From contig JAUIHP010000028.1 of NCBI GenBank assembly GCA_030431975.1, forward strand, positions 1 through 64,000: a stretch of DNA of 64,000 bases. Reading direction: 5' to 3'. Within the stretch, counting starts at the first letter, position 1, and the number at the start of each line of letters is the position of its first letter. The notes below the pieces were generated by a model. The model saw only the letters and a list, made by a program, of their open reading frames with translations, had not been told where the DNA came from and made no database searches. Made by a program: the position numbers and the translations under genes. The DNA comes from a bacterium. GTDB taxonomy: Bacteria > Eisenbacteria > RBG-16-71-46 > CAIMUX01. Below, piece by piece: positions 1 through 64,000 of this stretch.

Positions 1-164
1 CGGTGACGTTGCCCGAGGGTCGCGAGATGGTGATGCCGGGCGACAACGTCTCGGTGTCGGTAGACCTTCTGACCCCGATCGCGATGGAGAAGGAGCTTCG
101 GTTCGCTATCCGCGAGGGTGGCCGTACTGTGGGCGCCGGCGTCGTCGCTGAGATCGTCGAGTAA
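1..164 (+). CDS. tuf: Elongation factor Tu, C-terminal end (partial)
   Basis: The reading frame is open from base 3 to the TAA at 162-164 and encodes the last 53 residues of EF-Tu, the GTPase that delivers aminoacyl-tRNA to the ribosome. The visible part is domain 3: [10 protein letters not shown], the LLTPIAME stretch, then [16 protein letters not shown] and a terminal IVE. This is the textbook EF-Tu ending. The 5' part lies outside the window. Only three bases separate its stop from the rpsJ start, so tuf and the S10 operon are surely cotranscribed, as in many bacteria with a str-S10 fusion. Confidence 0.96.
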
Positions 165-167
165 GAA

Positions 168-470
168 ATGCAGAAGATTCGGATCAAACTGAAGTCTTAC
201 GACCACTCGATGCTGGATCGCTCGGCAGGAGAGATCGTCAAGACGGCGAAGCGTACCGGAGCGATCACGGCAGGACCGATCCCGCTGCCGACGAAGCGTT
301 CCGTGTACACGGTGCTGCGTGGTCCTCACGTGGACAAGAAGTCGCGTGAGCAGTTCGAGATGCGGGTGCACAAGCGCCTTATCGAGATTACGCAGTCGTC
401 GCAGCAGACGATGGACGCTCTGATGAAGCTCGAGCTTCCGGCGGGCGTGGACATCGAGATCAAGCTTTAA
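168..470 (+). CDS. rpsJ: 30S ribosomal protein S10
   Basis: S10 is a head protein of the small subunit and, in complex with NusB, part of the antitermination machinery. The 100-residue product has the conserved start [12 protein letters not shown], the PIPLPTK loop that inserts into the head, and the [18 protein letters not shown] signature. Length is normal. The ATG follows the tuf stop by three bases, so translation is probably coupled. It opens the S10 block. Confidence 0.98.
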
Positions 471-480
471 GGAGCTGCCT

Positions 481-502
481 GGTTCGGCCACAAGGCCGAA
501 TC
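481..502 (+). terminator. Hairpin between rpsJ and rplC (possible attenuator)
   Basis: GGTTCGGCC and GGCCGAATC pair over 9 bp (one G-U) around an ACAA tetraloop, in the unusually long 99-base rpsJ-rplC gap. Only a weak T-rich stretch follows, so this could be an attenuator, a processing site or a leader structure for rplC rather than a full terminator. The structure is seen; its role is inferred. Confidence 0.4.
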
Positions 503-569
503 GGGTCGTTCTCGTTTGTAGACGTACGTACGGGAAGGGTCCCGGACCAATGCGCACGAGGAGTTGCTC

Positions 570-1241
570 ATGATTGGGCTGATAGGTAGAAAGATCGGAA
601 TGGCTCAGATCTTCTCCGACAAGGGGATGATGATCCCGGTGACGGTGATCGAGGCAGGGCCGTGTCCGGTTGTTCAGGTCAAGACGGCCGACAGTGACGG
701 ATACGATTCCGTACAGTTGGGCTTTGAAGAAGTCACGGACAAGCACATCAACAAGCCAAAGGCCGGACACCTCAAGAAGCACGGCTCGGAAGCCAAGCCG
801 CGCATCCTGCGTGAGTTTCGGGTTCGCGGGGCCGGCGGTGGTGAAGGCGATGCCTCGGCACTTCCCGGAGCGGGCGAAGTTCTGACCGTCGAGTCGATCG
901 AGGCTGGTTCCCACGTCGATGTGACGGGGACGACCAAGGGACGTGGTTTTGCTGGCGTCGTCAGGCGCCACAACTTCGGAGGCGGTCCTGCCTCCCACGG
1001 TAGCAAGACCGGTGATCTCCCGGGTTCGATTGGAAACAGTGCCTATCCCGGTCGTGTCTGGAAGGGAAAGAAGCTTCCCGGACACATGGGTGACGTCAAC
1101 GTGACGATTCAGAATCTCGAAGTCGTCCAGGTGAAGCCCGAGGAGAACCTCGTTCTCATCAAGGGCGCGATTCCGGGCGGCCCGCAGTCGCTCGTGACGA
1201 TTCGTCCTGCGGTCAAGAAAGCCGCGAAGAAGGGGAAGTAA
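570..1241 (+). CDS. rplC: 50S ribosomal protein L3
   Basis: L3 is an early-assembly protein of the large subunit whose loop reaches the peptidyl-transferase centre. The product (223 aa) starts MIGLIGRKIGM and carries the conserved GTTKGRGFAGVVRRHNFGG and SHGSKT segments and the MGDVNVT motif near the end. An upstream in-frame TTG at 564 exists, but GAGGAG at 558-563 sits six bases before the ATG at 570, which also gives the universal MIGL start. An extra acidic/Gly patch (GGGEGDASALPGAG) lies near residue 95. Confidence 0.97.
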   Translation: MIGLIGRKIGMAQIFSDKGMMIPVTVIEAGPCPVVQVKTADSDGYDSVQLGFEEVTDKHINKPKAGHLKKHGSEAKPRILREFRVRGAGGGEGDASALPGAGEVLTVESIEAGSHVDVTGTTKGRGFAGVVRRHNFGGGPASHGSKTGDLPGSIGNSAYPGRVWKGKKLPGHMGDVNVTIQNLEVVQVKPEENLVLIKGAIPGGPQSLVTIRPAVKKAAKKGK

Positions 1242-1244
1242 TCC

Positions 1245-1871
1245 ATGGCCAGCGCACAGCTCAAGGACCCGTCCGGCGCGGCAAAGGGAACGGTGGATCT
1301 GCCGGCCGAGATCTTCGATGCGAAGATCAATCGGCACATCATGTGGCTTTCCGTCGTGAACTTCCTCAACAACCAGCGTCAGGGAACGGTCAAGGTCAAG
1401 ACCCGCTCGGAAGTCAGCGGTGGAGGCGCCAAGCCGTGGCGTCAGAAGGGCACTGGTCGTGCCCGCGCCGGTTCGTCCCGGACCAATGTCTGGGTCGGAG
1501 GTGGCCGTGTTCACGGTCCCGAGCCGCGTGACCACTACAACAAACTGCCCAAGGGAATGCGCCGGGCCGCTCTCAAGTCCGCGCTGACCGTTCGCGCCAA
1601 GGACGAGCAGGTGACGATCCTGACCGGCTCCGGTGTCGAAGAGGGCAAGACGCGCGAAGTCGCGAACATGATCAAGAGCCTCGGACTCGAGGGCTCCAAG
1701 TGTCTGCTCGTGGTGGATGACAACGATCCGAAGGTCATCCTCGCTGGGCGGAACCTCAGGAAGTTCGATACTTCGAGCGCCGAGCAGGTCAATACCTACG
1801 AAATCCTCTGGGCCGACCACGTTCTCATTACGGAGCCGGCTCTGCAGAAGTTGAAGGAGGTCCGCGGATGA
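1245..1871 (+). CDS. rplD: 50S ribosomal protein L4
   Basis: L4 binds 23S rRNA domain I and lines the exit-tunnel constriction; in some bacteria it also regulates the S10 operon. The 208-residue product has the tunnel loop KPWRQKGTGRARAGSSR followed by a Gly-rich patch and HGP. The ATG comes three bases after the rplC stop, and the stop overlaps the rplW start in an ATGA junction, indicating tight coupling. Confidence 0.97.
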   Translation: MASAQLKDPSGAAKGTVDLPAEIFDAKINRHIMWLSVVNFLNNQRQGTVKVKTRSEVSGGGAKPWRQKGTGRARAGSSRTNVWVGGGRVHGPEPRDHYNKLPKGMRRAALKSALTVRAKDEQVTILTGSGVEEGKTREVANMIKSLGLEGSKCLLVVDDNDPKVILAGRNLRKFDTSSAEQVNTYEILWADHVLITEPALQKLKEVRG

Positions 1872-2170
1872 GCAGTCTTCGCAAGGACCCACGACAGATC
1901 ATTCGCCGTCCGGTCGTCAGCGAGAAGATGACGCTGATGCGGGCCGACGCGAACACCTATGTGTTCGTCGTGGCCAAAGACGCGAACAAGATCGAGATCG
2001 CCAAGGCGGTGGAAGAGATCTTCGAGGTCAAGGTCGCCAAGGTCCGGACGCTCAACTACAACGGCAAGACGCGTCGCGTACGTTTCCGCGTCGGCAGTCG
2101 GGCGGACTGGAAGAAGGCCGTAGTCACCTTGGAAGGCGAGCAGACTATTGAGGTCTTTGATCAGGTCTGA
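1868..2170 (+). CDS. rplW: 50S ribosomal protein L23
   Basis: L23 sits at the tunnel exit and docks trigger factor and SRP. The 100-residue product shows IIRRPVVSEKMT near the N-terminus, the YVFVVAKDANK strand and the VRTLNYNGKTRRVRFRVG segment usual for the family. The start overlaps the rplD stop by four bases (ATGA). Confidence 0.97.
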   Translation: MSSLRKDPRQIIRRPVVSEKMTLMRADANTYVFVVAKDANKIEIAKAVEEIFEVKVAKVRTLNYNGKTRRVRFRVGSRADWKKAVVTLEGEQTIEVFDQV

Positions 2171-2209
2171 TTCAGGCGGACCGGATTCTAGACACGGAGA
2201 GCGAGCAGT

Positions 2210-3040
2210 ATGGGATTGAAGAAATTCAAGCCGACGACCCCGGCCCTCAGGTTCAAGACGGTCTCGGACTTCGCGGAGATCACCAAGTCGACTCCCGAGA
2301 AGTCCCTGCTCCGTCCCCTCAAGAAGACGGGCGGGCGCAACAACCACGGCCGGGTCACAGCCTGGTGCCGTGGCGGTGGCCACAAGCGTCGGTACCGCCT
2401 CATCGACTTCCGTCGGGAGAAGCACGGCGTTCCGGCCAAGGTGGCCTCGGTCGAGTACGACCCGAATCGGTCTGCCCGAATCGCTTTGCTTCATTACGTC
2501 GATGGCGAGAAGCGCTATATCATCGCCCCGCTCGGCATCGAGGTGGGTGAAACCTTGGTTTCGGGTCCGGATGTCGAGGTCAAGAACGGCAACGCAATGC
2601 CGCTCTCGGCCGTCCCTCTGGGAACGGCCATCCACAACCTCGAGCTCATTCCGGGCAAAGGCGCTCAGGTTGCGCGCGGTGCGGGTGCGGAGTGCCAGCT
2701 CATGGCCAAGGAAGGCAAGTACGCGACGATCAAGCTTCCTTCGGGTGAGATGCGGATGTTCGACATGCGCTGCTACTGCACGATTGGCAAGGTCGGGAAC
2801 ATCGATCACGAGAACGTGGTCATCGGCAAGGCCGGTAAGAGCCGTTGGCTTGGCCGGCGTCCTTCCGTTCGCGGTGTCGTCATGAACCCTCACGATCACC
2901 CGATGGGTGGAGGTGAGGGCCGGACTTCCGGTGGACGCCACCCGTGTACGCCGTGGGGTAAGCCGACCAAGGGACTCAAGACCCGTAAGAAGAAGCTGTC
3001 GGACAAACTGATTGTTCGTCGTCGGAAGAAGAAGAAGTAA
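2210..3040 (+). CDS. rplB: 50S ribosomal protein L2
   Basis: L2 is needed for subunit association and peptidyl-transferase centre assembly. The 276-residue product carries [20 protein letters not shown] near the N-terminus and the conserved C-terminal [19 protein letters not shown], including the histidine of the NPHDHP loop implicated in ribosome function, then a basic tail ending RRRKKKK. Length is typical. A normal purine-rich leader precedes the ATG. Confidence 0.98.
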
Positions 3041-3061
3041 GAGCGGAGGCCAGCAGACCCA

Positions 3062-3337
3062 ATGGCACGGTCAGTCAGAAAAGGTCCTTACCTGGACATC
3101 AAGCTCGTGACGAAGATCCGTTCAATGAACAGCGCGGGCGAAAAGAAGGTCGTACGGACGTGGGCGCGTAGTTGCACCATCATGCCTGAGTTCGTCGGAC
3201 ATACGTTGGCCGTTCACAACGGCAACAAGTTCATTCCGATCTACATCTCGGAGAACATGGTCGGTCACAAGGTCGGAGAGTTCGCTCCGACCCGGACCTT
3301 CCGCGGCCACGCGAAGTCGGACAAGGTCTCGCGGTAA
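3062..3337 (+). CDS. rpsS: 30S ribosomal protein S19
   Basis: S19 is a head protein next to S13 at the inter-subunit bridge. The 91-residue product begins [12 protein letters not shown] and contains [17 protein letters not shown] and [13 protein letters not shown], the family signatures. Length is normal; it sits in the standard position between rplB and rplV. Confidence 0.98.
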
Positions 3338-3351
3338 GAAGGCGACGAGTT

Positions 3352-3687
3352 ATGGAGTCTAGAGCAGTAGCAAAGTTCGTGCGGATCTCGCCCCGGAAGG
3401 CAGACCGGGTTCTTCGCCTGATTCGGGGCAAGGGCGTGAGCCAGGCTCAGGAAATCCTGACCCTGACCACGCGTCCGATCGCTGTCGATATCAACAAGAT
3501 CCTGAAGAGCGCCGTGGCCAATGCCGTGCATCGTGATGAGAACATCGATCCCGAGAGCCTGAGCGTGAAGATGGCCGTGGCCGGTGCCGGACCGACGCTG
3601 AAGCGGATTCGTCCTCGGGCCCAGCGCCGCGCCAATCGAATCCTGAAGAGGACTAGCCACATCACCATCGTGGTGGGAGACGAGTAA
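3352..3687 (+). CDS. rplV: 50S ribosomal protein L22
   Basis: L22 contacts all six 23S domains and its hairpin lines the exit tunnel. The 111-residue product has the conserved [14 protein letters not shown] start and the hairpin region ending [19 protein letters not shown]. The TAA stop shares its last base with the rpsC ATG, so the two are translationally coupled. Confidence 0.97.
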
Positions 3688-4415
3688 TGGGTCAGAAAAC
3701 ACATCCGATCGGCTTCCGCCTTGGCGTCATCAAGACTTGGGATTCGCGTTGGTACGCGAACCGCGACTACGCGGACCTGCTCAAGGAAGATATTCAGATT
3801 CGGAAGTACGTTCACAAGCGCCTTCCGAACAGTGGAATCTCCAAGATCGTTATCGAGCGTCGTGGCGGTTCCAAGGTCGAGGTCACGATCCACACGGCGA
3901 AGCCGGGTGTGGTCATCGGCCGTAGCGGTGCACAGGTCAATCAGATTCGCGACGAACTGCACCATCTCTTCAAGCGTGAGGTCTTCATCGACATCAAGTC
4001 GGTCGACAATCCGGACCTCGATGCCCGCCTCGTCGGAGAGAACATTGCCCGCCAGCTCGAAGCCCGGGTCAGTTTCCGTCGGGCGATGAAGAAGGCCGTG
4101 TCCTCCACCATGCGCTCCGGCGCACTCGGTATTCGTGTCCGGGCAGCCGGTCGCCTCGGTGGCGCGGAGATGGCCCGAATCGAACAGTACCGGGAAGGGC
4201 GCGTGCCTCTGCACACACTTCGTGCGGACATCGACTACGCCCAGGTCACGGCGGTGACGACCTACGGAACGATTGGTGTGAAGGTCTGGATCTTCCATGG
4301 TGAGGTTCTGGACAACGGAGAATTGGAAGCGAAGCCGGCCCAGCCGACTGGACGTGAGTCCGGAGGCGGTCGTGACGGCGGTGGACGTCCACCCCGCGGC
4401 GGTAGACGGGACTAA
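3687..4415 (+). CDS. rpsC: 30S ribosomal protein S3
   Basis: S3 lines the mRNA entry channel and takes part in mRNA unwinding. The 242-residue product begins [13 protein letters not shown], has a KH domain with the GRSG turn near residue 78, and the C-terminal domain with [15 protein letters not shown] and [15 protein letters not shown] Gly/Arg-rich tail of about 25 residues ([11 protein letters not shown] and so on) follows the core and is probably disordered. Confidence 0.97.
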
Positions 4416-4451
4416 GCTGGCCCCTCGGGCAAGAGCAGGAGTGACGGCACT

Positions 4452-4865
4452 ATGTTGATGCCAAAGCGCACAAAGCACCGCAAGATGCAGCGCGGTCGCA
4501 CAAAGGGCAAGGCCATCCGTGGCAGCAGTATCGCCTTCGGCGACTACGCGCTGAAGAGCCTCGACCCGGCCTGGATCACCAGCCGACAGATCGAAGCTGC
4601 CCGTGTTGCGATCAACCGTCACGTCAAGCGTGGTGGAAAAATGTGGATCCGGATCTTCCCGGACAAGCCTCTGACCCAGAAGCCGGCGGAAACGCGGATG
4701 GGTAAGGGTAAGGGAAGTCCCGAGAGTTGGGTCGCGGTGGTAAAGCCGGGCCGCATTCTCTTTGAACTGCAGGGTGTGCCGGAGGATTTGGCGCGGGCTG
4801 CTATGGCCCTCGGCGCCCAGAAGCTGCCGGTTCGGACGAAGTTTCTCGTTCGGGAAACGCACTAG
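4452..4865 (+). CDS. rplP: 50S ribosomal protein L16
   Basis: L16 organises the A-site of the large subunit. The 137-residue product starts [16 protein letters not shown], close to the family consensus, and has [20 protein letters not shown] and the MGKGKGSPE loop that approaches the tRNA. Two ATGs (4452, 4458) are possible; the AGGAG at 4437-4441 and family conservation favour 4452. Confidence 0.97.
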
Positions 4866-4883
4866 TCGGCACAGGAGAGAGAG

Positions 4884-5093
4884 ATGTCTGAACGACCGAA
4901 AGAACTCCGGAACCTCTCCCTCGATGCTCTGGAAGACAAACTCCAGAAGCTGACCGAGGAGCAGTTCAATCTCCGGTTTCGGAACTCGATGAGTCAGCTG
5001 GAGAACCCGCGTCTGCTCCGCGAGGTACGGCGGAATATCGCCCGGGTGCAGACGGTGTTGAACGAGAAGCGCTCCGAAGGGGCGCAGGCCTAG
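4884..5093 (+). CDS. rpmC: 50S ribosomal protein L29
   Basis: L29 is a small helical hairpin at the tunnel exit near L23. The 69-residue product has LRNLSLDALEDKLQ, a QFNLRFRNSMSQLENP turn and RREVRRN-like VRRNIARVQTVLNEK. GGAGAGAGAG lies just ahead of the ATG. It is in its normal place between rplP and rpsQ. Confidence 0.96.
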   Translation: MSERPKELRNLSLDALEDKLQKLTEEQFNLRFRNSMSQLENPRLLREVRRNIARVQTVLNEKRSEGAQA

Positions 5094-5131
5094 GCCAGGT
5101 CTCGGCGTAGGAATACGAGGTAGAGGTAGCG

Positions 5132-5389
5132 ATGAGCGATAGGGCGAGTCGGAAGGTCCGCGAAGGAACGGTGGTCAGCAACAAGGGCGACCGTACGATC
5201 GTGGTGGCCGAAATCAAGAAGGTCCCTCATCCGCTTTACAAGCGGTACGTGGCCCGGACGAAGAAGTTCTATGCCCATGATGAGAACAACGAGTGTGGCA
5301 TCGGCGACTTCGTACGAATCATGGAAACTCGACCGCTGAGCAAGTTGAAGCGCTGGCGCCTGACGTCTGTGCTCGAAAAGGCGAAGTAG
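5132..5389 (+). CDS. rpsQ: 30S ribosomal protein S17
   Basis: S17 is an OB-fold primary binder of 16S rRNA. The 85-residue product shows [16 protein letters not shown], the [19 protein letters not shown] segment and [15 protein letters not shown]. Length and position are standard. Confidence 0.97.
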
Positions 5390-5401
5390 GAGGACGGTCC
5401 G

Positions 5402-5770
5402 ATGATCCAGATGCAGACCATGCTGACTATCTCGGACAACTCCGGGGCTCGGCGCGCGATGTGCATCAAAGTGCTGGGTGGTTCGAAGAAGCGCTATGGC
5501 CGGATCGGCGACATCATCGTCGTGGCGATCAAGGACGCTCTTCCCGGTGCGAATGTGAAGAAGGGCGACGTGGCCAAGGCTGTCATCGTCCGGACGAAGA
5601 AAGAGATTCGACGCAAGGACGGCTCCTACATCCGCTTCGATGAGAATGCGGCCGTCCTCATCAACAATGACAAGGAGCCGAGAGGTACGCGTATCTTCGG
5701 TCCCGTCGCTCGCGAGTTGCGTGAAAGGGAGTTCATGAAGATCGTCTCCCTGGCGCCGGAGGTCCTATGA
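5402..5770 (+). CDS. rplN: 50S ribosomal protein L14
   Basis: L14 forms inter-subunit bridges and is the docking site of the silencing factor RsfS. The 122-residue product begins [17 protein letters not shown] and has [16 protein letters not shown] and [20 protein letters not shown], all family hallmarks. The stop overlaps the rplX start (ATGA). AGGAGG lies just upstream of the ATG. Confidence 0.98.
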
Positions 5771-6078
5771 ACATCCGTAAGGGCGACAATGTCATGGTCA
5801 TCAGCGGCGCCGACAAGGGGCGGACCGGCAAAGTCATTGCCGCCTACCCCAAGACCGGCAAGGTCGTCGTCGAGAAGATCCGTATGGTCAAGCGCCACCA
5901 CAAGGCTGGACGCGGCGGCATGATGCAGGGCGGGATCGTCGAGAAGGAGCTTCCCATCGACGCATCCAAAGTTGCCCTCGTCGACAAGAAGGGCAACCCG
6001 ACTCGGGTTCGCATGGAAGTTCAGAAGGATGGCGCCCGTTCGCGGGTTGCCGTGACGACCGGAGAAGTCTTCGACTGA
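5767..6078 (+). CDS. rplX: 50S ribosomal protein L24
   Basis: L24 initiates 50S assembly near the tunnel exit. The 103-residue product has an N-terminal KOW motif ([18 protein letters not shown]) and the [12 protein letters not shown] segment, then [14 protein letters not shown]. It overlaps rplN by four bases. A 71-base gap separates it from rplE. Confidence 0.97.
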
Positions 6079-6149
6079 TCGAAGGCGACCAAGATCGGAT
6101 TCAGTGTCTTTGACCGACGGAGACGCGATTTCGTGAGGCAAGGAAGAGA

Positions 6150-6767
6150 ATGGCAAAGAAGAACAAAGAAGAAGGCGGCGGCAAGAAGAAGGGTGGAGTC
6201 GAGATCGGTACCATCGATCCCGGCGCACCGTCTCCGAGCAAGGGACACTACGGCGACAGTGTATTCACTGCGCTGAAGGAACGTTTCCAGTACTCGTCGC
6301 CGATGCAGGTTCCCAAGCTGACGAAGATCGTCGTCAACATGGGAGTGGGAGACGCGGTCGCGAACATCAAGCTGTTGGACTCCGCTGTCGACGAACTCGC
6401 CCTCATCACGGGCCAGAAGCCGTCGATTCGTCGGGCCAAGAAGTCCATCGCGACGTTCAAGCTCCGCGAAGGCCAGCCTATCGGTGCGAAGGTCACGCTG
6501 CGCGGCGCGCGGATGTGGGAGTTCTTCGATCGGCTGACCATGGTTGCCATCCCGCGTATTCGCGACTTCAGGGGGCTGCCCAACAAGTCCTTCGACGGAC
6601 GGGGCAACTACACGTTCGGGATCAAGGAGCAGGTCGTCTTCCCGGAGATCGACTATGACCGCGTCGAGAAGATCCGGGGAATGGACATTACTTTGGTGAC
6701 GAGCGCCAAGACGGACGAGGAGGGAATGGAACTCCTCAAGGCGCTCAACTGGCCGTTCCGGAAGTAA
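6150..6767 (+). CDS. rplE: 50S ribosomal protein L5 with N-terminal extension
   Basis: L5 binds 5S rRNA and contacts P-site tRNA. The core shows [14 protein letters not shown], the [20 protein letters not shown] segment and [18 protein letters not shown]. The 205-residue length exceeds the usual ~180 because of about 30 extra N-terminal residues, Lys/Gly-rich ([14 protein letters not shown]) then Pro/Ser. The ATG at 6150 follows AAGGAAGAG, so the extension looks translated. rpsN, which normally follows, is missing. Confidence 0.96.
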
Positions 6768-6779
6768 GAGGAGCTTGGA

Positions 6780-7178
6780 ATGAGCTGTTCCGATCCGATC
6801 GCTGACATGCTGACCTGTGTCCGCAATGCAGTGAGAGCGAATCACAAGAAAGTCGACTTCCCGGCCTCGCGGGTCAAGGAAGAGATCCTCAAGGTGCTCC
6901 TTCGCGAGAAGTTCATTCGGAACTATCGCCGCATCGAGGACGACAAGCAGGGCGTGCTGCGCGTGTACCTGGCCTACGATCCGGAGGCGGGTGCGGTCAT
7001 CAGCCACCTGAAGCGGATCAGTACTCCCGGACGCCGGGTCTATTGTCGCGGTGACAAGATTCCGCGGGTGCAGAACGGGTTGGGCGCGGCGATCCTCTCG
7101 ACTTCGAAGGGGATCCTTACGGACAAGGAAGCGCGTGACGCCGGAGTCGGCGGCGAGCTCTTGGCCGAGGTCTACTAG
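6780..7178 (+). CDS. rpsH: 30S ribosomal protein S8
   Basis: S8 binds helix 21 of 16S rRNA and in Enterobacteria represses the spc operon. The 132-residue product begins with the DPIADMLTCVRNA signature, has RISTPGRRVYC and ends with STSKGILTDKEARDAGVGGELLAEVY. It starts 12 bases after the rplE stop, exactly where rpsN would be expected, behind a GAGGAG site. Confidence 0.98.
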   Translation: MSCSDPIADMLTCVRNAVRANHKKVDFPASRVKEEILKVLLREKFIRNYRRIEDDKQGVLRVYLAYDPEAGAVISHLKRISTPGRRVYCRGDKIPRVQNGLGAAILSTSKGILTDKEARDAGVGGELLAEVY

Positions 7179-7228
7179 GCGAGCAGAGTCTGTGCAGATC
7201 GTGAGCGGTCTGTCGTGCTGGAGGAAAG

Positions 7229-7765
7229 ATGTCACGAGTGGGAAAGAAGCCGGTTCCGATTCCCAAGGGAATCGAGATCAAGCTCTCCACCGGTAAGGTG
7301 ACGGCCAAGGGGCCGAAGGGTGAGCTCACGTTCGAGTACGTATCCGGTATCGACGTGAAGCAGGAAGGCGACGAAATCGTCGTCGAGAACAAGATTGGCC
7401 CCCGTGGCGCCGCCCTCTGGGGCACGACCCGCGCTCGGATCGCCAACATCATCACCGGGGTGGAGCAGGGCTTCCAGAAGACGCTCGAGATTCACGGAAC
7501 CGGTTGGCGTGCGGCCAAGGCAGGCAACGATGTGGAAGTCTACATCGGTTACAACCATCCCGTGCTCGTCAAGATGCCGCAGGGTGTGACCGCAGACGTC
7601 GAGGATCGGCCGCCGAAGATCACGATCAAGGGGATCAAGAAGGAAGAGGTCGGCCAGATCGCGGCCGACATCCGGAAGATCCGTCCGCCGGAGCCTTACC
7701 TGGGTAAGGGAATTCGGTACGAAGGTGAGTACGTCCGCCGTAAGGCCGGTAAGTCCGCAGGTTGA
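7229..7765 (+). CDS. rplF: 50S ribosomal protein L6
   Basis: L6 lies near the GTPase centre. The 178-residue product starts MSRVGKKPVPIPKGI, contains the duplicated L6 fold with GTTRARIANIITGV and GTGWRAAKAG, and ends with RKIRPPEPYLGKGIRY, the most conserved stretch. GGAGGAAAG precedes the ATG. Confidence 0.98.
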   Translation: MSRVGKKPVPIPKGIEIKLSTGKVTAKGPKGELTFEYVSGIDVKQEGDEIVVENKIGPRGAALWGTTRARIANIITGVEQGFQKTLEIHGTGWRAAKAGNDVEVYIGYNHPVLVKMPQGVTADVEDRPPKITIKGIKKEEVGQIAADIRKIRPPEPYLGKGIRYEGEYVRRKAGKSAG

Positions 7766-7807
7766 TGCACATGGCTGCAGGTAGCGGCCTGACGATGGAG
7801 CGAGGAT

Positions 7808-8179
7808 ATGGTTGGAATTGCTGAAAAGCGACGCGAGTCCCTGAAGCGCCGGCACCGCCGGATCCGCATCAGTATGTCTGGTACGGCAGAGCGTCCGCGG
7901 CTGGCCGTGAAGCGCACCGGGAAGCACATCTACGCTCAGATCATCGATGACGAGAGCGGTAAGTCCCTGGCGATGTCGTCGTCCCTCGATCCTCAGATCA
8001 AGGGTGGCCTCACGGGCAAGTCCAAGGTCGAGCGCAGTCAGGCCGTGGGCAAGCGAATCGCGGAGATCGCCAAAGAGAAGGGCATTGCCAAGGTCGCTTT
8101 CGACCGTGGCGGCCACGTCTATCACGGTCGGGTACGGGCCCTCGCCGAGTCGGCGCGTGAGGCCGGACTCGACTTCTAG
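7808..8179 (+). CDS. rplR: 50S ribosomal protein L18
   Basis: L18 brings 5S rRNA into the large subunit. The 123-residue product has [20 protein letters not shown], the [14 protein letters not shown] strand and [20 protein letters not shown] near the C-terminus. Length is typical; it precedes rpsE as usual. Confidence 0.97.
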
Positions 8180-8201
8180 TCGAAGACGAAGGAGAGATCC
8201 A

Positions 8202-8858
8202 TTGAAGAGTGACAGACCCGATAGGCGCGAGCGCGGAGGCAACCGCGACCGTGGTGGGGACTGGAACGCGCAGCCGGAGTTTGCGGAGCGCATCATCCAC
8301 ATCAACCGCGTGGCCAAGGTGGTCAAGGGTGGTCGTCGCTTCAGTTTCACGGCTCTCGTTGCCGTCGGAAACCAGAACGGGCGCGTTGGCGTGGGCCATG
8401 GCAAGGCCAACGAGGTCCCGGACGCCATTCGCAAGGCCGGTGAGGCGGCTCGCAAGGCCATGATCACCGTGCCGATGGTCAAGGGAACGATTCCGCACAA
8501 GGTCATCGGTCAGTTCGGCGCCGGACGGGTTCTTCTGAAGCCGGCGTCCGAAGGTACCGGAGTGATTGCCGGAGGAGGCGTTCGCGCCGTCCTCGAAGTC
8601 GCCGGAATCCACGACGTGCTCACGAAGAATCTCGGCTCGAACAACTACCAGAACTCGGTCAAGGCCACGATGAAGGGACTGATGTCGCTTCGCAAGGCCG
8701 CGACCGTGGCCAAGCTGCGCGGACTACCGGTCAGTCACTTCCTCGGCGAGCCGAAGAAGGTGGTTGCCCCGGACACGAGCATCGAGGTCGCGGTGACCGG
8801 CGGTGACGCTTCACCGTCGACGGAGAACGCCGAGTCCGGAGGCGGGGATAACGCATGA
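8202..8858 (+). CDS. rpsE: 30S ribosomal protein S5
   Basis: S5 acts in decoding accuracy and mRNA helicase activity. The start chosen is a TTG at 8202, nine bases after AAGGAGA, giving 218 residues: a charged Arg/Asp/Gly N-terminal extension, the dsRNA-binding-like domain ([31 protein letters not shown]) and the C-terminal domain with [15 protein letters not shown] and [16 protein letters not shown]. No ATG lies between the site and the conserved core. The stop overlaps rpmD (ATGA). Confidence 0.94.
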
Positions 8859-9040
8859 GCAAGCGTCTGAAGATCAAGCAGGTTCGAAGCGCGATCAATC
8901 GCCACGAATCTCAGAAGCGCACGATTCGTGCGCTGGGGATCCGCAGGCTGAACCACGAAGTCGTTCAGCCGGATAATCCTCAGATTCGCGGGATGGTCTT
9001 CAAGGTCCAGCATCTCGTCGAAGTCGAAGAGATCGACTAG
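8855..9040 (+). CDS. rpmD: 50S ribosomal protein L30
   Basis: L30 is a small large-subunit protein. The 61-residue product carries [20 protein letters not shown], then [21 protein letters not shown] and ends in VEVEEID, which fits the family. It overlaps the rpsE stop by four bases and sits in the standard rpsE-rpmD-rplO order. Confidence 0.95.
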
Positions 9041-9092
9041 GGCCGCGGGTTTTCGCGTGGGCCGGTGGACTCGGCCCGAAAGGTAAGTAGCG

Positions 9093-9557
9093 ATGAAGCT
9101 CAATGAATTGCGCCCGGCCAAGGGTGCGACGAAGAACAGAAAGCGAATCGGCCGAGGCACGGGTAGCGGCTGGGGCAAGACGTCGGGCAAGGGGCAGAAG
9201 GGACAGAAGTCCCGCTCCGGAGGCTCTCCGCATCCTTGGTTCGAGGGTGGTCAGATGCCCATCATGCGTCGCCTCCCGAAGATCGGTTTCCACAGCCCGA
9301 ACCGGGTCGAGTACCAGGTCGTCAACCTGAGTGATCTCAACCAATTCGAGGCCGGGACCGAAGTCGACGTCCGGCTGCTTCTCGAGAAGCGGGTCGTTCG
9401 CAAGAAGACGCATCCGGTCAAGGTTTTGGCCAAGGGCTCGATCGACCGGGCTCTCAAGATCAAGGTCCACGCTGCCAGCGAGTCTGCCAAGAAGGCAATC
9501 GAAGCGGCCGGCGGAAGCATCGAAGTCACGGGCACGAAGTCGGCAGCGACCAAGTAA
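9093..9557 (+). CDS. rplO: 50S ribosomal protein L15
   Basis: L15 is a late-assembly protein. The 154-residue product begins [12 protein letters not shown], has the Gly/Lys-rich [20 protein letters not shown] and [17 protein letters not shown] signatures, and a C-terminal fold with [17 protein letters not shown]. Length is normal and it lies directly before secY. Confidence 0.97.
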
Positions 9558-9584
9558 GGTCTCACCGGCCGGAGGGATTACCGG

Positions 9585-10907
9585 GTGTTTGGAGCCATAC
9601 AGTCCGCATTCCGTATTCCGGAACTGAAGCGCAGGATCCTGTGGACCCTGGCGCTTTTGATCGTTTATCGCCTGGGCTCGCACATTCCGACTCCCGGTGT
9701 GAACGGGGATGCGCTGGCGGACTTCTTCGAGTCCCAGGGCCAGGGTACGCTCTTCGGCCTCTACGACATGTTTGCCGGCGGAAACTTCAGCAAAGCTACG
9801 ATTTTCGCGCTGGGGATCATGCCCTACATCTCGGCATCGATCATCTTCCAGCTCTTCGGCGCGGTCATTCCCTACTTCGAGCGCTTGCGCAAGGAAGGGG
9901 AAGACGGACAGAAGCGAATCAATCAGTACACACGGTACTCGACCGTCGTGCTGGCCATGGTGCAGGCGTCGGGCATCGCTCTGTTCCTGGAGGGACTCCA
10001 GGGCAACGCGGGACCGGTCGTTTCCAATCCGGGCCTCGCATTCAAAGCTCTTACCGTCCTGACCCTGACCACAGGAACGATGTTCGTCATGTGGTTGGGG
10101 GAAACCATCACAGAGCGGGGAATCGGTAACGGCGTCTCTTTGATCATCATGATCGGTATCGTCGCGATGATGCCCTACGACATCATGAACACGGTTCGTG
10201 CAGCCCAGACCGGAGCGCTCAATCCGCTCTTCCTGGTCTTCCTGGCGGTGGGAATGTTGGCGGTGACGGCACTGGTGGTGTACGTCAACAACGCCCAACG
10301 AAGAATCCCGGTGCAGTACGCGCGGCGAATGGTCGGGCGTCGCATGTACGGCGGACAGAGCACCCACATTCCTCTGCGAGTTATCACGGCGGGAGTCATC
10401 CCGATCATCTTCGCGCAGTCGATCATCATTTTCCCGGGTACGCTGGCCGGACTCTTCCAGGACTCGACCATCATGGCGACGATCGCCAACTGGTTCCGTC
10501 CCGGCGCGCCGATCTACGTCATTCTCTACGCAACGCTCATCATCTTCTTCTGCTACTTCTACACCGCGATCGTCTTCAATCCGGTCGACCTGGCAGAGAA
10601 CATGAAGAAGTACGGCGGGTTCGTCCCCGGAATTCAGCCCGGTAAGCACACGGCCGACTATCTGGACCGGATCCTTCTTCGGATCACGCTTCCGGGCGCC
10701 ATCTTCCTGGCTGCAATTGCCGTCTTGCCGGACCTGCTCATTGCGTACGGAAACGTCCCGTTCTATTTCGGAGGAACCAGCCTCCTAATTATCGTTTCGG
10801 TAGCCTTGGACACCCTGAAGCAGATCGAATCGCATCTTCTCATGCGTCACTACGATGGGTTCATGAAGAAGGGCAAGATGAAGGCTCAGGGGAACCGTAC
10901 GCTTTAG
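9585..10907 (+). CDS. secY: Preprotein translocase subunit SecY
   Basis: SecY is the channel of the Sec translocon in the inner membrane. The 440-residue product has ten predicted hydrophobic helices, starts RIPELKRRILWTLALLIVYRLGSHIP, has the plug-region FNxxAGGNF-like MFAGGNFSKATIFALG, GEDGQKRINQYTRYST on a cytosolic loop and a basic tail. The GTG start follows GGAGGG at 9570-9575. It is followed four bases later by adk. Confidence 0.97.
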   Translation: MFGAIQSAFRIPELKRRILWTLALLIVYRLGSHIPTPGVNGDALADFFESQGQGTLFGLYDMFAGGNFSKATIFALGIMPYISASIIFQLFGAVIPYFERLRKEGEDGQKRINQYTRYSTVVLAMVQASGIALFLEGLQGNAGPVVSNPGLAFKALTVLTLTTGTMFVMWLGETITERGIGNGVSLIIMIGIVAMMPYDIMNTVRAAQTGALNPLFLVFLAVGMLAVTALVVYVNNAQRRIPVQYARRMVGRRMYGGQSTHIPLRVITAGVIPIIFAQSIIIFPGTLAGLFQDSTIMATIANWFRPGAPIYVILYATLIIFFCYFYTAIVFNPVDLAENMKKYGGFVPGIQPGKHTADYLDRILLRITLPGAIFLAAIAVLPDLLIAYGNVPFYFGGTSLLIIVSVALDTLKQIESHLLMRHYDGFMKKGKMKAQGNRTL

Positions 10908-10910
10908 CCA

Positions 10911-11573
10911 ATGCGCATCATTCTGTTGGGAGCGCCGGGATCCGGCAAGGGGACGCAGAGCGAACGGCTCGTCGAGAAGTACGCCATACCGCAGATCTCG
11001 ACGGGAGACATACTCCGAAAAGCCATGGCCGACGGGACCGATGTCGGAGAACGCGCCAAGGCTTATGTGAACTCGGGATCGCTGGTCCCGGACGAGGTCA
11101 TTCTCGATCTCATTCGTGACCGGTTGGCGGAAGACGATACGTCCGCGGGATTCATCCTGGATGGTTTCCCGCGCTCCATACCTCAGGCGGAAGGGCTGGA
11201 CGGGCTCTTCGAAGAAGCCGGGACGGAGCTCGACCGGGCGATCAACATTCATGTTCCGGTGGCCGTCATCCTCAAGCGGATGACCAGCCGACGGACCTGC
11301 GGCGAGTGTGGCGCTGTGTACAACCTGGTCTTCAACCCTCCGACGGCGGAGGGAGTGTGTGACCGGTGCGGCGCGACGGACCTGCAGCAGCGAAAGGACG
11401 ATACGGAAGAGACGGTGCGGAAGCGGTTGGAGATCTACCAGAACTCCACGGCTCCCCTGGTCGACTATTACGAGAATCAGGGCAAGTTGGCCATCATTGA
11501 TGGTGACCAGGCTCCCGACCAGGTTTTTGACGCAATCGTCGCCATACTCGAGGGTGGTTTATCTCCCCTCTAG
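10911..11573 (+). CDS. adk: Adenylate kinase, zinc-LID form
   Basis: Adk interconverts ATP + AMP and 2 ADP. The 220-residue product has the P-loop GAPGSGKGTQ at residues 7-16, STGDILRKA of the AMP site and LDGFPRSIPQAE. The long-form LID contains CGECG and CDRCG, a Cys4 zinc site, and RKDDTEETVRKRLE carries LID arginines. It starts four bases after the secY stop. The usual map and infA genes do not follow; instead 123 non-coding bases lead to rpmJ. Confidence 0.97.
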   Translation: MRIILLGAPGSGKGTQSERLVEKYAIPQISTGDILRKAMADGTDVGERAKAYVNSGSLVPDEVILDLIRDRLAEDDTSAGFILDGFPRSIPQAEGLDGLFEEAGTELDRAINIHVPVAVILKRMTSRRTCGECGAVYNLVFNPPTAEGVCDRCGATDLQQRKDDTEETVRKRLEIYQNSTAPLVDYYENQGKLAIIDGDQAPDQVFDAIVAILEGGLSPL

Positions 11574-11696
11574 ACCAGCCGGCCATTTAGTGGCACAATT
11601 ACGGCTTGTCCTGAGGAATGCCGCCTCTCGAAACGTCACAGGTGGCTGTGACACAGTAAGTTAGCCGGATGAGTGTCCGGCAAGAGGTGACTCGAG

Positions 11697-11813
11697 ATGA
11701 AGGTTAGAGCTTCAGTCAAACCGATTTGTGAGCACTGCAAGGTGATCCGTCGGTCAGGTGTGATTCGGGTGATCTGTCCCAAGAACCCGCGCCACAAGCA
11801 GCGCCAGGGTTAG
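11697..11813 (+). CDS. rpmJ: 50S ribosomal protein L36
   Basis: L36 is the smallest large-subunit protein. The 38-residue product reads [15 protein letters not shown], then [20 protein letters not shown] and a short tail, with the C-x2-C…C…H zinc ligands of the C+ form. AAGAGGTGA lies upstream of the ATG. It sits between adk and rpsM, as in many alpha-operon starts. Confidence 0.97.
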
Positions 11814-11910
11814 TCAGGGACTGTGTCCGGCTTCGTGGCCGGGCCGGAGCAGTTAGTCGATCCAGCCGGGTAGGACCCGGTGACGAGACAAGGATCGCGG
11901 GAGGTTCTCT

Positions 11911-12279
11911 TTGGCACGTATATCGGGCGTCGACCTACCGAACGAGAAGCGGTTGTTCGTGGCGCTGACCTACATCTTCGGAATCGGTCCGACGGCGGCG
12001 AGAAACATTCTCGACGCGGCGGAGGTCGATCCTCAGAAGAAGGCAAAAGACCTGACGGATGACGAGACGGCTCGTCTCCGTAACGAGATCGAAAACAACT
12101 ACCGTGTCGAAGGAACGCTTCATACCGAGGTCGGTATGGCCATCAAGCGTCTGATGGACATCGGCTGTTATCGCGGTCTCCGCCATCGGCGCAGTCTCCC
12201 GGTTCGGGGACAGCGTACGAAGACCAATGCCCGTACACGTAAGGGACCGAAGAAGACCGCGGTCAAAAAGAAGAAGTAG
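11911..12279 (+). CDS. rpsM: 30S ribosomal protein S13
   Basis: S13 contacts P-site tRNA and forms bridge B1 with L5. The 122-residue product starts [20 protein letters not shown], has the [12 protein letters not shown] helix-turn and ends with [27 protein letters not shown]-type basic tail. The start is a TTG at 11911 behind GGGAGG; it gives exactly the universal MARISGV start. Confidence 0.97.
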
Positions 12280-12295
12280 GAAGTAGGAGCGAGTA

Positions 12296-12688
12296 GTGGC
12301 CAAGCCCAAGAAAACAGGCGGTAAGAAAAAGGACAGGAAGGTCGGAGCAAACGGCTTCGCCCACGTCCACGCCAGCTTCAACAACACGATCATCTCCATC
12401 ACCGACGGTGACGGTGGCGTCATCGCCTGGGCGAGCGCAGGGAAGGTCGGATTCAAGGGTTCGCGCAAGAGCACGCCTTTTGCCGCGCAGGTGGCTGCCG
12501 ACAACGCGGCCAAGGATGCGATGGGCATGGGCCTGCGTCGTGTTGAAGTCATGGTCAAGGGCCCCGGCGCAGGCCGGGAGGCTGCGGTGCGTTCCATGGC
12601 CGCTGCCGGTCTCGAGATCTCTGCCATTCGGGACGTCACGCCGATCCCGCACAACGGTTGCCGGCCGCCGAAGCGGCGCCGGGTCTGA
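12296..12688 (+). CDS. rpsK: 30S ribosomal protein S11
   Basis: S11 lies on the platform near the mRNA exit. The 130-residue product has the [16 protein letters not shown] strand, [20 protein letters not shown], and ends [18 protein letters not shown], the most conserved S11 ending. The start is GTG at 12296 with TAGGAG upstream. Confidence 0.97.
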
Positions 12689-12705
12689 GGAGGAACGGGT
12701 AGACT

Positions 12706-13335
12706 ATGGGTCGGTATACGGACAGCGTTTGCAGGCTTTGTCGCCGCGAGGGAATCCGCCTCTATCTCAAAGGCGATCGGTGCTATTCAGACAAGTGCGC
12801 GATCGAGCGTCGCTCTTACCCGCCGGGTGAACACGGCCAGTCTCGCCGCCAAAAGGTCTCGCCTTACGGTCAGCAGCTGCGTGAGAAGCAGAAGGCTCGC
12901 CGGATCTACGGCGTGATGGAGCGTCAGTTCCGCAACTACTTCAAGAAGGCGTCGCGGAAGCAGGGAGTGACCGGTGAAATCCTCCTCCAGCTTCTCGAGA
13001 CCCGTCTTGACAATCTCGTTTACCGGATGGGCATCGCCCAGTCCCGTAACGCCGCCCGGCAGCTCGTCAAGCACGGTCACGTCACCGTGAACGGGCGTCG
13101 CGTCGATATTCCGAGCTACCACGTCCGTCCGGGAGAGGTCATCTCCGTTTCGGAAAAGAGCAGGAACAAGGATCTGGTCAAGGAAGCGGTCGCCAATCGG
13201 CGCCGGACCGAGATGCAGAGCTGGCTCAACTTCGATGAGAAGGACATGTCGGGGGTGCTGCTTCAGGTTCCGTCCCGGGAAGACATTCCCGTTCCGGTCC
13301 AGGAGCAGCTGATCGTCGAGTTGTACTCGAAGTAA
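12706..13335 (+). CDS. rpsD: 30S ribosomal protein S4, zinc-binding form
   Basis: S4 nucleates the 30S body and has roles in decoding fidelity. The 209-residue product keeps the N-terminal Cys4 (C9, C12 and two further Cys in [10 protein letters not shown]), the C+ form, followed by [11 protein letters not shown]. The S4 RNA-binding domain has [13 protein letters not shown] and [20 protein letters not shown]. It ends LIVELYSK. Position between rpsK and rpoA is standard. Confidence 0.98.
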
Positions 13336-13407
13336 TCCCCTGGCGGTTGACGCGAGACTGGGAGCAGGACGCTCCCCGGGTAGAACACAAAACGGAGGAA
13401 CGACACT

Positions 13408-14463
13408 GTGAAGTGGAAAGCTCTACAGATGCCCGAGCGCATCGTGGCCGACGAGTCCGCCGGTCGCGAGCAACTTGGCCGCTTCGTCATCGAACCGCTC
13501 GAGCGGGGTTTCGGTACCACTCTCGGCAACGCGTTGCGTCGCGTTCTCCTCAGTTCTTTGCAGGGAGTGGCCGTCAGTGCGATCCGCGTTCATGACGACC
13601 GCGTTCAGCACGAGTTCACTTCGATTCCCGGAGTCCTGGAAGACGTTACGGACATCGTGCTCAACCTGAAGCAGGTTCGGTTCAAGCACCATGGAGACGG
13701 CCCGCGTCGCGGAACCTTCGTCACCAGCGGCAAGTCCTCGATCACGGCCGGCGACATGGAGATTTCACCTGACGTCGAAGTCCTGAATCCGGATCTGCAT
13801 ATCGCAAGTGTGAACACCGATGCCGAGGTTCGCCTCGAGGTCGAGGTGACCTCCGGAAAAGGCTACGTAGCCGCGGAAGATCAGCCCGGCGCCCAGGATC
13901 GTCCGATCGGCTGGATCTCGATCGACTCGCTTTTCAGCCCGGTCGTCACGGTCAACTTCCGAGTCGAGAACACTCGTATCGGGCAGCGTATCGACTTCGA
14001 CAAGCTGACCCTGGACCTCGAGACGGACGGCTCGATTCTGCCGTCCGACGCTCTGGCCATGGGAGCCAAGATCCTGCGCGATCACTTCAGCCTCTTCATC
14101 TCCTTCGAGGAGACGTTCGAGGAAGAGAAGGAAGAGGTCGTCGACGAAGAATACCTGCGCATCAAGGAGCTTCTGGAGAAGGGCGTGGACGAGCTCGAGC
14201 TCTCGGTCCGTTCCGGAAACTGCCTCCGCGCGGCCAAGATCAAGACCCTGGGCGATCTCGTGACCAAGTCAGAGGCCGAGATGCTCCAGTACCGGAACTT
14301 CGGTAAGAAGTCGCTCAAGGAAATCTCCGACCTGTTGACCGGGATGGGGCTTTCCTTCGGCATGGACGTGTCCCGTTACCTCGGTACGAGTGCTCCGTCC
14401 AGCCCTGAGGGTGCCGGAGTCGCCGTGGATGCGGATGATGAGGAGTTGCTCGACGATATCTGA
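13408..14463 (+). CDS. rpoA: DNA-directed RNA polymerase alpha subunit
   Basis: Alpha dimerises to seed RNA polymerase assembly, and its C-terminal domain binds UP elements and activators. The 351-residue product has the NTD signature [25 protein letters not shown] and a CTD with [24 protein letters not shown] and [10 protein letters not shown] longer acidic stretch ([13 protein letters not shown]) lies in the linker. The start is GTG at 13408 behind CGGAGGAA. Confidence 0.98.
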
Positions 14464-14610
14464 TCGCACCCTACCGGTCGCAGCGATCCCGGCCTTAGTA
14501 CGAGGTCGGGCGAGGCGACCGGAATCGCGGTCCAACATCGAGCGGCTCTGGAAGAGTTTGAGAGAAGTAGAAGGAACGAAGCCGATCGCGGCTTGTGAGA
14601 GAGACCTGAC

Positions 14611-15174
14611 ATGAGACACCGTAAAGATCACCGAAAGCTCAGTCGGACCTCCGCCCATCGCAAGGCGATGCTGCGGAATCAGGTCACGTCGCTCTTCGAG
14701 CACGGTCGAATCGAAACCACCGTTGCCAAGGCCAAGGAAAGCCGTCGGCTTGCCGAGCGCCTGATCACGTATGCGAAGCGCGCCGACGCCAAAGTGGCTA
14801 CTCTTTCTGACGAGAAAGAGAAGGCTGCCGTCGACGTCGCCGCTCGCCGGAGGGCCGGGCGCTTCCTGCGGACGCGGGAAACCGTGACCAAGCTCTTCGC
14901 AGAGATCGCTCCGAACATGATGGAGCGGGAGGGTGGCTACACCCGGATGCTCAAGACCCGGATTCGTCCGGGCGACGCCGGAGAGATGGCGATTCTTGAG
15001 CTCGTGAAGTCGCAGGCTCAGCTCGAGGCTGAGGCCGCCGCTCGCGCTGCTGCCGAAGAAGAAGCTGCCGCAAAGAGCAGTGTCTTTGGACGCCGCCGGA
15101 AGAAGAAGACCAAGGACACGGAGGCCAAGGCGGACGTCGAGGACGCCAAGGTCGAGGAGTCGGACGGCAAGTAG
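14611..15174 (+). CDS. rplQ: 50S ribosomal protein L17 with C-terminal extension
   Basis: L17 is a late large-subunit protein. The core has [35 protein letters not shown] and [20 protein letters not shown]. At 187 residues it is about 60 longer than most; the surplus is a low-complexity Ala/Glu/Lys tail that may be disordered or helical. It closes the ribosomal cluster and is followed by a strong terminator at 15236. Confidence 0.97.
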
Positions 15175-15235
15175 CGATCCAGCTGACTTAATGGATCCGG
15201 GCTGTTCGCTCAGTCCGATCCGAAGACTTTGAATG

Positions 15236-15261
15236 CCCGGCTCGCAAGAGCCGGGTTTTTT
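15236..15261 (+). terminator. Intrinsic terminator of the ribosomal cluster
   Basis: A perfect 8-bp stem (CCCGGCTC / GAGCCGGG) with a GCAA tetraloop is followed directly by six T residues, 62 bases after the rplQ stop. This is a textbook rho-independent terminator. Confidence 0.93.
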
Positions 15262-15277
15262 CGTGAGGAGCATGTGT

Positions 15278-15529
15278 ATGAAGTCGCGGGCCACCCTGAG
15301 CAAAGAAAAACGCGACGAGCTGATTCCCGAGATCCGCACCTATGTCGGTGACAATTTCGAAGAGGAGATCGGCGATCTGAAAGCCACGCTCCTTCTCGAC
15401 TTCATGCTCGAGCGGATCGGGCCCGCCCTCTACAACAAGGCCGTCCGGGACTGTAACGCGTATCTGCAGGATCGGCTTCTCGACATGGAAGGGGAGTTGT
15501 TGCAGGACGAGCGGCGAAAAGGAAAGTGA
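15278..15529 (+). CDS. DUF2164 family protein
   Basis: A small (83 aa) cytosolic protein of unknown function. The core LSKEKRDELIPEIRTYV, EEIGDLKATLLLDFMLERIGP and YNKAVRDCNAYLQDRL matches my recollection of the DUF2164 family in order and spacing. Upstream in-frame starts exist, but they lie inside the terminator or only one base after GGAG (15267-15270); the ATG at 15278 is seven bases from it. It stands alone between the ribosomal terminator and a repeat element. Confidence 0.8.
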   Translation: MKSRATLSKEKRDELIPEIRTYVGDNFEEEIGDLKATLLLDFMLERIGPALYNKAVRDCNAYLQDRLLDMEGELLQDERRKGK

Positions 15530-15535
15530 CCGGAG

Positions 15536-15699
15536 GGTTGTGGACGGAAGATTGCGGACGCCGGGCTCCTAACCTGCGACGACACAGCGTCCTTTGGGGA
15601 TCAAGTCCGGGGGGCAACGACGACGGTGGGTCGTCGCTGTGACGTCAACGAGCCAGAATCACTTAGCGTGATCCCGTCCGCAATCCTCCGGCCACCACC
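15536..15699 (-). repeat. Dispersed ~164-bp repeat, copy 1
   Basis: The left end GGTTGTGGACGGAAGATTGC and the right end reading inward as GGTGGTGGCCGGAGGATTGC are terminal inverted repeats of about 25 bp, both running on into GGACG. On the minus strand the interior matches copy 3 along its length, including a shared GATCCCCAAAGGA block and a GTCGT…GGTTAGGAG block. It fills most of the convergent gap between the DUF2164 gene and the ABC permease. It has no ORF of its own and looks like a MITE or a large REP-type element. Confidence 0.85.
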
Positions 15700-15731
15700 C
15701 AAGGAAAGAGGACGGAAAAGGACGCGCCGCC

Positions 15732-16589
15732 TCAGTCTCCGGAGGGGGCGATCGACATCCGCAAGTCGGGGGCGATAAAGAACGCGACCGCATAGATCGC
15801 GGTGAGAACACCGAGCGCGATTAGGAGATTTGACTTCTTCAACGGCTGCGTACTTTCCCAACGGAACAGAAGTGAATTCACGGCGAGGCCGAGGACTCCC
15901 GTCGTCAGAAGCACCGCGATCGGTCCTCCCAATTGCAGCAGCCCTTCTCCACGCACGACGACTCCCTGCAACGCCTCGACGAGATACGTGGCGGGAAGCA
16001 GCTTTGCGATCCTCTGGATGAAATCGGGCAGCACGAAGAACGGAACGGCGGCGCCCGAAAGGAACATCATCGGGAAGAACAGAAGGTTGGTCAGGACCGG
16101 CGCGGTCTTCATGTCTCTGGCGATGCTGCCGACCAACAGTCCCAGAGGGACGAAGGCAAAGATCCCGAACAGCATCACCAGGATCAGGACCCAGATGGGG
16201 CCCGCGCTTCGGCTTCCGAACCAGAACCACGCGATCACTCCCTGCAGAAGGAGAGACGAGAGAAGAATACCGACCTGCAGCAGTCCGAACGATGAGACGA
16301 GCGCGATCGGGCTGAGCGGTGATACGCGGTATCGGCGAAACGTGCCGTTCTCCCGCTCCTGCACCATGGACATCGAGATTCCGAAGAAGGAAGAGGAGAT
16401 GACCGTGATCGTCCACAGCCCCGGCATCAGGTACGCAACACGCTCGGCTTCGCCGGCTCCGAAGATGTAGGCGAAAAGAATGAGAAGGAAGATGGGGAAC
16501 GCCATCGTCCAAAAGAGAGCGGCCTTGGAGCGAACCGTCGAGAGGAATCCTGCCCAGGTCAGCGCTCGGGTTCCGCGAAACGCCCTCAT
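15732..16589 (-). CDS. ABC-2 type transporter permease
   Basis: The membrane half of an ABC exporter (285 aa). An N-terminal cytosolic segment leads into a helix near residue 28 (FWTMAFPIFLLILFAYIFG), followed after a periplasmic loop by five further hydrophobic segments, the ABC-2 pattern. A VQERENGTFRRYRVSPLSP motif between helices 2 and 3 is typical of the family. It overlaps the upstream ATPase gene by four bases (ATGA). Substrate is unknown; antibiotic, lipid or polysaccharide efflux are all seen in this family. Confidence 0.9.
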   Translation of the reverse strand: MRAFRGTRALTWAGFLSTVRSKAALFWTMAFPIFLLILFAYIFGAGEAERVAYLMPGLWTITVISSSFFGISMSMVQERENGTFRRYRVSPLSPIALVSSFGLLQVGILLSSLLLQGVIAWFWFGSRSAGPIWVLILVMLFGIFAFVPLGLLVGSIARDMKTAPVLTNLLFFPMMFLSGAAVPFFVLPDFIQRIAKLLPATYLVEALQGVVVRGEGLLQLGGPIAVLLTTGVLGLAVNSLLFRWESTQPLKKSNLLIALGVLTAIYAVAFFIAPDLRMSIAPSGD

Positions 16590-17521
16590 GAACCTTCCCC
16601 ATCCCCGTCCTCGGAACGGGTGCCGACGAGCTCGAGGTAGACGTCCTCCAACGTGGGGCGTTTCATTCGCAGGTCGAGCAGGGTGAGGTTGCCTTCCTGC
16701 AGAGTCCGACCCAGCGCGACGACGAAAGCGGCGGGGTCTTCCGTTGTGAATCGGTAGTAGTCATCTTCGCGCCCGGTGGGCTGGGCGCCGGCGCGGAAGA
16801 GTCCGACGGGGTCGAGTTCCTTGTCGACGCGGATCCAAACGGTGGAACCGCCTTGCGCCCGTTGCAACAACTCGAAGGGCGATCCGTCCGCGACGACCTT
16901 GCCTTCCCGCATGACGACGACGCGGTCACAGAGAATCTCCGCCTCTTCGATGTAGTGCGTGGTCAGGAGAACGGTCCGGCCCCGCTCTTTCAAGCTTCGG
17001 ATGATCTTGTGCAGGTCTCGGCGAGCGGCGGGGTCGAGCCCGGTTGTCGGCTCGTCGAGAATGATCAACTCCGGGTCGGTGACCAGCGCGAGTCCGATCG
17101 CGAGCCGTTGCTTCTGACCTCCGGAGAGCGTGCGGTTTCGCGCGTTGCTCTTCTCCGTCAGATCGATGGCGGCCAGGACCTCGTTTGCGGGAAGGCTTTT
17201 CTCGTAGAAGGCGCGAAAGAGTCGCAGAGTTTCCAGCACCGTCAGGTCGGGCGGGAGCTCTGTGGCCTGAAGTTGCACACCGAGACGTTCGGCGAGTCGC
17301 CGGGGTTCCCGGGAGGGATCGATTCCGAGCACCGAAACGCGCCCTTGGCTGGGGGTGCGAAGCCCCTCGATGGTCTCGACGAGGGTCGTCTTGCCGGCAC
17401 CGTTCGGCCCGAGGATCCCCACGATCCCGCCGCTTTCGATACTGAGACTGACGCCGCGCAGTGCCTGGACGGTCCCGTAGTCTTTGGTCAGATCGCGAAT
17501 CTCAGCGATCGGGCTCGACAT
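16586..17521 (-). CDS. ABC transporter ATP-binding protein
   Basis: The ATPase partner of the ABC-2 permease. The 311-residue product has Walker A GPNGAGKTTL near residue 38, the signature LSGGQKQRL, Walker B LIILDEPTTGLD and the H-loop TTHY, then a C-terminal extension (about 90 residues) typical of DrrA/CcmA-type ATPases. The open frame extends upstream to 17863, but the ATG at 17521 gives the expected N-terminus and lies just after the AGCS stop at 17527. So the operon runs AGCS symporter, ATPase, permease. Confidence 0.93.
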   Translation of the reverse strand: MSSPIAEIRDLTKDYGTVQALRGVSLSIESGGIVGILGPNGAGKTTLVETIEGLRTPSQGRVSVLGIDPSREPRRLAERLGVQLQATELPPDLTVLETLRLFRAFYEKSLPANEVLAAIDLTEKSNARNRTLSGGQKQRLAIGLALVTDPELIILDEPTTGLDPAARRDLHKIIRSLKERGRTVLLTTHYIEEAEILCDRVVVMREGKVVADGSPFELLQRAQGGSTVWIRVDKELDPVGLFRAGAQPTGREDDYYRFTTEDPAAFVVALGRTLQEGNLTLLDLRMKRPTLEDVYLELVGTRSEDGDGEGS

Positions 17522-17526
17522 GTGGG

Positions 17527-19173
17527 CTACACCTTCTTGTCGAATCCTTCGTTGTAGTAGTCGTCCGTCGACTTCTTGACCCGAGAGGTCAGCCACAGGA
17601 TGGCAATCAGGTTGGGGGCAGCCATCAGTCCAAGGGCCATGTCCCCGAATCCCCAGACGACCTCGAGTGCGAGCGTCGCCCCGAGGAAGATGAAGCCGAC
17701 GTAGATCCATCGATAGATCGGTACCGCTTTGATTCCGAAGAGATACTCGGCGCAGCGGTCTCCGTAGTAGGACCAGGAGATCGTCGTCGAGACGGCGAAG
17801 AGGAAGACAGAAAGGGTGACGATCCATTTTCCGATGTCGCCCAATTCCCGTTCGAAAGCCCACGTCGTAAGGGCGGACGAATTCTGGAGACAGTCTCCGC
17901 TGGCCGTCAGGTTCTCGGCGCCGCCGGTGATGACCCCTTCGGAAACCTCGATCGATCCGCTGAATGGGACTCCCGCCTCATCGAGAAGCTGCGGGTTGAG
18001 AACGTATCCGTCGTTGTTCTCGAACGCGCCTCCCTGAGGGGCGCCGCCCTGAATGCGGAGGGTTCCATCGAAGAGCGGGGAGGCTCCGGGGCGGTCTCCC
18101 ATCGAAGGGGCGGCCGATACTTCGTGGACGGTCACGGTCCCAAAGTCGAGGTCCGTCGACTTGTGCTGGTTCCACGCTCCGGTCAGGACGATGCAGAGTC
18201 CGGTCATGGAACAAATGACCAAGGTGTCGATGAATGGGCCGAGCATGGCGACCATGCCTTCGCGAACGGGCTTGTCCGTCTTGGCCGCAGCGTGCGCGAT
18301 GGGGGCGCTTCCTTGTCCGGCTTCGTTGGAGAAGAGCCCGCGCTTCACGCCCCAGACCAGTGTCGTCATGAATGCGCCGGCAGCGGTTCCGCCGAAGCCG
18401 GCGGTCGGGTTGAAGGCTTCGGTGAGAATAGTTTGAAATGCGGCCGGGATGGCGCCGGCATTCTTGAGGATGATGACGAGCGCGCCCAGGGAGTAGAGGA
18501 TGAACATGGCCGGCGCGAGCTTGGAGGTGACGGCGCCGATTCGTTTGATTCCGCCGATGATGACGAGGGCAACGACGGCAGCCATGACGAGGCCGGAGAT
18601 CCAGGTCGGCACGCCAAGCGTGCTGGTCGCGGACAGGCTGACGGTGTTGGCCTGGTTCATGTTTCCGGAACCGAAGCTGCTGATGACCGCGCAGAAAGCG
18701 AAGAAGACGGCGAGCGGTTTCCAGTTCTTTCCCATTCCGCGCTCGATGTAGTACATCGGGCCCCCGGCGGACTCACCCTTCTCGTCGAAGACCCGGTGCT
18801 GCATGGCCAACGTACACTCGACGTACTTGAGGGCCATCCCGAAGAAGGCGGTCAACCACATCCAGAAGAGGGCTCCCGGGCCGCCGTAGTGAATCGCGGT
18901 GGCGACACCGGCAATGTTTCCGACTCCAACAGTGGCGGAAAGCGCAGTTGTCAAAGCCTGGAAGTGGGAGATGTCTCCCTTTTGGCTGGGGTCGTCGAAC
19001 TTGCCGCTGATGACCTTCCAACCGTGTCCGAACGCGCGCACCTGGATGAAGGCGAGGCGAAACGTGACGAAGAGACCGGTCCCGAGTAGAAGGGCCACGA
19101 TCAGGGGGAAGGCACCTGGGGTGCTCCAGACGAGGGTGTTGCCAGCGTTCACGAATTGTTCGAAGAAGTTCAT
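17527..19173 (-). CDS. AGCS-family amino acid:cation (Na+/H+) symporter
   Basis: This family imports alanine or glycine with sodium or protons. The 548-residue product has the N-terminal GxFxTxRL pattern (GTGLFVTFRLAFIQ), ALSATVGVGNIAGVATAI, GGPGALFWMW and VKRGLFSNEAGQGSAPIAHA, all family signatures. It is longer than the usual 450-490 because of about 100 polar residues, rich in Gly/Ser/Asp, inserted between two membrane helices roughly at residues 330-430. That insert is probably extracytoplasmic. It lies six bases upstream of the ABC ATPase gene. Confidence 0.92.
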   Translation of the reverse strand: MNFFEQFVNAGNTLVWSTPGAFPLIVALLLGTGLFVTFRLAFIQVRAFGHGWKVISGKFDDPSQKGDISHFQALTTALSATVGVGNIAGVATAIHYGGPGALFWMWLTAFFGMALKYVECTLAMQHRVFDEKGESAGGPMYYIERGMGKNWKPLAVFFAFCAVISSFGSGNMNQANTVSLSATSTLGVPTWISGLVMAAVVALVIIGGIKRIGAVTSKLAPAMFILYSLGALVIILKNAGAIPAAFQTILTEAFNPTAGFGGTAAGAFMTTLVWGVKRGLFSNEAGQGSAPIAHAAAKTDKPVREGMVAMLGPFIDTLVICSMTGLCIVLTGAWNQHKSTDLDFGTVTVHEVSAAPSMGDRPGASPLFDGTLRIQGGAPQGGAFENNDGYVLNPQLLDEAGVPFSGSIEVSEGVITGGAENLTASGDCLQNSSALTTWAFERELGDIGKWIVTLSVFLFAVSTTISWSYYGDRCAEYLFGIKAVPIYRWIYVGFIFLGATLALEVVWGFGDMALGLMAAPNLIAILWLTSRVKKSTDDYYNEGFDKKV

Positions 19174-19331
19174 GGTGCAGCGAGGCTAGCACGGGTCCGA
19201 GGAGGCGTAAAGCAATAGGGGGATGAAAGATATGGCAGGTGGCGAGGTGGGCCGCGACGGAGTAGTCTTCGCCAATCGTTTGCCGTCACTGAAGCTGGGC
19301 ATCAGCAGAATGGATCGGGGCTCCTGGAAGA

Positions 19332-20411
19332 ATGAAGCAGCGCAAGAGAATCGTTCTGGGTGGCGGTGGGTCCGCCGGACATGTCAGCCCACTGGTTGCC
19401 CTGGCCGAGGAACTCGATCCTGAGGAATGGGAACTTCTCTTTGTGGGGTCCCACACCGGACCGGAGCGCGACCTTGTCGCTCGCGAATCCATTCCCTTCC
19501 AGAGCGTGACCACGGCAAAGGTCCGTCGTGATCGAACGGTCGGCAATCTCGGGGTTCCGTTCTCGGTGATCAAGGGTATTGCGGAGGCTCGATCGATTTT
19601 TCGAGCGTGGAAACCAAACGTCCTCTTTACGAGCGGTGGTTTCGTCAGTGTTCCGCTGGTCTACGCGGCTCGGATCTGCGGTGTTCCTGCAGTGACGTTC
19701 GAGTGCGATTTGACGCCGGGACTCGCGACGCGGGCAGTACTGCCCATGGCCACGCGGACGCTCTGCTCTTTCGACACGACCTTGGAACATTTGCCGGCAT
19801 CGAAGGCGGTTCACACCGGGCCGCTTCTGCGCAAGCGAGTACGGGAGGCGGGTGTGGCGAACCGCAATGCCGTGAACCGCGATGCCGCATCGAAGCCGCG
19901 TCTGGTCGTCTTCGGAGGTAGCCTCGGCGCGGTTCATATTAACGAAGTCGTGCGGGAGGCTTTGGACGAACTGACGTCACGAGTCGAGATCATCCACGTC
20001 TGCGGCAAAGGGAAGTCCGACCCCGCGTACGATGGGCGGCCGGGGTATGAGCAGCACGAGTATCGCCACGACCTGCCTGAGTTGCTGGCCGGCGCCGACG
20101 TCGCCGTGGCCAGAGCGGGCGCCAACTCGCTGTGGGAGTTGGTGGCGCTTCGGACTCCGACGATCGCAGTTCCCTTGTCACGCCGGGTCAGTCGCGGCGA
20201 TCAGATTCACAACGCGGAGTACTTCCGGTCCCGGAATGCGTTGGAGGTGATTCAGGACGACGATCTGACGGCGGGGAGTTTGGTCTCAGCGTTGGATCAG
20301 GTACTCGAGGGTTCCGCCGGCTACAAGGACGCCATGGCGCAGTTCCAGCTGGGAAATCGCCCGTTCGAACTCACCCGAGAAGTATTGACGGAACTCAGCG
20401 GACCCGCGTGA
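19332..20411 (+). CDS. murG: MurG-like UDP-GlcNAc glycosyltransferase
   Basis: A GT28-type, two-Rossmann glycosyltransferase (359 aa) related to MurG, which adds GlcNAc to lipid I at the inner face of the membrane. The Gly-rich loop GGGGSAGH is at residues 10-17, the acceptor-side FTSGGFVSVPLVYAAR matches MurG's GxGGY region, and the donor-side motif is present as LAGADVAVARAGANSLWEL and VPLSRRVSRGDQIHNAEYF. Unlike most murG genes it is not in a dcw cluster. It could be the cell-wall enzyme or a paralogue; a second murG elsewhere would decide. Confidence 0.8.
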   Translation: MKQRKRIVLGGGGSAGHVSPLVALAEELDPEEWELLFVGSHTGPERDLVARESIPFQSVTTAKVRRDRTVGNLGVPFSVIKGIAEARSIFRAWKPNVLFTSGGFVSVPLVYAARICGVPAVTFECDLTPGLATRAVLPMATRTLCSFDTTLEHLPASKAVHTGPLLRKRVREAGVANRNAVNRDAASKPRLVVFGGSLGAVHINEVVREALDELTSRVEIIHVCGKGKSDPAYDGRPGYEQHEYRHDLPELLAGADVAVARAGANSLWELVALRTPTIAVPLSRRVSRGDQIHNAEYFRSRNALEVIQDDDLTAGSLVSALDQVLEGSAGYKDAMAQFQLGNRPFELTREVLTELSGPA

Positions 20412-20488
20412 AGATCAGTTGAACCGTACGGTGCGCAATCGATCCGCATGTGAGCGACTGCGCCAACGTATTGCCCCAACGACGACGG

Positions 20489-23071
20489 TCAGCCGATTTC
20501 TTTGAGACTGGCCTCGATCTGCGCGCGCAACCGTTCCGGCGGATCCTGCGTCAGTGCCTTCTGCAGATTTTCCCTCGCCAGATTGGTGTCCCCGAGCGCA
20601 GCCTGCGCCATGCCGAGCCCGGCGCGGGTGGATGCGTCGTCCTTCCCGAGCTCCAGGGCTTTGGTCAGGTGTTCGACCGCTTTTGGAAAGTTCTGTCCGG
20701 ACAGACAATGGTTGCCGAGCCGGGCCTGAAAATGCGGGTTGGCGGGCTCGGCCTGCACCGCCTTGATGAAGAACGGCATGGCCTGCCCGGGTTGACCGGC
20801 AAGGACGAAACCGGAGCCGAGAATGAAGTTGCCCGCTCCGTGACTGGGATCGGCGGAGACGATGCGGTTGGCGGTGTTCACCGCAGCCTGTGGGTCGCCG
20901 ATCCTCAGCTCCGTCATAGCCTTTCCGGCAAGGAGTTCGATCTGGGGGCCGTGTTTTTCGAGTGCGGCGTCGTACACGTCCCGGGCTTCCTCCCAGCGTC
21001 CGTGCGCCTCAAACGCGCGGCCAAGCAACGCTTGCGGGGATCCGTTGGACGCCGCCTCCGGGTTGGCCTCGGCGGCCTTGTCCGCGGCCTTTCGGGCTTC
21101 GGCGAAGTCGCCAACGGCTCCCGCGGTCCGGACCCGCAGCGTCCAGGCTTCGAACGAGTCGGCCTGGTCGGGAAGGACCCGCGTCAGAATGTCATTCGCT
21201 TTCTCCGATTGTCCCTGGATGAGAATGGCTTCGGCCAGCCGGAGTTCCGTCACACCGACGTCGGCGGCGTCTGCTTCCTCGCGGAGAACGGCTTTGGCCA
21301 GGTCTTCGGCCGCGGCTCCTTCACCGAGGCGGAGCAGCACCCAGGTCTGCATGCGCCGGGCGAAACGATTCTTCGGATCCTTGGCCAGGATTCGGTCGAG
21401 GCCGGCCTTGGCCCCGACAAAGTCTTTCTGGGAAATGCTGGACCGGGCCTGGTCGAAGGCGTCGATGACCCACAGCATGTCCTTGGCGTCGGGAAGAGGG
21501 CCGTCCGAAGAGGCGCCTCCGCCGGCAATGTAGCCGAGGCTGCGAAGCTTCTGAATGGTCGCGGCGTCCATAGCCATGGTCGTCGACGTGTGGTCGTGCT
21601 CCATCCTGTCGGCGAGCATTTCGAGGAGCCGGTCGGCGCGTTCCGTGTCCGTTTCGATCTTGTTTCTTAGTTCACCCGGATCTGCCTTCAGATCGAACAT
21701 CTCCGGCTTGGTCGACATGATGTACTTGTGATCTTCGGCGACGATGCCGCGGTAGGGACTCCATCCGTAGTCGAGCTGGGGAATCAATGTTTCCATGTAA
21801 GCGACGTTGCGCGGACTTTGTCCGTCGACGATGGCCGGGATGAGAGATTGGCCGGGATAGGGCGCTCCGGGTTGGAAGGTCCCGCCCAGGACATCCATGA
21901 CGGTGGGGAAGATGTCGGTCGTCGCCGAGAGGGCGGGGATGCGGCGGTTACGGAACTTTTCTCCTGCCCATGGACCGCCGTCGGGGAGTTTCATCACCAA
22001 CGGGACAGCAACCGTCGTGTTGTAGATGAACAGACTGTGCGTCGGTTCCTGATGATCCATCAATCCTTCACCGTGATCGGCGGTCACGACGACGAGTGTG
22101 TTCTTCCAAAGTCCGTGCCGCTGCAGTTCCCGGAAGAGCCCTCCCAGATGCGCGTCGGTGAAGACGATCTCTTCGTCGTACGGATTGTCCAACAGTTCTC
22201 CATAGGGGCCGGGGGCGTCGTACGGATCGTGCGGATCGAAGTAGTGCAGCCAGCAGAACCAGGGGCCGGTCGCAGCACTCTTGATCCAGTCGAGTCCGCG
22301 TCGACTGACTTCGTCGGCCAGCCGCTGGGGGACGGGATTGCCGGCCTCGCCGGCGGAGAAGTCGTCGTCGTAGTGATCGAACCCCTGATTGAGTCCGAAC
22401 TGTGACGCCACGGGGAAGGCTCCGACGATGGCGCCGGTTGCATAGCCCATCGACCGGGTCGCCTCGGCCAGAGTTTGGAACTCCGGCGCCAGGGAGTGAA
22501 TGCCGTTGTTGCGCACCCCGTGTGCGAAAGGTTCCAGGCCGGTCAGGATGGTCGAGTGGGAGGGAAGCGTCACGGGGGCGCTGGCGTAAGCGTTGTCGAA
22601 GGTGACGCCCTCTTCGGCCATCGCGTCCAGGTTGGGGCTCGTTCCGTAAGGATAGCCGTAGAGAGAAAGCCGATCCTTGCGCACGGTGTCCAGGGTGATG
22701 AGCAGCACATTGGGACGCGTCTCCCGTCCGGCCTGGGGGCGGGAGAATCCGTCTGCGGATTCATAGGGGAACCGGACGTCGATCTGATGTTCGGCGGAGA
22801 CCGGGCCGTCTGCCGGAGCCTGCACCGCGTCCATTCTCTCGAGAGCGTCTTGCATCGAGTTGCGCTGAGCGCCGGAGGCTTCCGATTCGGTGTCCGTCCC
22901 CGCGGCAGCGCCCGGGTCGGGATTCTCGGCGTCTCCCGAGCAAGCCATGGCGAAGAGGGAGAGTAGGGACGAGCCGAGGCAAAGCCAGTATGCTCGGCTG
23001 AACTTCGGATGTGGCGGCGCCGGGTTGGGCCGCGTTTGGAGAGTCCGGTCGGACGATTTCTGAATCTGCAT
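20489..23071 (-). CDS. Sulfatase-fold lipoprotein with TPR repeats (copy 1)
   Basis: An 860-residue envelope protein. A basic N-terminus, a hydrophobic stretch and lipobox FAMAC (C44) indicate a lipoprotein. Residues ~118-480 are an alkaline-phosphatase/sulfatase-superfamily hydrolase: NVLLITLDTVRKDRL holds the first metal Asp (D128), and TADHGEGLMDHQEPTHS the later metal site. The nucleophile position reads T168-L-P-S-H172, not C/S-x-P-x-R, so it cannot carry formylglycine. Residues ~510-860 are TPR repeats. The -10-like TAGAAT at 23078-23083 ends six bases before the ATG, so the mRNA may be leaderless. It is paralogous to 56833-59451. Confidence 0.85.
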   Translation of the reverse strand: MQIQKSSDRTLQTRPNPAPPHPKFSRAYWLCLGSSLLSLFAMACSGDAENPDPGAAAGTDTESEASGAQRNSMQDALERMDAVQAPADGPVSAEHQIDVRFPYESADGFSRPQAGRETRPNVLLITLDTVRKDRLSLYGYPYGTSPNLDAMAEEGVTFDNAYASAPVTLPSHSTILTGLEPFAHGVRNNGIHSLAPEFQTLAEATRSMGYATGAIVGAFPVASQFGLNQGFDHYDDDFSAGEAGNPVPQRLADEVSRRGLDWIKSAATGPWFCWLHYFDPHDPYDAPGPYGELLDNPYDEEIVFTDAHLGGLFRELQRHGLWKNTLVVVTADHGEGLMDHQEPTHSLFIYNTTVAVPLVMKLPDGGPWAGEKFRNRRIPALSATTDIFPTVMDVLGGTFQPGAPYPGQSLIPAIVDGQSPRNVAYMETLIPQLDYGWSPYRGIVAEDHKYIMSTKPEMFDLKADPGELRNKIETDTERADRLLEMLADRMEHDHTSTTMAMDAATIQKLRSLGYIAGGGASSDGPLPDAKDMLWVIDAFDQARSSISQKDFVGAKAGLDRILAKDPKNRFARRMQTWVLLRLGEGAAAEDLAKAVLREEADAADVGVTELRLAEAILIQGQSEKANDILTRVLPDQADSFEAWTLRVRTAGAVGDFAEARKAADKAAEANPEAASNGSPQALLGRAFEAHGRWEEARDVYDAALEKHGPQIELLAGKAMTELRIGDPQAAVNTANRIVSADPSHGAGNFILGSGFVLAGQPGQAMPFFIKAVQAEPANPHFQARLGNHCLSGQNFPKAVEHLTKALELGKDDASTRAGLGMAQAALGDTNLARENLQKALTQDPPERLRAQIEASLKEIG

Positions 23072-23126
23072 CCGGAGATTCTAACGCGGCCTCAGCGAGA
23101 GCGGCCAGCGAATCAGGGAGACGATC

Positions 23127-23966
23127 TTGGACGAGATGACGCCCATTCCAGGCTTTCACTTTCCCCTTTCTTCCGGACTGTTTCGGCTGGCCTGCCGCGG
23201 TCTCGATCTGGAGCCGGAGCATCGGGCTCTCGACCTTCTTTCCGGGAGCGGCGCGGCGGCCTTGGAATTGGCCCGGGAAACGGGGTGCGAAGTCCTGTCC
23301 GTCGACTCGAACGAGCCGGGCTTGCGGGAAGCGCGGGAGTGGTCGCGGACTTTGGGACTGCAGGATCGTGTGACCTTCCGCTCGATGGATCCGCAAAGAC
23401 TCGACCTTCCGGCCCGTCACTTCGATGCGGTCCTGGCCGTGGGCGGGGCGCCGACTGTTCTTGGCCGTCCACAGATGCTGGAGCGGGCGGCCATTCACCT
23501 CGTTCCCGGCGGGCGGATGCTCTTGGCCGATCTCGTCTACCTGAATTCGGATCCACCGGCGGCGGCCGGGCCCCTCCTGCGAAAGGCGGGGCCGGACGGC
23601 GAGCCGTTGGAAGTTCGCTCCAACGTCCCGGAGCCGATTGTTCGCGTCGTATTCGAGCAGGGGCGCCACCAGATCGATACCGAGTCGGACTATCGACAGC
23701 TCTTGGAGGCGTTGGGGTATGAAGTCGAGTTCAGCTTCCTTGTGCCGGAAAGCGAGTGGGCGGCCTACTTCGACCGGTCGAGGAAACGGCTTGGGGACGG
23801 TTCCTCGGAGCACGTCGGAGTGACGGAAGTGGACGGTATGGAAACGCCCGGCCCCGATCCGGGCCAGGCGTTGTCCGAGGAAGCTGCCGCCATGTTCGCC
23901 TACGGCGGACGGGCGACGGTGGGCTATATGGTCCTGGTCGCGCGGTACGCGGCGCTCGACAACTAA
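23127..23966 (+). CDS. Class I SAM-dependent methyltransferase
   Basis: A 279-residue Rossmann methyltransferase. Motif I is ALDLLSGSGAAALELA near residue 34, followed by the acidic VLSVDSNEPGL of motif II, and DAVLAVGGAP of motif IV; a post-I proline/arginine region and HLVPGGRMLLADLVYL (motif VI) follow. It resembles ubiquinone/sterol-type C-methyltransferases in the core but I cannot name a substrate. The start is TTG at 23127, six bases after GGGAG; an ATG at 23136 is the alternative. It is divergent from the sulfatase-fold gene. Confidence 0.78.
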   Translation: MDEMTPIPGFHFPLSSGLFRLACRGLDLEPEHRALDLLSGSGAAALELARETGCEVLSVDSNEPGLREAREWSRTLGLQDRVTFRSMDPQRLDLPARHFDAVLAVGGAPTVLGRPQMLERAAIHLVPGGRMLLADLVYLNSDPPAAAGPLLRKAGPDGEPLEVRSNVPEPIVRVVFEQGRHQIDTESDYRQLLEALGYEVEFSFLVPESEWAAYFDRSRKRLGDGSSEHVGVTEVDGMETPGPDPGQALSEEAAAMFAYGGRATVGYMVLVARYAALDN

Positions 23967-24088
23967 CCGAACTCGAGCCACCTTTCGCTCGATCCGGGAT
24001 CCGGTCGAGGCACCGCTAACACTTCGAGCTAGCGACTATCGACGCTTCGGTGTCGGTGCCGGTGCCGAATCTGGTAAGGACGGGCCCG

Positions 24089-24982
24089 CTACCGAAAGAC
24101 TCGTTTGACGCCACCCCACGTCGACTCGTGGACCGGGACGATGCATTCGTCACAGCTGGTATCGGGTCCCAACCAGTCACCGGTGCAGTCGGCTTCAGTC
24201 GTGATCTCGCAGTTCTGTCCACCATCGAGACAGCAGGCGCCCAACACCGGTTCGCAGTCGGCGGTGTCGCAATCGGTTCCCTCACCCTGGAAGGATCCGC
24301 CCGCCAGCTCGCAATCTTCGACGAGCGTGACTGTGCAGCTACCGTCATCGAAGCAGCATGCGCCCGGAGGGCCTTCCTGTGGGCAGGGTGCAGATCCGTC
24401 GGTCATAAAACCGAGATACCCAAGTGCCGTGATCGGGTCCAACTCGGAGGGAACACTATCGTCGGCGAAGTTTGCTCCCTGGGTCGGGTGCGGGATCAGA
24501 TCGAACGTGTTCGGATTCCCATAGTAGTTGTACGCCGCGAACCAGTAGATGCGATTGATCGAGGCTTCCTGCGGGGTCGTGAAGGTCAGCGCGGTCCCGG
24601 ATCCCGCATCCGGCCAATCACTGGTTGCCAGTTCGAAGTCTCCACAGGTTTCCCACGCCGCCAGGAAGACCTCGGCGTCGTTGTAGTCGATGCCGAAGGT
24701 TACGCCCTGCAGTCGCGGCGACGCTTCGGGGCGGAACGCAGCGTAGATCTCGAAGGTGATCGTGTCGGTGAAGTCATACCGCACATCGGCGTCCTCGCAC
24801 GTGTCGAGGCTGCCGCTACAGGGTTCCGGCTCGGCGGTGAAGACGGCAGCCGCGCCAAAGAAGGGAACGATGTGGGGAACGAGGACTCCGTCGGTGTTGG
24901 GTCCGGCCTGAGTCTCTCCGGTAGTCGAGGAGAGCAGAGCCGCCAACACTACGGGCAGGGCGAGTCGAAACGGTCTGTTCAT
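24089..24982 (-). CDS. Secreted Cys-rich protein with WG-x-K C-terminal motif
   Basis: A 297-residue protein of unknown function with a signal peptide (cleavage likely near TGETQA). A central ~150-residue domain shares long stretches with the large secreted protein at 52874: a GIDYND strand, WFAAYN, HPTQGANFADDSVP and LGYLGF. Two Cys-pair repeats follow, GACCFDDGSC and GACCLDGGQNC, each with an ED/AD-C partner. The last residues, HESTWGGVKRVFR, resemble the tail of the neighbour at 25062. AAGGGG precedes the ATG by nine bases. Same strand as 25062 and the sigma-54 activator. Confidence 0.75.
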   Translation of the reverse strand: MNRPFRLALPVVLAALLSSTTGETQAGPNTDGVLVPHIVPFFGAAAVFTAEPEPCSGSLDTCEDADVRYDFTDTITFEIYAAFRPEASPRLQGVTFGIDYNDAEVFLAAWETCGDFELATSDWPDAGSGTALTFTTPQEASINRIYWFAAYNYYGNPNTFDLIPHPTQGANFADDSVPSELDPITALGYLGFMTDGSAPCPQEGPPGACCFDDGSCTVTLVEDCELAGGSFQGEGTDCDTADCEPVLGACCLDGGQNCEITTEADCTGDWLGPDTSCDECIVPVHESTWGGVKRVFR

Positions 24983-25033
24983 GAGTGGATCCCCTTTGAA
25001 TAGCTAGCCGAGATTGAGAGAGGGGCCACTTTC

Positions 25034-25039
25034 AGTATA
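25034..25039 (-). promoter_or_regulatory. Candidate -10 box for the 24089-24982 gene
   Basis: TATACT on the minus strand lies in the gap between the two secreted-protein genes and would start transcription roughly 45 bases ahead of the ATG at 24982. No convincing -35 hexamer is visible, so this is a weak call. Confidence 0.3.
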
Positions 25040-25061
25040 GCGTCTTTGGGTACGGAAACGG

Positions 25062-26147
25062 CTACCTTCGTCGCGCATCGACAGGGTCCGGAGCACCTTC
25101 ATGAAAGATCTGTTTGATCGATCCCCAGCTACGATCCGCCTGGAGGATTCCGCAGACCTGGCCCGGAACCCAGTTCGGGAAGCCGATGGAGCAGAGCAAC
25201 GGGAAGAAGGTGACGCCTCCTCCACTCGTCGTCCAGTTCCAACCGTCCGGAGGCGCGGCGCCGTCCGGGCAGTCTCCGTAGCAGATCGAAGGAGGTGCGC
25301 CGTCGAAGCCCTTCTGGTAGACGCGCACGCCGTTCGAATCGAACAGGTCGATGCGGAGCGCCTGGTCGAGTTGCAGGTCGGGGTCCACTTCGTGGCCGAG
25401 AAACCCTCCCGCAGGAACGATGCCCGAGAGGAACTGGACCCCGTAAGCCGTCGTCAGGTACCAACCGTTGATGTCGACGCCCGGTGCCGGTGCGGCCGAA
25501 GCCGGTCCGCAGAACTCGACCGAGTCGGCCAGGGTTGCGTTCGGATTGAGGAAGAGTTCGTTGATGCAGATGTCCCGGCCAAGGTCGGGATTTGGGACGT
25601 CATTCGCGCCGCCCATAGTTCCCGTCAGGTCCAAAGTCCAAAAACGTCCGTCGAGCGCCGGTCTCCGTGGGGCTTCCGGGTTGGAGGCGTCCGGCGAGCG
25701 GCAGAGCGTGACGGTTCCGAAACCTCCGAAAGTCGGAGGAGCGGGTGCGCCGCCGACGTTTCCGTAGCGGACCCGGTCCTGCATCGTGTTGACGTCGTCG
25801 ATGATGCCTGCCCATCCGCCGATGGGCTCGAAGATGTCTCCCAAACCGGCGATAACTTTGTGCTCGCCTGGGAGGATGATGGTCTGTGAAAGAGGAATCG
25901 TTCCCTTCGAACCCGCGATCTTCCAACCGTGAAGACTGACTGCGTTTGGACCGCTGTTGTAGATTTCGACGCTGGCCTGCGTCGACGGGCGCGTTACGAG
26001 CTCGTTCAGAAAGATCTCCGCATCGGCCCGGGTACATGTCCCAAGGACGGCGAGAAACGCAAACGTTCGCCACAGAATCCGCGCGATGATCCTTGTCGAA
26101 GTGTCGCGGGACTCAACTCGGGTTCGGACGAACGGTTCTGGTCTCAT
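25062..26147 (-). CDS. Secreted protein with two lamin-tail-like domains
   Basis: A 361-residue exported protein. After a long basic n-region, a signal peptide ends near TRADAE. Two Ig-like segments follow, each opening with the lamin-tail pattern: IFLNELVTRPSTQASVEIYN and DICINELFLNPNATLADSVE, both with an LxGW or INGW strand. Lamin-tail domains in bacteria occur in surface or secreted proteins, often with nucleases. Near the C-terminus is DRSWGSIKQIF, like the neighbour's WGGVKRVF. The start at 26147 has AGGAG ten bases upstream; an ATG at 26186, overlapping the activator stop (ATGA), is the alternative. Function is unknown. Confidence 0.72.
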   Translation of the reverse strand: MRPEPFVRTRVESRDTSTRIIARILWRTFAFLAVLGTCTRADAEIFLNELVTRPSTQASVEIYNSGPNAVSLHGWKIAGSKGTIPLSQTIILPGEHKVIAGLGDIFEPIGGWAGIIDDVNTMQDRVRYGNVGGAPAPPTFGGFGTVTLCRSPDASNPEAPRRPALDGRFWTLDLTGTMGGANDVPNPDLGRDICINELFLNPNATLADSVEFCGPASAAPAPGVDINGWYLTTAYGVQFLSGIVPAGGFLGHEVDPDLQLDQALRIDLFDSNGVRVYQKGFDGAPPSICYGDCPDGAAPPDGWNWTTSGGGVTFFPLLCSIGFPNWVPGQVCGILQADRSWGSIKQIFHEGAPDPVDARRR

Positions 26148-26182
26148 GCTTCGATCACTCCTGGTGGCAAGCTCGTGATGTT

Positions 26183-29100
26183 TCATCGCGTCGGCGGTGA
26201 GGGGGCGTTCCGCTTTCGGGAATCGACGCCACGGCCGCCTTTTCGTATTCCGTACCGGCGCATCTTGTAGCGCATCGTCGGTTCTTTCAGACCGATGAGG
26301 CGCGCGGCCAACGATTGGTTCCAGTCACACTCTTCGAGGGTCTTGCGAATGATCGCTCCCTCGACGCTCATGATGCGCGCTTCCAGTGTTTCCCCGGGTC
26401 GAAGGACGGAACTCGCGGCGACTTCGCTCTCGTGCTCCTCCTCGTCGACCGCGGCCGCACGAAGCTTCGCCGGGAGGTCCTCGACACGGATCGGGTTCCC
26501 GCTGCCGACGGCGACCAGATACTCGATGGTGTTTCGGAGCTCTCGGATGTTTCCGGGCCAGTTGTAGGCCGTGAGCAGCTCGACCGCTCTTTCCTCGATG
26601 GAAATGGGCGCACATTCCTTCCGAACGGCGAACTCATGAAGAAAGTGGCGAACCAGTTCGACCGTGTCCGACTTGCGCCGTCGTAGCGGCGGGATCTCGA
26701 TGGGGACGACGTTGATCCGGTAGAACAAGTCTTCACGGAACCGGCCGGCCGCGATCTCGTCCTCCAGGCGGCGGCTGGTTGCGCCGACGATGCGAATGTC
26801 GACTCGAATCGGAGTGCGCCCCCCGACTCTGGTGAACTCTCTTTCCTGAAGGAAGCGCAACAGCTTGGTTTGGGTTGCCAGGTCCATGTCGCCGATCTCG
26901 TCGAGGAAGAGCGTTCCTTTGTCCGCCAGTTCGACCTGGCCGGGTCGATGGGTGGTGGCTCCGGTGAACGCGCCCTTTTCGTGCCCGAAGAGTTCGGCTT
27001 CGATGAGCTCTCTTGGAATCGAGGGGCAGCTGATCGCCACAAAGGGACCCGTCCGTCGTGGGCTCGTGTTGTGGAGCGCACGGGCAACCAACTCTTTCCC
27101 GGTTCCGCTTTCGCCGTGGACGAAGACACTGGCGTCCGATGATGCCACACGTCGAATCGAATCGTAGATCTGCTGCATTTCCCGGCTGGTTCCGACCATG
27201 CCTTCGAAGGCCGGTCCGACCGTGGCAGTTGTTTCCTGGACGCTGGGCTCAGACGGCGCGCTCGTAGCTGTGGCCGCCGGTGCGGAACTCCGTAGAAGTG
27301 CGAGCCAGGCTCCCAACGCCTCCAGCACACGAAGCAGATTCGGCGGGTTTCCGGGCGCCGCATCCGGAGAGGAGGGTTCGTCTCCACGAAATGCGAGAAA
27401 CAATTCTGTTTCCGGCCCGGGTCCGGGAATCGGAATCGTCGCGACGTAGGGACGCCTGTCTTCGGATACATCGACGTCGTCCCACCGAAAGTGTGCTTTG
27501 TTCGTCCGTCGCGCCGTGTGGATCAACGCCTCCAGGGCGTAGAGTTCCTCGTTCGTCTTCCATCTCGTCGTCGTTTCGCGTCCGGATCTCAGAAACTCGA
27601 CGAACGTCAGGGAAAATTGGTCCTGCAGATACTCGGCGACTTTGGACAGGGCTTGTCCACCGTCGGCGTCTGTGCCCAGGATGCGCGCGACCTCCTGAAA
27701 CATCGTGAGGTTCCGGTCTTCGCGACCCGACGCCTTCGGCGATTGCTCGAGTTCGGACCGAACGGCGAGAGCCTTTTCGACCTGAGTGTCGAGCCCGTTC
27801 CTGCGCGCCAATTCCACCGCTGAAGCCAAGGTATCCAGAGCTTGAGCACGAGACAACGACCATTCGGCCCGGCCCAGAAGGGTCAGGGCGTTCCACTCCA
27901 GGGTTGCATTGCCGACTCTTCGGAAGAACTCGGCAGCCTGGCGAAGATGCCGTGCTGCGGCCTCGGAAGCACTCGCCTCGAGGAAGAGTTCCCCGAGCAG
28001 GGAACGGCACTGCGAAAGCAGGTAGAGATCTTTCAGGCTACGAAAGTCTTCATGTGCTTTGAGGAGGGCGCCACGGGCCTCCTCGATCCGCCCCGTCCGA
28101 AGCAGCGCTTCCCCGCGGACACGAAGCGATTCGGCCCGTTGTCGCGGATGGTCTCCCTCCTGTGCGAGCGACTCCGCTTCCGAGGCGTGCTCGAGGGCAC
28201 GATCCGGAAGTCCTCGCGCCAACGCTACGCTTGCTTGCAGGAGGCGGGCTTCACTACGAATACCACCCAGCTTCGACTCAACAGAGAGAGCGGTGACCTC
28301 GTCGGCCAGCGTCTCGGCCGCATCGATGTCGCCGAGGGCCAGGAGTGAAAGCGCGAGATTGATTCTGGGTTGGGTTGCCCCTTCGACGTGGCCGAGTTCG
28401 TCGACGAGTTGCATCGAACGGCGTGCCCAGTCCACTGCCTGCTCGTACTTGCCCGCGATTCTGTAGACAAGTCCGAGGTTGTTCATGAATATGGCTTGTC
28501 CGGCTCCGTCGCCGACGAGTTCCAGGCGTCGCAGGCACTCCAACAAGAGCCGCTGGGACTCTTCCGCCTCACCCCGGTAGGAGCAGAGCAGACCCAGATT
28601 TCCGAGCGTCCAGGCATAACGTCGGGACTCACCGATTTCGGTGTAAAGATCGCGAGCGCGTTCGAAGTTACGGGTCGAGGACCGGTAGTCGCCGCGATGC
28701 ATTTGCGCGACGGCGAGGTTGTTGTAGGCCAGGGCCAGCGCTTCCTGGTCGCCTCGTTCGTCGAACAGCTCCAGACATTGTTTGTAGTGGGCGATGGCTT
28801 CCGTCAGCTGTCCCTGCGCCAGGTGTATGTTCGCAAGCTGATAGTGATTGCGACTGATGAGTTCGGTATCGCCGAGAGCCTCGCGAATGCGAAGCGCTTC
28901 CGTCAGACAATGAAGAGCGGCCGCCGGATCCCCCAGCCGGCGTTCGACCGGACAGAGCTGCTCCAGGGCCCGCGCTCGGACGGCGCCGGGAACGGAGCTG
29001 GCGGACAACTGAAGGCTGCGCTTGAGTTCTCTCCGCGCGCCGTGAAGGTCTCCGGCCGCCATGCGAAGCGTACCGAGTTTGCACGAGCATCGAGCCGCGC

Positions 29101-29587
29101 CGAGGTGGTCACCCAGCTGCTCGCGAACGTACTGGGCCCTTAGCCAATAGGTCTCGGCCGGGCCGGGTTCGTCCAGAACCTTGTGGGCGGAACCGAGAAG
29201 GTCAAGGCACTCGGCGAGTTCGAGCGAGGGTACCGACGGCGCACAGAGGTCCAGGGCCTGCAGGCCACACTCTTTGGCCCGCTCCCCGTCTCCGTTTTCG
29301 ACGTAGGTTTGTCCGGCTCCGAGAAGGAGGGCGGCAAGGTTCGTCCCGTCCTTCGGGAGTTGCGCCGACACGGGGGAGTGGCCGGGCGGTGATGGGCCCT
29401 GCTGCGTCGCGCCTTCGGATGCTCTTCGTCTCGTTGCCAAGCACACCCCCCGAGGAAGTAGAAGCGAGTATAGCGAAGCGTCCACTGCGAAGCCTTCGCT
29501 TTCGTAATCTGCTGCGGAGGAAGCGTTTCGACGCGGATCTTCCGAATCGCGCGGTTCGTTCGTTTTGTGCTTTTCGTAGTTTTTCAC
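26183..29587 (-). CDS. TPR-domain sigma-54-dependent transcriptional activator
   Basis: A 1134-residue bacterial enhancer-binding protein. Residues ~85-640 are a run of TPR repeats (for example LAYNNLAVAQMHRGDYRSS, YAWTLGNLGLLCSYRGEAEE). A GAF-like segment may occupy ~650-770. The AAA+ domain starts near 797: Walker A GESGTGKE at 825-832, GAFTGA at 872-877 (the sigma-54 contact loop), Walker B TLFLDEIGD at 892-900. A Fis-type HTH is near 1083-1112. No receiver domain is seen, so the signal probably enters through the TPR/GAF part. The GTG at 29587 could be replaced by a GTG at 29446 behind CGGGGG. It is divergent from a lipoprotein gene with a -24/-12 promoter. Confidence 0.9.
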   Translation of the reverse strand: MKNYEKHKTNEPRDSEDPRRNASSAADYESEGFAVDASLYSLLLPRGVCLATRRRASEGATQQGPSPPGHSPVSAQLPKDGTNLAALLLGAGQTYVENGDGERAKECGLQALDLCAPSVPSLELAECLDLLGSAHKVLDEPGPAETYWLRAQYVREQLGDHLGAARCSCKLGTLRMAAGDLHGARRELKRSLQLSASSVPGAVRARALEQLCPVERRLGDPAAALHCLTEALRIREALGDTELISRNHYQLANIHLAQGQLTEAIAHYKQCLELFDERGDQEALALAYNNLAVAQMHRGDYRSSTRNFERARDLYTEIGESRRYAWTLGNLGLLCSYRGEAEESQRLLLECLRRLELVGDGAGQAIFMNNLGLVYRIAGKYEQAVDWARRSMQLVDELGHVEGATQPRINLALSLLALGDIDAAETLADEVTALSVESKLGGIRSEARLLQASVALARGLPDRALEHASEAESLAQEGDHPRQRAESLRVRGEALLRTGRIEEARGALLKAHEDFRSLKDLYLLSQCRSLLGELFLEASASEAAARHLRQAAEFFRRVGNATLEWNALTLLGRAEWSLSRAQALDTLASAVELARRNGLDTQVEKALAVRSELEQSPKASGREDRNLTMFQEVARILGTDADGGQALSKVAEYLQDQFSLTFVEFLRSGRETTTRWKTNEELYALEALIHTARRTNKAHFRWDDVDVSEDRRPYVATIPIPGPGPETELFLAFRGDEPSSPDAAPGNPPNLLRVLEALGAWLALLRSSAPAATATSAPSEPSVQETTATVGPAFEGMVGTSREMQQIYDSIRRVASSDASVFVHGESGTGKELVARALHNTSPRRTGPFVAISCPSIPRELIEAELFGHEKGAFTGATTHRPGQVELADKGTLFLDEIGDMDLATQTKLLRFLQEREFTRVGGRTPIRVDIRIVGATSRRLEDEIAAGRFREDLFYRINVVPIEIPPLRRRKSDTVELVRHFLHEFAVRKECAPISIEERAVELLTAYNWPGNIRELRNTIEYLVAVGSGNPIRVEDLPAKLRAAAVDEEEHESEVAASSVLRPGETLEARIMSVEGAIIRKTLEECDWNQSLAARLIGLKEPTMRYKMRRYGIRKGGRGVDSRKRNAPSPPTR

Positions 29588-29800
29588 GAGTCGGAAAGTC
29601 CTGTTTCAATCGTTCGTTGTCCGAGTTCGTAGAATCCTGCGCGTCGTCTTCCAAAGGGTTTGCCGTTGCAACGGACGACTTCCAGGTCCCGAATCTTTTT
29701 TTGATGCGTGCTGCAAACGCGGCTTGTGTACCACCCCGATCGGCAGTTCACGGCTTCCGTATCTCAAGATGTGTTCCAGCGAGGTGCGCTCTTCCTGGTG

Positions 29801-29816
29801 TGGCACGCAATTTGTG
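29801..29816 (+). promoter_or_regulatory. Sigma-54-like promoter upstream of lipoprotein 1
   Basis: TGGCACG, four bases, then TTGT matches the -24/-12 consensus TGGCACG-N4-TTGC at the exact spacing, with one mismatch in the last base. It would start transcription near 29827, about 50 bases before the ATG at 29879. It sits between this gene and the divergent sigma-54 activator. Confidence 0.55.
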
Positions 29817-29878
29817 TCGCCTTCCGCAACCACGCCTCCGCTAGGGGGCCGACTTCGCACTGAGAAGAGGGGGAAGTA

Positions 29879-30640
29879 ATGCTGATGCGCGAGAAAAACC
29901 GACGTTCGAATCCAGGGTTCGCGTTTAGATCTTTGAGCGTCCTGTTGAGTACGATGCTTTGTCTTGTCGCGTTGAACGGATGCGGCGACGAGCCCTCCCG
30001 TCCCGAGGCGAATCCGGTGACGGAGTCCGCCCTCAGTTCGGAAACAGAGTCCGATCTTCAATGGACGTACGAGCTGACCGACGATCCTGAACTCTGGATG
30101 GTCGAAAACCGGGAGGCCTTGCTCGAACCCATCGAGAAGATATTCAGCGGAGAGGAAGCTGCAGCCGAAGAAGGGCTGAAGCAGCTCATCGAGTTGGACG
30201 TGCGTGTCTATCCAGCTCTAATGGCTGAGATCTCCCGGTTTGCGGAACCGGAGTTGCGTGAGGCGATCGAGGAGAGTATCGCGGAGTACTGGCGTCAGCT
30301 GGATGCGGACGGTTCCGCGGACATCCTTCGGAAGGGGTGCTCGACGGTCGAGATCAAAGGCTCCGTGACGACTAAAGGGCCCAGTGGATTCGTTGCCTGT
30401 AATCTACTGCCCTTCTTTTGCACGTCCGGCGCCGTCCCGCCTGGGACCGTGATCGACGTCGATACGGGGGAGATGCCGTCGTGCCCCTGCGAAGGGCCGG
30501 TCATCGAGGAGTGTGTCAAGGTCCAGGGACGCGTCCGTAGTTGCGGGCTTGTTCCGGTCTGGCCTCCGCTCCAATGGATGTACCTGTGCATCGACGCCTG
30601 CGTCGACTTGAAGATCACGATCCGGCACTACGCCTGCTAA
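29879..30640 (+). CDS. Lipoprotein, family A member 1
   Basis: A 253-residue predicted lipoprotein with no recognised function. The signal peptide ends in LVALNGC. An acidic helical stretch follows: WMVENREALLEPIEKIFSGE, EEGLKQLIELDVRVYP and EPELREAIEESIAEYW. The second half is Cys-rich (eight or more Cys) and ends DLKITIRHYAC. Helical half and terminal strand recur in the proteins at 31363 and 32185, so the three form a family. GGGGGAAG precedes the ATG. A sigma-54-like promoter lies upstream. Confidence 0.78.
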   Translation: MLMREKNRRSNPGFAFRSLSVLLSTMLCLVALNGCGDEPSRPEANPVTESALSSETESDLQWTYELTDDPELWMVENREALLEPIEKIFSGEEAAAEEGLKQLIELDVRVYPALMAEISRFAEPELREAIEESIAEYWRQLDADGSADILRKGCSTVEIKGSVTTKGPSGFVACNLLPFFCTSGAVPPGTVIDVDTGEMPSCPCEGPVIEECVKVQGRVRSCGLVPVWPPLQWMYLCIDACVDLKITIRHYAC

Positions 30641-30996
30641 TCCGCAGACCTTCTCGTCGGGCTGCCCCGATGCCGGCCGCGAATGGCAAACCTCGAACTG
30701 TCGAATCCCCGGGCTTCGGTCCGAGGATTTCACGTCTCTCTTCCCAGAGACGTTCCCTCACCTCTTTTCCTCACCTCTTTTCCTCTCCTCCTCTCCTCTC
30801 CTCCTCTTTTCCTCACCTCCTCTCTCCCTCGCCTCCTTCTCTTCACCAACTTTCCTTCCCTCTTGGTTCCGAATGGCGGAGCGGGTCGAGGAGCAGTCGT
30901 CAGGAAGCGCAAAAACGCATTCGCTTGCGGAGACGGCCGAATCGAAAGCAAGCGTTCACGGCTTCGATGTCACGGAGAGTGACGTTCGTTCCCACG

Positions 30997-31032
30997 AACG
31001 GCGTTGAACGGCGTTGAACGGCCTTGAACGCC
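30997..31032. repeat. 10-bp tandem repeat
   Basis: GCGTTGAACG occurs twice in tandem (31001-31020), followed by the variant GCCTTGAACG; a partial unit precedes. Function unknown; it could be a set of protein-binding sites or simple slippage. Confidence 0.6.
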
Positions 31033-31252
31033 GCAGATGTCGGTGGCGCTCATCGCAGCGCGGCTTCACGTCGTTACTTTTTGCGAACTCACAACCCATT
31101 GCCGAATCGGGATTCACTGCCGCTCGCAGACATGTACGAATCCGCGGCCGCTTCGTGGCTTGTGACCCGGAATGACACCGGTGAGTTGTCTTGGAACGGT
31201 ACGCCTTGGTTTCGCAGGGACTTGCGTTTTCGACGCACGGACGAAACGTAGT

Positions 31253-31268
31253 TGGCACTCCCGTTGAT
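31253..31268 (+). promoter_or_regulatory. Sigma-54-like promoter upstream of lipoprotein 2
   Basis: TGGCAC at 31253-31258, five bases, then TTGAT at 31264-31268 fits the sigma-54 consensus TGGCAC-N5-TTGCW with one mismatch (C to A) and correct spacing. Predicted start is near 31279, about 85 bases ahead of the ATG at 31363. Confidence 0.55.
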
Positions 31269-31362
31269 GTCTTCCGAACTGGGCCGCTCTTTCTGGCGGC
31301 GCCCCACTTTGCAAAAGAGGAATGGCAACGTCCCAACTGCCGGGACGGATAGGAGAAACGAG

Positions 31363-32142
31363 ATGCTTGCACGCTTCAAGAACAGCGGAATGAAACGGAA
31401 CCTCACTCTTTGCCTGACAGGCATGCTGACCATGGTCGCCGCATTCGCCTGGACGGGATGCGGGGAAGAGAACGCGACGGTGTCAGGACCGGAGCCCGGA
31501 GACTCGATCGTCGATGTCACTGTCGTCGACCAGGACGCTCTTCCCCCCGAGGCGCAGGAAAAGTTGGACCTCGTGCTCGACATCTTCGACGACATCCTCT
31601 CTGAGGATCCCGACGTCGTGGCCCAGGGCTTTGACAGGTTCGACGAGCTTCAGCCCGGTAGCTACGACGCAATGGTCAACGCTCTTCACGACCTTTTTGG
31701 ATCCGCCTCTGACGAAGCCTTCTGGTCCGAGAACGGAACCGCCGTAATCGACATGCCGATGGAGTTGATGGTCCCGGAAGGCGATGGAGACCCGAAGTAC
31801 TGCATCAAGATCAAGATCATCCTCACCTTCAAGATCCACAAGGGAAGCTTCATCTGCAAAGAGTGGGGTGGACCGCGCCCGCAGGCTCCGGTCTTCCGCA
31901 GCTGCAACGAGCTTCCGAAGGACACCGTGATCACGTACCCGATCACACTGGAGTTCGAGTGCGAGCCGCTGGGCGAGTGTCAGATCGAGCACTCGAGCAT
32001 CACGACGATCTCCCTCGAAGAGCACACCTTCAAGTGGTCGAAGCCCGACGCCAACAACAATGGGAAGCCGGACTCCGAGGCCAACATCACGGTCAGCGGC
32101 TCGGCTCGCATCGAAGTCGAAGTCACGACTTGTGACAACTAG
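31363..32142 (+). CDS. Lipoprotein, family A member 2
   Basis: A 259-residue predicted lipoprotein with lipobox FAWTGC. After a Gly/Pro/Asp linker comes the family helical unit, seen as LDLVLDIFDDILSEDPDVVA and GFDRFDELQPGSYDAM. The C-terminal half is beta-rich with several Cys (KYCIKIKIILTFKIHKGSF, a CNELPKDTVITYP strand) and ends with ARIEVEVTTCDN. Function unknown. The open frame reaches 31252, but the ATG at 31363 has AGGAG seven bases upstream and begins a proper signal peptide. The next family member follows 42 bases later. Confidence 0.78.
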   Translation: MLARFKNSGMKRNLTLCLTGMLTMVAAFAWTGCGEENATVSGPEPGDSIVDVTVVDQDALPPEAQEKLDLVLDIFDDILSEDPDVVAQGFDRFDELQPGSYDAMVNALHDLFGSASDEAFWSENGTAVIDMPMELMVPEGDGDPKYCIKIKIILTFKIHKGSFICKEWGGPRPQAPVFRSCNELPKDTVITYPITLEFECEPLGECQIEHSSITTISLEEHTFKWSKPDANNNGKPDSEANITVSGSARIEVEVTTCDN

Positions 32143-32184
32143 ACCCGGCAGACACGAGATCAGAGCTTGAAAGGAGTCTGGAAG

Positions 32185-33012
32185 ATGAAACTCTCGTATT
32201 TGGCGCTTACGTGCGGGCTGGGAATCTCGATGCTTCTGTCGGCCTGCGGCGAAGCGCCGACCGAGTCCGACCTTGTCGAGTCCGACCCCTCGACGAACTT
32301 GTCGGAAGCTCCGCTGCCCCCGGGTAGCGACGGCCTGAAGTGGTCGGTCACCCACTCCGGGCAAATGGAACCGTGGATTCAGTTCTACGAGGACATGTTT
32401 CGCGGAGCCGTCGAGGATGTCGTGAGTGGAGATCCGGATCGGGCGGCCCAGGGCGCCACGGTTCTTATGGAGTTCGACTCCAACCTGTTTCCCGACGCGT
32501 TGCGAGGCTTGACCTCCGGCGCGGACCCGGAGATTCAGGCCTACGTCGAAGAAGCGATCGAGGCCTACTGGAACGGTCCGGACGGTTTGGTCGGCAGCAG
32601 CGAACTCCGAACCTTGGGCCCGGCGAACGGGTACGGTGAATCGGGTTACTCCGCGTTGGGTCCGGGCGGTGAAGTCACTTTCGAAGTCGATGGCAAGATC
32701 ACGACCCTGCCCGGCAGCAAGATCACGTTGAACATCTGGGGGTGGGGTTCGGAGGACATCAGTGTTGCGGGTGAGACGTTCACCATCGACACGAACGAGT
32801 CGCCCCACACTTGTCCGGACCTGCACTTCAAGTCGACGAACTCGGTGGAAGGGCTGGTCGTTCCCGTCAAGTTCACGGTACCCGGATACGGACCGGTTCG
32901 ATCCATTACCGTGGACCTCAAGCTGAGCATCGACCTGACATTCATCCTCCGCTACTACTCCTGTGAAGAGGAAGAAGAGGAGGAAGGTCAGGAAGACGAC
33001 AGGGAGAGGTAG
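32185..33012 (+). CDS. Lipoprotein, family A member 3
   Basis: A 275-residue predicted lipoprotein (lipobox LLSAC). The helical unit reads FRGAVEDVVSGDPDRAAQG, EFDSNLFPDALRGL, then DPEIQAYVEEAIEAYW, which lines up with member 1 (SIAEYW). A beta-rich half follows and ends IDLTFILRYYSC, like member 1's ITIRHYAC, then an acidic tail of eight Glu. The ATG at 32185 has AAGGAG eight bases upstream; an upstream TTG is discarded. It is probably cotranscribed with member 2. Confidence 0.78.
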   Translation: MKLSYLALTCGLGISMLLSACGEAPTESDLVESDPSTNLSEAPLPPGSDGLKWSVTHSGQMEPWIQFYEDMFRGAVEDVVSGDPDRAAQGATVLMEFDSNLFPDALRGLTSGADPEIQAYVEEAIEAYWNGPDGLVGSSELRTLGPANGYGESGYSALGPGGEVTFEVDGKITTLPGSKITLNIWGWGSEDISVAGETFTIDTNESPHTCPDLHFKSTNSVEGLVVPVKFTVPGYGPVRSITVDLKLSIDLTFILRYYSCEEEEEEEGQEDDRER

Positions 33013-33040
33013 CGGGCCGGAGCCGCACGATGGCCGTTTC

Positions 33041-33070
33041 ACGGAAGCCTGGACCTCACGGTTCAGGCTT
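33041..33070. terminator. Hairpin between convergent genes
   Basis: GGAAGCCTG and CAGGCTTCC form a perfect 9-bp stem with a 12-base loop in the 74-base gap between two convergent genes. The T tract is weak, so it may act as a bidirectional terminator. Confidence 0.5.
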
Positions 33071-33086
33071 CCGGGTTGGTCACGGT

Positions 33087-33629
33087 TCAGTCCTGTCGGA
33101 AGCTCAAAACCGTATTGCGGATCAGGTCCCAGTCCTTGTGAGGATCCATCCCGGCATGGAACTCGATCGCGTAGGTCTGATCTTCATAGGGGACGACGGC
33201 GACCCATTCCATGGACGAGATGCCGCCGCGGTAATGTTGCGTGATCTCCCAAGCCCAGGCCTTGTGACCTTCGATCTCGATCTCTTCGACGGCACCGTAG
33301 TCGGAGCCGCTCTGCGCCCCGCGCTTTCGGCCCCACCGTTCAGCGTGGGTGTTACGGGCCGAGCGGATCTGATCCTCGGGGACGGTTCCGGCGTAGGTCG
33401 TGATCATGATGGAGCTGTGGTCGTCGTTGGCGTCCATGGCGATCCAGCCCGACTGATCGACTTCCTGCAGATCGGCGAAGACCTTGCGTGCCGATGACGC
33501 GTTGGCATCGAAGACGAACCCTGCCGGGACGTCCTCGACGTTGGGTCCGGGTCGGTCGGGGCCCCCGCAGGAGACGGTGGCGAGGCAGGCCAGGATTCCG
33601 ATGGGTAGCTTTACGAGTCGGTTCCACAT
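33087..33629 (-). CDS. Predicted lipoprotein of unknown function
   Basis: A 180-residue lipoprotein: LVKLPIGILACLATVSC gives a lipobox at C21, then a Gly/Pro linker. The rest looks like a compact alpha/beta fold with HSSIMITTYAGTVPEDQ, EEIEIEGHKAWAWEITQHY and WVAVVPYEDQTYAIEFHAG, reminiscent of small beta-sheet proteins such as PsbP/DUF1795-type folds, though I cannot assign a family. The ATG follows a GGGGGA stretch. Convergent with the lipoprotein operon and separated from it by a hairpin. Confidence 0.65.
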   Translation of the reverse strand: MWNRLVKLPIGILACLATVSCGGPDRPGPNVEDVPAGFVFDANASSARKVFADLQEVDQSGWIAMDANDDHSSIMITTYAGTVPEDQIRSARNTHAERWGRKRGAQSGSDYGAVEEIEIEGHKAWAWEITQHYRGGISSMEWVAVVPYEDQTYAIEFHAGMDPHKDWDLIRNTVLSFRQD

Positions 33630-33676
33630 GTTGGCGATCCCCCCAGAAGTCGAGTTTCACGTCTTTGATGCCGATA

Positions 33677-33840
33677 GGTTGTGGTCGGAAGATTGCGGAC
33701 GTTCTCTTTCCAACTAGTGACGAGACAGCGTCTTTCAGAGCCAGAGGGCGAGGCCATGGCCGACGGGCGATCGTCACTGCCTTGTGGATTGCCGCTGTGG
33801 GACTTGGAGCGATGCCGTCCGCAATCTTCCGGCCACAGCC
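33677..33840 (-). repeat. Dispersed ~164-bp repeat, copy 2
   Basis: Starts GGTTGTGGTCGGAAGATTGC and ends GCAATCTTCCGGCCACAGCC, the same terminal inverted repeats as copy 1, and has the same length (164 bp). The internal AAAGACGCTGTCTCGTC block on the minus strand matches AAAGGACGCTGTGTCGTC of copy 1. It lies in the divergent gap between the lipoprotein at 33087 and the gene at 33888. Confidence 0.85.
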
Positions 33841-33887
33841 TATGGGTTATCGGAGCGTTGGGGACCTAACTTGATGGGGGAGAGACG

Positions 33888-34268
33888 ATGAGAAGACTGA
33901 ATGCTCGCCTCGCGGTGGCCGTTTCCGGCATCCTCCTCATGGCGATCGCGTTTGGCGCGGGTGTCTTTGACTCGAGGAAAGCGATCGTCATCGAGTACGG
34001 GATGCTCGGGGATGAGGCCATTGGGGCGGAGGTCTACATCGACGACGAGTTGGCCGGTACGCTCCAGTCCTTGAGTGCGGCGACCCGAACGGGGTTCGAG
34101 GTTGCGGAGGGTGCCCACGTCGTTCGTGTCGTCCATCCGGACTTCGGGAGTCGACCGCTGCGGGTCGAGACCGCCGGTTCGAGCTCTTCGGTCGTCCTTC
34201 GCCTGGACGTCGCGAGCATGCGGGACCCGGAAACCGGACGGCCGACTTCAACCTTGGTCCTCAACTAG
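33888..34268 (+). CDS. Small membrane-anchored protein, PEGA-like fold
   Basis: A 126-residue protein with one N-terminal membrane helix or uncleaved signal (VAVSGILLMAIAFGAGVF) and a beta-rich outer part. The segment IGAEVYIDDELAGTL followed by GAHVVRVVHPDFGSRPL resembles a PEGA-type carbohydrate-binding or surface-layer domain, but this is only a pattern match. It begins right after repeat copy 2, behind GGGGGAGAG. Confidence 0.55.
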   Translation: MRRLNARLAVAVSGILLMAIAFGAGVFDSRKAIVIEYGMLGDEAIGAEVYIDDELAGTLQSLSAATRTGFEVAEGAHVVRVVHPDFGSRPLRVETAGSSSSVVLRLDVASMRDPETGRPTSTLVLN

Positions 34269-34304
34269 CGACCTTCGGCGGGCTGGAGGTGAGCGCATCG
34301 GCGG

Positions 34305-36971
34305 CTAAGCCGCGATGCGAGGCTCGTTCGCCGCTTCCGGTTGAACTTCGTATCCCGGGATCGACTGCAGGTCGACGTCGTCGATCTGTTCCGGACTCAG
34401 CTTCAGATTCGCGTATTCCATGAAGATTCCTTCGCGCACGAAGAAGTCGAAGACCAGCGGGTCGAGATGTCCGCCCTCGGTCATGTGGCCCATGATTTTC
34501 AGGACCTCACTCAGTGTCTTCCCGTCCTTGTACGGACGATCCTTCGCGGTCAGCGCCTCGAACACGTCGGCCAGCGCGAGGATCCTCGCCTGGATCGGCA
34601 GCTCACCGATCTGGACTCCGTTCGGATAGCCCTTGCCGTCCATGCGCTCGTGATGGGCACCGGCGATCAACGGGACCCGCTCCAGGTTGCGCGGGTACGG
34701 CAGCTTCTCCAACATGCGGATGCTGGCCGAGGCGTGATTGCGGATGATCTGAATCTCGTCCCCGGTCAGGGTGCCTCTGGAGATCTGCAGATTCTCGATC
34801 TCGTTCTCGGTCAGGAGCGAGCGGGTTTCTCCATCTATGGTTTCGAAACGGTAGCGCTCTCCGATTTCTCGGACGCGGTTCTGCAGCTCGGGAGACATGA
34901 ACTCTCCACCGCGGTTGCTCGTCTTCAGGAACTCAAGATCCTGGTTCAGCTGCGCGAACTCGGCCTCGGCGCGGGAAAGGTCCGGCTCGACCGGATCGCT
35001 TTGGTTGTCCTTTGCCAGCAAGGCCTCGATGATCATGTCCCGACGCAGGATCTCAACCCGCTCCCCAACCATTTCGATCCGGTCCCAGATCGTCTCCAAC
35101 TTGGTCGCTTTGTCTACGACATGGACCGGAGTCACGACCTTTCCGCAGTCGTGAAGAAGCGCGGCCACCTCGAGTTCGTAGCGCTCTTCCTCGTTCAGGG
35201 TGAATCCCTTCATCGCACCTTCGGTAGCGGCGGAGGCTTTGTCCGCGATCATCATGGTGATCAGAGGGACGCGCTGACAATGCTCGTAGGTATACGGGGA
35301 CTTTTCGTCGATTGCGGTCGCGATCATCTGGCTCATGCCGTCGAAGAGATTCTTGAAGCCGGCGACCAGTCGGGACTGCGAGAGCGCAGCGCCGGCCATG
35401 GTGCAGAAGAGTGCACCCACCTCCATGCGATCCGGCGCCAGGATGCTTGCCGAGTGACCTTCCGTACGGGTCAGAATGACAAGCAAACCCTGAAACTCGT
35501 CCTCATGATCTCGGAGAGGAAGGCAGATCGCGCCCTGAAGCTGTTGGGTGGATTGCCGGGTTTCGGAAAGAGCCGCGATCAGGTCGGAATCTTCGGGAGA
35601 TACGACGACGGCGAGTTCTTTCGTCGTACGGAATCGTTCTGCCAAAGGGGTTAGCTTCCCGGGGTCAAAGCCCGAGGGGTCCAGGATCCGCGGCGCAGCG
35701 TTTTGCGAGTTTGATTTCACACCGAGGGAGGTCGGTTTCCCGGCGTTGTCGACGGGGAAGACGAACGCACCGCTCGCCCGAAAGATCTCCGTCGCGCTCT
35801 CGAGCATGATCGGGAGGATGCGATCTTCGCGGCTCTCGCCAGACAGTGTGATGCCGAAGTTCAGCAACGAACGGCGAGCCCGAAGAAGAGAGCCGAGTTT
35901 TGCCGACATGTCATTGAACGAGGTGCCGAGCTCGGCGAGTTCATCATCGGTCTCGATCTTGACCGGGGTTCCAAAGTCCTCGTTGGCGATCCGGGCCGTC
36001 GCCGCCTGGAGGACTCGGATGGGCTCGAGGTACTTTCGTATGAGCGTCGAACTGAGGAGGAACACGACGAGAAACGTAAGACCGCAAACGAGTGCGAACG
36101 AGAAGAGGAAGTCTTTGACGGGAGCCATGACGACCGATTTTGGTCGGGCTTCCGCGAAGGTCCACTCCACGTCGTACATGTACTTCAGAAACGTCGTCCA
36201 GCTGGCGCCGAGGTACGTGTCTCCGTCCGACTTCCACTCGAACTCTTCTGACGTCTTTCCTTCGGCTCGGATTGCGTCCGGATAGGGGAAGCTACCGCTC
36301 GCTGAGGCGCGGAAGAGGACTCGACCTGCGCTGTCAAAACACTGGCGTTCATCCGACTCGGCCTCGACGGCCTCATCGTTCCAGAGGAAGGCCGGGTTCA
36401 AGGTGGCGGCCACGACCCTGAGAGGGGACTCCTGGGAAGGGACGAACATGGCGACTCCGGGACGGGGGCCGTTCGTCCTGATCGTCCGAAGGATACTGTG
36501 GCCGTTGGTCAGTCGATCCCAGTCTTCGGGAGTCAGAAGGTCCGTGCCTGGGACCTGGCCCCATTCCCACGTTGTGGCATGAGCGTGGTTTAGGACCTGA
36601 ACACCGTGGAACCTCGCGCTGGCCAGGCCGGTGGGGTCGGTCGGGTCGGGGGGATCCACCGCGTTGGGAGTACTCACCGCGTCGGGAGACCCCGCCGGAT
36701 CTGGAACATCTTTGGTTTGATAGCGTAGGGACAAGACCGACTCGAGTTCGGATTGAACGACTGAAAGCCTGGAAACGAGTTCCATTCCCGTGGCCTTGAC
36801 GCTTTGACGGAGCTCCTGCTTGGCCTGCGTCTCGAGTTGACGTGTCACTCCGAAGAAAGAGAGGGCCGCGAGCAGGATCAAAGGAAGAGTGGCGCAGGCA
36901 ACGAAGAGCCCGAAGACGCGCTGGGCGATGCGGCTCCGGAGAAGTCCGTTTTCGAGTTGGAGTCGTTTCAT
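34305..36971 (-). CDS. Membrane HD-GYP phosphodiesterase with HAMP and GAF-like regions
   Basis: An 888-residue sensor. Two membrane helices (near residues 18-38 and ~280-305) bracket a ~240-residue extracytoplasmic domain; a HAMP domain follows (YLEPIRVLQAATARIANEDF), then a GAF-like region to ~540. The HD-GYP domain has LLHDCGKV (H607-D608) and HHERMDGKGYPNG (773-785), the signature of c-di-GMP phosphodiesterases. An extra ~100 charged residues separate the two motifs, more than usual. It is the last gene of an operon with a pseudopilin and a HAMP-like membrane protein. Confidence 0.88.
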   Translation of the reverse strand: MKRLQLENGLLRSRIAQRVFGLFVACATLPLILLAALSFFGVTRQLETQAKQELRQSVKATGMELVSRLSVVQSELESVLSLRYQTKDVPDPAGSPDAVSTPNAVDPPDPTDPTGLASARFHGVQVLNHAHATTWEWGQVPGTDLLTPEDWDRLTNGHSILRTIRTNGPRPGVAMFVPSQESPLRVVAATLNPAFLWNDEAVEAESDERQCFDSAGRVLFRASASGSFPYPDAIRAEGKTSEEFEWKSDGDTYLGASWTTFLKYMYDVEWTFAEARPKSVVMAPVKDFLFSFALVCGLTFLVVFLLSSTLIRKYLEPIRVLQAATARIANEDFGTPVKIETDDELAELGTSFNDMSAKLGSLLRARRSLLNFGITLSGESREDRILPIMLESATEIFRASGAFVFPVDNAGKPTSLGVKSNSQNAAPRILDPSGFDPGKLTPLAERFRTTKELAVVVSPEDSDLIAALSETRQSTQQLQGAICLPLRDHEDEFQGLLVILTRTEGHSASILAPDRMEVGALFCTMAGAALSQSRLVAGFKNLFDGMSQMIATAIDEKSPYTYEHCQRVPLITMMIADKASAATEGAMKGFTLNEEERYELEVAALLHDCGKVVTPVHVVDKATKLETIWDRIEMVGERVEILRRDMIIEALLAKDNQSDPVEPDLSRAEAEFAQLNQDLEFLKTSNRGGEFMSPELQNRVREIGERYRFETIDGETRSLLTENEIENLQISRGTLTGDEIQIIRNHASASIRMLEKLPYPRNLERVPLIAGAHHERMDGKGYPNGVQIGELPIQARILALADVFEALTAKDRPYKDGKTLSEVLKIMGHMTEGGHLDPLVFDFFVREGIFMEYANLKLSPEQIDDVDLQSIPGYEVQPEAANEPRIAA

Positions 36972-36983
36972 GCGAAGGGTCGG

Positions 36984-37442
36984 CTAGTAGTTGATGGCCA
37001 GGCCGATGAAGCCTCCGTTGTTGGCTCGGATGATGTCGTCTTTACTGTGGTTTGCGGTCAGGGGCGGTGCAGATCGGCCATCGGCACCCATGCTGTAGAG
37101 GTCGTAATCCGAGTTGATCGGAACGAGGTTCTTATCCTTTCGCGTGCCGCCTCCTGGGCCGGAGATGACTTGGAACTCGTAGGGGTTTCCCCACGGGTCC
37201 TCGGTGTCACCGTGTCCAACGACGGCGAGGGAAGTTGGGAAGGTACCGAATTGCACGTAGTAGTCGTCGACCGCGTAGGAGATCGCCTTGATGTCCCCCA
37301 TCGCGGCGACGTTGCGGGCGTTGTCGACCATGGACGAGTACCCGTTGTAGCCCAGCGTGGCGAGAATCCCGATGATGACCACGACGATCATCAACTCGAT
37401 CAAGGTGAATCCATCCTGCCTTTCCCGTCCTTCGGTGCTCAC
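36984..37442 (-). CDS. Type II secretion/type IV pilus pseudopilin-like protein
   Basis: A 152-residue prepilin. The leader MSTEGRERQDG is cut before FTLIELMIVVVIIGILATLG, with the invariant Glu at +5. The globular part has YVQFGTFPTSLA, DPWGNPYEFQVISG and a calcium-loop-like YSMGADGRSA, which resembles GspG major pseudopilins. It overlaps the upstream membrane-protein gene by four bases (ATGA) and precedes the HD-GYP gene by 12. No other secretion or pilus gene is in the window, so its assembly machinery lies elsewhere. Confidence 0.85.
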   Translation of the reverse strand: MSTEGRERQDGFTLIELMIVVVIIGILATLGYNGYSSMVDNARNVAAMGDIKAISYAVDDYYVQFGTFPTSLAVVGHGDTEDPWGNPYEFQVISGPGGGTRKDKNLVPINSDYDLYSMGADGRSAPPLTANHSKDDIIRANNGGFIGLAINY

Positions 37443-38074
37443 GACGCGTCCCGAATTGCGGAGTTGGCAAGTTGCGTCGACTTCTCGACTAACTCACGGC
37501 AGAGTTCCTCGCGGGTTCGATCATCCACGGCCCCGGCTTCGAGGAACCGGTCGGTCGCATCGAGGAGTTCGTGGTGGCAGTCGCGGATCCGGCGCTCGCG
37601 GCCCCGGTTCTCTTCCAAAGCCACGTTGATCAATTCGGCCTCGGCCTCGAGGAAGTCTCCCTTCCGCAGCGTAATCGGCGGGGCATCCTTTCCGTCCCGG
37701 ACATCCTGCAGGGTTCGCTCGAAACGAAAGAGTGGACCGGCGATCCGATGCGAGGTTCGGATGGAATCCAAGGTGACGAGAAGAAAGGCGAGCGCCAGGG
37801 CGGGCCAGAAGCGGGTGTGCAGGAACAGAACCAGGTCTGCGGCGCGCAAGGCTGCCTCCGTCGGCGTTGGGTCCCGCTGCAGCGTCAGGAAAAGAGGGCC
37901 GAAGAGGGCCACGCCCATCACGGTGGCGATAAGAAGTGTATGCAGCAGGGACTTACCGAGGAGCCGCAGTTGCAGGCGTCGGTGAATGAAGAAGTTCCGT
38001 CGCCGCAGGAACCTTTCGGTTGCAGAGAGCGACTTCAGATCCGCAGCATCGGCGAGCGACTCTCCCGTCGTCAT
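37439..38074 (-). CDS. Two-helix membrane protein with HAMP-like region
   Basis: A 211-residue inner-membrane protein. Two hydrophobic segments (LLHTLLIATVMGVALFGPLF and FWPALALAFLLVTL) are followed by SHRIAGPLFRFERTLQDVRD, LRKGDFLEAEAELINVALEE, a HAMP-like signalling pattern, then a helical tail. It lacks any output domain. Related HAMP-only proteins often sit beside pseudopilin genes. The ATG at 38074 has GGAGGAG upstream; a longer frame to 38155 is unlikely. First gene of the operon 38074-34305. Confidence 0.72.
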   Translation of the reverse strand: MTTGESLADAADLKSLSATERFLRRRNFFIHRRLQLRLLGKSLLHTLLIATVMGVALFGPLFLTLQRDPTPTEAALRAADLVLFLHTRFWPALALAFLLVTLDSIRTSHRIAGPLFRFERTLQDVRDGKDAPPITLRKGDFLEAEAELINVALEENRGRERRIRDCHHELLDATDRFLEAGAVDDRTREELCRELVEKSTQLANSAIRDAS

Positions 38075-38182
38075 GGACAAGGGCTCCTCCGTTTGAGACA
38101 AATGACTTAAGAGATTTATCGGCGGGCCGTCGCCGGTGCTTTGGGGCCATATCACCGAGTGTCTACGGGTTTTGACGGAGCA

Positions 38183-39439
38183 ATGGGCCGGTTCGCGCTA
38201 GAGCGGAAAATGCTGCCCGGGCAATGTCGTTGCGGTGAGGCGATGCGGGCGAGTGGATGCGGGCGAGCGGATGCGGCTGTTGTTCGTAGGGAAGCGGGTT
38301 CGGAATCCAAAGACGTGGAGGGAAGTGTGGGATCTGGCAGCCGTACGGGTTTGGATCCAGGGACGAGGGATTGGGTCCGGAGCCATGCGCCCGGCGTCGT
38401 CGTGTCCGCCGACACGGTGCAATCTCTTTGGAGCGGCTATGGTCGCATTCTTCGCATTCGGCTCCGTGATGCTGCGGTGGAGAGTCTCATCGTCAAGCAG
38501 GTCGAGCCACCGGACGACGTCGAACATCCTCGTGGCTGGGCGGGGGACGCCGGGCGCGCGCGGAAACTCAGGTCCTACGAAGTCGAACGATGCTTCTACA
38601 CCGACTGGTGTCCCGACGGTGGAGGATCCCACCGGACCGCGAAGTGTCACTCGGCGGAGCGAACGACAAAGGGGTGGCGATTTCTTCTCGAAGATCTGGA
38701 TGCGGCGGGGTTTGATGGAAGAGCAAGGAGTCTGAACCGCGAGCAGCTTGATCGCTGTCTGGAATGGTTGGCTTCATTCCATGCCAGGTTCCTCGGGCGT
38801 GAGCCGACGGGACTCTGGCCGGTCGGGACCTACTGGCATCTGGCGACGCGCTCTGAAGAGTTGGCCGCAATGGAAGATCCGGAGCTTCAGGGGGCCGCGC
38901 CTGTTCTCGACTCCATCCTCAATGGTTGCCGGTTTCAGACGCTCGTTCACGGAGATGCAAAGGTGGCCAACTTCTGTTTCGGGGCGGAGGGAGTGGCGGC
39001 GGTCGACTTTCAGTACGTGGGCGGTGGGTGCGGGATCAAGGACGTCGCGTACTTCCTGGGAAGTTGTCTCGATGAGAGTGAGTGCGAGTCCGAGGCGGAG
39101 GAGCACTTGGAAACGTACTTCGGGTTCCTAGGGCGTGAACTCCGTGCGAGGGCTACAGGAGCCGGCCTTGGCGGGATGAGGGAACGGTCGACGGTGGGTG
39201 GTCTCGAAGTCGATCCCGATCCGAATCCCGATCCCGATCCCGATCCCGATCCGAATCCCGATCCGAATCCCGATCCCGATCCGAAGCTCCATCCCGAATC
39301 TGTAATCGGGGAATGGCGTTCTCTCTACCCGGCGGCGTGGGCCGACTTTCACCGGTTTCTCGTGGGCTGGGCGCCTGGTCACTGGAAGATTCATGAGTAC
39401 ACGCGCCGAATGACCCGTGAGGCGTTGGCCCGGCTTTGA
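38183..39439 (+). CDS. APH/EcKinase-like phosphotransferase-fold protein with Asp-Pro repeats
   Basis: A 418-residue kinase-fold protein. The catalytic part shows LIVKQV (likely Lys of the N-lobe), [19 protein letters not shown], the loop [13 protein letters not shown] and [20 protein letters not shown], matching the aminoglycoside-phosphotransferase/ecdysteroid-kinase-like superfamily. Substrate is unknown. Around residues 340-370 an Asp-Pro-Asn-Pro repeat is encoded by near-perfect hexamers (39210-39292), inserted before the C-terminal helix. The N-terminal ~70 residues are low-complexity and the start is uncertain: ATG 38183 is taken, but later starts are possible. Confidence 0.62.
39210..39292 (+). 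repeat. In-frame hexamer repeats (CCCGAT / CCGAAT)
   Basis: The sequence alternates CCCGAT and CCGAAT units in frame, coding for Asp-Pro and Asn-Pro. Units are nearly identical at DNA level, so they are prone to slippage. Confidence 0.85.
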
Positions 39440-39505
39440 CGGTCGTTTCCAGGGTTATCTTCAAGCTTACCCTTGGATTCGGGTCCGCGGCCCGTCGTTC
39501 TCTTG

Positions 39506-39671
39506 GGTTGTGGTCGGAAGATTGCGGACGAGATCAGGCCAAGTGGTTCAGTTTGATTGAAGTTACAGAGTCGATTTGCCATCGCCTTCTCCCCGCCCGA
39601 ATTGGATCCCCAAAGGATGATGCGTCGTTGCAACTTAGGAGTTCGCCGTCCGCAATCCTCCGTCCACAACC
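39506..39671 (+). repeat. Dispersed ~164-bp repeat, copy 3
   Basis: Starts GGTTGTGGTCGGAAGATTGC and ends GCAATCCTCCGTCCACAACC. The body contains GATCAGGCCAAGTGGTTCAG, shared with copy 4, and GGATCCCCAAAGGATG, shared with copy 1 (other strand). 166 bp. It occupies over half of the gap between the kinase-fold gene and the secreted protein at 39735. Confidence 0.85.
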
Positions 39672-39734
39672 TTCGTATCAGATCATGGCCCCGGCCGACT
39701 TCTCTCTGGCCCGAAGCGGCATGAAAGGATTCGC

Positions 39735-41033
39735 ATGAAAGGATCTGGCATGAAGTCGTCTCTTTGTCTCTCCGCTCTTCTCATCTCCGTAGTCGCCACG
39801 GCGAGTCACGCCCAGTGGACCCCGGTCACGTATCCGGAAAGCCCCGAAGGGTTTGACCAGATCGAAGTCCTGGACGCGGATGCGCACGGGCTCTTTGCGG
39901 GATCGTTTCGGGGGCTCGTCTACTCGACCCCGGACCATGGTCTGACCTGGGACCTGGTCGGGACCGGCCTTCCGATCGGGGAGTATTCTCCGTCGACGGC
40001 GGTCAAGGTTGTCGGGGACTGGATGCTGCTGAGCCGCGCGGTCGAGCCTCCTTTCAACTACCGGTCCTACTTTGACGGTGAGGCTTGGGGGGAGTGGGAG
40101 TTGCTTCCGTACCAGGACAGCCACTTCGATCGCATTGGGGAGATCGGTGACGCTCTCTTCGCGATGCAGGGAGGCATTCTTCACCGCACCGAAGACTTCG
40201 GTCTAACGTGGGAAGCGGTATCACTCGCAGAGACGCTAACGGATTTCCGAGTGGTCGGAGATGCGATCGTCGCCTCCACGAGCATTGGGGGAGACGGTCA
40301 GCTTTACCGTTCGTCCGACCTCGGCGAGACGTGGGAGAGTGTTCCCGACCTGGGCTCGTCCTTCCTGCTTTCGGGAGAGGACTTTCAGGGCGAGTCGATC
40401 GTCAGCGTCTACCACGGCGCCGGTGTCGGCGCCCTTTGGTCGTCGCCTGCCAGCAGCCAGGTTTGGGAAGAGGTGCAGAGCCTGCCCACGACGAGGAGCA
40501 TCAACGGACTGGTGCAGTTCGAAGGCGGCTTCGCCCTCGGTGCTTCGGGAGCGGACGGGAGCGGAAGCTCGTTCTGGTACTCCGACGACATGGTGAACTG
40601 GATCGACTACACGGGCGATCTTCCGTGGTTTGCCAAGCCCTTCAACGAACTCATCTCTCACGACGGATGGTTCTTCAAAACGGGCGGGACGACGACCATC
40701 TACCGCGCGCCTCACCCGGACAATCCTGCGGACGTTTCCTCCGAGGGTGTGTTGGCGTCGAGCCCTGCTCTCAGCATGTATCCGAATCCGGTTCGGTCGA
40801 ACTCGGTAGTTCGTTTTCAGCTCGAGCATGATTCCGCCGTTCGTCTTTCGGTTCACGATGCGTCCGGACGGAAGGTGCGATCGCTGGTCGAGGGAACGCT
40901 CGGTTCCGGTGAGCAGTCCGTGGAATGGAACGGCAACGACGACCTGGGATCTCGGGTCGCCGCGGGAGTTTACTTCCTACGCCTGCAGACGGACTCGGCC
41001 CGGTCGGTTCAGCGGGCCGTGGTCATGGACTAG
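39735..41033 (+). CDS. Secreted beta-propeller-like protein with FlgD-like C-terminus
   Basis: A 432-residue exported protein; signal peptide MKSSLCLSALLISVVATASHA. The body has repeated BNR/Ycf48-like units, for example YSTPDHGLTWDLVG, RTEDFGLTWEAV and RSSDLGETWESV, spaced as propeller blades. After the linker comes MYPNPVRSNSVVRFQL and a FlgD/Por-type domain ending GVYFLRLQT…RAVVMD, used in the FCB group for surface sorting or as an Ig-like domain. Two ATGs (39735, 39750) each have a GAAAGGA site. Confidence 0.8.
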   Translation: MKGSGMKSSLCLSALLISVVATASHAQWTPVTYPESPEGFDQIEVLDADAHGLFAGSFRGLVYSTPDHGLTWDLVGTGLPIGEYSPSTAVKVVGDWMLLSRAVEPPFNYRSYFDGEAWGEWELLPYQDSHFDRIGEIGDALFAMQGGILHRTEDFGLTWEAVSLAETLTDFRVVGDAIVASTSIGGDGQLYRSSDLGETWESVPDLGSSFLLSGEDFQGESIVSVYHGAGVGALWSSPASSQVWEEVQSLPTTRSINGLVQFEGGFALGASGADGSGSSFWYSDDMVNWIDYTGDLPWFAKPFNELISHDGWFFKTGGTTTIYRAPHPDNPADVSSEGVLASSPALSMYPNPVRSNSVVRFQLEHDSAVRLSVHDASGRKVRSLVEGTLGSGEQSVEWNGNDDLGSRVAAGVYFLRLQTDSARSVQRAVVMD

Positions 41034-41049
41034 AGCTTTCGACCCGGTT

Positions 41050-41112
41050 TCGTCAATCTTTCTCGAACCGGCCGCGGTCCTAACCGGACCTCAGTTCGAG
41101 AACGATTGACGA
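41050..41112. terminator. 63-bp interrupted palindrome between convergent genes
   Basis: TCGTCAATC…TCTCGAAC on the left pairs with GTTCGAGA…GATTGACGA on the right, 17 bp in all with small bulges, around a loop that itself has CCGG ends. It lies in the convergent gap between 41033 and 41147 and is likely a bidirectional terminator. Confidence 0.65.
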
Positions 41113-41146
41113 AGGCCGGGTACCTCTCCTTTTCCTCTCTGCCTCG

Positions 41147-44100
41147 TTACCTCTTCACGACTTTCGAGATGCGTTCGTCGTTTCCGATGCGGAAGCGCGC
41201 GAAGTAAACGCCTGGCCCCACCGCTCTCTGCGAGTCGTCGAGTCCGTCCCAGCGGATTTCCGATCGACCCGAGGCGACTCGACCGCGGTCGAGAGTGCGA
41301 ACCAAACGTCCGGCAGCGTCGAAGAGTGCCGCTTGCAGGGGCGCCTCATCGGGAGATGCGATCTCCCAACGAACCTCGTGCCCGAAGGGGTTCTCCGTCA
41401 GCAGTCGCACGTCCAGGTCTTGGGGCGTGTTGTCCAACTCGGTGTCATTGTCTTCCGAGACATCCGTGACGGCCGGGTCGTAGATGCTGAGTTGATAGGT
41501 GCCGGTCGTTCCCGACCGATTCCAGATGACGAGTCCGTAGACGTCCTCATCCACCGAGGTGAACTCGATCGACTCGCTGAGTCGGGGGCCGTTGGGGTTG
41601 GCGATGGCCACGGCGTCCCCACGCGAAGCCTTGTACGGACCGTCGTTGGAGCGGAAGAGCGCCATTCCGAGATCGAGGCCTCCACTGAGAGCATCGAGTT
41701 CGATTCGGATGTCCTGCGGATTCGACCGGGAGCCGGGGAGCGGCAGGTCGAAGACTTCAACGACTCCGTCGAATGGCCAGTCCCTTTCCTGGATGATTTG
41801 ACCTCCCGGGACGAAGAGGAACGATCCCTGTCCGCTGTCGAACTCCACGGTGAGGAATCCGTCCGCGGCGTTTCGGGCGCGCAGATACTGCCAGTCGAAG
41901 GATTCGTGGTTGTAGTCCATGACGACGAAGGGAACTTCCGTGCCCTGGTCGTTGGCCTCCTGCTGGCCGTAGCCTTCGTCTGCATAGAGCGTCATGGACG
42001 CGTCGCCGCCTTCGGAACGACAGCCCGCCGCGGCCCATGCGCCGGCACTGATGGACAGATGAGTTCCCCAGGTCACTTCGTCGGTGAATACGGCCGGCGT
42101 GTTGTCGTTCCACACCGTCTTCGGTCCGAACCACAGTTGGTACGACGATGCCGCTTCCAACTCCGAAGACATGACGAGTCCGAAGCGGTCGTTGACGATC
42201 GGTGAGAACGAAAACCACTCGCCGTTCTCCGACGGGGGACGGGATACGGACGATGCGAGGGCGTCGCTCCGGGACTTGAAGTGATCTCCGTCTCCTGAAT
42301 AGAACAAGTGCAGTCCGCGTAAACCTCCGGCTTCGTAGGTGCGGAAGAAGTAGGTACTGCCGGCTTTGAGAAAGATGTCCCAGACCTTACCGAGATCTTC
42401 GTGTTCCCAACTTCCGACCGCGCGACCGCCAAGCAGGTCGTAGCCGTGCTCCCACTCGACCTGCTGTCCAACGCCGCCGCTGACGAAGCTGCGCACGTAC
42501 TCGGGTTGCCAGGGGGCGTGATTGTAATCGGCGACGATGAACTCGAGACCGCCCGAGCCGGAGGACTCTTCGAGTTCACTGGTGAAGCTGGAGTCGTCAA
42601 AGAGTCGTAGCGTGACGTCGCCACCGGGAGCGGCCGGGCGGGCGCCGACGAAGGACCAGGCAGAGACTCCGGGTGTGTACTGATAAAGGCCGAGAGACGC
42701 CGTCGTCTCGACCGTCTGGTCGTCCGTCAAAGGGAACGTGGTGGGACCGATCTTCAGTGTGGCGGTTCCGGTGTCGGCGCCGTTTGACCACAGGACCAAA
42801 CCGTAGACGTCATCTTCCGGAACAAGGTAGCTGACCGACTCCACTGCCCCTCCGGTGCCGCCGTCGCGGATCCATTCTGCGTTGGAACGGTTGCCGCGAA
42901 ACGTGGTTCCGTTGGAACGGAACAGGGCCATTCCGAGGTCGAGTCCACTTGACGGGTCGAGGACGAAGCTCAACGGCTCCCCGGCAAAAAGAGGAAGTTC
43001 GAAGACGCGGGCCACGTCGCCCGTGCCCCAGTTGCTGGTGCGTGTGACTCCGTCGGCGTAGACTTCTTCCGTTCCCGACTCGAATTGCAGTCGATAGCTA
43101 CCGCTTCCTGCGATCTTGTCGACCAGGATGTAGTCGTTCTCGGGCGGCATGTGGTTGTAATCGCAGACGAGAAGTTCGACCTGGTTACCGGCGTTCGATG
43201 TTGCATACAGGTGATTGAGATTGTTCTCTCCGTAAAGCTCGAGTTCGTGCACGGAGCCCGGCGGATTTCTGAGTCCGACGACCGTCCAGTTCGGGTGCCG
43301 GGCCGGTGCGACCCAGGTCGAGACCAACTCTGAGGAAAGGACGGGCTCGCCACTCAGAAGCTCGACGGATGGGGCGAAGACCTCCATAAAGACGCGGCGC
43401 CGAGTGTCGTCCAACTTTCCATCAATGTTGGAGTCGCGCCAGGCGACATGGTTGCGTGTGAAGGAGCAAAGGACGAAGTCGTTGGCCTTCATCAGACACA
43501 GGTCACCCGGGTTGCCGCAGGAGAGGTCACAGTTGAAGTTCGGCGTGGGGTTGGCCTGATAGGTACCTTGGCACGTTCCGCAGTCGAGTCCGTTGTTGCA
43601 GGTGTTGTCTTCGACGTATTCATCGCAGGCACCGAAGAGATGGCCCCATTCGTGGGCCCACACAGCCCAACCGGAGTTCGGATAGAGCGCGGTTCGGGAG
43701 AAAGAGTAGGAAGCCCAGGCACGACCGACGACGTCTGCCGGTTGAAAGACCAGCAGGACGTTGTCCCAACCACCAAAGGCGTTCTGCAGCGCAAGTGAGT
43801 AGTCATCGACGATCCAGGAGTCGCCGTCGAGGTCGCTGGCCCCGAGCGCGGCGAGCGCCGCTTCCATGGTGGCGGAGCCCATCCCGCTGTCGGGAATGGC
43901 TGAGTTGAGGGTTGCCGTGACGGACCAGTAGCCGTCCAAACCTTCGTAGTCGAAGTGAAGGTTGGGAAGGCTTTCACCGGAGGGCGAGACGGGAACGCGG
44001 TTGAGCCAGAACTCCTTGGCAAGGGCGGCCCGAGCGCCGGACTCGTCCATCTCCGATGTGTTCCAGGTTCCCTGGGTGTGGTTGACGAAGACGTGAAGAA

Positions 44101-44716
44101 CGAGCGTGCTCCCGCGGGCGTAGTGGGCCGCGTCGTCGTCGAGATTTGCCCCGGTGCCCATCATGGCGAGACCGTTGTCGAACTCGTTGATGCCGATGTC
44201 GATGCCGGATTCGGAGTCGGAGCCGGAGCCGGAGCGGGGACCCGTCCGGAGGTTCGAGTCACCGAGCCGAGCCGCGCGCTTCCGCTCGATCTCGGCCTGT
44301 TCCTCGCGCACGGACTGGGCATCGCAGAATGCGCTGTGCGGGAGCCCCTCTCCGTCCATACGCGATGTGCTTTCCCGGCGAACCTGGTCGATCAGGGCTG
44401 CCGGAATCGATCGGGCGACCGGCCGGGTACCCAGGTGGCTGGGCCAGTCTTCCAGCGTGGCGGGAGAGGTTCCCCTGCCGGAGAAGACCGGGGTCCCGTC
44501 GCTTGGCGTCCCCACCACCGCGGGCGCGAACAGCGGCGCAGTTTCCACGGCCGCGCCTTGCGTGGCGGCGCGGGCGCGGTCCAACTTTTGGGCCTCGAGG
44601 TCGGTCGGAGCCGCCCGGCCGGTCGTGGCCACCAGGATGAGGCAGAGGCCGAAGAGGGCCGCGGCCATCGTCCATTGCCGTTGGGCGGGTCGGTAGGTGA
44701 ATGTGAAGCCAGTCAT
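41147..44716 (-). CDS. Large secreted metallopeptidase-like protein with FlgD-like tail
   Basis: An 1189-residue exported protein. The signal peptide has FGLCLILVATTGRAA. A zinc-peptidase motif H355-E-W-G-H lies in WAVWAHEWGHLFGACDEY, followed by a Cys-rich loop (CNNGLDCGTC, CDLSCGNPGDLC) and RNHVAWRD, a layout of zincin-type peptidases. Three or four repeated beta-rich units follow; each has FDLPL or FELPL, a DLGMALFRSN strand and VYGLVIW or VYGLVLW. The C-terminus is FlgD/Por-like (AALFDAAGRLVRTLD … GVYFARF). GGGAG precedes the ATG by nine bases. Probably a surface or secreted protease; substrate unknown. Confidence 0.8.
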   Translation of the reverse strand: MTGFTFTYRPAQRQWTMAAALFGLCLILVATTGRAAPTDLEAQKLDRARAATQGAAVETAPLFAPAVVGTPSDGTPVFSGRGTSPATLEDWPSHLGTRPVARSIPAALIDQVRRESTSRMDGEGLPHSAFCDAQSVREEQAEIERKRAARLGDSNLRTGPRSGSGSDSESGIDIGINEFDNGLAMMGTGANLDDDAAHYARGSTLVLHVFVNHTQGTWNTSEMDESGARAALAKEFWLNRVPVSPSGESLPNLHFDYEGLDGYWSVTATLNSAIPDSGMGSATMEAALAALGASDLDGDSWIVDDYSLALQNAFGGWDNVLLVFQPADVVGRAWASYSFSRTALYPNSGWAVWAHEWGHLFGACDEYVEDNTCNNGLDCGTCQGTYQANPTPNFNCDLSCGNPGDLCLMKANDFVLCSFTRNHVAWRDSNIDGKLDDTRRRVFMEVFAPSVELLSGEPVLSSELVSTWVAPARHPNWTVVGLRNPPGSVHELELYGENNLNHLYATSNAGNQVELLVCDYNHMPPENDYILVDKIAGSGSYRLQFESGTEEVYADGVTRTSNWGTGDVARVFELPLFAGEPLSFVLDPSSGLDLGMALFRSNGTTFRGNRSNAEWIRDGGTGGAVESVSYLVPEDDVYGLVLWSNGADTGTATLKIGPTTFPLTDDQTVETTASLGLYQYTPGVSAWSFVGARPAAPGGDVTLRLFDDSSFTSELEESSGSGGLEFIVADYNHAPWQPEYVRSFVSGGVGQQVEWEHGYDLLGGRAVGSWEHEDLGKVWDIFLKAGSTYFFRTYEAGGLRGLHLFYSGDGDHFKSRSDALASSVSRPPSENGEWFSFSPIVNDRFGLVMSSELEAASSYQLWFGPKTVWNDNTPAVFTDEVTWGTHLSISAGAWAAAGCRSEGGDASMTLYADEGYGQQEANDQGTEVPFVVMDYNHESFDWQYLRARNAADGFLTVEFDSGQGSFLFVPGGQIIQERDWPFDGVVEVFDLPLPGSRSNPQDIRIELDALSGGLDLGMALFRSNDGPYKASRGDAVAIANPNGPRLSESIEFTSVDEDVYGLVIWNRSGTTGTYQLSIYDPAVTDVSEDNDTELDNTPQDLDVRLLTENPFGHEVRWEIASPDEAPLQAALFDAAGRLVRTLDRGRVASGRSEIRWDGLDDSQRAVGPGVYFARFRIGNDERISKVVKR

Positions 44717-44911
44717 CGATTTGATCTCCCTGTGTTCGCATCGGGTAGCCTTGGGTCTGCCCGGATGACACCGGGTTCAGGAGAAGCGCACGGCTGCGGG
44801 CAAGAAAACTGGGTTCCGGCCGGCGTCGGGCTGCGCGTGGGCTACGGGGAGGCCAAACGGATCCCGATAACCCCGTGTGCGGTTTCGCGGTCATCGGGGT
44901 CTTCCTACATA

Positions 44912-45028
44912 GGTCGTGGTCGGAGGATTGCGGACGGGATCAGGCCAAAGTGGTTCTGTGAGGTTGAGTTTACAGCGACGCTTTGCCGTCGTCTCAGGCC
45001 CCCCGGAAGTGGTGGTTTCCAAGGAGAG
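44912..45028 (+). repeat. Dispersed ~164-bp repeat, copy 4 (truncated)
   Basis: The left end GGTCGTGGTCGGAGGATTGC and the following GGATCAGGCCAAAGTGGTTC match copy 3, and the GCCCCCCGGA…CCAAGGA part matches copy 1 (other strand) up to its CCCCAAAGGA block. The right third and the right inverted repeat are missing. The element breaks off at the ribosome-binding site of the kinase gene at 45034. Confidence 0.75.
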
Positions 45029-45033
45029 TTGGA

Positions 45034-48000
45034 ATGACTGAGCGTCCCGACGCGGACCAGGGCCAGGACCGGGCCGAAGAGATCGCGGCCGAGTTGGCGG
45101 ACGGCGCCCTCCTGGATTGGGAGGACCTTCGCTCGTCCTCGCCGGACCTGGGATCCACGCTGCAGCGGCTCGAGGAAATCGAACGGATCGCGCGGTTCCA
45201 CGAGCGGGTCGGCACCGACGAGCCGCTTCCAAAGGGGGATCCGTGGGGACCCCTCGTCCTTCTGGGACAGATTGCGGAGGGAGCGTTCGGGCGAGTCGAT
45301 CGCGCCTTCGATCCGACTCTCCACCGGGAGGTCGCTCTCAAACGATCGAAGGTGCACAGCCCCGGCGCATCGGACCGACTGCTGGCCGAAGCGCGCCGGT
45401 TGGCCCGCGTGCGGCATCCGAACGTCGTGGCTGTCTATGGCGCGGCGGAAGTCGACGACGAAACCGGGATCTGGATGGAGCCGCTGCAAGGGCGAACCTT
45501 GGAGGCGGCTCTTCACGAAGATGGGCCGATGAGTCCGGCCACCGTTCTCGGGATGGGACGAGACGTCGCGTCCGCTCTGGCCGCCATTCACGGTGCCGGT
45601 CTGGTTCACGGTGATGTCAAAGCGAGCAATGTCGTCGAGGACGAGACCGGCCGGTATGTCCTCATCGACTTCGGTTCCGGACGGAATCTCGATCGGCTGG
45701 ATCTGCCGTTCCCCAGCGGCACTCCCCTCGTCCTTGCGCCGGAAGTCGTCGAAGGTGGGGAGACCTCGCCCGTTTCCGACCTTTACGCGCTCGGCGTGCT
45801 TCTCTTTCGTCTTCTTTCCGGGAGGCATCCGGTTGAAGTCGAAGACATGAAGGCTCTGGTCGAGGCGCATCGTGTCGGGCGGAGGGCCAGCCTCCGCGAA
45901 CTTCGAAACGATCTGCCGCCGGCGCTGGTCGGGTGGGTCGACTCCCTGTTGGATCCGAATCCAGTGACCCGACCGGGTGAGGCGCGTGTTGTTTCCGAGG
46001 GGTTGGCCTCACTCTTGGGGTTGATTCCGAACGTGAAAGAAGCCGTCGAACTTCGGTCACCGCCGATGCGTCCGACCGTCGCGACCACGACGACGCCCGG
46101 GCCGTTGACAACGCCGTCGAACACGCCCGCGAATACGCTCACGCCCACGAATGCGCCCACGCCCACGAATGCGCCCACGCCTTCGAACACGCCCACGAAT
46201 ACGTCCACGCCGCTGCCCTCGTCCATGCCCACCTCGAGTTCCTCGACGACGCCCTCGACCACGACCACCTCGAGCTCCTCGACGACGCCCCCGTCCATGT
46301 CCACGTTCACCTCCGGCTCGACCTCCACACCGTCGTCCACCTTGACGTCGGGATGGTCGTTTGGTCCGCCTTGGGATGCGCTTCCGAGAACGTCCGACCG
46401 CTTCGTCGGTCGCGCCGCGTTGCTCCAAGACGTGACGACCCAACTCGAGTCGGGCTCCACGCTCACTCTGCTTGCGCCCGGTGGGTGGGGAAAGTCCCGC
46501 CTGGCGCTGGAGGTGGCGCGGACGCTCCGCCTGCGCAGGCGGGACGGCGTTGTTTGGGTCGACCTTCGCGGAACGCAGGGGGGAGCGTTTTGGGGCGCGG
46601 TTCTTGCGGCACTCGGACCGGAGATGCGTTGCCCCGATCCTCGCGAGTTCGTTCTCGAACGGTTGCGTGGACGGGAAGTGCTGATCGTCGTCGACAACGC
46701 AGAGTCTTGTCCGGATGAGTGTGTTCGCCTGATTGACGACTTGTCAGATTCCGGTCTTCAGGCTTCGATCTGGCTGCTCTTCACGTCACGGGAGAGTCTC
46801 TCCCACCCGGCGGAATCGACGGTGGCGGTGACGCCGCTCTCTTCCGGTACGGAGTCCGACGCCGCGGTGACGTTGCTCTCTTCCGCTGACGACTCTGCGG
46901 ATGAAGCACTGGAGCTTCTTGTCGACCGGATTCGGGCCCGGGTTCCGGGGCGTGACCTCGCGGCGTCGACGGCCGCTCTTAAGGAGATCTGTCACCTCAC
47001 GGGCGGTGTGCCGTTGGGACTGGAGCTCGCGGCGTCGCAGTCGGATCTCATGACTCCCGAGGAGATCGTTCGCGGATTGCGACGACGGGTCAGCGCGGAC
47101 TCTCCACGGGACCCGGAATGGAAACGACTCGAGCCGTGTTTGCATTGGTCCTACGAGCGTCTTTCTTCGGAAACGCAAACGCTGCTGCGCCGGGTCAGTG
47201 TCTGGTCACGAGCCTTTCGCGTTGAAGATGCGGCGTTCCTTCTCGAGACCGAGGACACGTGGGAAGCGGCGGCGGCGGTGCGGGAGCTTTCAGAGCGAGG
47301 CTTTGCCCGGTCGGAGGATGCCGGCCCGCACAGACCTCACACCCCGACCAACCCGTATAGTCCGCATAGCCCGCAAAGCGCGCATAGCCCGCAAAGCTCG
47401 GAGTCTCGCGAGTTTCGTCTGGCCGAGCCGGTGCGACGCTTTGGTCGGGCGCGGCTCCTGGATCAGTCGGAAGAACCCTTGGCCTTGCGTCTTCATGCAG
47501 ATCGTTTTCTCGAACTGTGTCGCGCGTTGCCGGACTGGCCCACGTATGCCGGACGTCCGCTGCCCGCATGGGTTGGGCGCGCTCACGCGGATCTCGTCGG
47601 GGCGTGGAAGCACTGCCTGGCGCAGGGTCGGTGGGAGGACGCGGCGGAACTCTGCATTCGATTGGCGCCGCACTGGGCCGCGGGCTATCGAGCGTTGGAA
47701 GCGGCGGCGGTACTCACCGAAACGATAGAGTCCGCGGGTGAGGAGTCCAAAGCGAAGGACGAGGAACGGCGACTCGTACGACTGTACCTCCTTCTGGGCG
47801 GAGCGAAACAGAACCTACGTCGACATGCTGAGTCGGCCGAAGCGAACGAGGCGGCGGCGCGGTTGGCGGAGCAGGCGGGGGATCGCGCGCTCGAAGCCTT
47901 TGGTCTGTCGCGTGTGGCCGGATCCGAAATCGTGCTCGCGCGACCCGAAATCGCCGGCAAACACCTGGAAAGAGCTTGGGAGCTGGCCGAGGAGATCGGT

Positions 48001-48747
48001 GCGCCGTGGCTGCTCGGAAACGTGCAAGCGAATCTGGCCCTGTGGAATCAACGGACCGGGAATCTGGTCGAAGCTCGAAGGTGGAGCGAACGGTCTTTGG
48101 CTTCGCGGAAACGGGCGGGCAACCGAAGTGGAGAAGTGGTGGCGCTCCTCAGTGTCGCCTCCATCGCCTGGGAGGAAGAGGAGTTCGACCGCGCCCGCAA
48201 GTATCTGAGGCAGGCGCTCGAAGTACTGCAGGTCGTTCCGGATACATCCCTCAGCGCTCTCATCCTTTTCAATCTGGGTAACATCGAGGCCACCGTCGAG
48301 AACAACGAGCCCGCCCTTGCTTGTTGGCGTGAGGCTCTCGAGCTGCTCGAGGCCGCACCCGAGCCGATTCTTCGAACCCGATGCAGGTCGGCGATCGCAC
48401 GTATCGACCCGACGGTCCCGTCCTATGAAGCGCGTCAGGCGTCAGCCGAGGAACTTGCCCTGGACCTGGATCGTGTTCCCGGCGCCGTGCCTCATTCGCT
48501 GCATGGGTACGCGACGCAACTGGTTCGGGAGTCTCGCTCCGCGGACGCGGTCCGGCTCTACGGTGCAGCTGATGCGTTGCTGAAAGAGTCCGGTCTGGTC
48601 GCGCCGAAATCCCGCCTCCAGTCCTACGAGCAGGAACTCCGCCGTCTCGAGAAACTGGAACCCTCTTTTTCGGATCTGTGGCAGGAGGGAGCGTCGGATC
48701 CGGATGCCGTCATTCGGTGGACTCTCGATGACGCGTCCCGTGAGTGA
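45034..48747 (+). CDS. Ser/Thr kinase fused to NB-ARC-type ATPase and TPR repeats
   Basis: A 1237-residue cytosolic signalling protein with no membrane helix seen. The Hanks-type kinase (residues ~72-345) has EGAFGRVDRAF, the Lys of EVALKRSK (K103), HGDVKASN at 192-199 (Gly for the usual Arg, so a non-RD kinase) and DFGSG at 212. A Thr/Pro/Ser linker spans ~350-437. Then DRFVGR opens a STAND/NB-ARC ATPase with APGGWGKSR and VLIVVDNAES; a second low-complexity patch (PHSPQSAHSPQSS) interrupts it near 770. TPR repeats fill ~880-1200. The ATG at 45034 has AAGGAG upstream, from the repeat. An ECF sigma gene follows 12 bases later. Confidence 0.87.
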   Translation: MTERPDADQGQDRAEEIAAELADGALLDWEDLRSSSPDLGSTLQRLEEIERIARFHERVGTDEPLPKGDPWGPLVLLGQIAEGAFGRVDRAFDPTLHREVALKRSKVHSPGASDRLLAEARRLARVRHPNVVAVYGAAEVDDETGIWMEPLQGRTLEAALHEDGPMSPATVLGMGRDVASALAAIHGAGLVHGDVKASNVVEDETGRYVLIDFGSGRNLDRLDLPFPSGTPLVLAPEVVEGGETSPVSDLYALGVLLFRLLSGRHPVEVEDMKALVEAHRVGRRASLRELRNDLPPALVGWVDSLLDPNPVTRPGEARVVSEGLASLLGLIPNVKEAVELRSPPMRPTVATTTTPGPLTTPSNTPANTLTPTNAPTPTNAPTPSNTPTNTSTPLPSSMPTSSSSTTPSTTTTSSSSTTPPSMSTFTSGSTSTPSSTLTSGWSFGPPWDALPRTSDRFVGRAALLQDVTTQLESGSTLTLLAPGGWGKSRLALEVARTLRLRRRDGVVWVDLRGTQGGAFWGAVLAALGPEMRCPDPREFVLERLRGREVLIVVDNAESCPDECVRLIDDLSDSGLQASIWLLFTSRESLSHPAESTVAVTPLSSGTESDAAVTLLSSADDSADEALELLVDRIRARVPGRDLAASTAALKEICHLTGGVPLGLELAASQSDLMTPEEIVRGLRRRVSADSPRDPEWKRLEPCLHWSYERLSSETQTLLRRVSVWSRAFRVEDAAFLLETEDTWEAAAAVRELSERGFARSEDAGPHRPHTPTNPYSPHSPQSAHSPQSSESREFRLAEPVRRFGRARLLDQSEEPLALRLHADRFLELCRALPDWPTYAGRPLPAWVGRAHADLVGAWKHCLAQGRWEDAAELCIRLAPHWAAGYRALEAAAVLTETIESAGEESKAKDEERRLVRLYLLLGGAKQNLRRHAESAEANEAAARLAEQAGDRALEAFGLSRVAGSEIVLARPEIAGKHLERAWELAEEIGAPWLLGNVQANLALWNQRTGNLVEARRWSERSLASRKRAGNRSGEVVALLSVASIAWEEEEFDRARKYLRQALEVLQVVPDTSLSALILFNLGNIEATVENNEPALACWREALELLEAAPEPILRTRCRSAIARIDPTVPSYEARQASAEELALDLDRVPGAVPHSLHGYATQLVRESRSADAVRLYGAADALLKESGLVAPKSRLQSYEQELRRLEKLEPSFSDLWQEGASDPDAVIRWTLDDASRE

Positions 48748-48759
48748 CGTGTCCCGCCA

Positions 48760-49431
48760 ATGACGTGTCCAGCGAGTGAAGCGGCCGGCTCCGACTCTGC
48801 TAGAATTTACTGCGTGTCCCTCTCGAGTCCAAAGAGTCCCGTGACCCAGGCATTGGGTTCCACGGCGGACCTGTTGACGGCGGCTCGGTCCGGCGACGAG
48901 CAGGCCGTACGTCGACTGGTCGAACTGTATCGGCCGCTGCTCGAACGTTGGGCTCGCGGACGGTTGCCCGGAAACGCACGAGGACTCGTTGAGACCTCCG
49001 ACCTCGTCCAGGTGGCGATGGTTCGTGCCTTGAACCGCATCGACCAGATCGACGCGAAGAGGCCGGGCGCGTTTCTCGCCTATCTACGACGGACCCTTCT
49101 CAATCAGCTTCGCAACGAGATCCGCAACGCGTCGCGCCGCCCGGCATCGGCAGCTTCCATGGACGAGGAGGGTCGTGATCTGGAGGCTTCCCTTCCCGCT
49201 TCTCCACTGGTCGTCGAGTTGGGATCAGAGTTGATCGAACGCTACGACGACGCGCTGTCCGGGCTGCCGGAGACGCAACAGATCGCGGTCATTCTTCGTG
49301 TGGAGTTCGGGTGTGGTCACGGCGAGATCGCCGAAGCGATCGGCAGTCCGTCCGCAAACGCCGCACGGATGGTAGTGTCTCGCGCACTGGTCCGTCTGGC
49401 CAAGAAGATGGATGAAACCACCACCGACTAG
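48760..49431 (+). CDS. ECF RNA polymerase sigma factor
   Basis: A ~205-223 residue sigma-70-type factor with region 2 (ARSGDEQAVRRLVELYRPLL, GLVETSDLVQVAMVRALNRI) and region 4 (SGLPETQQIAVILRVEFGCGHGEIAEAIG, then a helix with NAARMVVSRALVRLAKKM). The layout fits ECF groups coupled to Ser/Thr kinases. The ATG at 48760 lacks a ribosome site; GTG at 48814 has TAGAAT at 48801-48806 seven bases ahead and may be the true, nearly leaderless start. It follows the kinase-STAND gene and lies ten bases before a DinB-fold gene. No anti-sigma factor is adjacent. Confidence 0.85.
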   Translation: MTCPASEAAGSDSARIYCVSLSSPKSPVTQALGSTADLLTAARSGDEQAVRRLVELYRPLLERWARGRLPGNARGLVETSDLVQVAMVRALNRIDQIDAKRPGAFLAYLRRTLLNQLRNEIRNASRRPASAASMDEEGRDLEASLPASPLVVELGSELIERYDDALSGLPETQQIAVILRVEFGCGHGEIAEAIGSPSANAARMVVSRALVRLAKKMDETTTD

Positions 49432-49440
49432 GGAGCCGAA

Positions 49441-49938
49441 ATGCGCGCCATCGACCTTTTCGTCCGACAGCTTTCCTTCACTCAGTTCGTGCTCATCAAC
49501 AACACGAAGGATGTCACGCACGAGGAAAGTCTGATCCAGCCCCAGCCGGGTGGAAACTGCATGAACTGGGTTGTTGGTCACATCCTCGTCGCGCGTAATC
49601 AGCTGCTCAGCGTACTCGGTCGGGAAACGGTTTGGGACGACTCGATCGGACTTCCCTACAAGCGCGGGTCGAAGGCGATTCTCGGTGACGATCCGAGCCT
49701 ACGGCGCTTCGAAACGCTGGTGCAGGATCTGACCCTCACCTATGAAAGGATTCAGCCCGCATTGGCCTCCTGCGACGAAGGGAGGATGGACGAGGCATCT
49801 CCCTTCAGCCCGACCAACAACGCGGAGGAGACGTGGGGTTCGCTCTTGGCCGGGTTGCTTTTCCATGAGTCCTATCATGCGGGGCAGACGGGCTTGTTGC
49901 GTCGGGCGGCGGGGAAGACAGAGGGCAACCTGACGTAG
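49441..49938 (+). CDS. DinB/YfiT-fold metal-binding protein
   Basis: A 165-residue four-helix-bundle protein. NWVVGHILVARNQ holds H47 and HESYHAGQTGLLRR holds H142 and H146, the three metal-binding histidines of the DinB superfamily, whose members are often thiol-dependent transferases or of unknown function. The ATG follows GGGAGCC. Its position behind the ECF sigma gene suggests cotranscription, though no functional link is known. Confidence 0.8.
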   Translation: MRAIDLFVRQLSFTQFVLINNTKDVTHEESLIQPQPGGNCMNWVVGHILVARNQLLSVLGRETVWDDSIGLPYKRGSKAILGDDPSLRRFETLVQDLTLTYERIQPALASCDEGRMDEASPFSPTNNAEETWGSLLAGLLFHESYHAGQTGLLRRAAGKTEGNLT

Positions 49939-50166
49939 ATCGGCAGAGGGGATGAAGGGCAAGCCGGACGTAAGACCGGCATGGGAGACGAAAGACCACG
50001 GACGGAGATCGCTGATTCTCCACCAACAAGACTCTGTCGAGTCCGGAGAGTTGATCCGGTAGTATCCCCTCTTTGAGCCAAAGTCCGCCCTAAGGCCGCG
50101 CCGATTCGGCGACGGCTGCTCGGGCGACCCGCACCGTTCAGGCACTCTCAGGAGGAAACGCAGCAG

Positions 50167-52233
50167 ATGAGTCGGAAGGAGATCCGCAAGGTCGCCATCA
50201 TCGGCGCCGGCAACATGGGGTCGGGAATTGCCCAGAAGTACGCAGCCGAGGGCTTTCCGGTCTATCTCGTCGACATCGATCAGGGCTCGCTGGAGCGAGG
50301 TGTGGAGCGGATCAAAACGACCCTCGCCGAGGGTGTCGAGCGGCGCATCTTCAAGCCGGAGCAGGCGGAGGAGATCCAGTCCCGGATCACTCCGGTTCTT
50401 GACTGGAATCAACTCGGGGATACGGACCTGGCCGTCGAGGCGGTCTTCGAAAGCCTCGAGGTCAAGCGCAAGGTCTTCACGAGCCTGGCCGAGGTTGTCC
50501 CGTCGGACTGTCTGCTCGCGACCAACACGTCGTCCTTCTATGTGAAGCAGCTTTCCGAGATGACTCCGAATCCAGAGCGGGTCGTCGGGCTGCACTACTT
50601 CTATCATCCGGCGAAGAATCGTTTGGTCGAGGTCATTCCGGCTCCGGAGACCACAGCGGAGAACCTGCAAGCGGCTTGGGAGTCGCAGGAGCGAATCGGC
50701 AAGACGCCGATTGCGTCCAAGGATGCTCCGGGCTTCGTCGTGAATCGTTTCTTCGTGCCGTGGATCAACGAAGCGACTCGCCTGCATGAAGAGGGGATGG
50801 GGGACATCCCGACGATCGAGCAGGCCGCGATTCAGGCTTTCCGCATCGGAATGGGTCCGTTCCAGCTGATGAACGTGACCGGGATTCCGATCGGTTATCA
50901 CGCGGCCGCTACGCTCGAGAGCGAGCTCGGTTACTTCTACGGCCCGTCCGGAATTCTCAAAGCCTATGCAGAGAGCGGCCGGGAGTTTGACTTCGCGGGC
51001 GAAGGCAATCCCGATCGGTTTGCCAAGATTCAGGAGCGTCTGCTCGGCGTGACCTACCACATCGCCTGCCAGATCGTGGAAGAGGGTGTTGGAACGATCG
51101 AGGACGTCGATATCGGCGCGCGCGTCGGTCTGCGATGGGCCATGGGCCCGTTCGAAATGATGAACCGGCAGGGAATGGCCGAAGTCGACCGCATCGTTGG
51201 AGATGTCGAGCGGTTCTACAAGCTGCAGCGGCCGCAGGTGCTCGCCGATCAGGTGGCGTCGGGATCCCCGTTCCACATCAAACTGATTCAGTCCAAGGTC
51301 GAGGATGGTATCGCCTGGATCCAGTTCAACCGCCCCGACGCCATGAATGCATTGAGTCCGGAAGTCGTCGGTCAGTTCGAAGCCGAAATCGACGATGCGC
51401 TGGATCGCGATGACGTCAAAGGCGTGGCCATCACGGGTGCGGGCAAAGCCTTCATTGCCGGCGCCGACATCCGGTTCTTCGTCAAGAACATGAAGGCCGA
51501 CAAGTACGATGACATCGTCAAGTTCGCCGGGCACGGTCATGAAGTGCTGAAGCGGATGGAGGCGAGTGACAAACCGATCGTCGCGGTGGCCGACGGCCTG
51601 ACGTTGGGCGGTGGGCTCGAGTTGGCGTTGGCCTGTGACCATCTTCTCGTCACGGACAAAACGACGATGGCTTTTCCGGAAACCGGTATTGGCATCTATC
51701 CCGGACTGGGTGGCACCCAACGTACGACTCGGCGCGTGGGCAAGGCTTTGGCCAAGTGGTTGATCTACACCGGACAATTCCTGGATGGAAAGACGGCGGT
51801 CCAGATCGGGCTCGCCGACAAGTTCGTCGACCGTGCTGACCTGAAAGCGGCCGTAGCGGACGCGATCGCAGCGGGAAAGAACGCCGCGAAGCGACAGGGT
51901 ACGGCCATCGACGGGCTGCCCAAGTCGATCGCCGACAACGAACGTTACGCCGGGCTCGCTCAGTTCTTTGACAACTATCCCGTGTCTTCCGTTCTTGGAA
52001 ACGAGGTTCCGGGTGGCGTCGAACACATCGAGAAGCTGGTCGGTAAGATCAAGAGCAAGGCACCGATCGCCCTGGCCACGAGCGAGGACTTGATCGATCG
52101 CGGCGGAAGCGGCCCGTTGGAAGACGGGCTCTCCATGGAGATGGCCGAAATGGAACGGGTCTTCCGAACGGTGGATGCCATGGAAGGACTGACCAGCCTC
52201 GGAAAGAAGCGACCGGAGTTCACGGGCGCGTAA
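50167..52233 (+). CDS. 3-Hydroxyacyl-CoA dehydrogenase / enoyl-CoA hydratase fusion
   Basis: A 688-residue bifunctional beta-oxidation enzyme. The N-terminal domain is the NAD-dependent dehydrogenase: VAIIGAGNMGSGIAQKYA at residues 8-25, then LVDID, TNTSSF and LHYFYHPAKNRLVEVI (catalytic His). The C-terminal part from ~375 is a crotonase: FIAGADIRFF, GGGLELALACD and FPETGIGIYPGLGGTQR with both catalytic Glu positions present. The order is the reverse of FadB/FadJ (crotonase first) and resembles archaeal-type fusions. AGGAGG at 50151 precedes the ATG. No thiolase lies nearby. Confidence 0.9.
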   Translation: MSRKEIRKVAIIGAGNMGSGIAQKYAAEGFPVYLVDIDQGSLERGVERIKTTLAEGVERRIFKPEQAEEIQSRITPVLDWNQLGDTDLAVEAVFESLEVKRKVFTSLAEVVPSDCLLATNTSSFYVKQLSEMTPNPERVVGLHYFYHPAKNRLVEVIPAPETTAENLQAAWESQERIGKTPIASKDAPGFVVNRFFVPWINEATRLHEEGMGDIPTIEQAAIQAFRIGMGPFQLMNVTGIPIGYHAAATLESELGYFYGPSGILKAYAESGREFDFAGEGNPDRFAKIQERLLGVTYHIACQIVEEGVGTIEDVDIGARVGLRWAMGPFEMMNRQGMAEVDRIVGDVERFYKLQRPQVLADQVASGSPFHIKLIQSKVEDGIAWIQFNRPDAMNALSPEVVGQFEAEIDDALDRDDVKGVAITGAGKAFIAGADIRFFVKNMKADKYDDIVKFAGHGHEVLKRMEASDKPIVAVADGLTLGGGLELALACDHLLVTDKTTMAFPETGIGIYPGLGGTQRTTRRVGKALAKWLIYTGQFLDGKTAVQIGLADKFVDRADLKAAVADAIAAGKNAAKRQGTAIDGLPKSIADNERYAGLAQFFDNYPVSSVLGNEVPGGVEHIEKLVGKIKSKAPIALATSEDLIDRGGSGPLEDGLSMEMAEMERVFRTVDAMEGLTSLGKKRPEFTGA

Positions 52234-52314
52234 CCGCACCCGGACGCGCAACCGCACCCGGACGCGTAACCGCACCCGGGTGCGTAACCACTCCCGGACG
52301 CGTAACCGCCGCCG
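52233..52314 (+). repeat. 18-bp tandem repeat after the fusion gene
   Basis: Four units of ACCGCACCCGGACGCGTA or close variants start at 52233, 52251, 52269 and 52287, with a partial fifth unit at 52305. The last codons of the fusion gene (CACGGGCGCGTA) look like the origin. No coding sense is apparent. Confidence 0.8.
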
Positions 52315-52355
52315 AATGAGATCGTGCGTCACGTGACCCGGATTGATCCGTTTGG

Positions 52356-52739
52356 ATGCACGCAGGGAATCAAGACTTGGCAAAGAACGTACTCGGAACC
52401 GACCTACTGCCGTGCAGCATGGATCCCGTCACCGGTTTCTACCGGGACGGTTGCTGCAACACCGGGCCCGGTGACATGGGACTGCATCTCATCTGCACGG
52501 AGGTCACGGCGGAGTTCCTCGTGTTTTCGAAAGCGCAGGGAAACGACCTGAGTACGCCCAACCCTCTCTTCGGTTTTCCCGGCCTCAAACCCGGGGACCG
52601 GTGGTGCGTCTGTGCCACGCGGTGGAAGGATGCGATGGAGGCGGGCGTGGCCGCGCCCGTCGTTCTCGAGGCGACTCACATTTCGATGTTGGAGTTCGTT
52701 TCGCTGGGTGATCTGAAGGCGCACGCCGTTTCGTCGTAG
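52356..52739 (+). CDS. DUF2237 family protein
   Basis: A 127-residue protein of unknown function. The family hallmarks are all present: NVLGTDLLPCSMDPVTGFYR, DGCCNTGPGDMGLH, then EFLVFSKAQGNDLSTP, FGFPGLKPGDRWCVCATRW and VVLEATH. Five Cys, probably metal-binding or redox-active. No signal peptide. It stands alone between the repeat array and a secreted-protein gene. Confidence 0.9.
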   Translation: MHAGNQDLAKNVLGTDLLPCSMDPVTGFYRDGCCNTGPGDMGLHLICTEVTAEFLVFSKAQGNDLSTPNPLFGFPGLKPGDRWCVCATRWKDAMEAGVAAPVVLEATHISMLEFVSLGDLKAHAVSS

Positions 52740-52873
52740 CCGGTGGTCCGCCCGGTTTCTGATTCGACCTGAAGAGTTACGTGATCTCCAACGTCCGAAT
52801 CCGCAATCGACAGGGACTCGCCGCGATTCGATTTGTCTAAGTGAACAAGGAAGATCGCGGTACACTTGCACGC

Positions 52874-54895
52874 ATGTGCCTGTACCGGCTCTTGACGGTT
52901 CGCCGGCTCCTGCTCGGCCTGAGCCTGATCTTCGTGTCGCCCTGCCCACCGGCAACGGGCGAAGGCACAGACTCGGCTTGTTGTTTCGACGCCCTCTGCA
53001 TCGTCCTTCCCGAATCGACGTGTATCGACAACGGGGGGGTGCCGCTGTCGGGAACATGCACGCCCAATCCCTGCTGCTCGACAACTACGCTCCTGAAGAA
53101 CCATGACGGCACCTGGGAGAACGGCTTCTCCTGGACCTACCAACTCGCCGCTCCCGACTATGGATCGTTTGCGGAACTGTTTGATGGTCCGGGTCAGATT
53201 TGCGGAGTCGCGTTCTACCTAACGCAGAACAACGGATTGGCCGTTCCCAGATCCGACGTCTATGTCTGGGACGCGTTGGAGGGAAACCCCGGTGTGGTAG
53301 TTGCCGTCGAAGTCGACGTGAATCTTGGCGGGCCGGCGTTCTGGCCCTCCGTAAGTCGCCACCCTGTCGCCATCGACGCAACGGTCGAGGATCACTTCTA
53401 CGTCGGACTCTGGCCCAACTTCGACGATTCCCCCTATTTCATCGCCGCGGACCTGGACGGCCCTGCAGCAGGGCAGTCTTCCCGAACGAAAGCGCCTCCC
53501 GGGGATGAGTTTCCGACCGGGTGGCATCCTGTCACGACCGTGTTCGGCGAGGAGAAACTGGCGCTGGGCGTGGACGTGCAGATGGCTCCACTCGCGACCG
53601 ATCCTCTCGGAGCCTGTTGTCTTCCGGACGACGAGTGCAGAGTGCTGACCGAATCACTCTGCGGACTGGCCGAAGGTTCGTATCAGGGTGACGAGGTCGT
53701 TTGCGTACCCGTGACCTGTGGCGGCGCATGTTGCTTCCCGGACGGATCCTGCGAGGAGTTGACCTTTGCAGAGTGCGAGACTTCCGGCGGCGTGTATCAG
53801 GGGACGGGCGTTTCGTGCCAACTGAGTCCATGCCCGAGGCAGGGCGGCTGCTGCCTGGACGGGGACCTCTGTCAAACGATGCTGCCGGAAGACTGTGATG
53901 CGAACGGGGGACTCTATCTGGGGAACGATGTCCCCTGCTCGCCGGTGGGTTGCAACCGGCATGCTGGGGGTGTGCTGCTCGTTCATGCGTCGCCGGGCCT
54001 CGTGTACTCCGGAGGAGCGGACTACTGCGGAGGAAGTGGACTCGACGTTTGCTGGGACGTGAACACATCGGTGAGTCAGGACTCCCCAGCCATTCTCCAC
54101 GTCCTTGCGGCTTTCCCCGCGACGGCGGATCCGGCCCTGACCGCAGCCGTTTTCGGCATCCGTTATGACGAACCGATCCAAGTCGTCGACTTTGGACATT
54201 GCGGAGACAATGCGGTCTCCGAGTTTTCGTGGCCGAACTCTGACTCGGGAACGATCGTGCTCTGGAACGAACCGCAAACGGCAGCGCTCACCGAAGTTTT
54301 CTGGTTTGCCGCCTACAACGCGGATCGCTCTCCGTCCGTTTTCCAGTTGATCGAACATCCCGAGGAGGGAGCGTGGTTCTTCGACGACTCGGTTCCTCCG
54401 GTTGCCGACGGGGTTTCCTGCCTGGGCGCCCTCGGGTTCGACTCCAACGGGGAACGGTGTTGTCCCTGGGAGAACCGCGGCGCCTGCTGCCTGTCGTCCG
54501 GTGACTGTGTCTACGTTGACGAGACGAGTTGTCTCGACTCCTCCGGAGAGTTTGGCGGAGTGAACAGTTCGTGCCTTCCCAATCCGTGTGAAACCACCGA
54601 CAGTCCGGAGTGGAGCTCCCCCAAGCCGCTCCTCACGCTCCAAAGTTCCAACCCGACCCGGGACGGAATCCGCGCACAGATCGAGCTTCCAAAGCCCGGC
54701 TGGGCTCAGGTCTCGGTATTCGACGTCCGGGGGGCGCTCGTGGCTACCGTGTTGGAGGAAGAACTCGTCGGCGGCCGGCACTCCGTTATCTGGCCCGGCC
54801 CTGACGCCGCCGTGCGAGTCGGTAGCGGGGTCTACTTCCTGAGAGTCCAGTCCGAGTCGGGCACGCAGGTCGAGCGGTTCGTCATCGTCGAGTAG
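52874..54895 (+). CDS. Large secreted Cys-rich protein with FlgD-like C-terminus
   Basis: A 673-residue exported protein of unknown function. Signal peptide LLLGLSLIFVSPCPPATG. After a sheet-rich N-terminal part with GYxWD-like VYVWDALEG, at least five Cys-pair repeats appear (ACCFDALC, GACCLPDDEC, GACCFPDGSC, GCCLDGDLC, GACCLSSGDC), each followed by an EC or DC partner ~10-20 residues on. A ~150-residue domain then matches 24089-24982 (WFAAYN, HPEEGAWFFDDSVP). The end is FlgD/Por-like (SVFDVRGALVATVL, GVYFLRVQS). The ATG at 52874 has TACACT at 52861-52866; a GTG at 52841 is the alternative start. Confidence 0.78.
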   Translation: MCLYRLLTVRRLLLGLSLIFVSPCPPATGEGTDSACCFDALCIVLPESTCIDNGGVPLSGTCTPNPCCSTTTLLKNHDGTWENGFSWTYQLAAPDYGSFAELFDGPGQICGVAFYLTQNNGLAVPRSDVYVWDALEGNPGVVVAVEVDVNLGGPAFWPSVSRHPVAIDATVEDHFYVGLWPNFDDSPYFIAADLDGPAAGQSSRTKAPPGDEFPTGWHPVTTVFGEEKLALGVDVQMAPLATDPLGACCLPDDECRVLTESLCGLAEGSYQGDEVVCVPVTCGGACCFPDGSCEELTFAECETSGGVYQGTGVSCQLSPCPRQGGCCLDGDLCQTMLPEDCDANGGLYLGNDVPCSPVGCNRHAGGVLLVHASPGLVYSGGADYCGGSGLDVCWDVNTSVSQDSPAILHVLAAFPATADPALTAAVFGIRYDEPIQVVDFGHCGDNAVSEFSWPNSDSGTIVLWNEPQTAALTEVFWFAAYNADRSPSVFQLIEHPEEGAWFFDDSVPPVADGVSCLGALGFDSNGERCCPWENRGACCLSSGDCVYVDETSCLDSSGEFGGVNSSCLPNPCETTDSPEWSSPKPLLTLQSSNPTRDGIRAQIELPKPGWAQVSVFDVRGALVATVLEEELVGGRHSVIWPGPDAAVRVGSGVYFLRVQSESGTQVERFVIVE

Positions 54896-54932
54896 CCCGC
54901 TCCGCCGGCAGCGACTTTCGTTGTTGAGTTAG

Positions 54933-54948
54933 TTAGCTAGATGGCTAA
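54933..54948. promoter_or_regulatory. Palindromic candidate operator of the ABM/ArsR pair
   Basis: TTAGC-TAGATG-GCTAA is an inverted repeat in the leader of the 54981 gene, with an AT-rich flank (AAATAATT). ArsR-family repressors usually bind such palindromes in their own promoters. Candidate site only. Confidence 0.45.
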
Positions 54949-54980
54949 ATAATTGCGCCTCCAACCCAAAGGAGGTCTCT

Positions 54981-55298
54981 ATGTCCGACCCATCGATCGA
55001 GGTCGTTTGCCGCTACCGCATCAAGGATGGGAAGGCAGACGAGTTTGCCGCGATGCTCGCTCGCCATTGGCCGGTGCTTCGTGACCTTGGGCTCACGACC
55101 GAAGAACCCGCTCGGTTGCTAAAAGGGGAGGACGGCGCCGGCAACGTGGCTTTCATCGAAACGTTCCATTGGAAGGATCAGGACGCGGTGAGCACGGCGC
55201 ACGAGACTCCCGGCGTCATGAAGTTGTGGGAGCCGATGGGCGCTCTTTGCGAAGACATGGAGTTCTGGCACGTCGAGGTCGTGGACGCGGGCGCATGA
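54981..55298 (+). CDS. Antibiotic-biosynthesis-monooxygenase-like small protein
   Basis: A 105-residue protein resembling ABM/dimeric ferredoxin-like domains: IEVVCRYRIKDGKADEFAAM at the start, AFIETFHWKDQDAVSTAHE, and a terminal FWHVEVVDA strand. Function unknown; such proteins can be monooxygenases or small-molecule binders. AAGGAGG precedes the ATG. It overlaps the following ArsR gene (ATGA), so the two form an operon. Confidence 0.7.
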   Translation: MSDPSIEVVCRYRIKDGKADEFAAMLARHWPVLRDLGLTTEEPARLLKGEDGAGNVAFIETFHWKDQDAVSTAHETPGVMKLWEPMGALCEDMEFWHVEVVDAGA

Positions 55299-55585
55299 GT
55301 CGCGTCGTTTCCAGCGGAGTGTTGGACGCTGTCTTTGGCGCGCTCTCCCATGCGTCGCGAAGGCAAATCCTGGTCATCCTGCTCGCTCGGGGAGGACGGA
55401 TGTCGGCCGGGGAGATCGCTGACCGCTTCAAGCACTCCTGGCCTACGACGACGCGGCATCTTGGGGTTCTGGAAAAGGCGAATCTACTGAGAGTAGACCG
55501 CGAGGGGCGTCAGCGGATTTACTCTCTTCGTTCTGAACGAGTGATTCGAGCTGCGGAGTGGCTCCTGGAGTTTCACGAGAAGTAG
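55295..55585 (+). CDS. ArsR-family winged-helix repressor
   Basis: A 96-residue regulator: VFGALSHASRRQILVILLARG, then MSAGEIADRFKHSWPTTTRHLGVLEKANLL as helix-turn-helix and RQRIYSLRSERVI as wing. It lacks the CxC metal site of arsenic sensors, so the signal is probably not a metal via that site. The ATG overlaps the stop of the ABM-like gene. Autoregulation through the palindrome at 54933 is likely. Confidence 0.87.
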   Translation: MSRVVSSGVLDAVFGALSHASRRQILVILLARGGRMSAGEIADRFKHSWPTTTRHLGVLEKANLLRVDREGRQRIYSLRSERVIRAAEWLLEFHEK

Positions 55586-55591
55586 GCTCGT

Positions 55592-56707
55592 CTAGGACGC
55601 GATCATCCAGAAGGCGCGGATCGTCGGCGATTCGGGAAGTCCCGACTCCGTGCCCCAACGCGCGCCGACTTCGAGCGCCGCGATCCAACGGACGGAACGA
55701 CGGTCGGGTAGGATCCAGCGGTAGCCGATTCCGGACTCCAGTCCCCAATGACTTCGGTTGGGCGTGTCCCGAGTCGTTTCCCCGAGATAGAGGTTGGAGA
55801 ACGCGTATCCGCTGTCGGTGCTGTAGGTGCCGGGCGTTTGGCCGAAGCGGAGTTCGACTCCGGGTGTCCAGAGCCAGCCGATTCCGGGGAAGCCGGTGAG
55901 TCCGGTGCGGAAGGCGAGGGTGCCGTCGGTCGGGATGGCGAACTGGAATCCTGCGGTCGAGGAGTATCCGCCGTAGACACCGAATGAGGTGATTCCGGGG
56001 ATAAGGCCGCTGGAGACCCACTCCTCGAAAGTTGGATTCTTGGCGCTGCCGGACTGTCCGGGGCGTTGCGTGCGGTCGGCATTTTGTGGGCGGCCGAAGG
56101 CGGTGTTCTGGACTCCGGCGGTTCCGGACCGACCTGCGCCAACGGAGCCGAGTTGTGCGCCGTTCATTGCGGAGTCGCCGGAACGGTTCGAGCCTTCCGG
56201 TCCGACGTTGTTAGCGGCTTCGTCCTCATCCGAGGCTCCGGCGGGTTCCAGGACCTGAAAGGTTCGACCGGACGCAGTCGTGACGGTCTTCCAGACCATG
56301 CCGCCGGTGGGGCTCAGTTCGTTCCTGAGTGAGTCGGCATCTTCGAACTCAAGTGGTTCGCCATGGATCGGGTCGAACCCTTTGCTCTTCGACTTGCCGG
56401 ATTCCGCCGAGTTTGATTTCGACTTCGACGGCGAGTCCTGTGTCGAGCCCTGCGTTGCCCCCTGAGCGGAGGCCGCGGTGGCCAACACCAGCGTGGCGAT
56501 CAGGACGAAGGTCGCGCCGACGAAACGGGTCAGGTTCCTCCGAAAAATGGTCGGAGCCGTCGGAAGCGAGAACGTTGGGGATGCGGATTCAACCCGGCTC
56601 GCATCACGCACGTCGCTTACATCACGCAAGTTGCTATGAGTCAAAGGTGCGAGAACGGCAGGAGAGTTGGCCCAATTCCGGGATGCGTCTAGTTTTTGTG
56701 GTGGCAT
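55592..56707 (-). CDS. Secreted protein with beta-rich outer-membrane-like domain
   Basis: A 371-residue protein. A hydrophobic stretch (FVGATFVLIATLVLATAASAQG) near residue 64 is the likely signal; the first ~60 residues ahead of it may be untranslated if a later start is used (no good site was found). A Ser/Lys/Gly-rich linker spans ~85-200. The last 150 residues have alternating aromatic/hydrophobic strands (FGVYGGYSSTAGFQF, RFGQTPGTYSTDSGYAFSNLYLG) and end in a short strand, suggesting an outer-membrane barrel or beta sandwich. Function unknown. Confidence 0.6.
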   Translation of the reverse strand: MPPQKLDASRNWANSPAVLAPLTHSNLRDVSDVRDASRVESASPTFSLPTAPTIFRRNLTRFVGATFVLIATLVLATAASAQGATQGSTQDSPSKSKSNSAESGKSKSKGFDPIHGEPLEFEDADSLRNELSPTGGMVWKTVTTASGRTFQVLEPAGASDEDEAANNVGPEGSNRSGDSAMNGAQLGSVGAGRSGTAGVQNTAFGRPQNADRTQRPGQSGSAKNPTFEEWVSSGLIPGITSFGVYGGYSSTAGFQFAIPTDGTLAFRTGLTGFPGIGWLWTPGVELRFGQTPGTYSTDSGYAFSNLYLGETTRDTPNRSHWGLESGIGYRWILPDRRSVRWIAALEVGARWGTESGLPESPTIRAFWMIAS

Positions 56708-56832
56708 GGTTCCTCCGGGATCGAGTCGATGCGGCCCGTCGGCCGGTGTGACCCCAATCCGCTCTTTCGGTTCCTTCCGAATCGAGGTGAACGCCCTTTT
56801 CTACGTCGTTTCGTTCATTCGGTTTCGCCCCA

Positions 56833-59451
56833 TCACTTCGGGCGAAAGGCGTTCCGCTGAATCTCCTGACGTGCGCGCGCAATGTTTTGTTCGATGTCGG
56901 GGACGTCAGGGCTGTTCGGATCCCTCCGAATGGCTTCCTCCCACATGCGGATCGCCTCGGGCATTCTATTCTGGCGGGCGTAAAGCACTCCCATGTTTAC
57001 GTACGTTTTTTGCCGCGCCTCCCCGGTTTCGATCGTCCGTTGGAAGATGTCGAAAGCTTGTCCTGGACTGATGTCCATATAGAGGTTGCCGAGGTTGTGC
57101 AGGGTGACCGGGTCGTTCGGATTGGCCGCGAGCGAACGTTCGTAGAATTCGATGGCTTCGCGTACCCGGCCGTCGGATTTCGCGAACCAGCCTTTTCGGA
57201 AGAGAGCCATCGGATGGTTCGGGTCGGCGGCATAGGCCTGCTCGGTCAGACCGCGGGCGGCGGCGGTGCGGTTGGAGTCGATGAGAATCTCGACGAGGGC
57301 AACCAGTGAGCTGACGTGGTTTCCCTGCACGGTCAATGCTTGGCGGTAGGCTTCTTCGGCGCCGGCAACATTGCCGGACGCGGACTCCAGGTCTCCGAGG
57401 ATGGCCCAGGCTTCGACGTCTTCCGGGTCGAGCTCGATCGCTTCCTTGATCGCCTCGCGCGCTTCATCGAAGCGGGACTGGGCGACGTAGGTTTGGGCGA
57501 GAAGCCGCGCGTACTCCCCGCGTTCCGGCTTGGCCTGGCGGAGTGCGGCGATGCGTTCCAGGGCATCTTTGAAGTCTTTGGCGACCAAGGACGCAATGGC
57601 GCGGTCGCGCAAAAGGTCGAGCTGGTCCGGGCACTGGTCGCAGTCTTCGAGCAATTCGTCGTAGGCCGCGATCGCTTCCTCGCCGCGTTCCAAACGAACC
57701 AGAGCGGAGCCGCGGATCCGTTTCGCCGTGCCGTCGTTCGGGTTCTCTGCGAGGACGGAGTCGACTTTGGCCAACGCGTCTTCATAGCGGAAGCCGGCCA
57801 TCAGCGTGCGCGCCGCGTTGACGGCTTCAAAGGCCCAGACCATGTCCTTGGGATCGGGAAGGTTCTCGTTGTCGGGATCTGACCCCGAAGAGCCGGCAAG
57901 GTAACCGAGAGAGCGGAGCTGCTCGATCGTCTCTTCGTCCATCTCGACTTGAGGGGCGGAGTTTCCTTCCGCGCGCAGGAGTCCGGAGAGCTGCGTTTCC
58001 ATTTCGTCGACGATCCAGCTGTCACGTTGCGCGATGTTGTTTTCCTCGTCGACATCCGCGCCGGGCGAGCGGCCTCCGTTGGCGCCCCGTCTGCCGTTAC
58101 TTCCGTCGCCGCCGTTTCCGCCGCGACCTCCGTTGCTGCCACGGCCGCCATTGCCGCCTCCGCTTCCGCCATCCGGGTCATACATGACGTAGAGCTCCGG
58201 GCGTGGCGCGCGGATGTACTTGTGGATGAAGTTTTCGAGAGAGCGGAGTTCCGACGTGCCGTATTCGAGTCGGGGAATGAGCGTCTCGTGATAGACCCAG
58301 TTGTGTCCCGATCCCTTTCCTTCGATGACCGGCAGCAGAGACTTTCCGTCGGTGAGCGGAGTCTCCGACTGTTGGAAACCCACGGCATGAAGCGCCGTCG
58401 GAAGGATGTCGATCAAGCCGACCATGTCGCCGATGCGTTTTCCTCCGCGCCACTTGTCCGAACCGAAGGGTCCCGTCTTGGGAAGTCGAACGAGGAAGGG
58501 AATGCGCTGCGTCGTGTTGTAGATGAAGAACGAGTGCGTCATCTCACGGTGCTGCCCCAAACCCTCTCCGTGATCCGCGGCGACGATGATAACCGTCTGT
58601 TCGTAGAGGCCGCGCTCTTTCAGACCGTCCAGAAGACGTCCGATCTCCTGATCCATGTAGGCGATCTCGCCGGCGTAGGGATCTTCGGAGTAACGCGCGC
58701 CGAACGGCTCCGGCGGTGCGTAGGGGAAGTGCGGGTCGAAGTAATGCGACCAAAGGAAGAACGGAGCGCCGCCGGCTCCGCCGGATTCATCGATCCATTC
58801 AAGGGAGCGGTTTGTGACGTCGTCGGCGCGACGTTGTGCCGTGTCCGATTCGCGAGCCGTGCTGGTGGTTGGGAACTCGTCGTCGTAACGGTCGAAGCCC
58901 TGGTTCAGTCCGAACTGTCTGGCCACCGGGAAGGCTCCCAGGACCGCGCCCGTGCGGTAGCCGCGCTTGCCCAGTTCTTCGGCCAAGGTTCGCAGGGAGT
59001 CGCCCGCGACATAGGTCCCATTGTTGCGAACGCCGTGATGGAACGGATAGAGGCCCGTCATCATTGTGGTGTGGGACGGGAGCGTGACCGGAACCGGAGT
59101 GTTGGCCCGCTCGAAGAGGACGCCGTCCGCGGCCAGAGCGTCCAGGTTCGGGGTCGTAGGTTGAGCAAAGCCGTAACAGGAAAGACGGTCCTGCCGCGTC
59201 GTGTCTATAGAGATGAGGAGCACGGAGAGCGGCGTGTCCGGCGTAGGGACCGGGGACCACAGCCCGTAGTGGCCCGGGACCCACTCGGAGATCGGAGGCT
59301 CGGTCGCGTCCAGGGCCGGGACCCCGTCGTCCCCCGTGCATCCGGCGAAGTGGGTCGCCATGGCGGCCAGGCTGAGGACGGCTCCGACGGCGAGAAGAAC
59401 CGGGGCCCATCCGGCCGAAGCGGCCGAACCCCCGAGCGAGCGATCGCTCAT
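56833..59451 (-). CDS. Sulfatase-fold lipoprotein with TPR repeats (copy 2)
   Basis: An 872-residue paralogue of 20489-23071. Lipobox FAGC at C38. Metal-binding D83 lies in LISIDTTRQDRL; the nucleophile site reads T123-L-P-S-H127 and again lacks Cys/Ser. AADHGEGLGQHREMTHS is the C-terminal metal motif. A Gly/Asn/Arg-rich insert (58076-58175, GGNGGRG units) is not in copy 1. TPR repeats cover ~550-870. No formylglycine is possible, so it is not a classical sulfatase; a Thr-nucleophile phosphohydrolase or transferase of the superfamily is likelier. AAAGGA lies 11 bases before the ATG. Confidence 0.83.
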   Translation of the reverse strand: MSDRSLGGSAASAGWAPVLLAVGAVLSLAAMATHFAGCTGDDGVPALDATEPPISEWVPGHYGLWSPVPTPDTPLSVLLISIDTTRQDRLSCYGFAQPTTPNLDALAADGVLFERANTPVPVTLPSHTTMMTGLYPFHHGVRNNGTYVAGDSLRTLAEELGKRGYRTGAVLGAFPVARQFGLNQGFDRYDDEFPTTSTARESDTAQRRADDVTNRSLEWIDESGGAGGAPFFLWSHYFDPHFPYAPPEPFGARYSEDPYAGEIAYMDQEIGRLLDGLKERGLYEQTVIIVAADHGEGLGQHREMTHSFFIYNTTQRIPFLVRLPKTGPFGSDKWRGGKRIGDMVGLIDILPTALHAVGFQQSETPLTDGKSLLPVIEGKGSGHNWVYHETLIPRLEYGTSELRSLENFIHKYIRAPRPELYVMYDPDGGSGGGNGGRGSNGGRGGNGGDGSNGRRGANGGRSPGADVDEENNIAQRDSWIVDEMETQLSGLLRAEGNSAPQVEMDEETIEQLRSLGYLAGSSGSDPDNENLPDPKDMVWAFEAVNAARTLMAGFRYEDALAKVDSVLAENPNDGTAKRIRGSALVRLERGEEAIAAYDELLEDCDQCPDQLDLLRDRAIASLVAKDFKDALERIAALRQAKPERGEYARLLAQTYVAQSRFDEAREAIKEAIELDPEDVEAWAILGDLESASGNVAGAEEAYRQALTVQGNHVSSLVALVEILIDSNRTAAARGLTEQAYAADPNHPMALFRKGWFAKSDGRVREAIEFYERSLAANPNDPVTLHNLGNLYMDISPGQAFDIFQRTIETGEARQKTYVNMGVLYARQNRMPEAIRMWEEAIRRDPNSPDVPDIEQNIARARQEIQRNAFRPK

Positions 59452-59551
59452 AAGACTAGAATTCCTTTGGCGAGTTTGGGCCCAGGAGACGCTGTTGGGC
59501 GTTGGTAGATCAAGGTTTGAGTGTACGGGGTTGGGTCAGGAGCGGCAAGAA

Positions 59552-59887
59552 TCAGCGGGCGAACATCGCGTGGAGGATCTCGAGGCTCTTCTCGAGGGAG
59601 CGGGAGGAGATGCGACCCAGGCGGCGGACAGCGCGGGCCCGGTCGATGGTGTGGAGCCGGTCGAGGACGATGAAGCCGTTGCGGTTCTGGAAGCGGCAGG
59701 GGACCCGGAACGGATAGCGGTGGCCGCCGGTCGTCATCGGGGCAACGATGAGGGTCGAGAGCGCGTCGTTGAGTTCGTCGGGGGAGACGATGAGGCAGGG
59801 GCGGGTCTTGCGGATGTCGCTGCCGGCGGTCGGGTCCAGCTGGACGAGAAGAACGTCGCCTCTTTGGAGGCCGGGGGTTTCTACCAC
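59552..59887 (-). CDS. mazF: MazF/PemK-family toxin
   Basis: A 111-residue endoribonuclease-type toxin that would cleave mRNA. LQRGDVLLVQLDPTAGSDIR, then KTRPCLIVSPDELN and IVAPMTTG give the MazF fold, with the conserved Arg (KTRP) and Thr (MTTG) positions of the active site. RNGFIVLDRLHTIDRARAV is typical. It overlaps the upstream antitoxin by seven bases. Confidence 0.9.
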   Translation of the reverse strand: MVETPGLQRGDVLLVQLDPTAGSDIRKTRPCLIVSPDELNDALSTLIVAPMTTGGHRYPFRVPCRFQNRNGFIVLDRLHTIDRARAVRRLGRISSRSLEKSLEILHAMFAR

Positions 59888-60165
59888 TCCCAGTCCTCTT
59901 CGTCGAACTCCGCGGGGAAGTGGGTCCAGGCTTCGGTTTCGGCTTTGGAGTCGGGAGATTCTGATCCGGATCGGGTATGCGCTTCGCGGATCGCGTCCGG
60001 CCAGTCTTCGCGGGGGGCTTTGCGGCGGGAGATGATGATTTCTCCGTCACGCACGCGGAGTTCGACGTCGTCGGCAAGACCGGCCTGTTCGATGAGCGGT
60101 TTGGGGATTCGGATGCCTTGGGAGTTGCCGATTCTCACGATCCTGGTTCTCAGTGGTTGAGTCAT
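59881..60165 (-). CDS. mazE: AbrB/MazE-type antitoxin
   Basis: A 94-residue antitoxin. The N-terminal swapped-hairpin DNA-binding domain reads RIVRIGNSQGIRIPKPLIE and VELRVRDGEIIISRR. The acidic C-terminal tail with EFDEEDWEW would bind the toxin. It precedes the toxin gene with a seven-base overlap, the usual order. A palindromic operator and promoter overlap its start codon. Confidence 0.9.
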   Translation of the reverse strand: MTQPLRTRIVRIGNSQGIRIPKPLIEQAGLADDVELRVRDGEIIISRRKAPREDWPDAIREAHTRSGSESPDSKAETEAWTHFPAEFDEEDWEW

Positions 60166-60203
60166 TGTGATTACATTGTATTCACAATCGGATGGCCTGC
60201 CAA
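60163..60203 (-). promoter_or_regulatory. mazEF promoter and operator
   Basis: On the minus strand TTGGCA (60198-60203) and TACAAT (60175-60180) are 17 bp apart. Only nine bases separate the -10 box from the ATG, so the transcript would start about three bases before it. An inverted repeat ATTGTGA (60164-60170) / TCACAAT (60182-60188) covers this and is the likely MazE or MazEF binding site. Confidence 0.75.
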
Positions 60204-60389
60204 GCGTGTTGATAGAGCGACATCCATCGGGCTTCCTGCGAGATTCAGGCCGCCGTGGCCGGCAGATGGGCCAAGGTTGAATCGGAACTCGACGATCGTC
60301 GGTCGGCGAGTTGGTGGGACTTGACGATCGGGAGGGGGCGGGATAATCTTCTCGTTCGCGGTTGCTGAGAGGCGGCCGCGTCCAGTTTT

Positions 60390-60464
60390 TCCTCGGTAGC
60401 TCAATGGTAGAGCATGCGGCTGTTAACCGCAGGGTTGTAGGTTCGAGTCCTACCCGGGGAGCCA
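60390..60464 (+). tRNA. tRNA-Asn (GTT)
   Basis: A complete 75-nt cloverleaf. The acceptor stem is TCCTCGG/CCGGGGA, the D arm GCTC/GAGC, the anticodon arm TGCGG/CCGCA with loop CTGTTAA (anticodon GTT at 60422-60424) and the T arm GTAGG/CCTAC with TTCGAGT. The discriminator is G and CCA is encoded. It sits at the left edge of a stretch that looks acquired, a common integration site for islands. Confidence 0.97.
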
Positions 60465-60485
60465 GTAAGACATAGCGGACAAGCG

Positions 60486-60740
60486 GGCCGCGATTTGGTT
60501 GACGGGGACCTCGGAGGCACGCGCTTCCGGGGTCTTTCTATAGGTCTAAGTCCCACATAGATATGGGAGTGCAGGGCTCCGGCGGTCGGCTCTCTACTGA
60601 CGGGGAGGGTCGCGTGATCGGTCCGATCTCAGCCTCCTCAGGCGCGTTTCTCGCCGGAACTCTCCCTTGGGGCTCTCTCAGAAGAGAGACTGGTTAACGC
60701 GGGTGTATGAAGACGGTCCCGGGTCAGGCGGACATCGGAA
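60486..60740 (+). repeat. ~250-bp direct repeat, copy A
   Basis: Matches 62178-62425 at roughly 70-75% by eye with two strong blocks: CCGCGATTTGGTTGACGG with the hairpin after it, and TTTCTCGCCGGAACTCT…GAGACTGGTTAACGC. The distance between blocks is ~111 bases here and ~103 in copy B. Confidence 0.7.
60507..60534 (+). terminator. Hairpin in repeat copy A
   Basis: GACCTCGGA pairs with TCCGGGGTC (9 bp with one T-G wobble) followed by TTTCT. In copy B the wobble position is a C-G pair, so the stem is kept. Possible terminator of the tRNA transcript. Confidence 0.55.
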
Positions 60741-61169
60741 TCAAGCTGCGCAAAGTGATGGTTCTCGATAGGAGTCGACCGGTTGCCTCCCTCGGAGGGA
60801 ACGTCGGAGCTGGCCTTGGCCGCAACTAGATTCTCGTAGAGAGAACCTCCACAAGTCATGTTCATGCCCGATCGCGGCTCAGCGAGACCCTGAGACATGA
60901 ACGTCGTCAGGGTGGATCTTGGCGACATTCAGCTCGTTACTACTTGGTTCGCAAGTACTCATGCCGTCCGGCGAGGCAACTCGTCCCGATTGGGGAGGCG
61001 ATTCCCTGCACGAGAGACGAATGATCGGTCGCTTCGGGCGCGCGCCTGCGATCAACCAGCTAGGGGTGGGCGTCGGAGATGTAGCAAGCGCGCATCGCGG
61101 AGTTAGTTGATATATACTCTTGGAGTTTGGGCAGAACTAGCGAGGTCCCAGAGTTGCGGCAGAGCGGAA

Positions 61170-62156
61170 ATGAGTGAACTGTACTCCGGTATCAAAACCA
61201 TCCAGATCCTTGCAAGGTGCTCGTATCCGATTGTCAGCGCCTACGAGTTCGAGTTCCTAAAGACTGAGTCAGAGGTTCAAGACATTTTGAGGCCGAGCAC
61301 GATCTATCTGATAGCTCAACGGCCCCTGACTTACTTCTCGAACTTACGCACATCTGATGGCTTGCTGTGCTTCGAAGTCCGCGATAACAGGCCCACAAGC
61401 CCGCTATGCTGCATGCTCGATCTAAGCAAGAACGGTTTCGCCAAAAGCGACGAGGACCTTTCGGTAGAGCTGCAGTTCTACTCGTCTCCAACGAACTCCG
61501 ATGAGCCTTTCGACAACGTGGCCGGCATCAAGCTCAGGGACCTCGACGGTGAGTTTCTCTTCTGGATGACACCGCAGAAGTTCATTCACCACGTTCTGAC
61601 GGATCGGCTTGTAGCGGAAGTGGTCGGAGACTTGAAGGACTATGTCGATTACCACGTGCACTATGTTGGCCAAGCGTTTTCTCAAGACGTCTGGAATCGG
61701 CTGACGGGACATGAGAAGCTCCAGGCGATTCTGACGCTGGAGGAGCCGCTCGACCGAGCCTCCTCGGTCTCATCTCTAGAGATTTCACTCATACTGATTG
61801 ACATCGTCGGCTTCGATGAGGCGTGTATCTTTCCCAATTATGACTTCGCTCTACGATCTGGAGTGAAGCCAGTAATCCATCAAATAGATATTGCTGACGG
61901 CGGGGATTCATTAGAGACGTTCTACTCGCCGTCTCTGGACCCGGGTGCAGCAGAACTCACGAACGAAATCGAGGCTATGCTTGTTTCGCAGTTCCGTCCC
62001 GCCTACAACAAGATTCTGTTCAATCAGTATCCAGACATTGCGAACGGCACTCGGTCCGCCGGGTACACCGATAGCTCGCTGGTCTTGGAGTCAATGCCCG
62101 CGTCGCTGTCAACCGAGTTTCATAGCCAGGAACTCGTGCTGTCCGGCAAAGCCTGA
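61170..62156 (+). CDS. GIY-YIG-like nuclease-domain protein (accessory)
   Basis: A 328-residue protein of uncertain function with a less GC-rich sequence than its surroundings. The middle part has VDYHVHYVGQAFS, then WNRLTGHEKLQAILTL, and later TNEIEAMLVSQFRPAYNKIL. This order, with YVGQ, the Arg of RLTGH, and Glu and Asn in the last helix, fits a GIY-YIG endonuclease domain of the kind found in defence islands. The N-terminal ~160 residues are unassigned. ATG 61170 is chosen over an upstream TTG that lies inside a TATACT promoter-like site. It is flanked by direct repeats. Confidence 0.6.
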   Translation: MSELYSGIKTIQILARCSYPIVSAYEFEFLKTESEVQDILRPSTIYLIAQRPLTYFSNLRTSDGLLCFEVRDNRPTSPLCCMLDLSKNGFAKSDEDLSVELQFYSSPTNSDEPFDNVAGIKLRDLDGEFLFWMTPQKFIHHVLTDRLVAEVVGDLKDYVDYHVHYVGQAFSQDVWNRLTGHEKLQAILTLEEPLDRASSVSSLEISLILIDIVGFDEACIFPNYDFALRSGVKPVIHQIDIADGGDSLETFYSPSLDPGAAELTNEIEAMLVSQFRPAYNKILFNQYPDIANGTRSAGYTDSSLVLESMPASLSTEFHSQELVLSGKA

Positions 62157-62177
62157 CGAGGCCCCCTGGGGACCGAT

Positions 62178-62425
62178 GAGCCGCAATTTGGTTGACGGAG
62201 ACCCCGGAGACGTTGGCTTCCGGGGTCTTATTATGTCCGTAAGTGGCGCAGGGATATGCGGGTGCAAGATCGGGCGGTCCTTCTGGCGAGAGCCGTGAGC
62301 CGGGCCGCCGTCCGTCTATGTAGAGGCCGTTTCTCGGCGGAACTCTTTGTTCGGGGCCTCTCAAAACGGAGACTGGTTGACGCTGGTGTTCTAGAACGAC
62401 CCCAATTCAGACGGTCGTCGAACTT
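62178..62425 (+). repeat. ~250-bp direct repeat, copy B
   Basis: Second copy of the repeat at 60486-60740, in the same orientation: CCGCAATTTGGTTGACGG at the left, TTTCTCGGCGGAACTCT and GAGACTGGTTGACGC further right. The two copies bracket the GIY-YIG-like gene. Confidence 0.7.
62200..62227 (+). terminator. Hairpin in repeat copy B, terminator of the GIY-YIG-like gene
   Basis: GACCCCGGA pairs perfectly with TCCGGGGTC across a 10-base loop and is followed by TTATTAT. It lies 44 bases after the stop at 62156. Confidence 0.7.
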
Positions 62426-62593
62426 CGGAACTTCAGCCATGTGCGTCGAGCGCCGCCTTCTGGACGCTGGTCCTTTTTCATCTGATGACGGTATCCAAGA
62501 AGGACGCCAGTTTGGACTGAAGGGCTCTCTAGGCCCTCTTCGTCCTTCCTTGTGAAGTCCGCGCCTCGACCCCGGGTCCAGACGAGCGAAACA

Positions 62594-64000
62594 CTACATG
62601 AAGAATCGAAACTGGTACGCAGAGCCTCCAAGGCCAGGCATCCGCTTTACTACGCGAGCAAGAACCTTGGCGTAGCTGAGCGTGACCGGGAGCGGGTCGT
62701 ACAACGAATCGTTGTTCCAGTTCATCTTGGAGAGCCCCAGGATCGAGCGAGCCGTCGTGTCCCAGGCTCCGTGGCCCGCATGACGGACCAAGCGGATAGG
62801 GCGGGGTGTTCCTCGCTTCCCTTGGAAGTAGGACCTTCCTCTCTCGGCGACCCCTTTGGCATCACCATGCGTCCAAAGCAGGGCGTCGCGAGGCCCGATT
62901 CCAAGAAGTGTCCCACGTTGAACAGGAAACGCCGCGGCTGCACCTTTCCTCCCGTTGTCGCTTGGCGGATTGATCAGAATTCCGCGCCATGGAACGTCGT
63001 TGACGACCTGAACCAGGTCAACCGCCTCGCAGAGATGCAGGCCCTCCATGCATCCATCAACTTCCTGTCGTTTGAACTCGGTTGTCTTGTGGACCATCAC
63101 GTGACGAGGGGAGCGGCCAGCGTGGCGGCGACGGTAGAGGTCCATGGATCGTGTGATCACCCGGAACATTTCGGTCCGCGACAGGAATGGATTGTCTTGG
63201 TGAACCTCCACCTCTGCCGCATCATAGGCGACGAACTCGAGGCCAGTCCCTTCGGCGTCGAAGACCTGACTACAGCAAGTAACGAACCGCGGCTGCCCTG
63301 AATCAGCGGGCCGAAGCGCGTACGAGATACCGATGTACGCAGTCTCCGGATCCGTGTGGGCCAATGTCCACGGGACGCCTCCGGCTTTTGCGTAGAGTGC
63401 AACACCGATCCGCCACATAACACTGGCGCGACAGCGGTATTGTACGGCGCTGTCCTCTCTGATGATCTGAATCGGGAGGTTTAGTCGAGCAGTGGCCGCC
63501 TTCACATGGTCGTGTAGGTCGAAGTCCTCTCCCGCTTCGCCCGTAAACCCGCGTCGCCACCGGTCCGGCAAGTAGAGGAATAGCACGTCGAATTCGTGGC
63601 GTACTGCGATGAGGTCTTGAATCTCCCGGACCAGCCTGTCAGCGAGAAGAATGTGCGGCGCCCTAGAGCTGCTAAACTTGTCTTCGAACTCATCGGGAAG
63701 CTTGGCATGCGATGCGGAGACTGCAGCCTCCATTCGAACGCGAAACACCTGCTCGAAGCCTGGCCACCTGGGCAGATACTCTTTCCGTTCGCGAGGCTGC
63801 GCGTCTCTACGTAGCTCCTTGAGAAGCCTGTAGAGTATCTCGGCGTCTTGGGCTGGAGCAATGGTTGCGACCCGGATGGGCTCGGGAATGAGGCCAGCAG
63901 ATCGGGGACCGAATCGAAGCAGCCCACGGAGTGGATGCGTGTCGGTGTCGGAAGATCTGTCAGCGTGAAAGGCTAGCTGAGGCTCGCCAAGCAGCTCGTG
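62594..64000 (-). CDS. Short prokaryotic Argonaute (MID-PIWI), partial
   Basis: The frame is open from the stop at 62594 through to base 64000 without an ATG or GTG that is clearly the start, so the N-terminus lies outside; 468 residues are visible. The first ~40 residues ([19 protein letters not shown]) resemble the start of short pAgo MID domains. Then VRVA-like [18 protein letters not shown] and IQIIREDSA follow. The PIWI part has [10 protein letters not shown] (Ser where the first catalytic Asp would be), [18 protein letters not shown] (no second Asp) and [21 protein letters not shown], ending FRFFM. The catalytic tetrad is absent, as in short pAgos that guide an effector. That effector gene must lie beyond the right edge. 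Confidence 0.85.

Follow-up and report, generated by a model that had tools for sequence, protein, structure and literature searches.

A soluble kinase-STAND-TPR protein encoded beside an ECF sigma factor with an invariant threonine in an acid-retaining sigma2.2 motif

The window, the whole stretch of 64,000 nucleotides analysed here, carries a gene for a Hanks-type kinase joined to a STAND ATPase and TPRs (P0001), followed by a gene for an ECF sigma factor (P0002) (Table 1). The pair represents a real, conserved type of module whose sensor is unusual, and the strongest new point about it is an invariant threonine, T79, in a sigma2.2 motif that has kept its acidic residues. On its best reading, the pair would be a variant of the ECF systems controlled by kinases, with a cytosolic sensor that resembles that of PknK. 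The two genes probably form a module in which a soluble kinase with a STAND-TPR sensor would control the adjoining sigma factor.

Table 1. Positions in the window of the two genes, their domains and motifs, and the repeat at their junction
Feature	Position	Strand	Basis or remark
Kinase-STAND-TPR gene P0001, 1237 aa	45034..48747	+	open frame; AAGGAG 7 nt 5' of ATG 45034
Hanks-type kinase domain, residues 77-319	45262..45990	+	PF00069, 122.8 bits, cut-off 31.7
Catalytic loop HGDVKASN (non-RD), residues 192-199	45607..45630	+	direct reading
DFG, residues 212-214	45667..45675	+	direct reading
Thr/Pro/Ser-rich low-complexity linker, expanded in P0001	46080..46350	+	tandem repeats; kinase-to-P-loop distance
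Walker A APGGWGKS, residues 481-488	46474..46497	+	direct reading
Walker B VLIVVDNAE, residues 549-557	46678..46704	+	direct reading
STAND GxP motif GGVPLGL, residues 657-663	47002..47022	+	direct reading
Best TPR match, residues 1037-1106	48142..48351	+	PF13424 (TPR_12), 51.4 bits; helical repeats in low-confidence model
16-bp x 3.2 tandem repeat over kinase stop and annotated ECF start	48729..48779	+	
ECF sigma factor gene P0002; uncertain start, with GTG 48814 and GTG 48841 as alternatives	48760..49431	+	Sigma70_r2, r4_2
sigma2.2 motif E78-T79-S80-D81	48991..49002	+	alignment; S80 is at the ECF43 phosphosite position
S148, sigma2-sigma4 linker	49201..49203	+	Ser in 108 and Thr in 6 of 129; immediately precedes helix 149-167 as its likely N-cap

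Both genes lie where an earlier note on this DNA had placed them, and direct reading bears out its description of a kinase with no Arg in the catalytic loop and an intact DFG. The VALK Lys and the alpha-C Glu are retained as well; in the GxGxxG loop Ala replaces the first Gly, as in 4 of the 116 partner kinases described below. No TM helix was predicted C-terminal of the kinase domain. P0001 joins an N-terminal Hanks kinase to STAND NTPase motifs in one predicted soluble chain, as is characteristic of a PknK-like protein. The fusion of kinase, linker, NB-ARC-type ATPase and TPRs proposed in that note holds for the motifs and the TPR match. The ATPase region of P0001 itself gave only sub-threshold Pfam matches (nSTAND5, AAA_22), and NB-ARC exceeded its cut-off only in two paralogues, L031 (39.5 against 23.5) and L046 (24.7 against 23.5). 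The predicted STAND unit of P0001 is identified by its Walker A, Walker B and GxP motifs together with these two paralogues. A single-sequence structure model of the STAND-TPR part was poor (pLDDT 48.7), and TPR proteins were the only matches of this part among PDB sequences. The long linker is peculiar to P0001: the distance from kinase to P-loop is 163 aa, against 52-65 aa in the 11 other kinase-STANDs of the family, and it is encoded by tandem repeats at 46111-46304. There is a further tandem-repeat expansion inside the gene at 47352-47397. In three kinase-STAND paralogues of the same genome the catalytic-loop Lys is replaced (HGDVNDGN in L046, HGDVSARN in L038 and HRDLSPNN in L032).

P0002 matched Sigma70_r2 (43.8 bits) and r4_2 (31.0 bits), each above the Pfam cut-off. 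Its AF2 model (pLDDT 83.7, 59 sequences) had E. coli sigmaE, 1or7, as the best fold match (E 1.8e-5), with a TM-score by query of only 0.40, low because the two domains are placed differently. That the sigma gene adjoins the kinase gene is confirmed, but the spacing of 12 bases claimed for it depends on the annotated ATG at 48760. This start is uncertain because the codon lies inside the 16-bp repeat, where no Shine-Dalgarno sequence is evident, and because family homology starts only at about residue 30. S148 was considered as a special phosphosite and rejected, as it directly precedes helix 149-167 and its SPLE context is also found in an ordinary ECF (L035). Compared with ECF43-like ECFs and with ordinary ones, the family of P0002 has a one-residue insertion in the turn of the sigma4 helix-turn-helix (PSxNAARM, P0002 residues 195-204), with which promoter specificity may differ.

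The genome of the window (6.19 Mb, 59 contigs) has 66 kinase-family matches, some of them pieces of one gene, and 40 PF07638 matches. By alignment, the latter divide into 23 ECF43-like proteins with a QPTA-type motif, 7 proteins of the window type with [DE]TxD, here called class B, and 10 ordinary ECFs, 8 of which have an acid at both ends of the motif. The label ECF43 for the 23 is drawn from the motif and the kinase order. P0002 scored 25 bits with PF07638, against 73-201 bits for the 23; for this weak score and its acidic sigma2.2 motif we rejected its assignment to ECF43. Assignment to TIGR02984, a Planctomycete subfamily, was likewise rejected on its score of 75.9 against a curated cut-off of 183.75. 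Class B may already carry an ECF group number.

The class B family is sharply bounded: its HMM gave scores of 208-276 bits for 139 ORFs and 189 for one more, then dropped to 67 for the next. The 140 ORFs include 129 distinct members. They were collected from two sources. A search of relatives with P0002 gave matches at 1e-10 or better in 24 of 39 genomes, the genome of the window included; for 53 of the 60 matches outside that genome the surroundings were taken, and the other 7, none better than 4.8e-18, were left out and include two fragments with 47 and 51% identity. A wider collection was scanned with two peptide patterns lying away from the sigma2.2 motif, and so away from T79, and the best 80 of 105 relatives were used, so that the distribution is a sample. 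The family is present in Ca. Eisenbacteria and relatives, Acidobacteriota and Lysobacterales, with Tahibacter, Marinicella, Pseudofulvimonas and Wenzhouxiangella among the named carriers in those best 80.

A kinase gene lies on the same strand within 1.5 kb of the ECF gene in 116 of the 129 distinct class B members. This bears out the earlier expectation of conserved co-occurrence, and kinase-STAND partners also recur, in 12 of the 116 pairs. The ECF gene comes first in 109 pairs and the kinase gene in 7, among them those of the window, L031 and L046. In the ECF-first pairs the ends often overlap, in 29 cases by 4 bases, with ORF starts assigned mechanically. Nine of the other 13 members had no kinase in the stretch and 4 had one far away or on the opposite strand; some were at contig ends. 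In the genome of the window, a same-strand kinase was close by for 5 of 7 class B ECFs, 17 of 23 ECF43-like ECFs and none of the 10 ordinary ones. The kinase-ECF pairing, as read from these gene orders, is conserved across phyla. Identities of ECFs and of kinase domains also co-vary (r=0.53, with a maximum of 0.16 in 1000 permutations) in 112 of the 116 pairs, 4 being left out for short kinase domains; among pairs with ECF identity below 60%, r was 0.36. Such co-divergence also follows from shared operon descent. A shared promoter motif was sought upstream of 108 pairs and rejected, as none rose above shuffled sequences, so these regions give no sign of autoregulation.

The partner kinases keep the Lys in 115 of 116, the alpha-C Glu in all 116 and the HxD Asp in 114, the remaining two being unaligned. 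Their catalytic motif is HGD in 80, HRD in 29 and other or unaligned in 7. The non-RD motif that the earlier note had singled out in P0001 is thus the norm among the partners and not remarkable. By a simple rule of hydropathy and P-loop, 84 of the 116 have a TM helix after the kinase domain, 12 are STAND proteins, 10 have another soluble arrangement and 10 are short or cut. Three partners scanned for other sensors had DUF4384 (two) and FG-GAP repeats (one). All 12 kinase-STANDs come from the genome of the window or its relatives, and the P-loop rule found no STAND among the kinases of the named loci (best 80 of 105). Mapped on the ECF tree, STAND and TM sensors require at least 6 changes by parsimony and gene order requires 4; the tree was made by a quick method with 57 of 126 inner branches open, which makes it a weak basis for the 6 changes. 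The trio of the window, L031 and L046 had an SH-aLRT of 84 and was not starred. These patterns suggest that the ECF output stays while the sensor is exchanged.

As for other neighbours, the gene after P0002 (49441-49938) begins 9 bp past its stop, belongs to the DinB_2 family and is possibly in the same transcript as the pair. It was rejected as a conserved third partner, having no other match in class B loci. A regular expression for a zinc-type membrane anti-sigma ORF directly downstream matched at 0 of 129 class B ECFs and also at 0 of 10 control ECFs, so that it had no positive control. A TPR-CHAT-like (caspase-like) protein lies within 6 kb in 30 of the 129 loci, on the same strand and within 250 bp in 21 of these, and often overlaps or abuts the pair (for example, L081:8583-11864, L082:441-3812 and L205:8533-11529). 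Pfam confirmed CHAT in 4 of 4 tested, and the start of the one sequence read through resembles a signal peptide. None lies beside the pair of the window, and none of the 10 CHAT matches in its genome lies beside a class B ECF. The pathway may have these proteins as an output. Mention is made elsewhere of bacterial systems in which an ECF, a TPR protein and a caspase-type protein come together (PMC8195603). Divergent from the kinase gene, 41147-44716 encodes a protein of 1189 aa whose C-terminal domain is FlgD-like and in which HEWGH looks like a metalloprotease motif. Members of its BLAST cluster occur near 28 of the 129 class B loci, although the shared tail may be all that holds this cluster together.

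Position 79 is Thr in every one of the 129 class B members. It is set among acids, with D or E at position 78 in 123 of 129 and at position 81 in all 129; position 80 is acidic in 80 members and Ser in the window. T79 is one residue before the ECF43 phosphosite, position 80, which is the phospho-Thr in EcfP and EcfK. In the AF2 model of P0002, helix 79-92 starts at T79. Among the ECF43-like ECFs of this genome, as read by eye from their alignment, all 23 had Thr80, none had an acid at 78 and four had one at 81. By the same alignment, two families of kinase-linked ECFs therefore coexist in one genome; sigma2.2 has a single invariant Thr in each, and the two threonines are offset by one residue in contrasting charge settings.

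The precedents for direct sigma phosphorylation are EcfP/PknT of V. parahaemolyticus and EcfK/PknS of X. citri, both of ECF43 (PMC8999054 section 3.4; PMC13147305). The window pair resembles them in having an ECF beside a Hanks-type kinase, with putative control without an anti-sigma factor and a candidate Thr in sigma2.2, the motif in which a Thr serves there as the switch. It differs in that ECF43 has lost the acidic DxxD and carries the phospho-Thr at position 3 of the motif (STTA, QTTA, QATE), whereas ETSD keeps the acids and has Thr at position 2 and Ser at position 3. Of the features that define ECF43, the pair has the adjoining kinase and lacks both the loss of DxxD with Thr at position 3 and the close similarity. 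PknS is a transmembrane kinase, unlike the STAND-TPR protein of the window with no predicted TM helix. It is the loss of the sigma2.2 acids that renders EcfP dependent on being phosphorylated (PMC8999054 section 3.4). Because ETSD retains them, the EcfP model, in which phosphate is the missing charge, does not carry over, and the ECF may need no phosphorylation for core binding. Control of the ECF43/EcfP type, which the earlier note implied, thus does not fit a protein that falls outside the ECF43-like set and has acidic residues at 78 and 81. The other STPK-linked groups, ECF59, 61, 62, 217 and 283, share the link to a kinase, and in them the DAED-like motif is reported kept, with Ser or Thr in or around it in some groups (PMC8999054 section 3.4). 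The model members listed for these groups are from Planctomycetes and Nocardioides (PMC8999054 table), while class B is from Eisenbacteria and relatives, Acidobacteriota and Lysobacterales (best 80 of 105).

For the sensor, PknK of Mycobacterium tuberculosis is likewise a soluble chain in which a Hanks kinase is followed by STAND at the C-terminus; a reported transcriptional target of PknK is VirS, of the AraC family, and not an adjacent ECF (PMC4381067, PMC4601284). MalT and PH0952 share the STAND core and TPR sensor, and with them the assumed activation logic; they set the precedent for autoinhibition of a STAND protein with a TPR sensor (PMC6468293). MalT is itself a transcription factor, whereas the effector in the window would be a kinase with a separate sigma factor. 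Among titles and abstract openings of the open-access literature, we found no report of a kinase-STAND protein paired with an ECF.

Two fusions tie sigma factor, kinase and STAND together, as read from their predicted domains, though through the other, ECF43-like, family. One, in the genome of the window (L028:6947-10873, or G000 C55:103150-107076), is a 1308-aa frame with an ECF43-like sigma factor at 19-200, a kinase at 235-501, STAND from 556 and TPRs to 1162. The other, from a genome of the same family (G002 C510, L220:1-2679, minus strand), has sigma factor, kinase, P-loop and GIPLAIEL, a putative STAND, in a frame open at the end of the stretch; it is 46% identical to the first over residues 24-387. 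In the 47 genomes of the class that were searched at 1e-50, with no more than 32 candidates scored in each, there were 14 matches, of which only these two span sigma factor and kinase.

Non-RD kinases generally rely little on activation-loop phosphorylation, and little reliance on it would be expected of P0001 as an HGD kinase. By analogy with PknK, MalT and PH0952, P0001 at rest would be monomeric and closed, with ADP bound. The ATPase would be freed when an inducer acts at the TPRs, and its ATP binding and multimerisation would bring the kinase domains together. The kinase would then phosphorylate the ECF directly, as in EcfP and EcfK. T79, where the sigma2.2 helix begins in the region contacting the RNA polymerase core, is the likeliest site, although as a candidate it falls short of probable. 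Since the acids are already there, a phosphate on this residue would not be making up for an absent charge; it would adjust core binding, more likely by strengthening it and possibly by blocking it. In most relatives found, a TM kinase would serve the same ECF family, and here a cytosolic sensor would replace the membrane sensor.

The retained acids would also suit a kinase that acts as an off-switch, the ECF being active unless phosphorylation of T79 (or S80) weakens its binding to core, so that the STAND sensor shuts the regulon or releases it by stopping the kinase. Positions 78 and 81 are acidic, and in 80 of 129 members position 80 has built in the charge that ECF43 gains by phosphorylation. 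The kinase-ECF systems that have been tested, EcfP and EcfK, are however activating (PMC8999054 section 3.4; PMC13147305), and we regard this reading as unlikely. It is also conceivable, though less so, that the kinase has a different target, either itself or a separate regulator, with the ECF merely co-expressed or bound by the kinase without phosphorylation. T79 could then be structural or core-contacting, because all 13 class B members without a neighbouring kinase keep it and because an ECF-like ORF outside the family (L027:162-755, motif DTRE) has Thr at the same place; its position as the first helical residue of the model would agree. However, this Thr is never replaced in 129 members, while at position 79 the ECF43-like ECFs of the same genome have Pro or Ala and the ordinary ones Ala (9) or Ser (1), by eye, and ECF43-like sigma factor and kinase are fused in one chain twice.

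The two genes might instead be a duplicate of the L031/L046 type that is degenerating, but this is highly improbable. The linker of 163 aa instead of 52-65 aa, the low-complexity insertions with their repeats and the junction repeat (48729-48779) would be in keeping with decay. Both frames are nevertheless open with positive coding scores, from a scoring model trained on the window itself; the STAND motifs and the kinase Lys, Glu, HxD and DFG are kept, and both sigma regions score above cut-off.

Phosphorylation of the ECF by its kinase could, in its widest and rather doubtful form, amount to a second and chemically different sigma-phosphorylation switch. Kinases with exchangeable sensors, membrane or STAND-TPR, would phosphorylate an invariant Thr in the first turn of the sigma2.2 helix throughout a broad, acid-retaining ECF family; the sensor here would have become an NLR-like STAND hub, and two genomes would hold single-chain receptor-kinase-sigma proteins made of a STAND-kinase and an ECF43-type sigma factor. 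How kinase-linked ECFs that keep a DAED-like motif are controlled was stated to be open in a 2022 review (PMC8999054 section 3.4). The class B family offers one invariant residue to mutate and 116 pairs to choose among, and in its STAND variants a sigma factor would couple NLR-like sensing directly to the choice of promoter.
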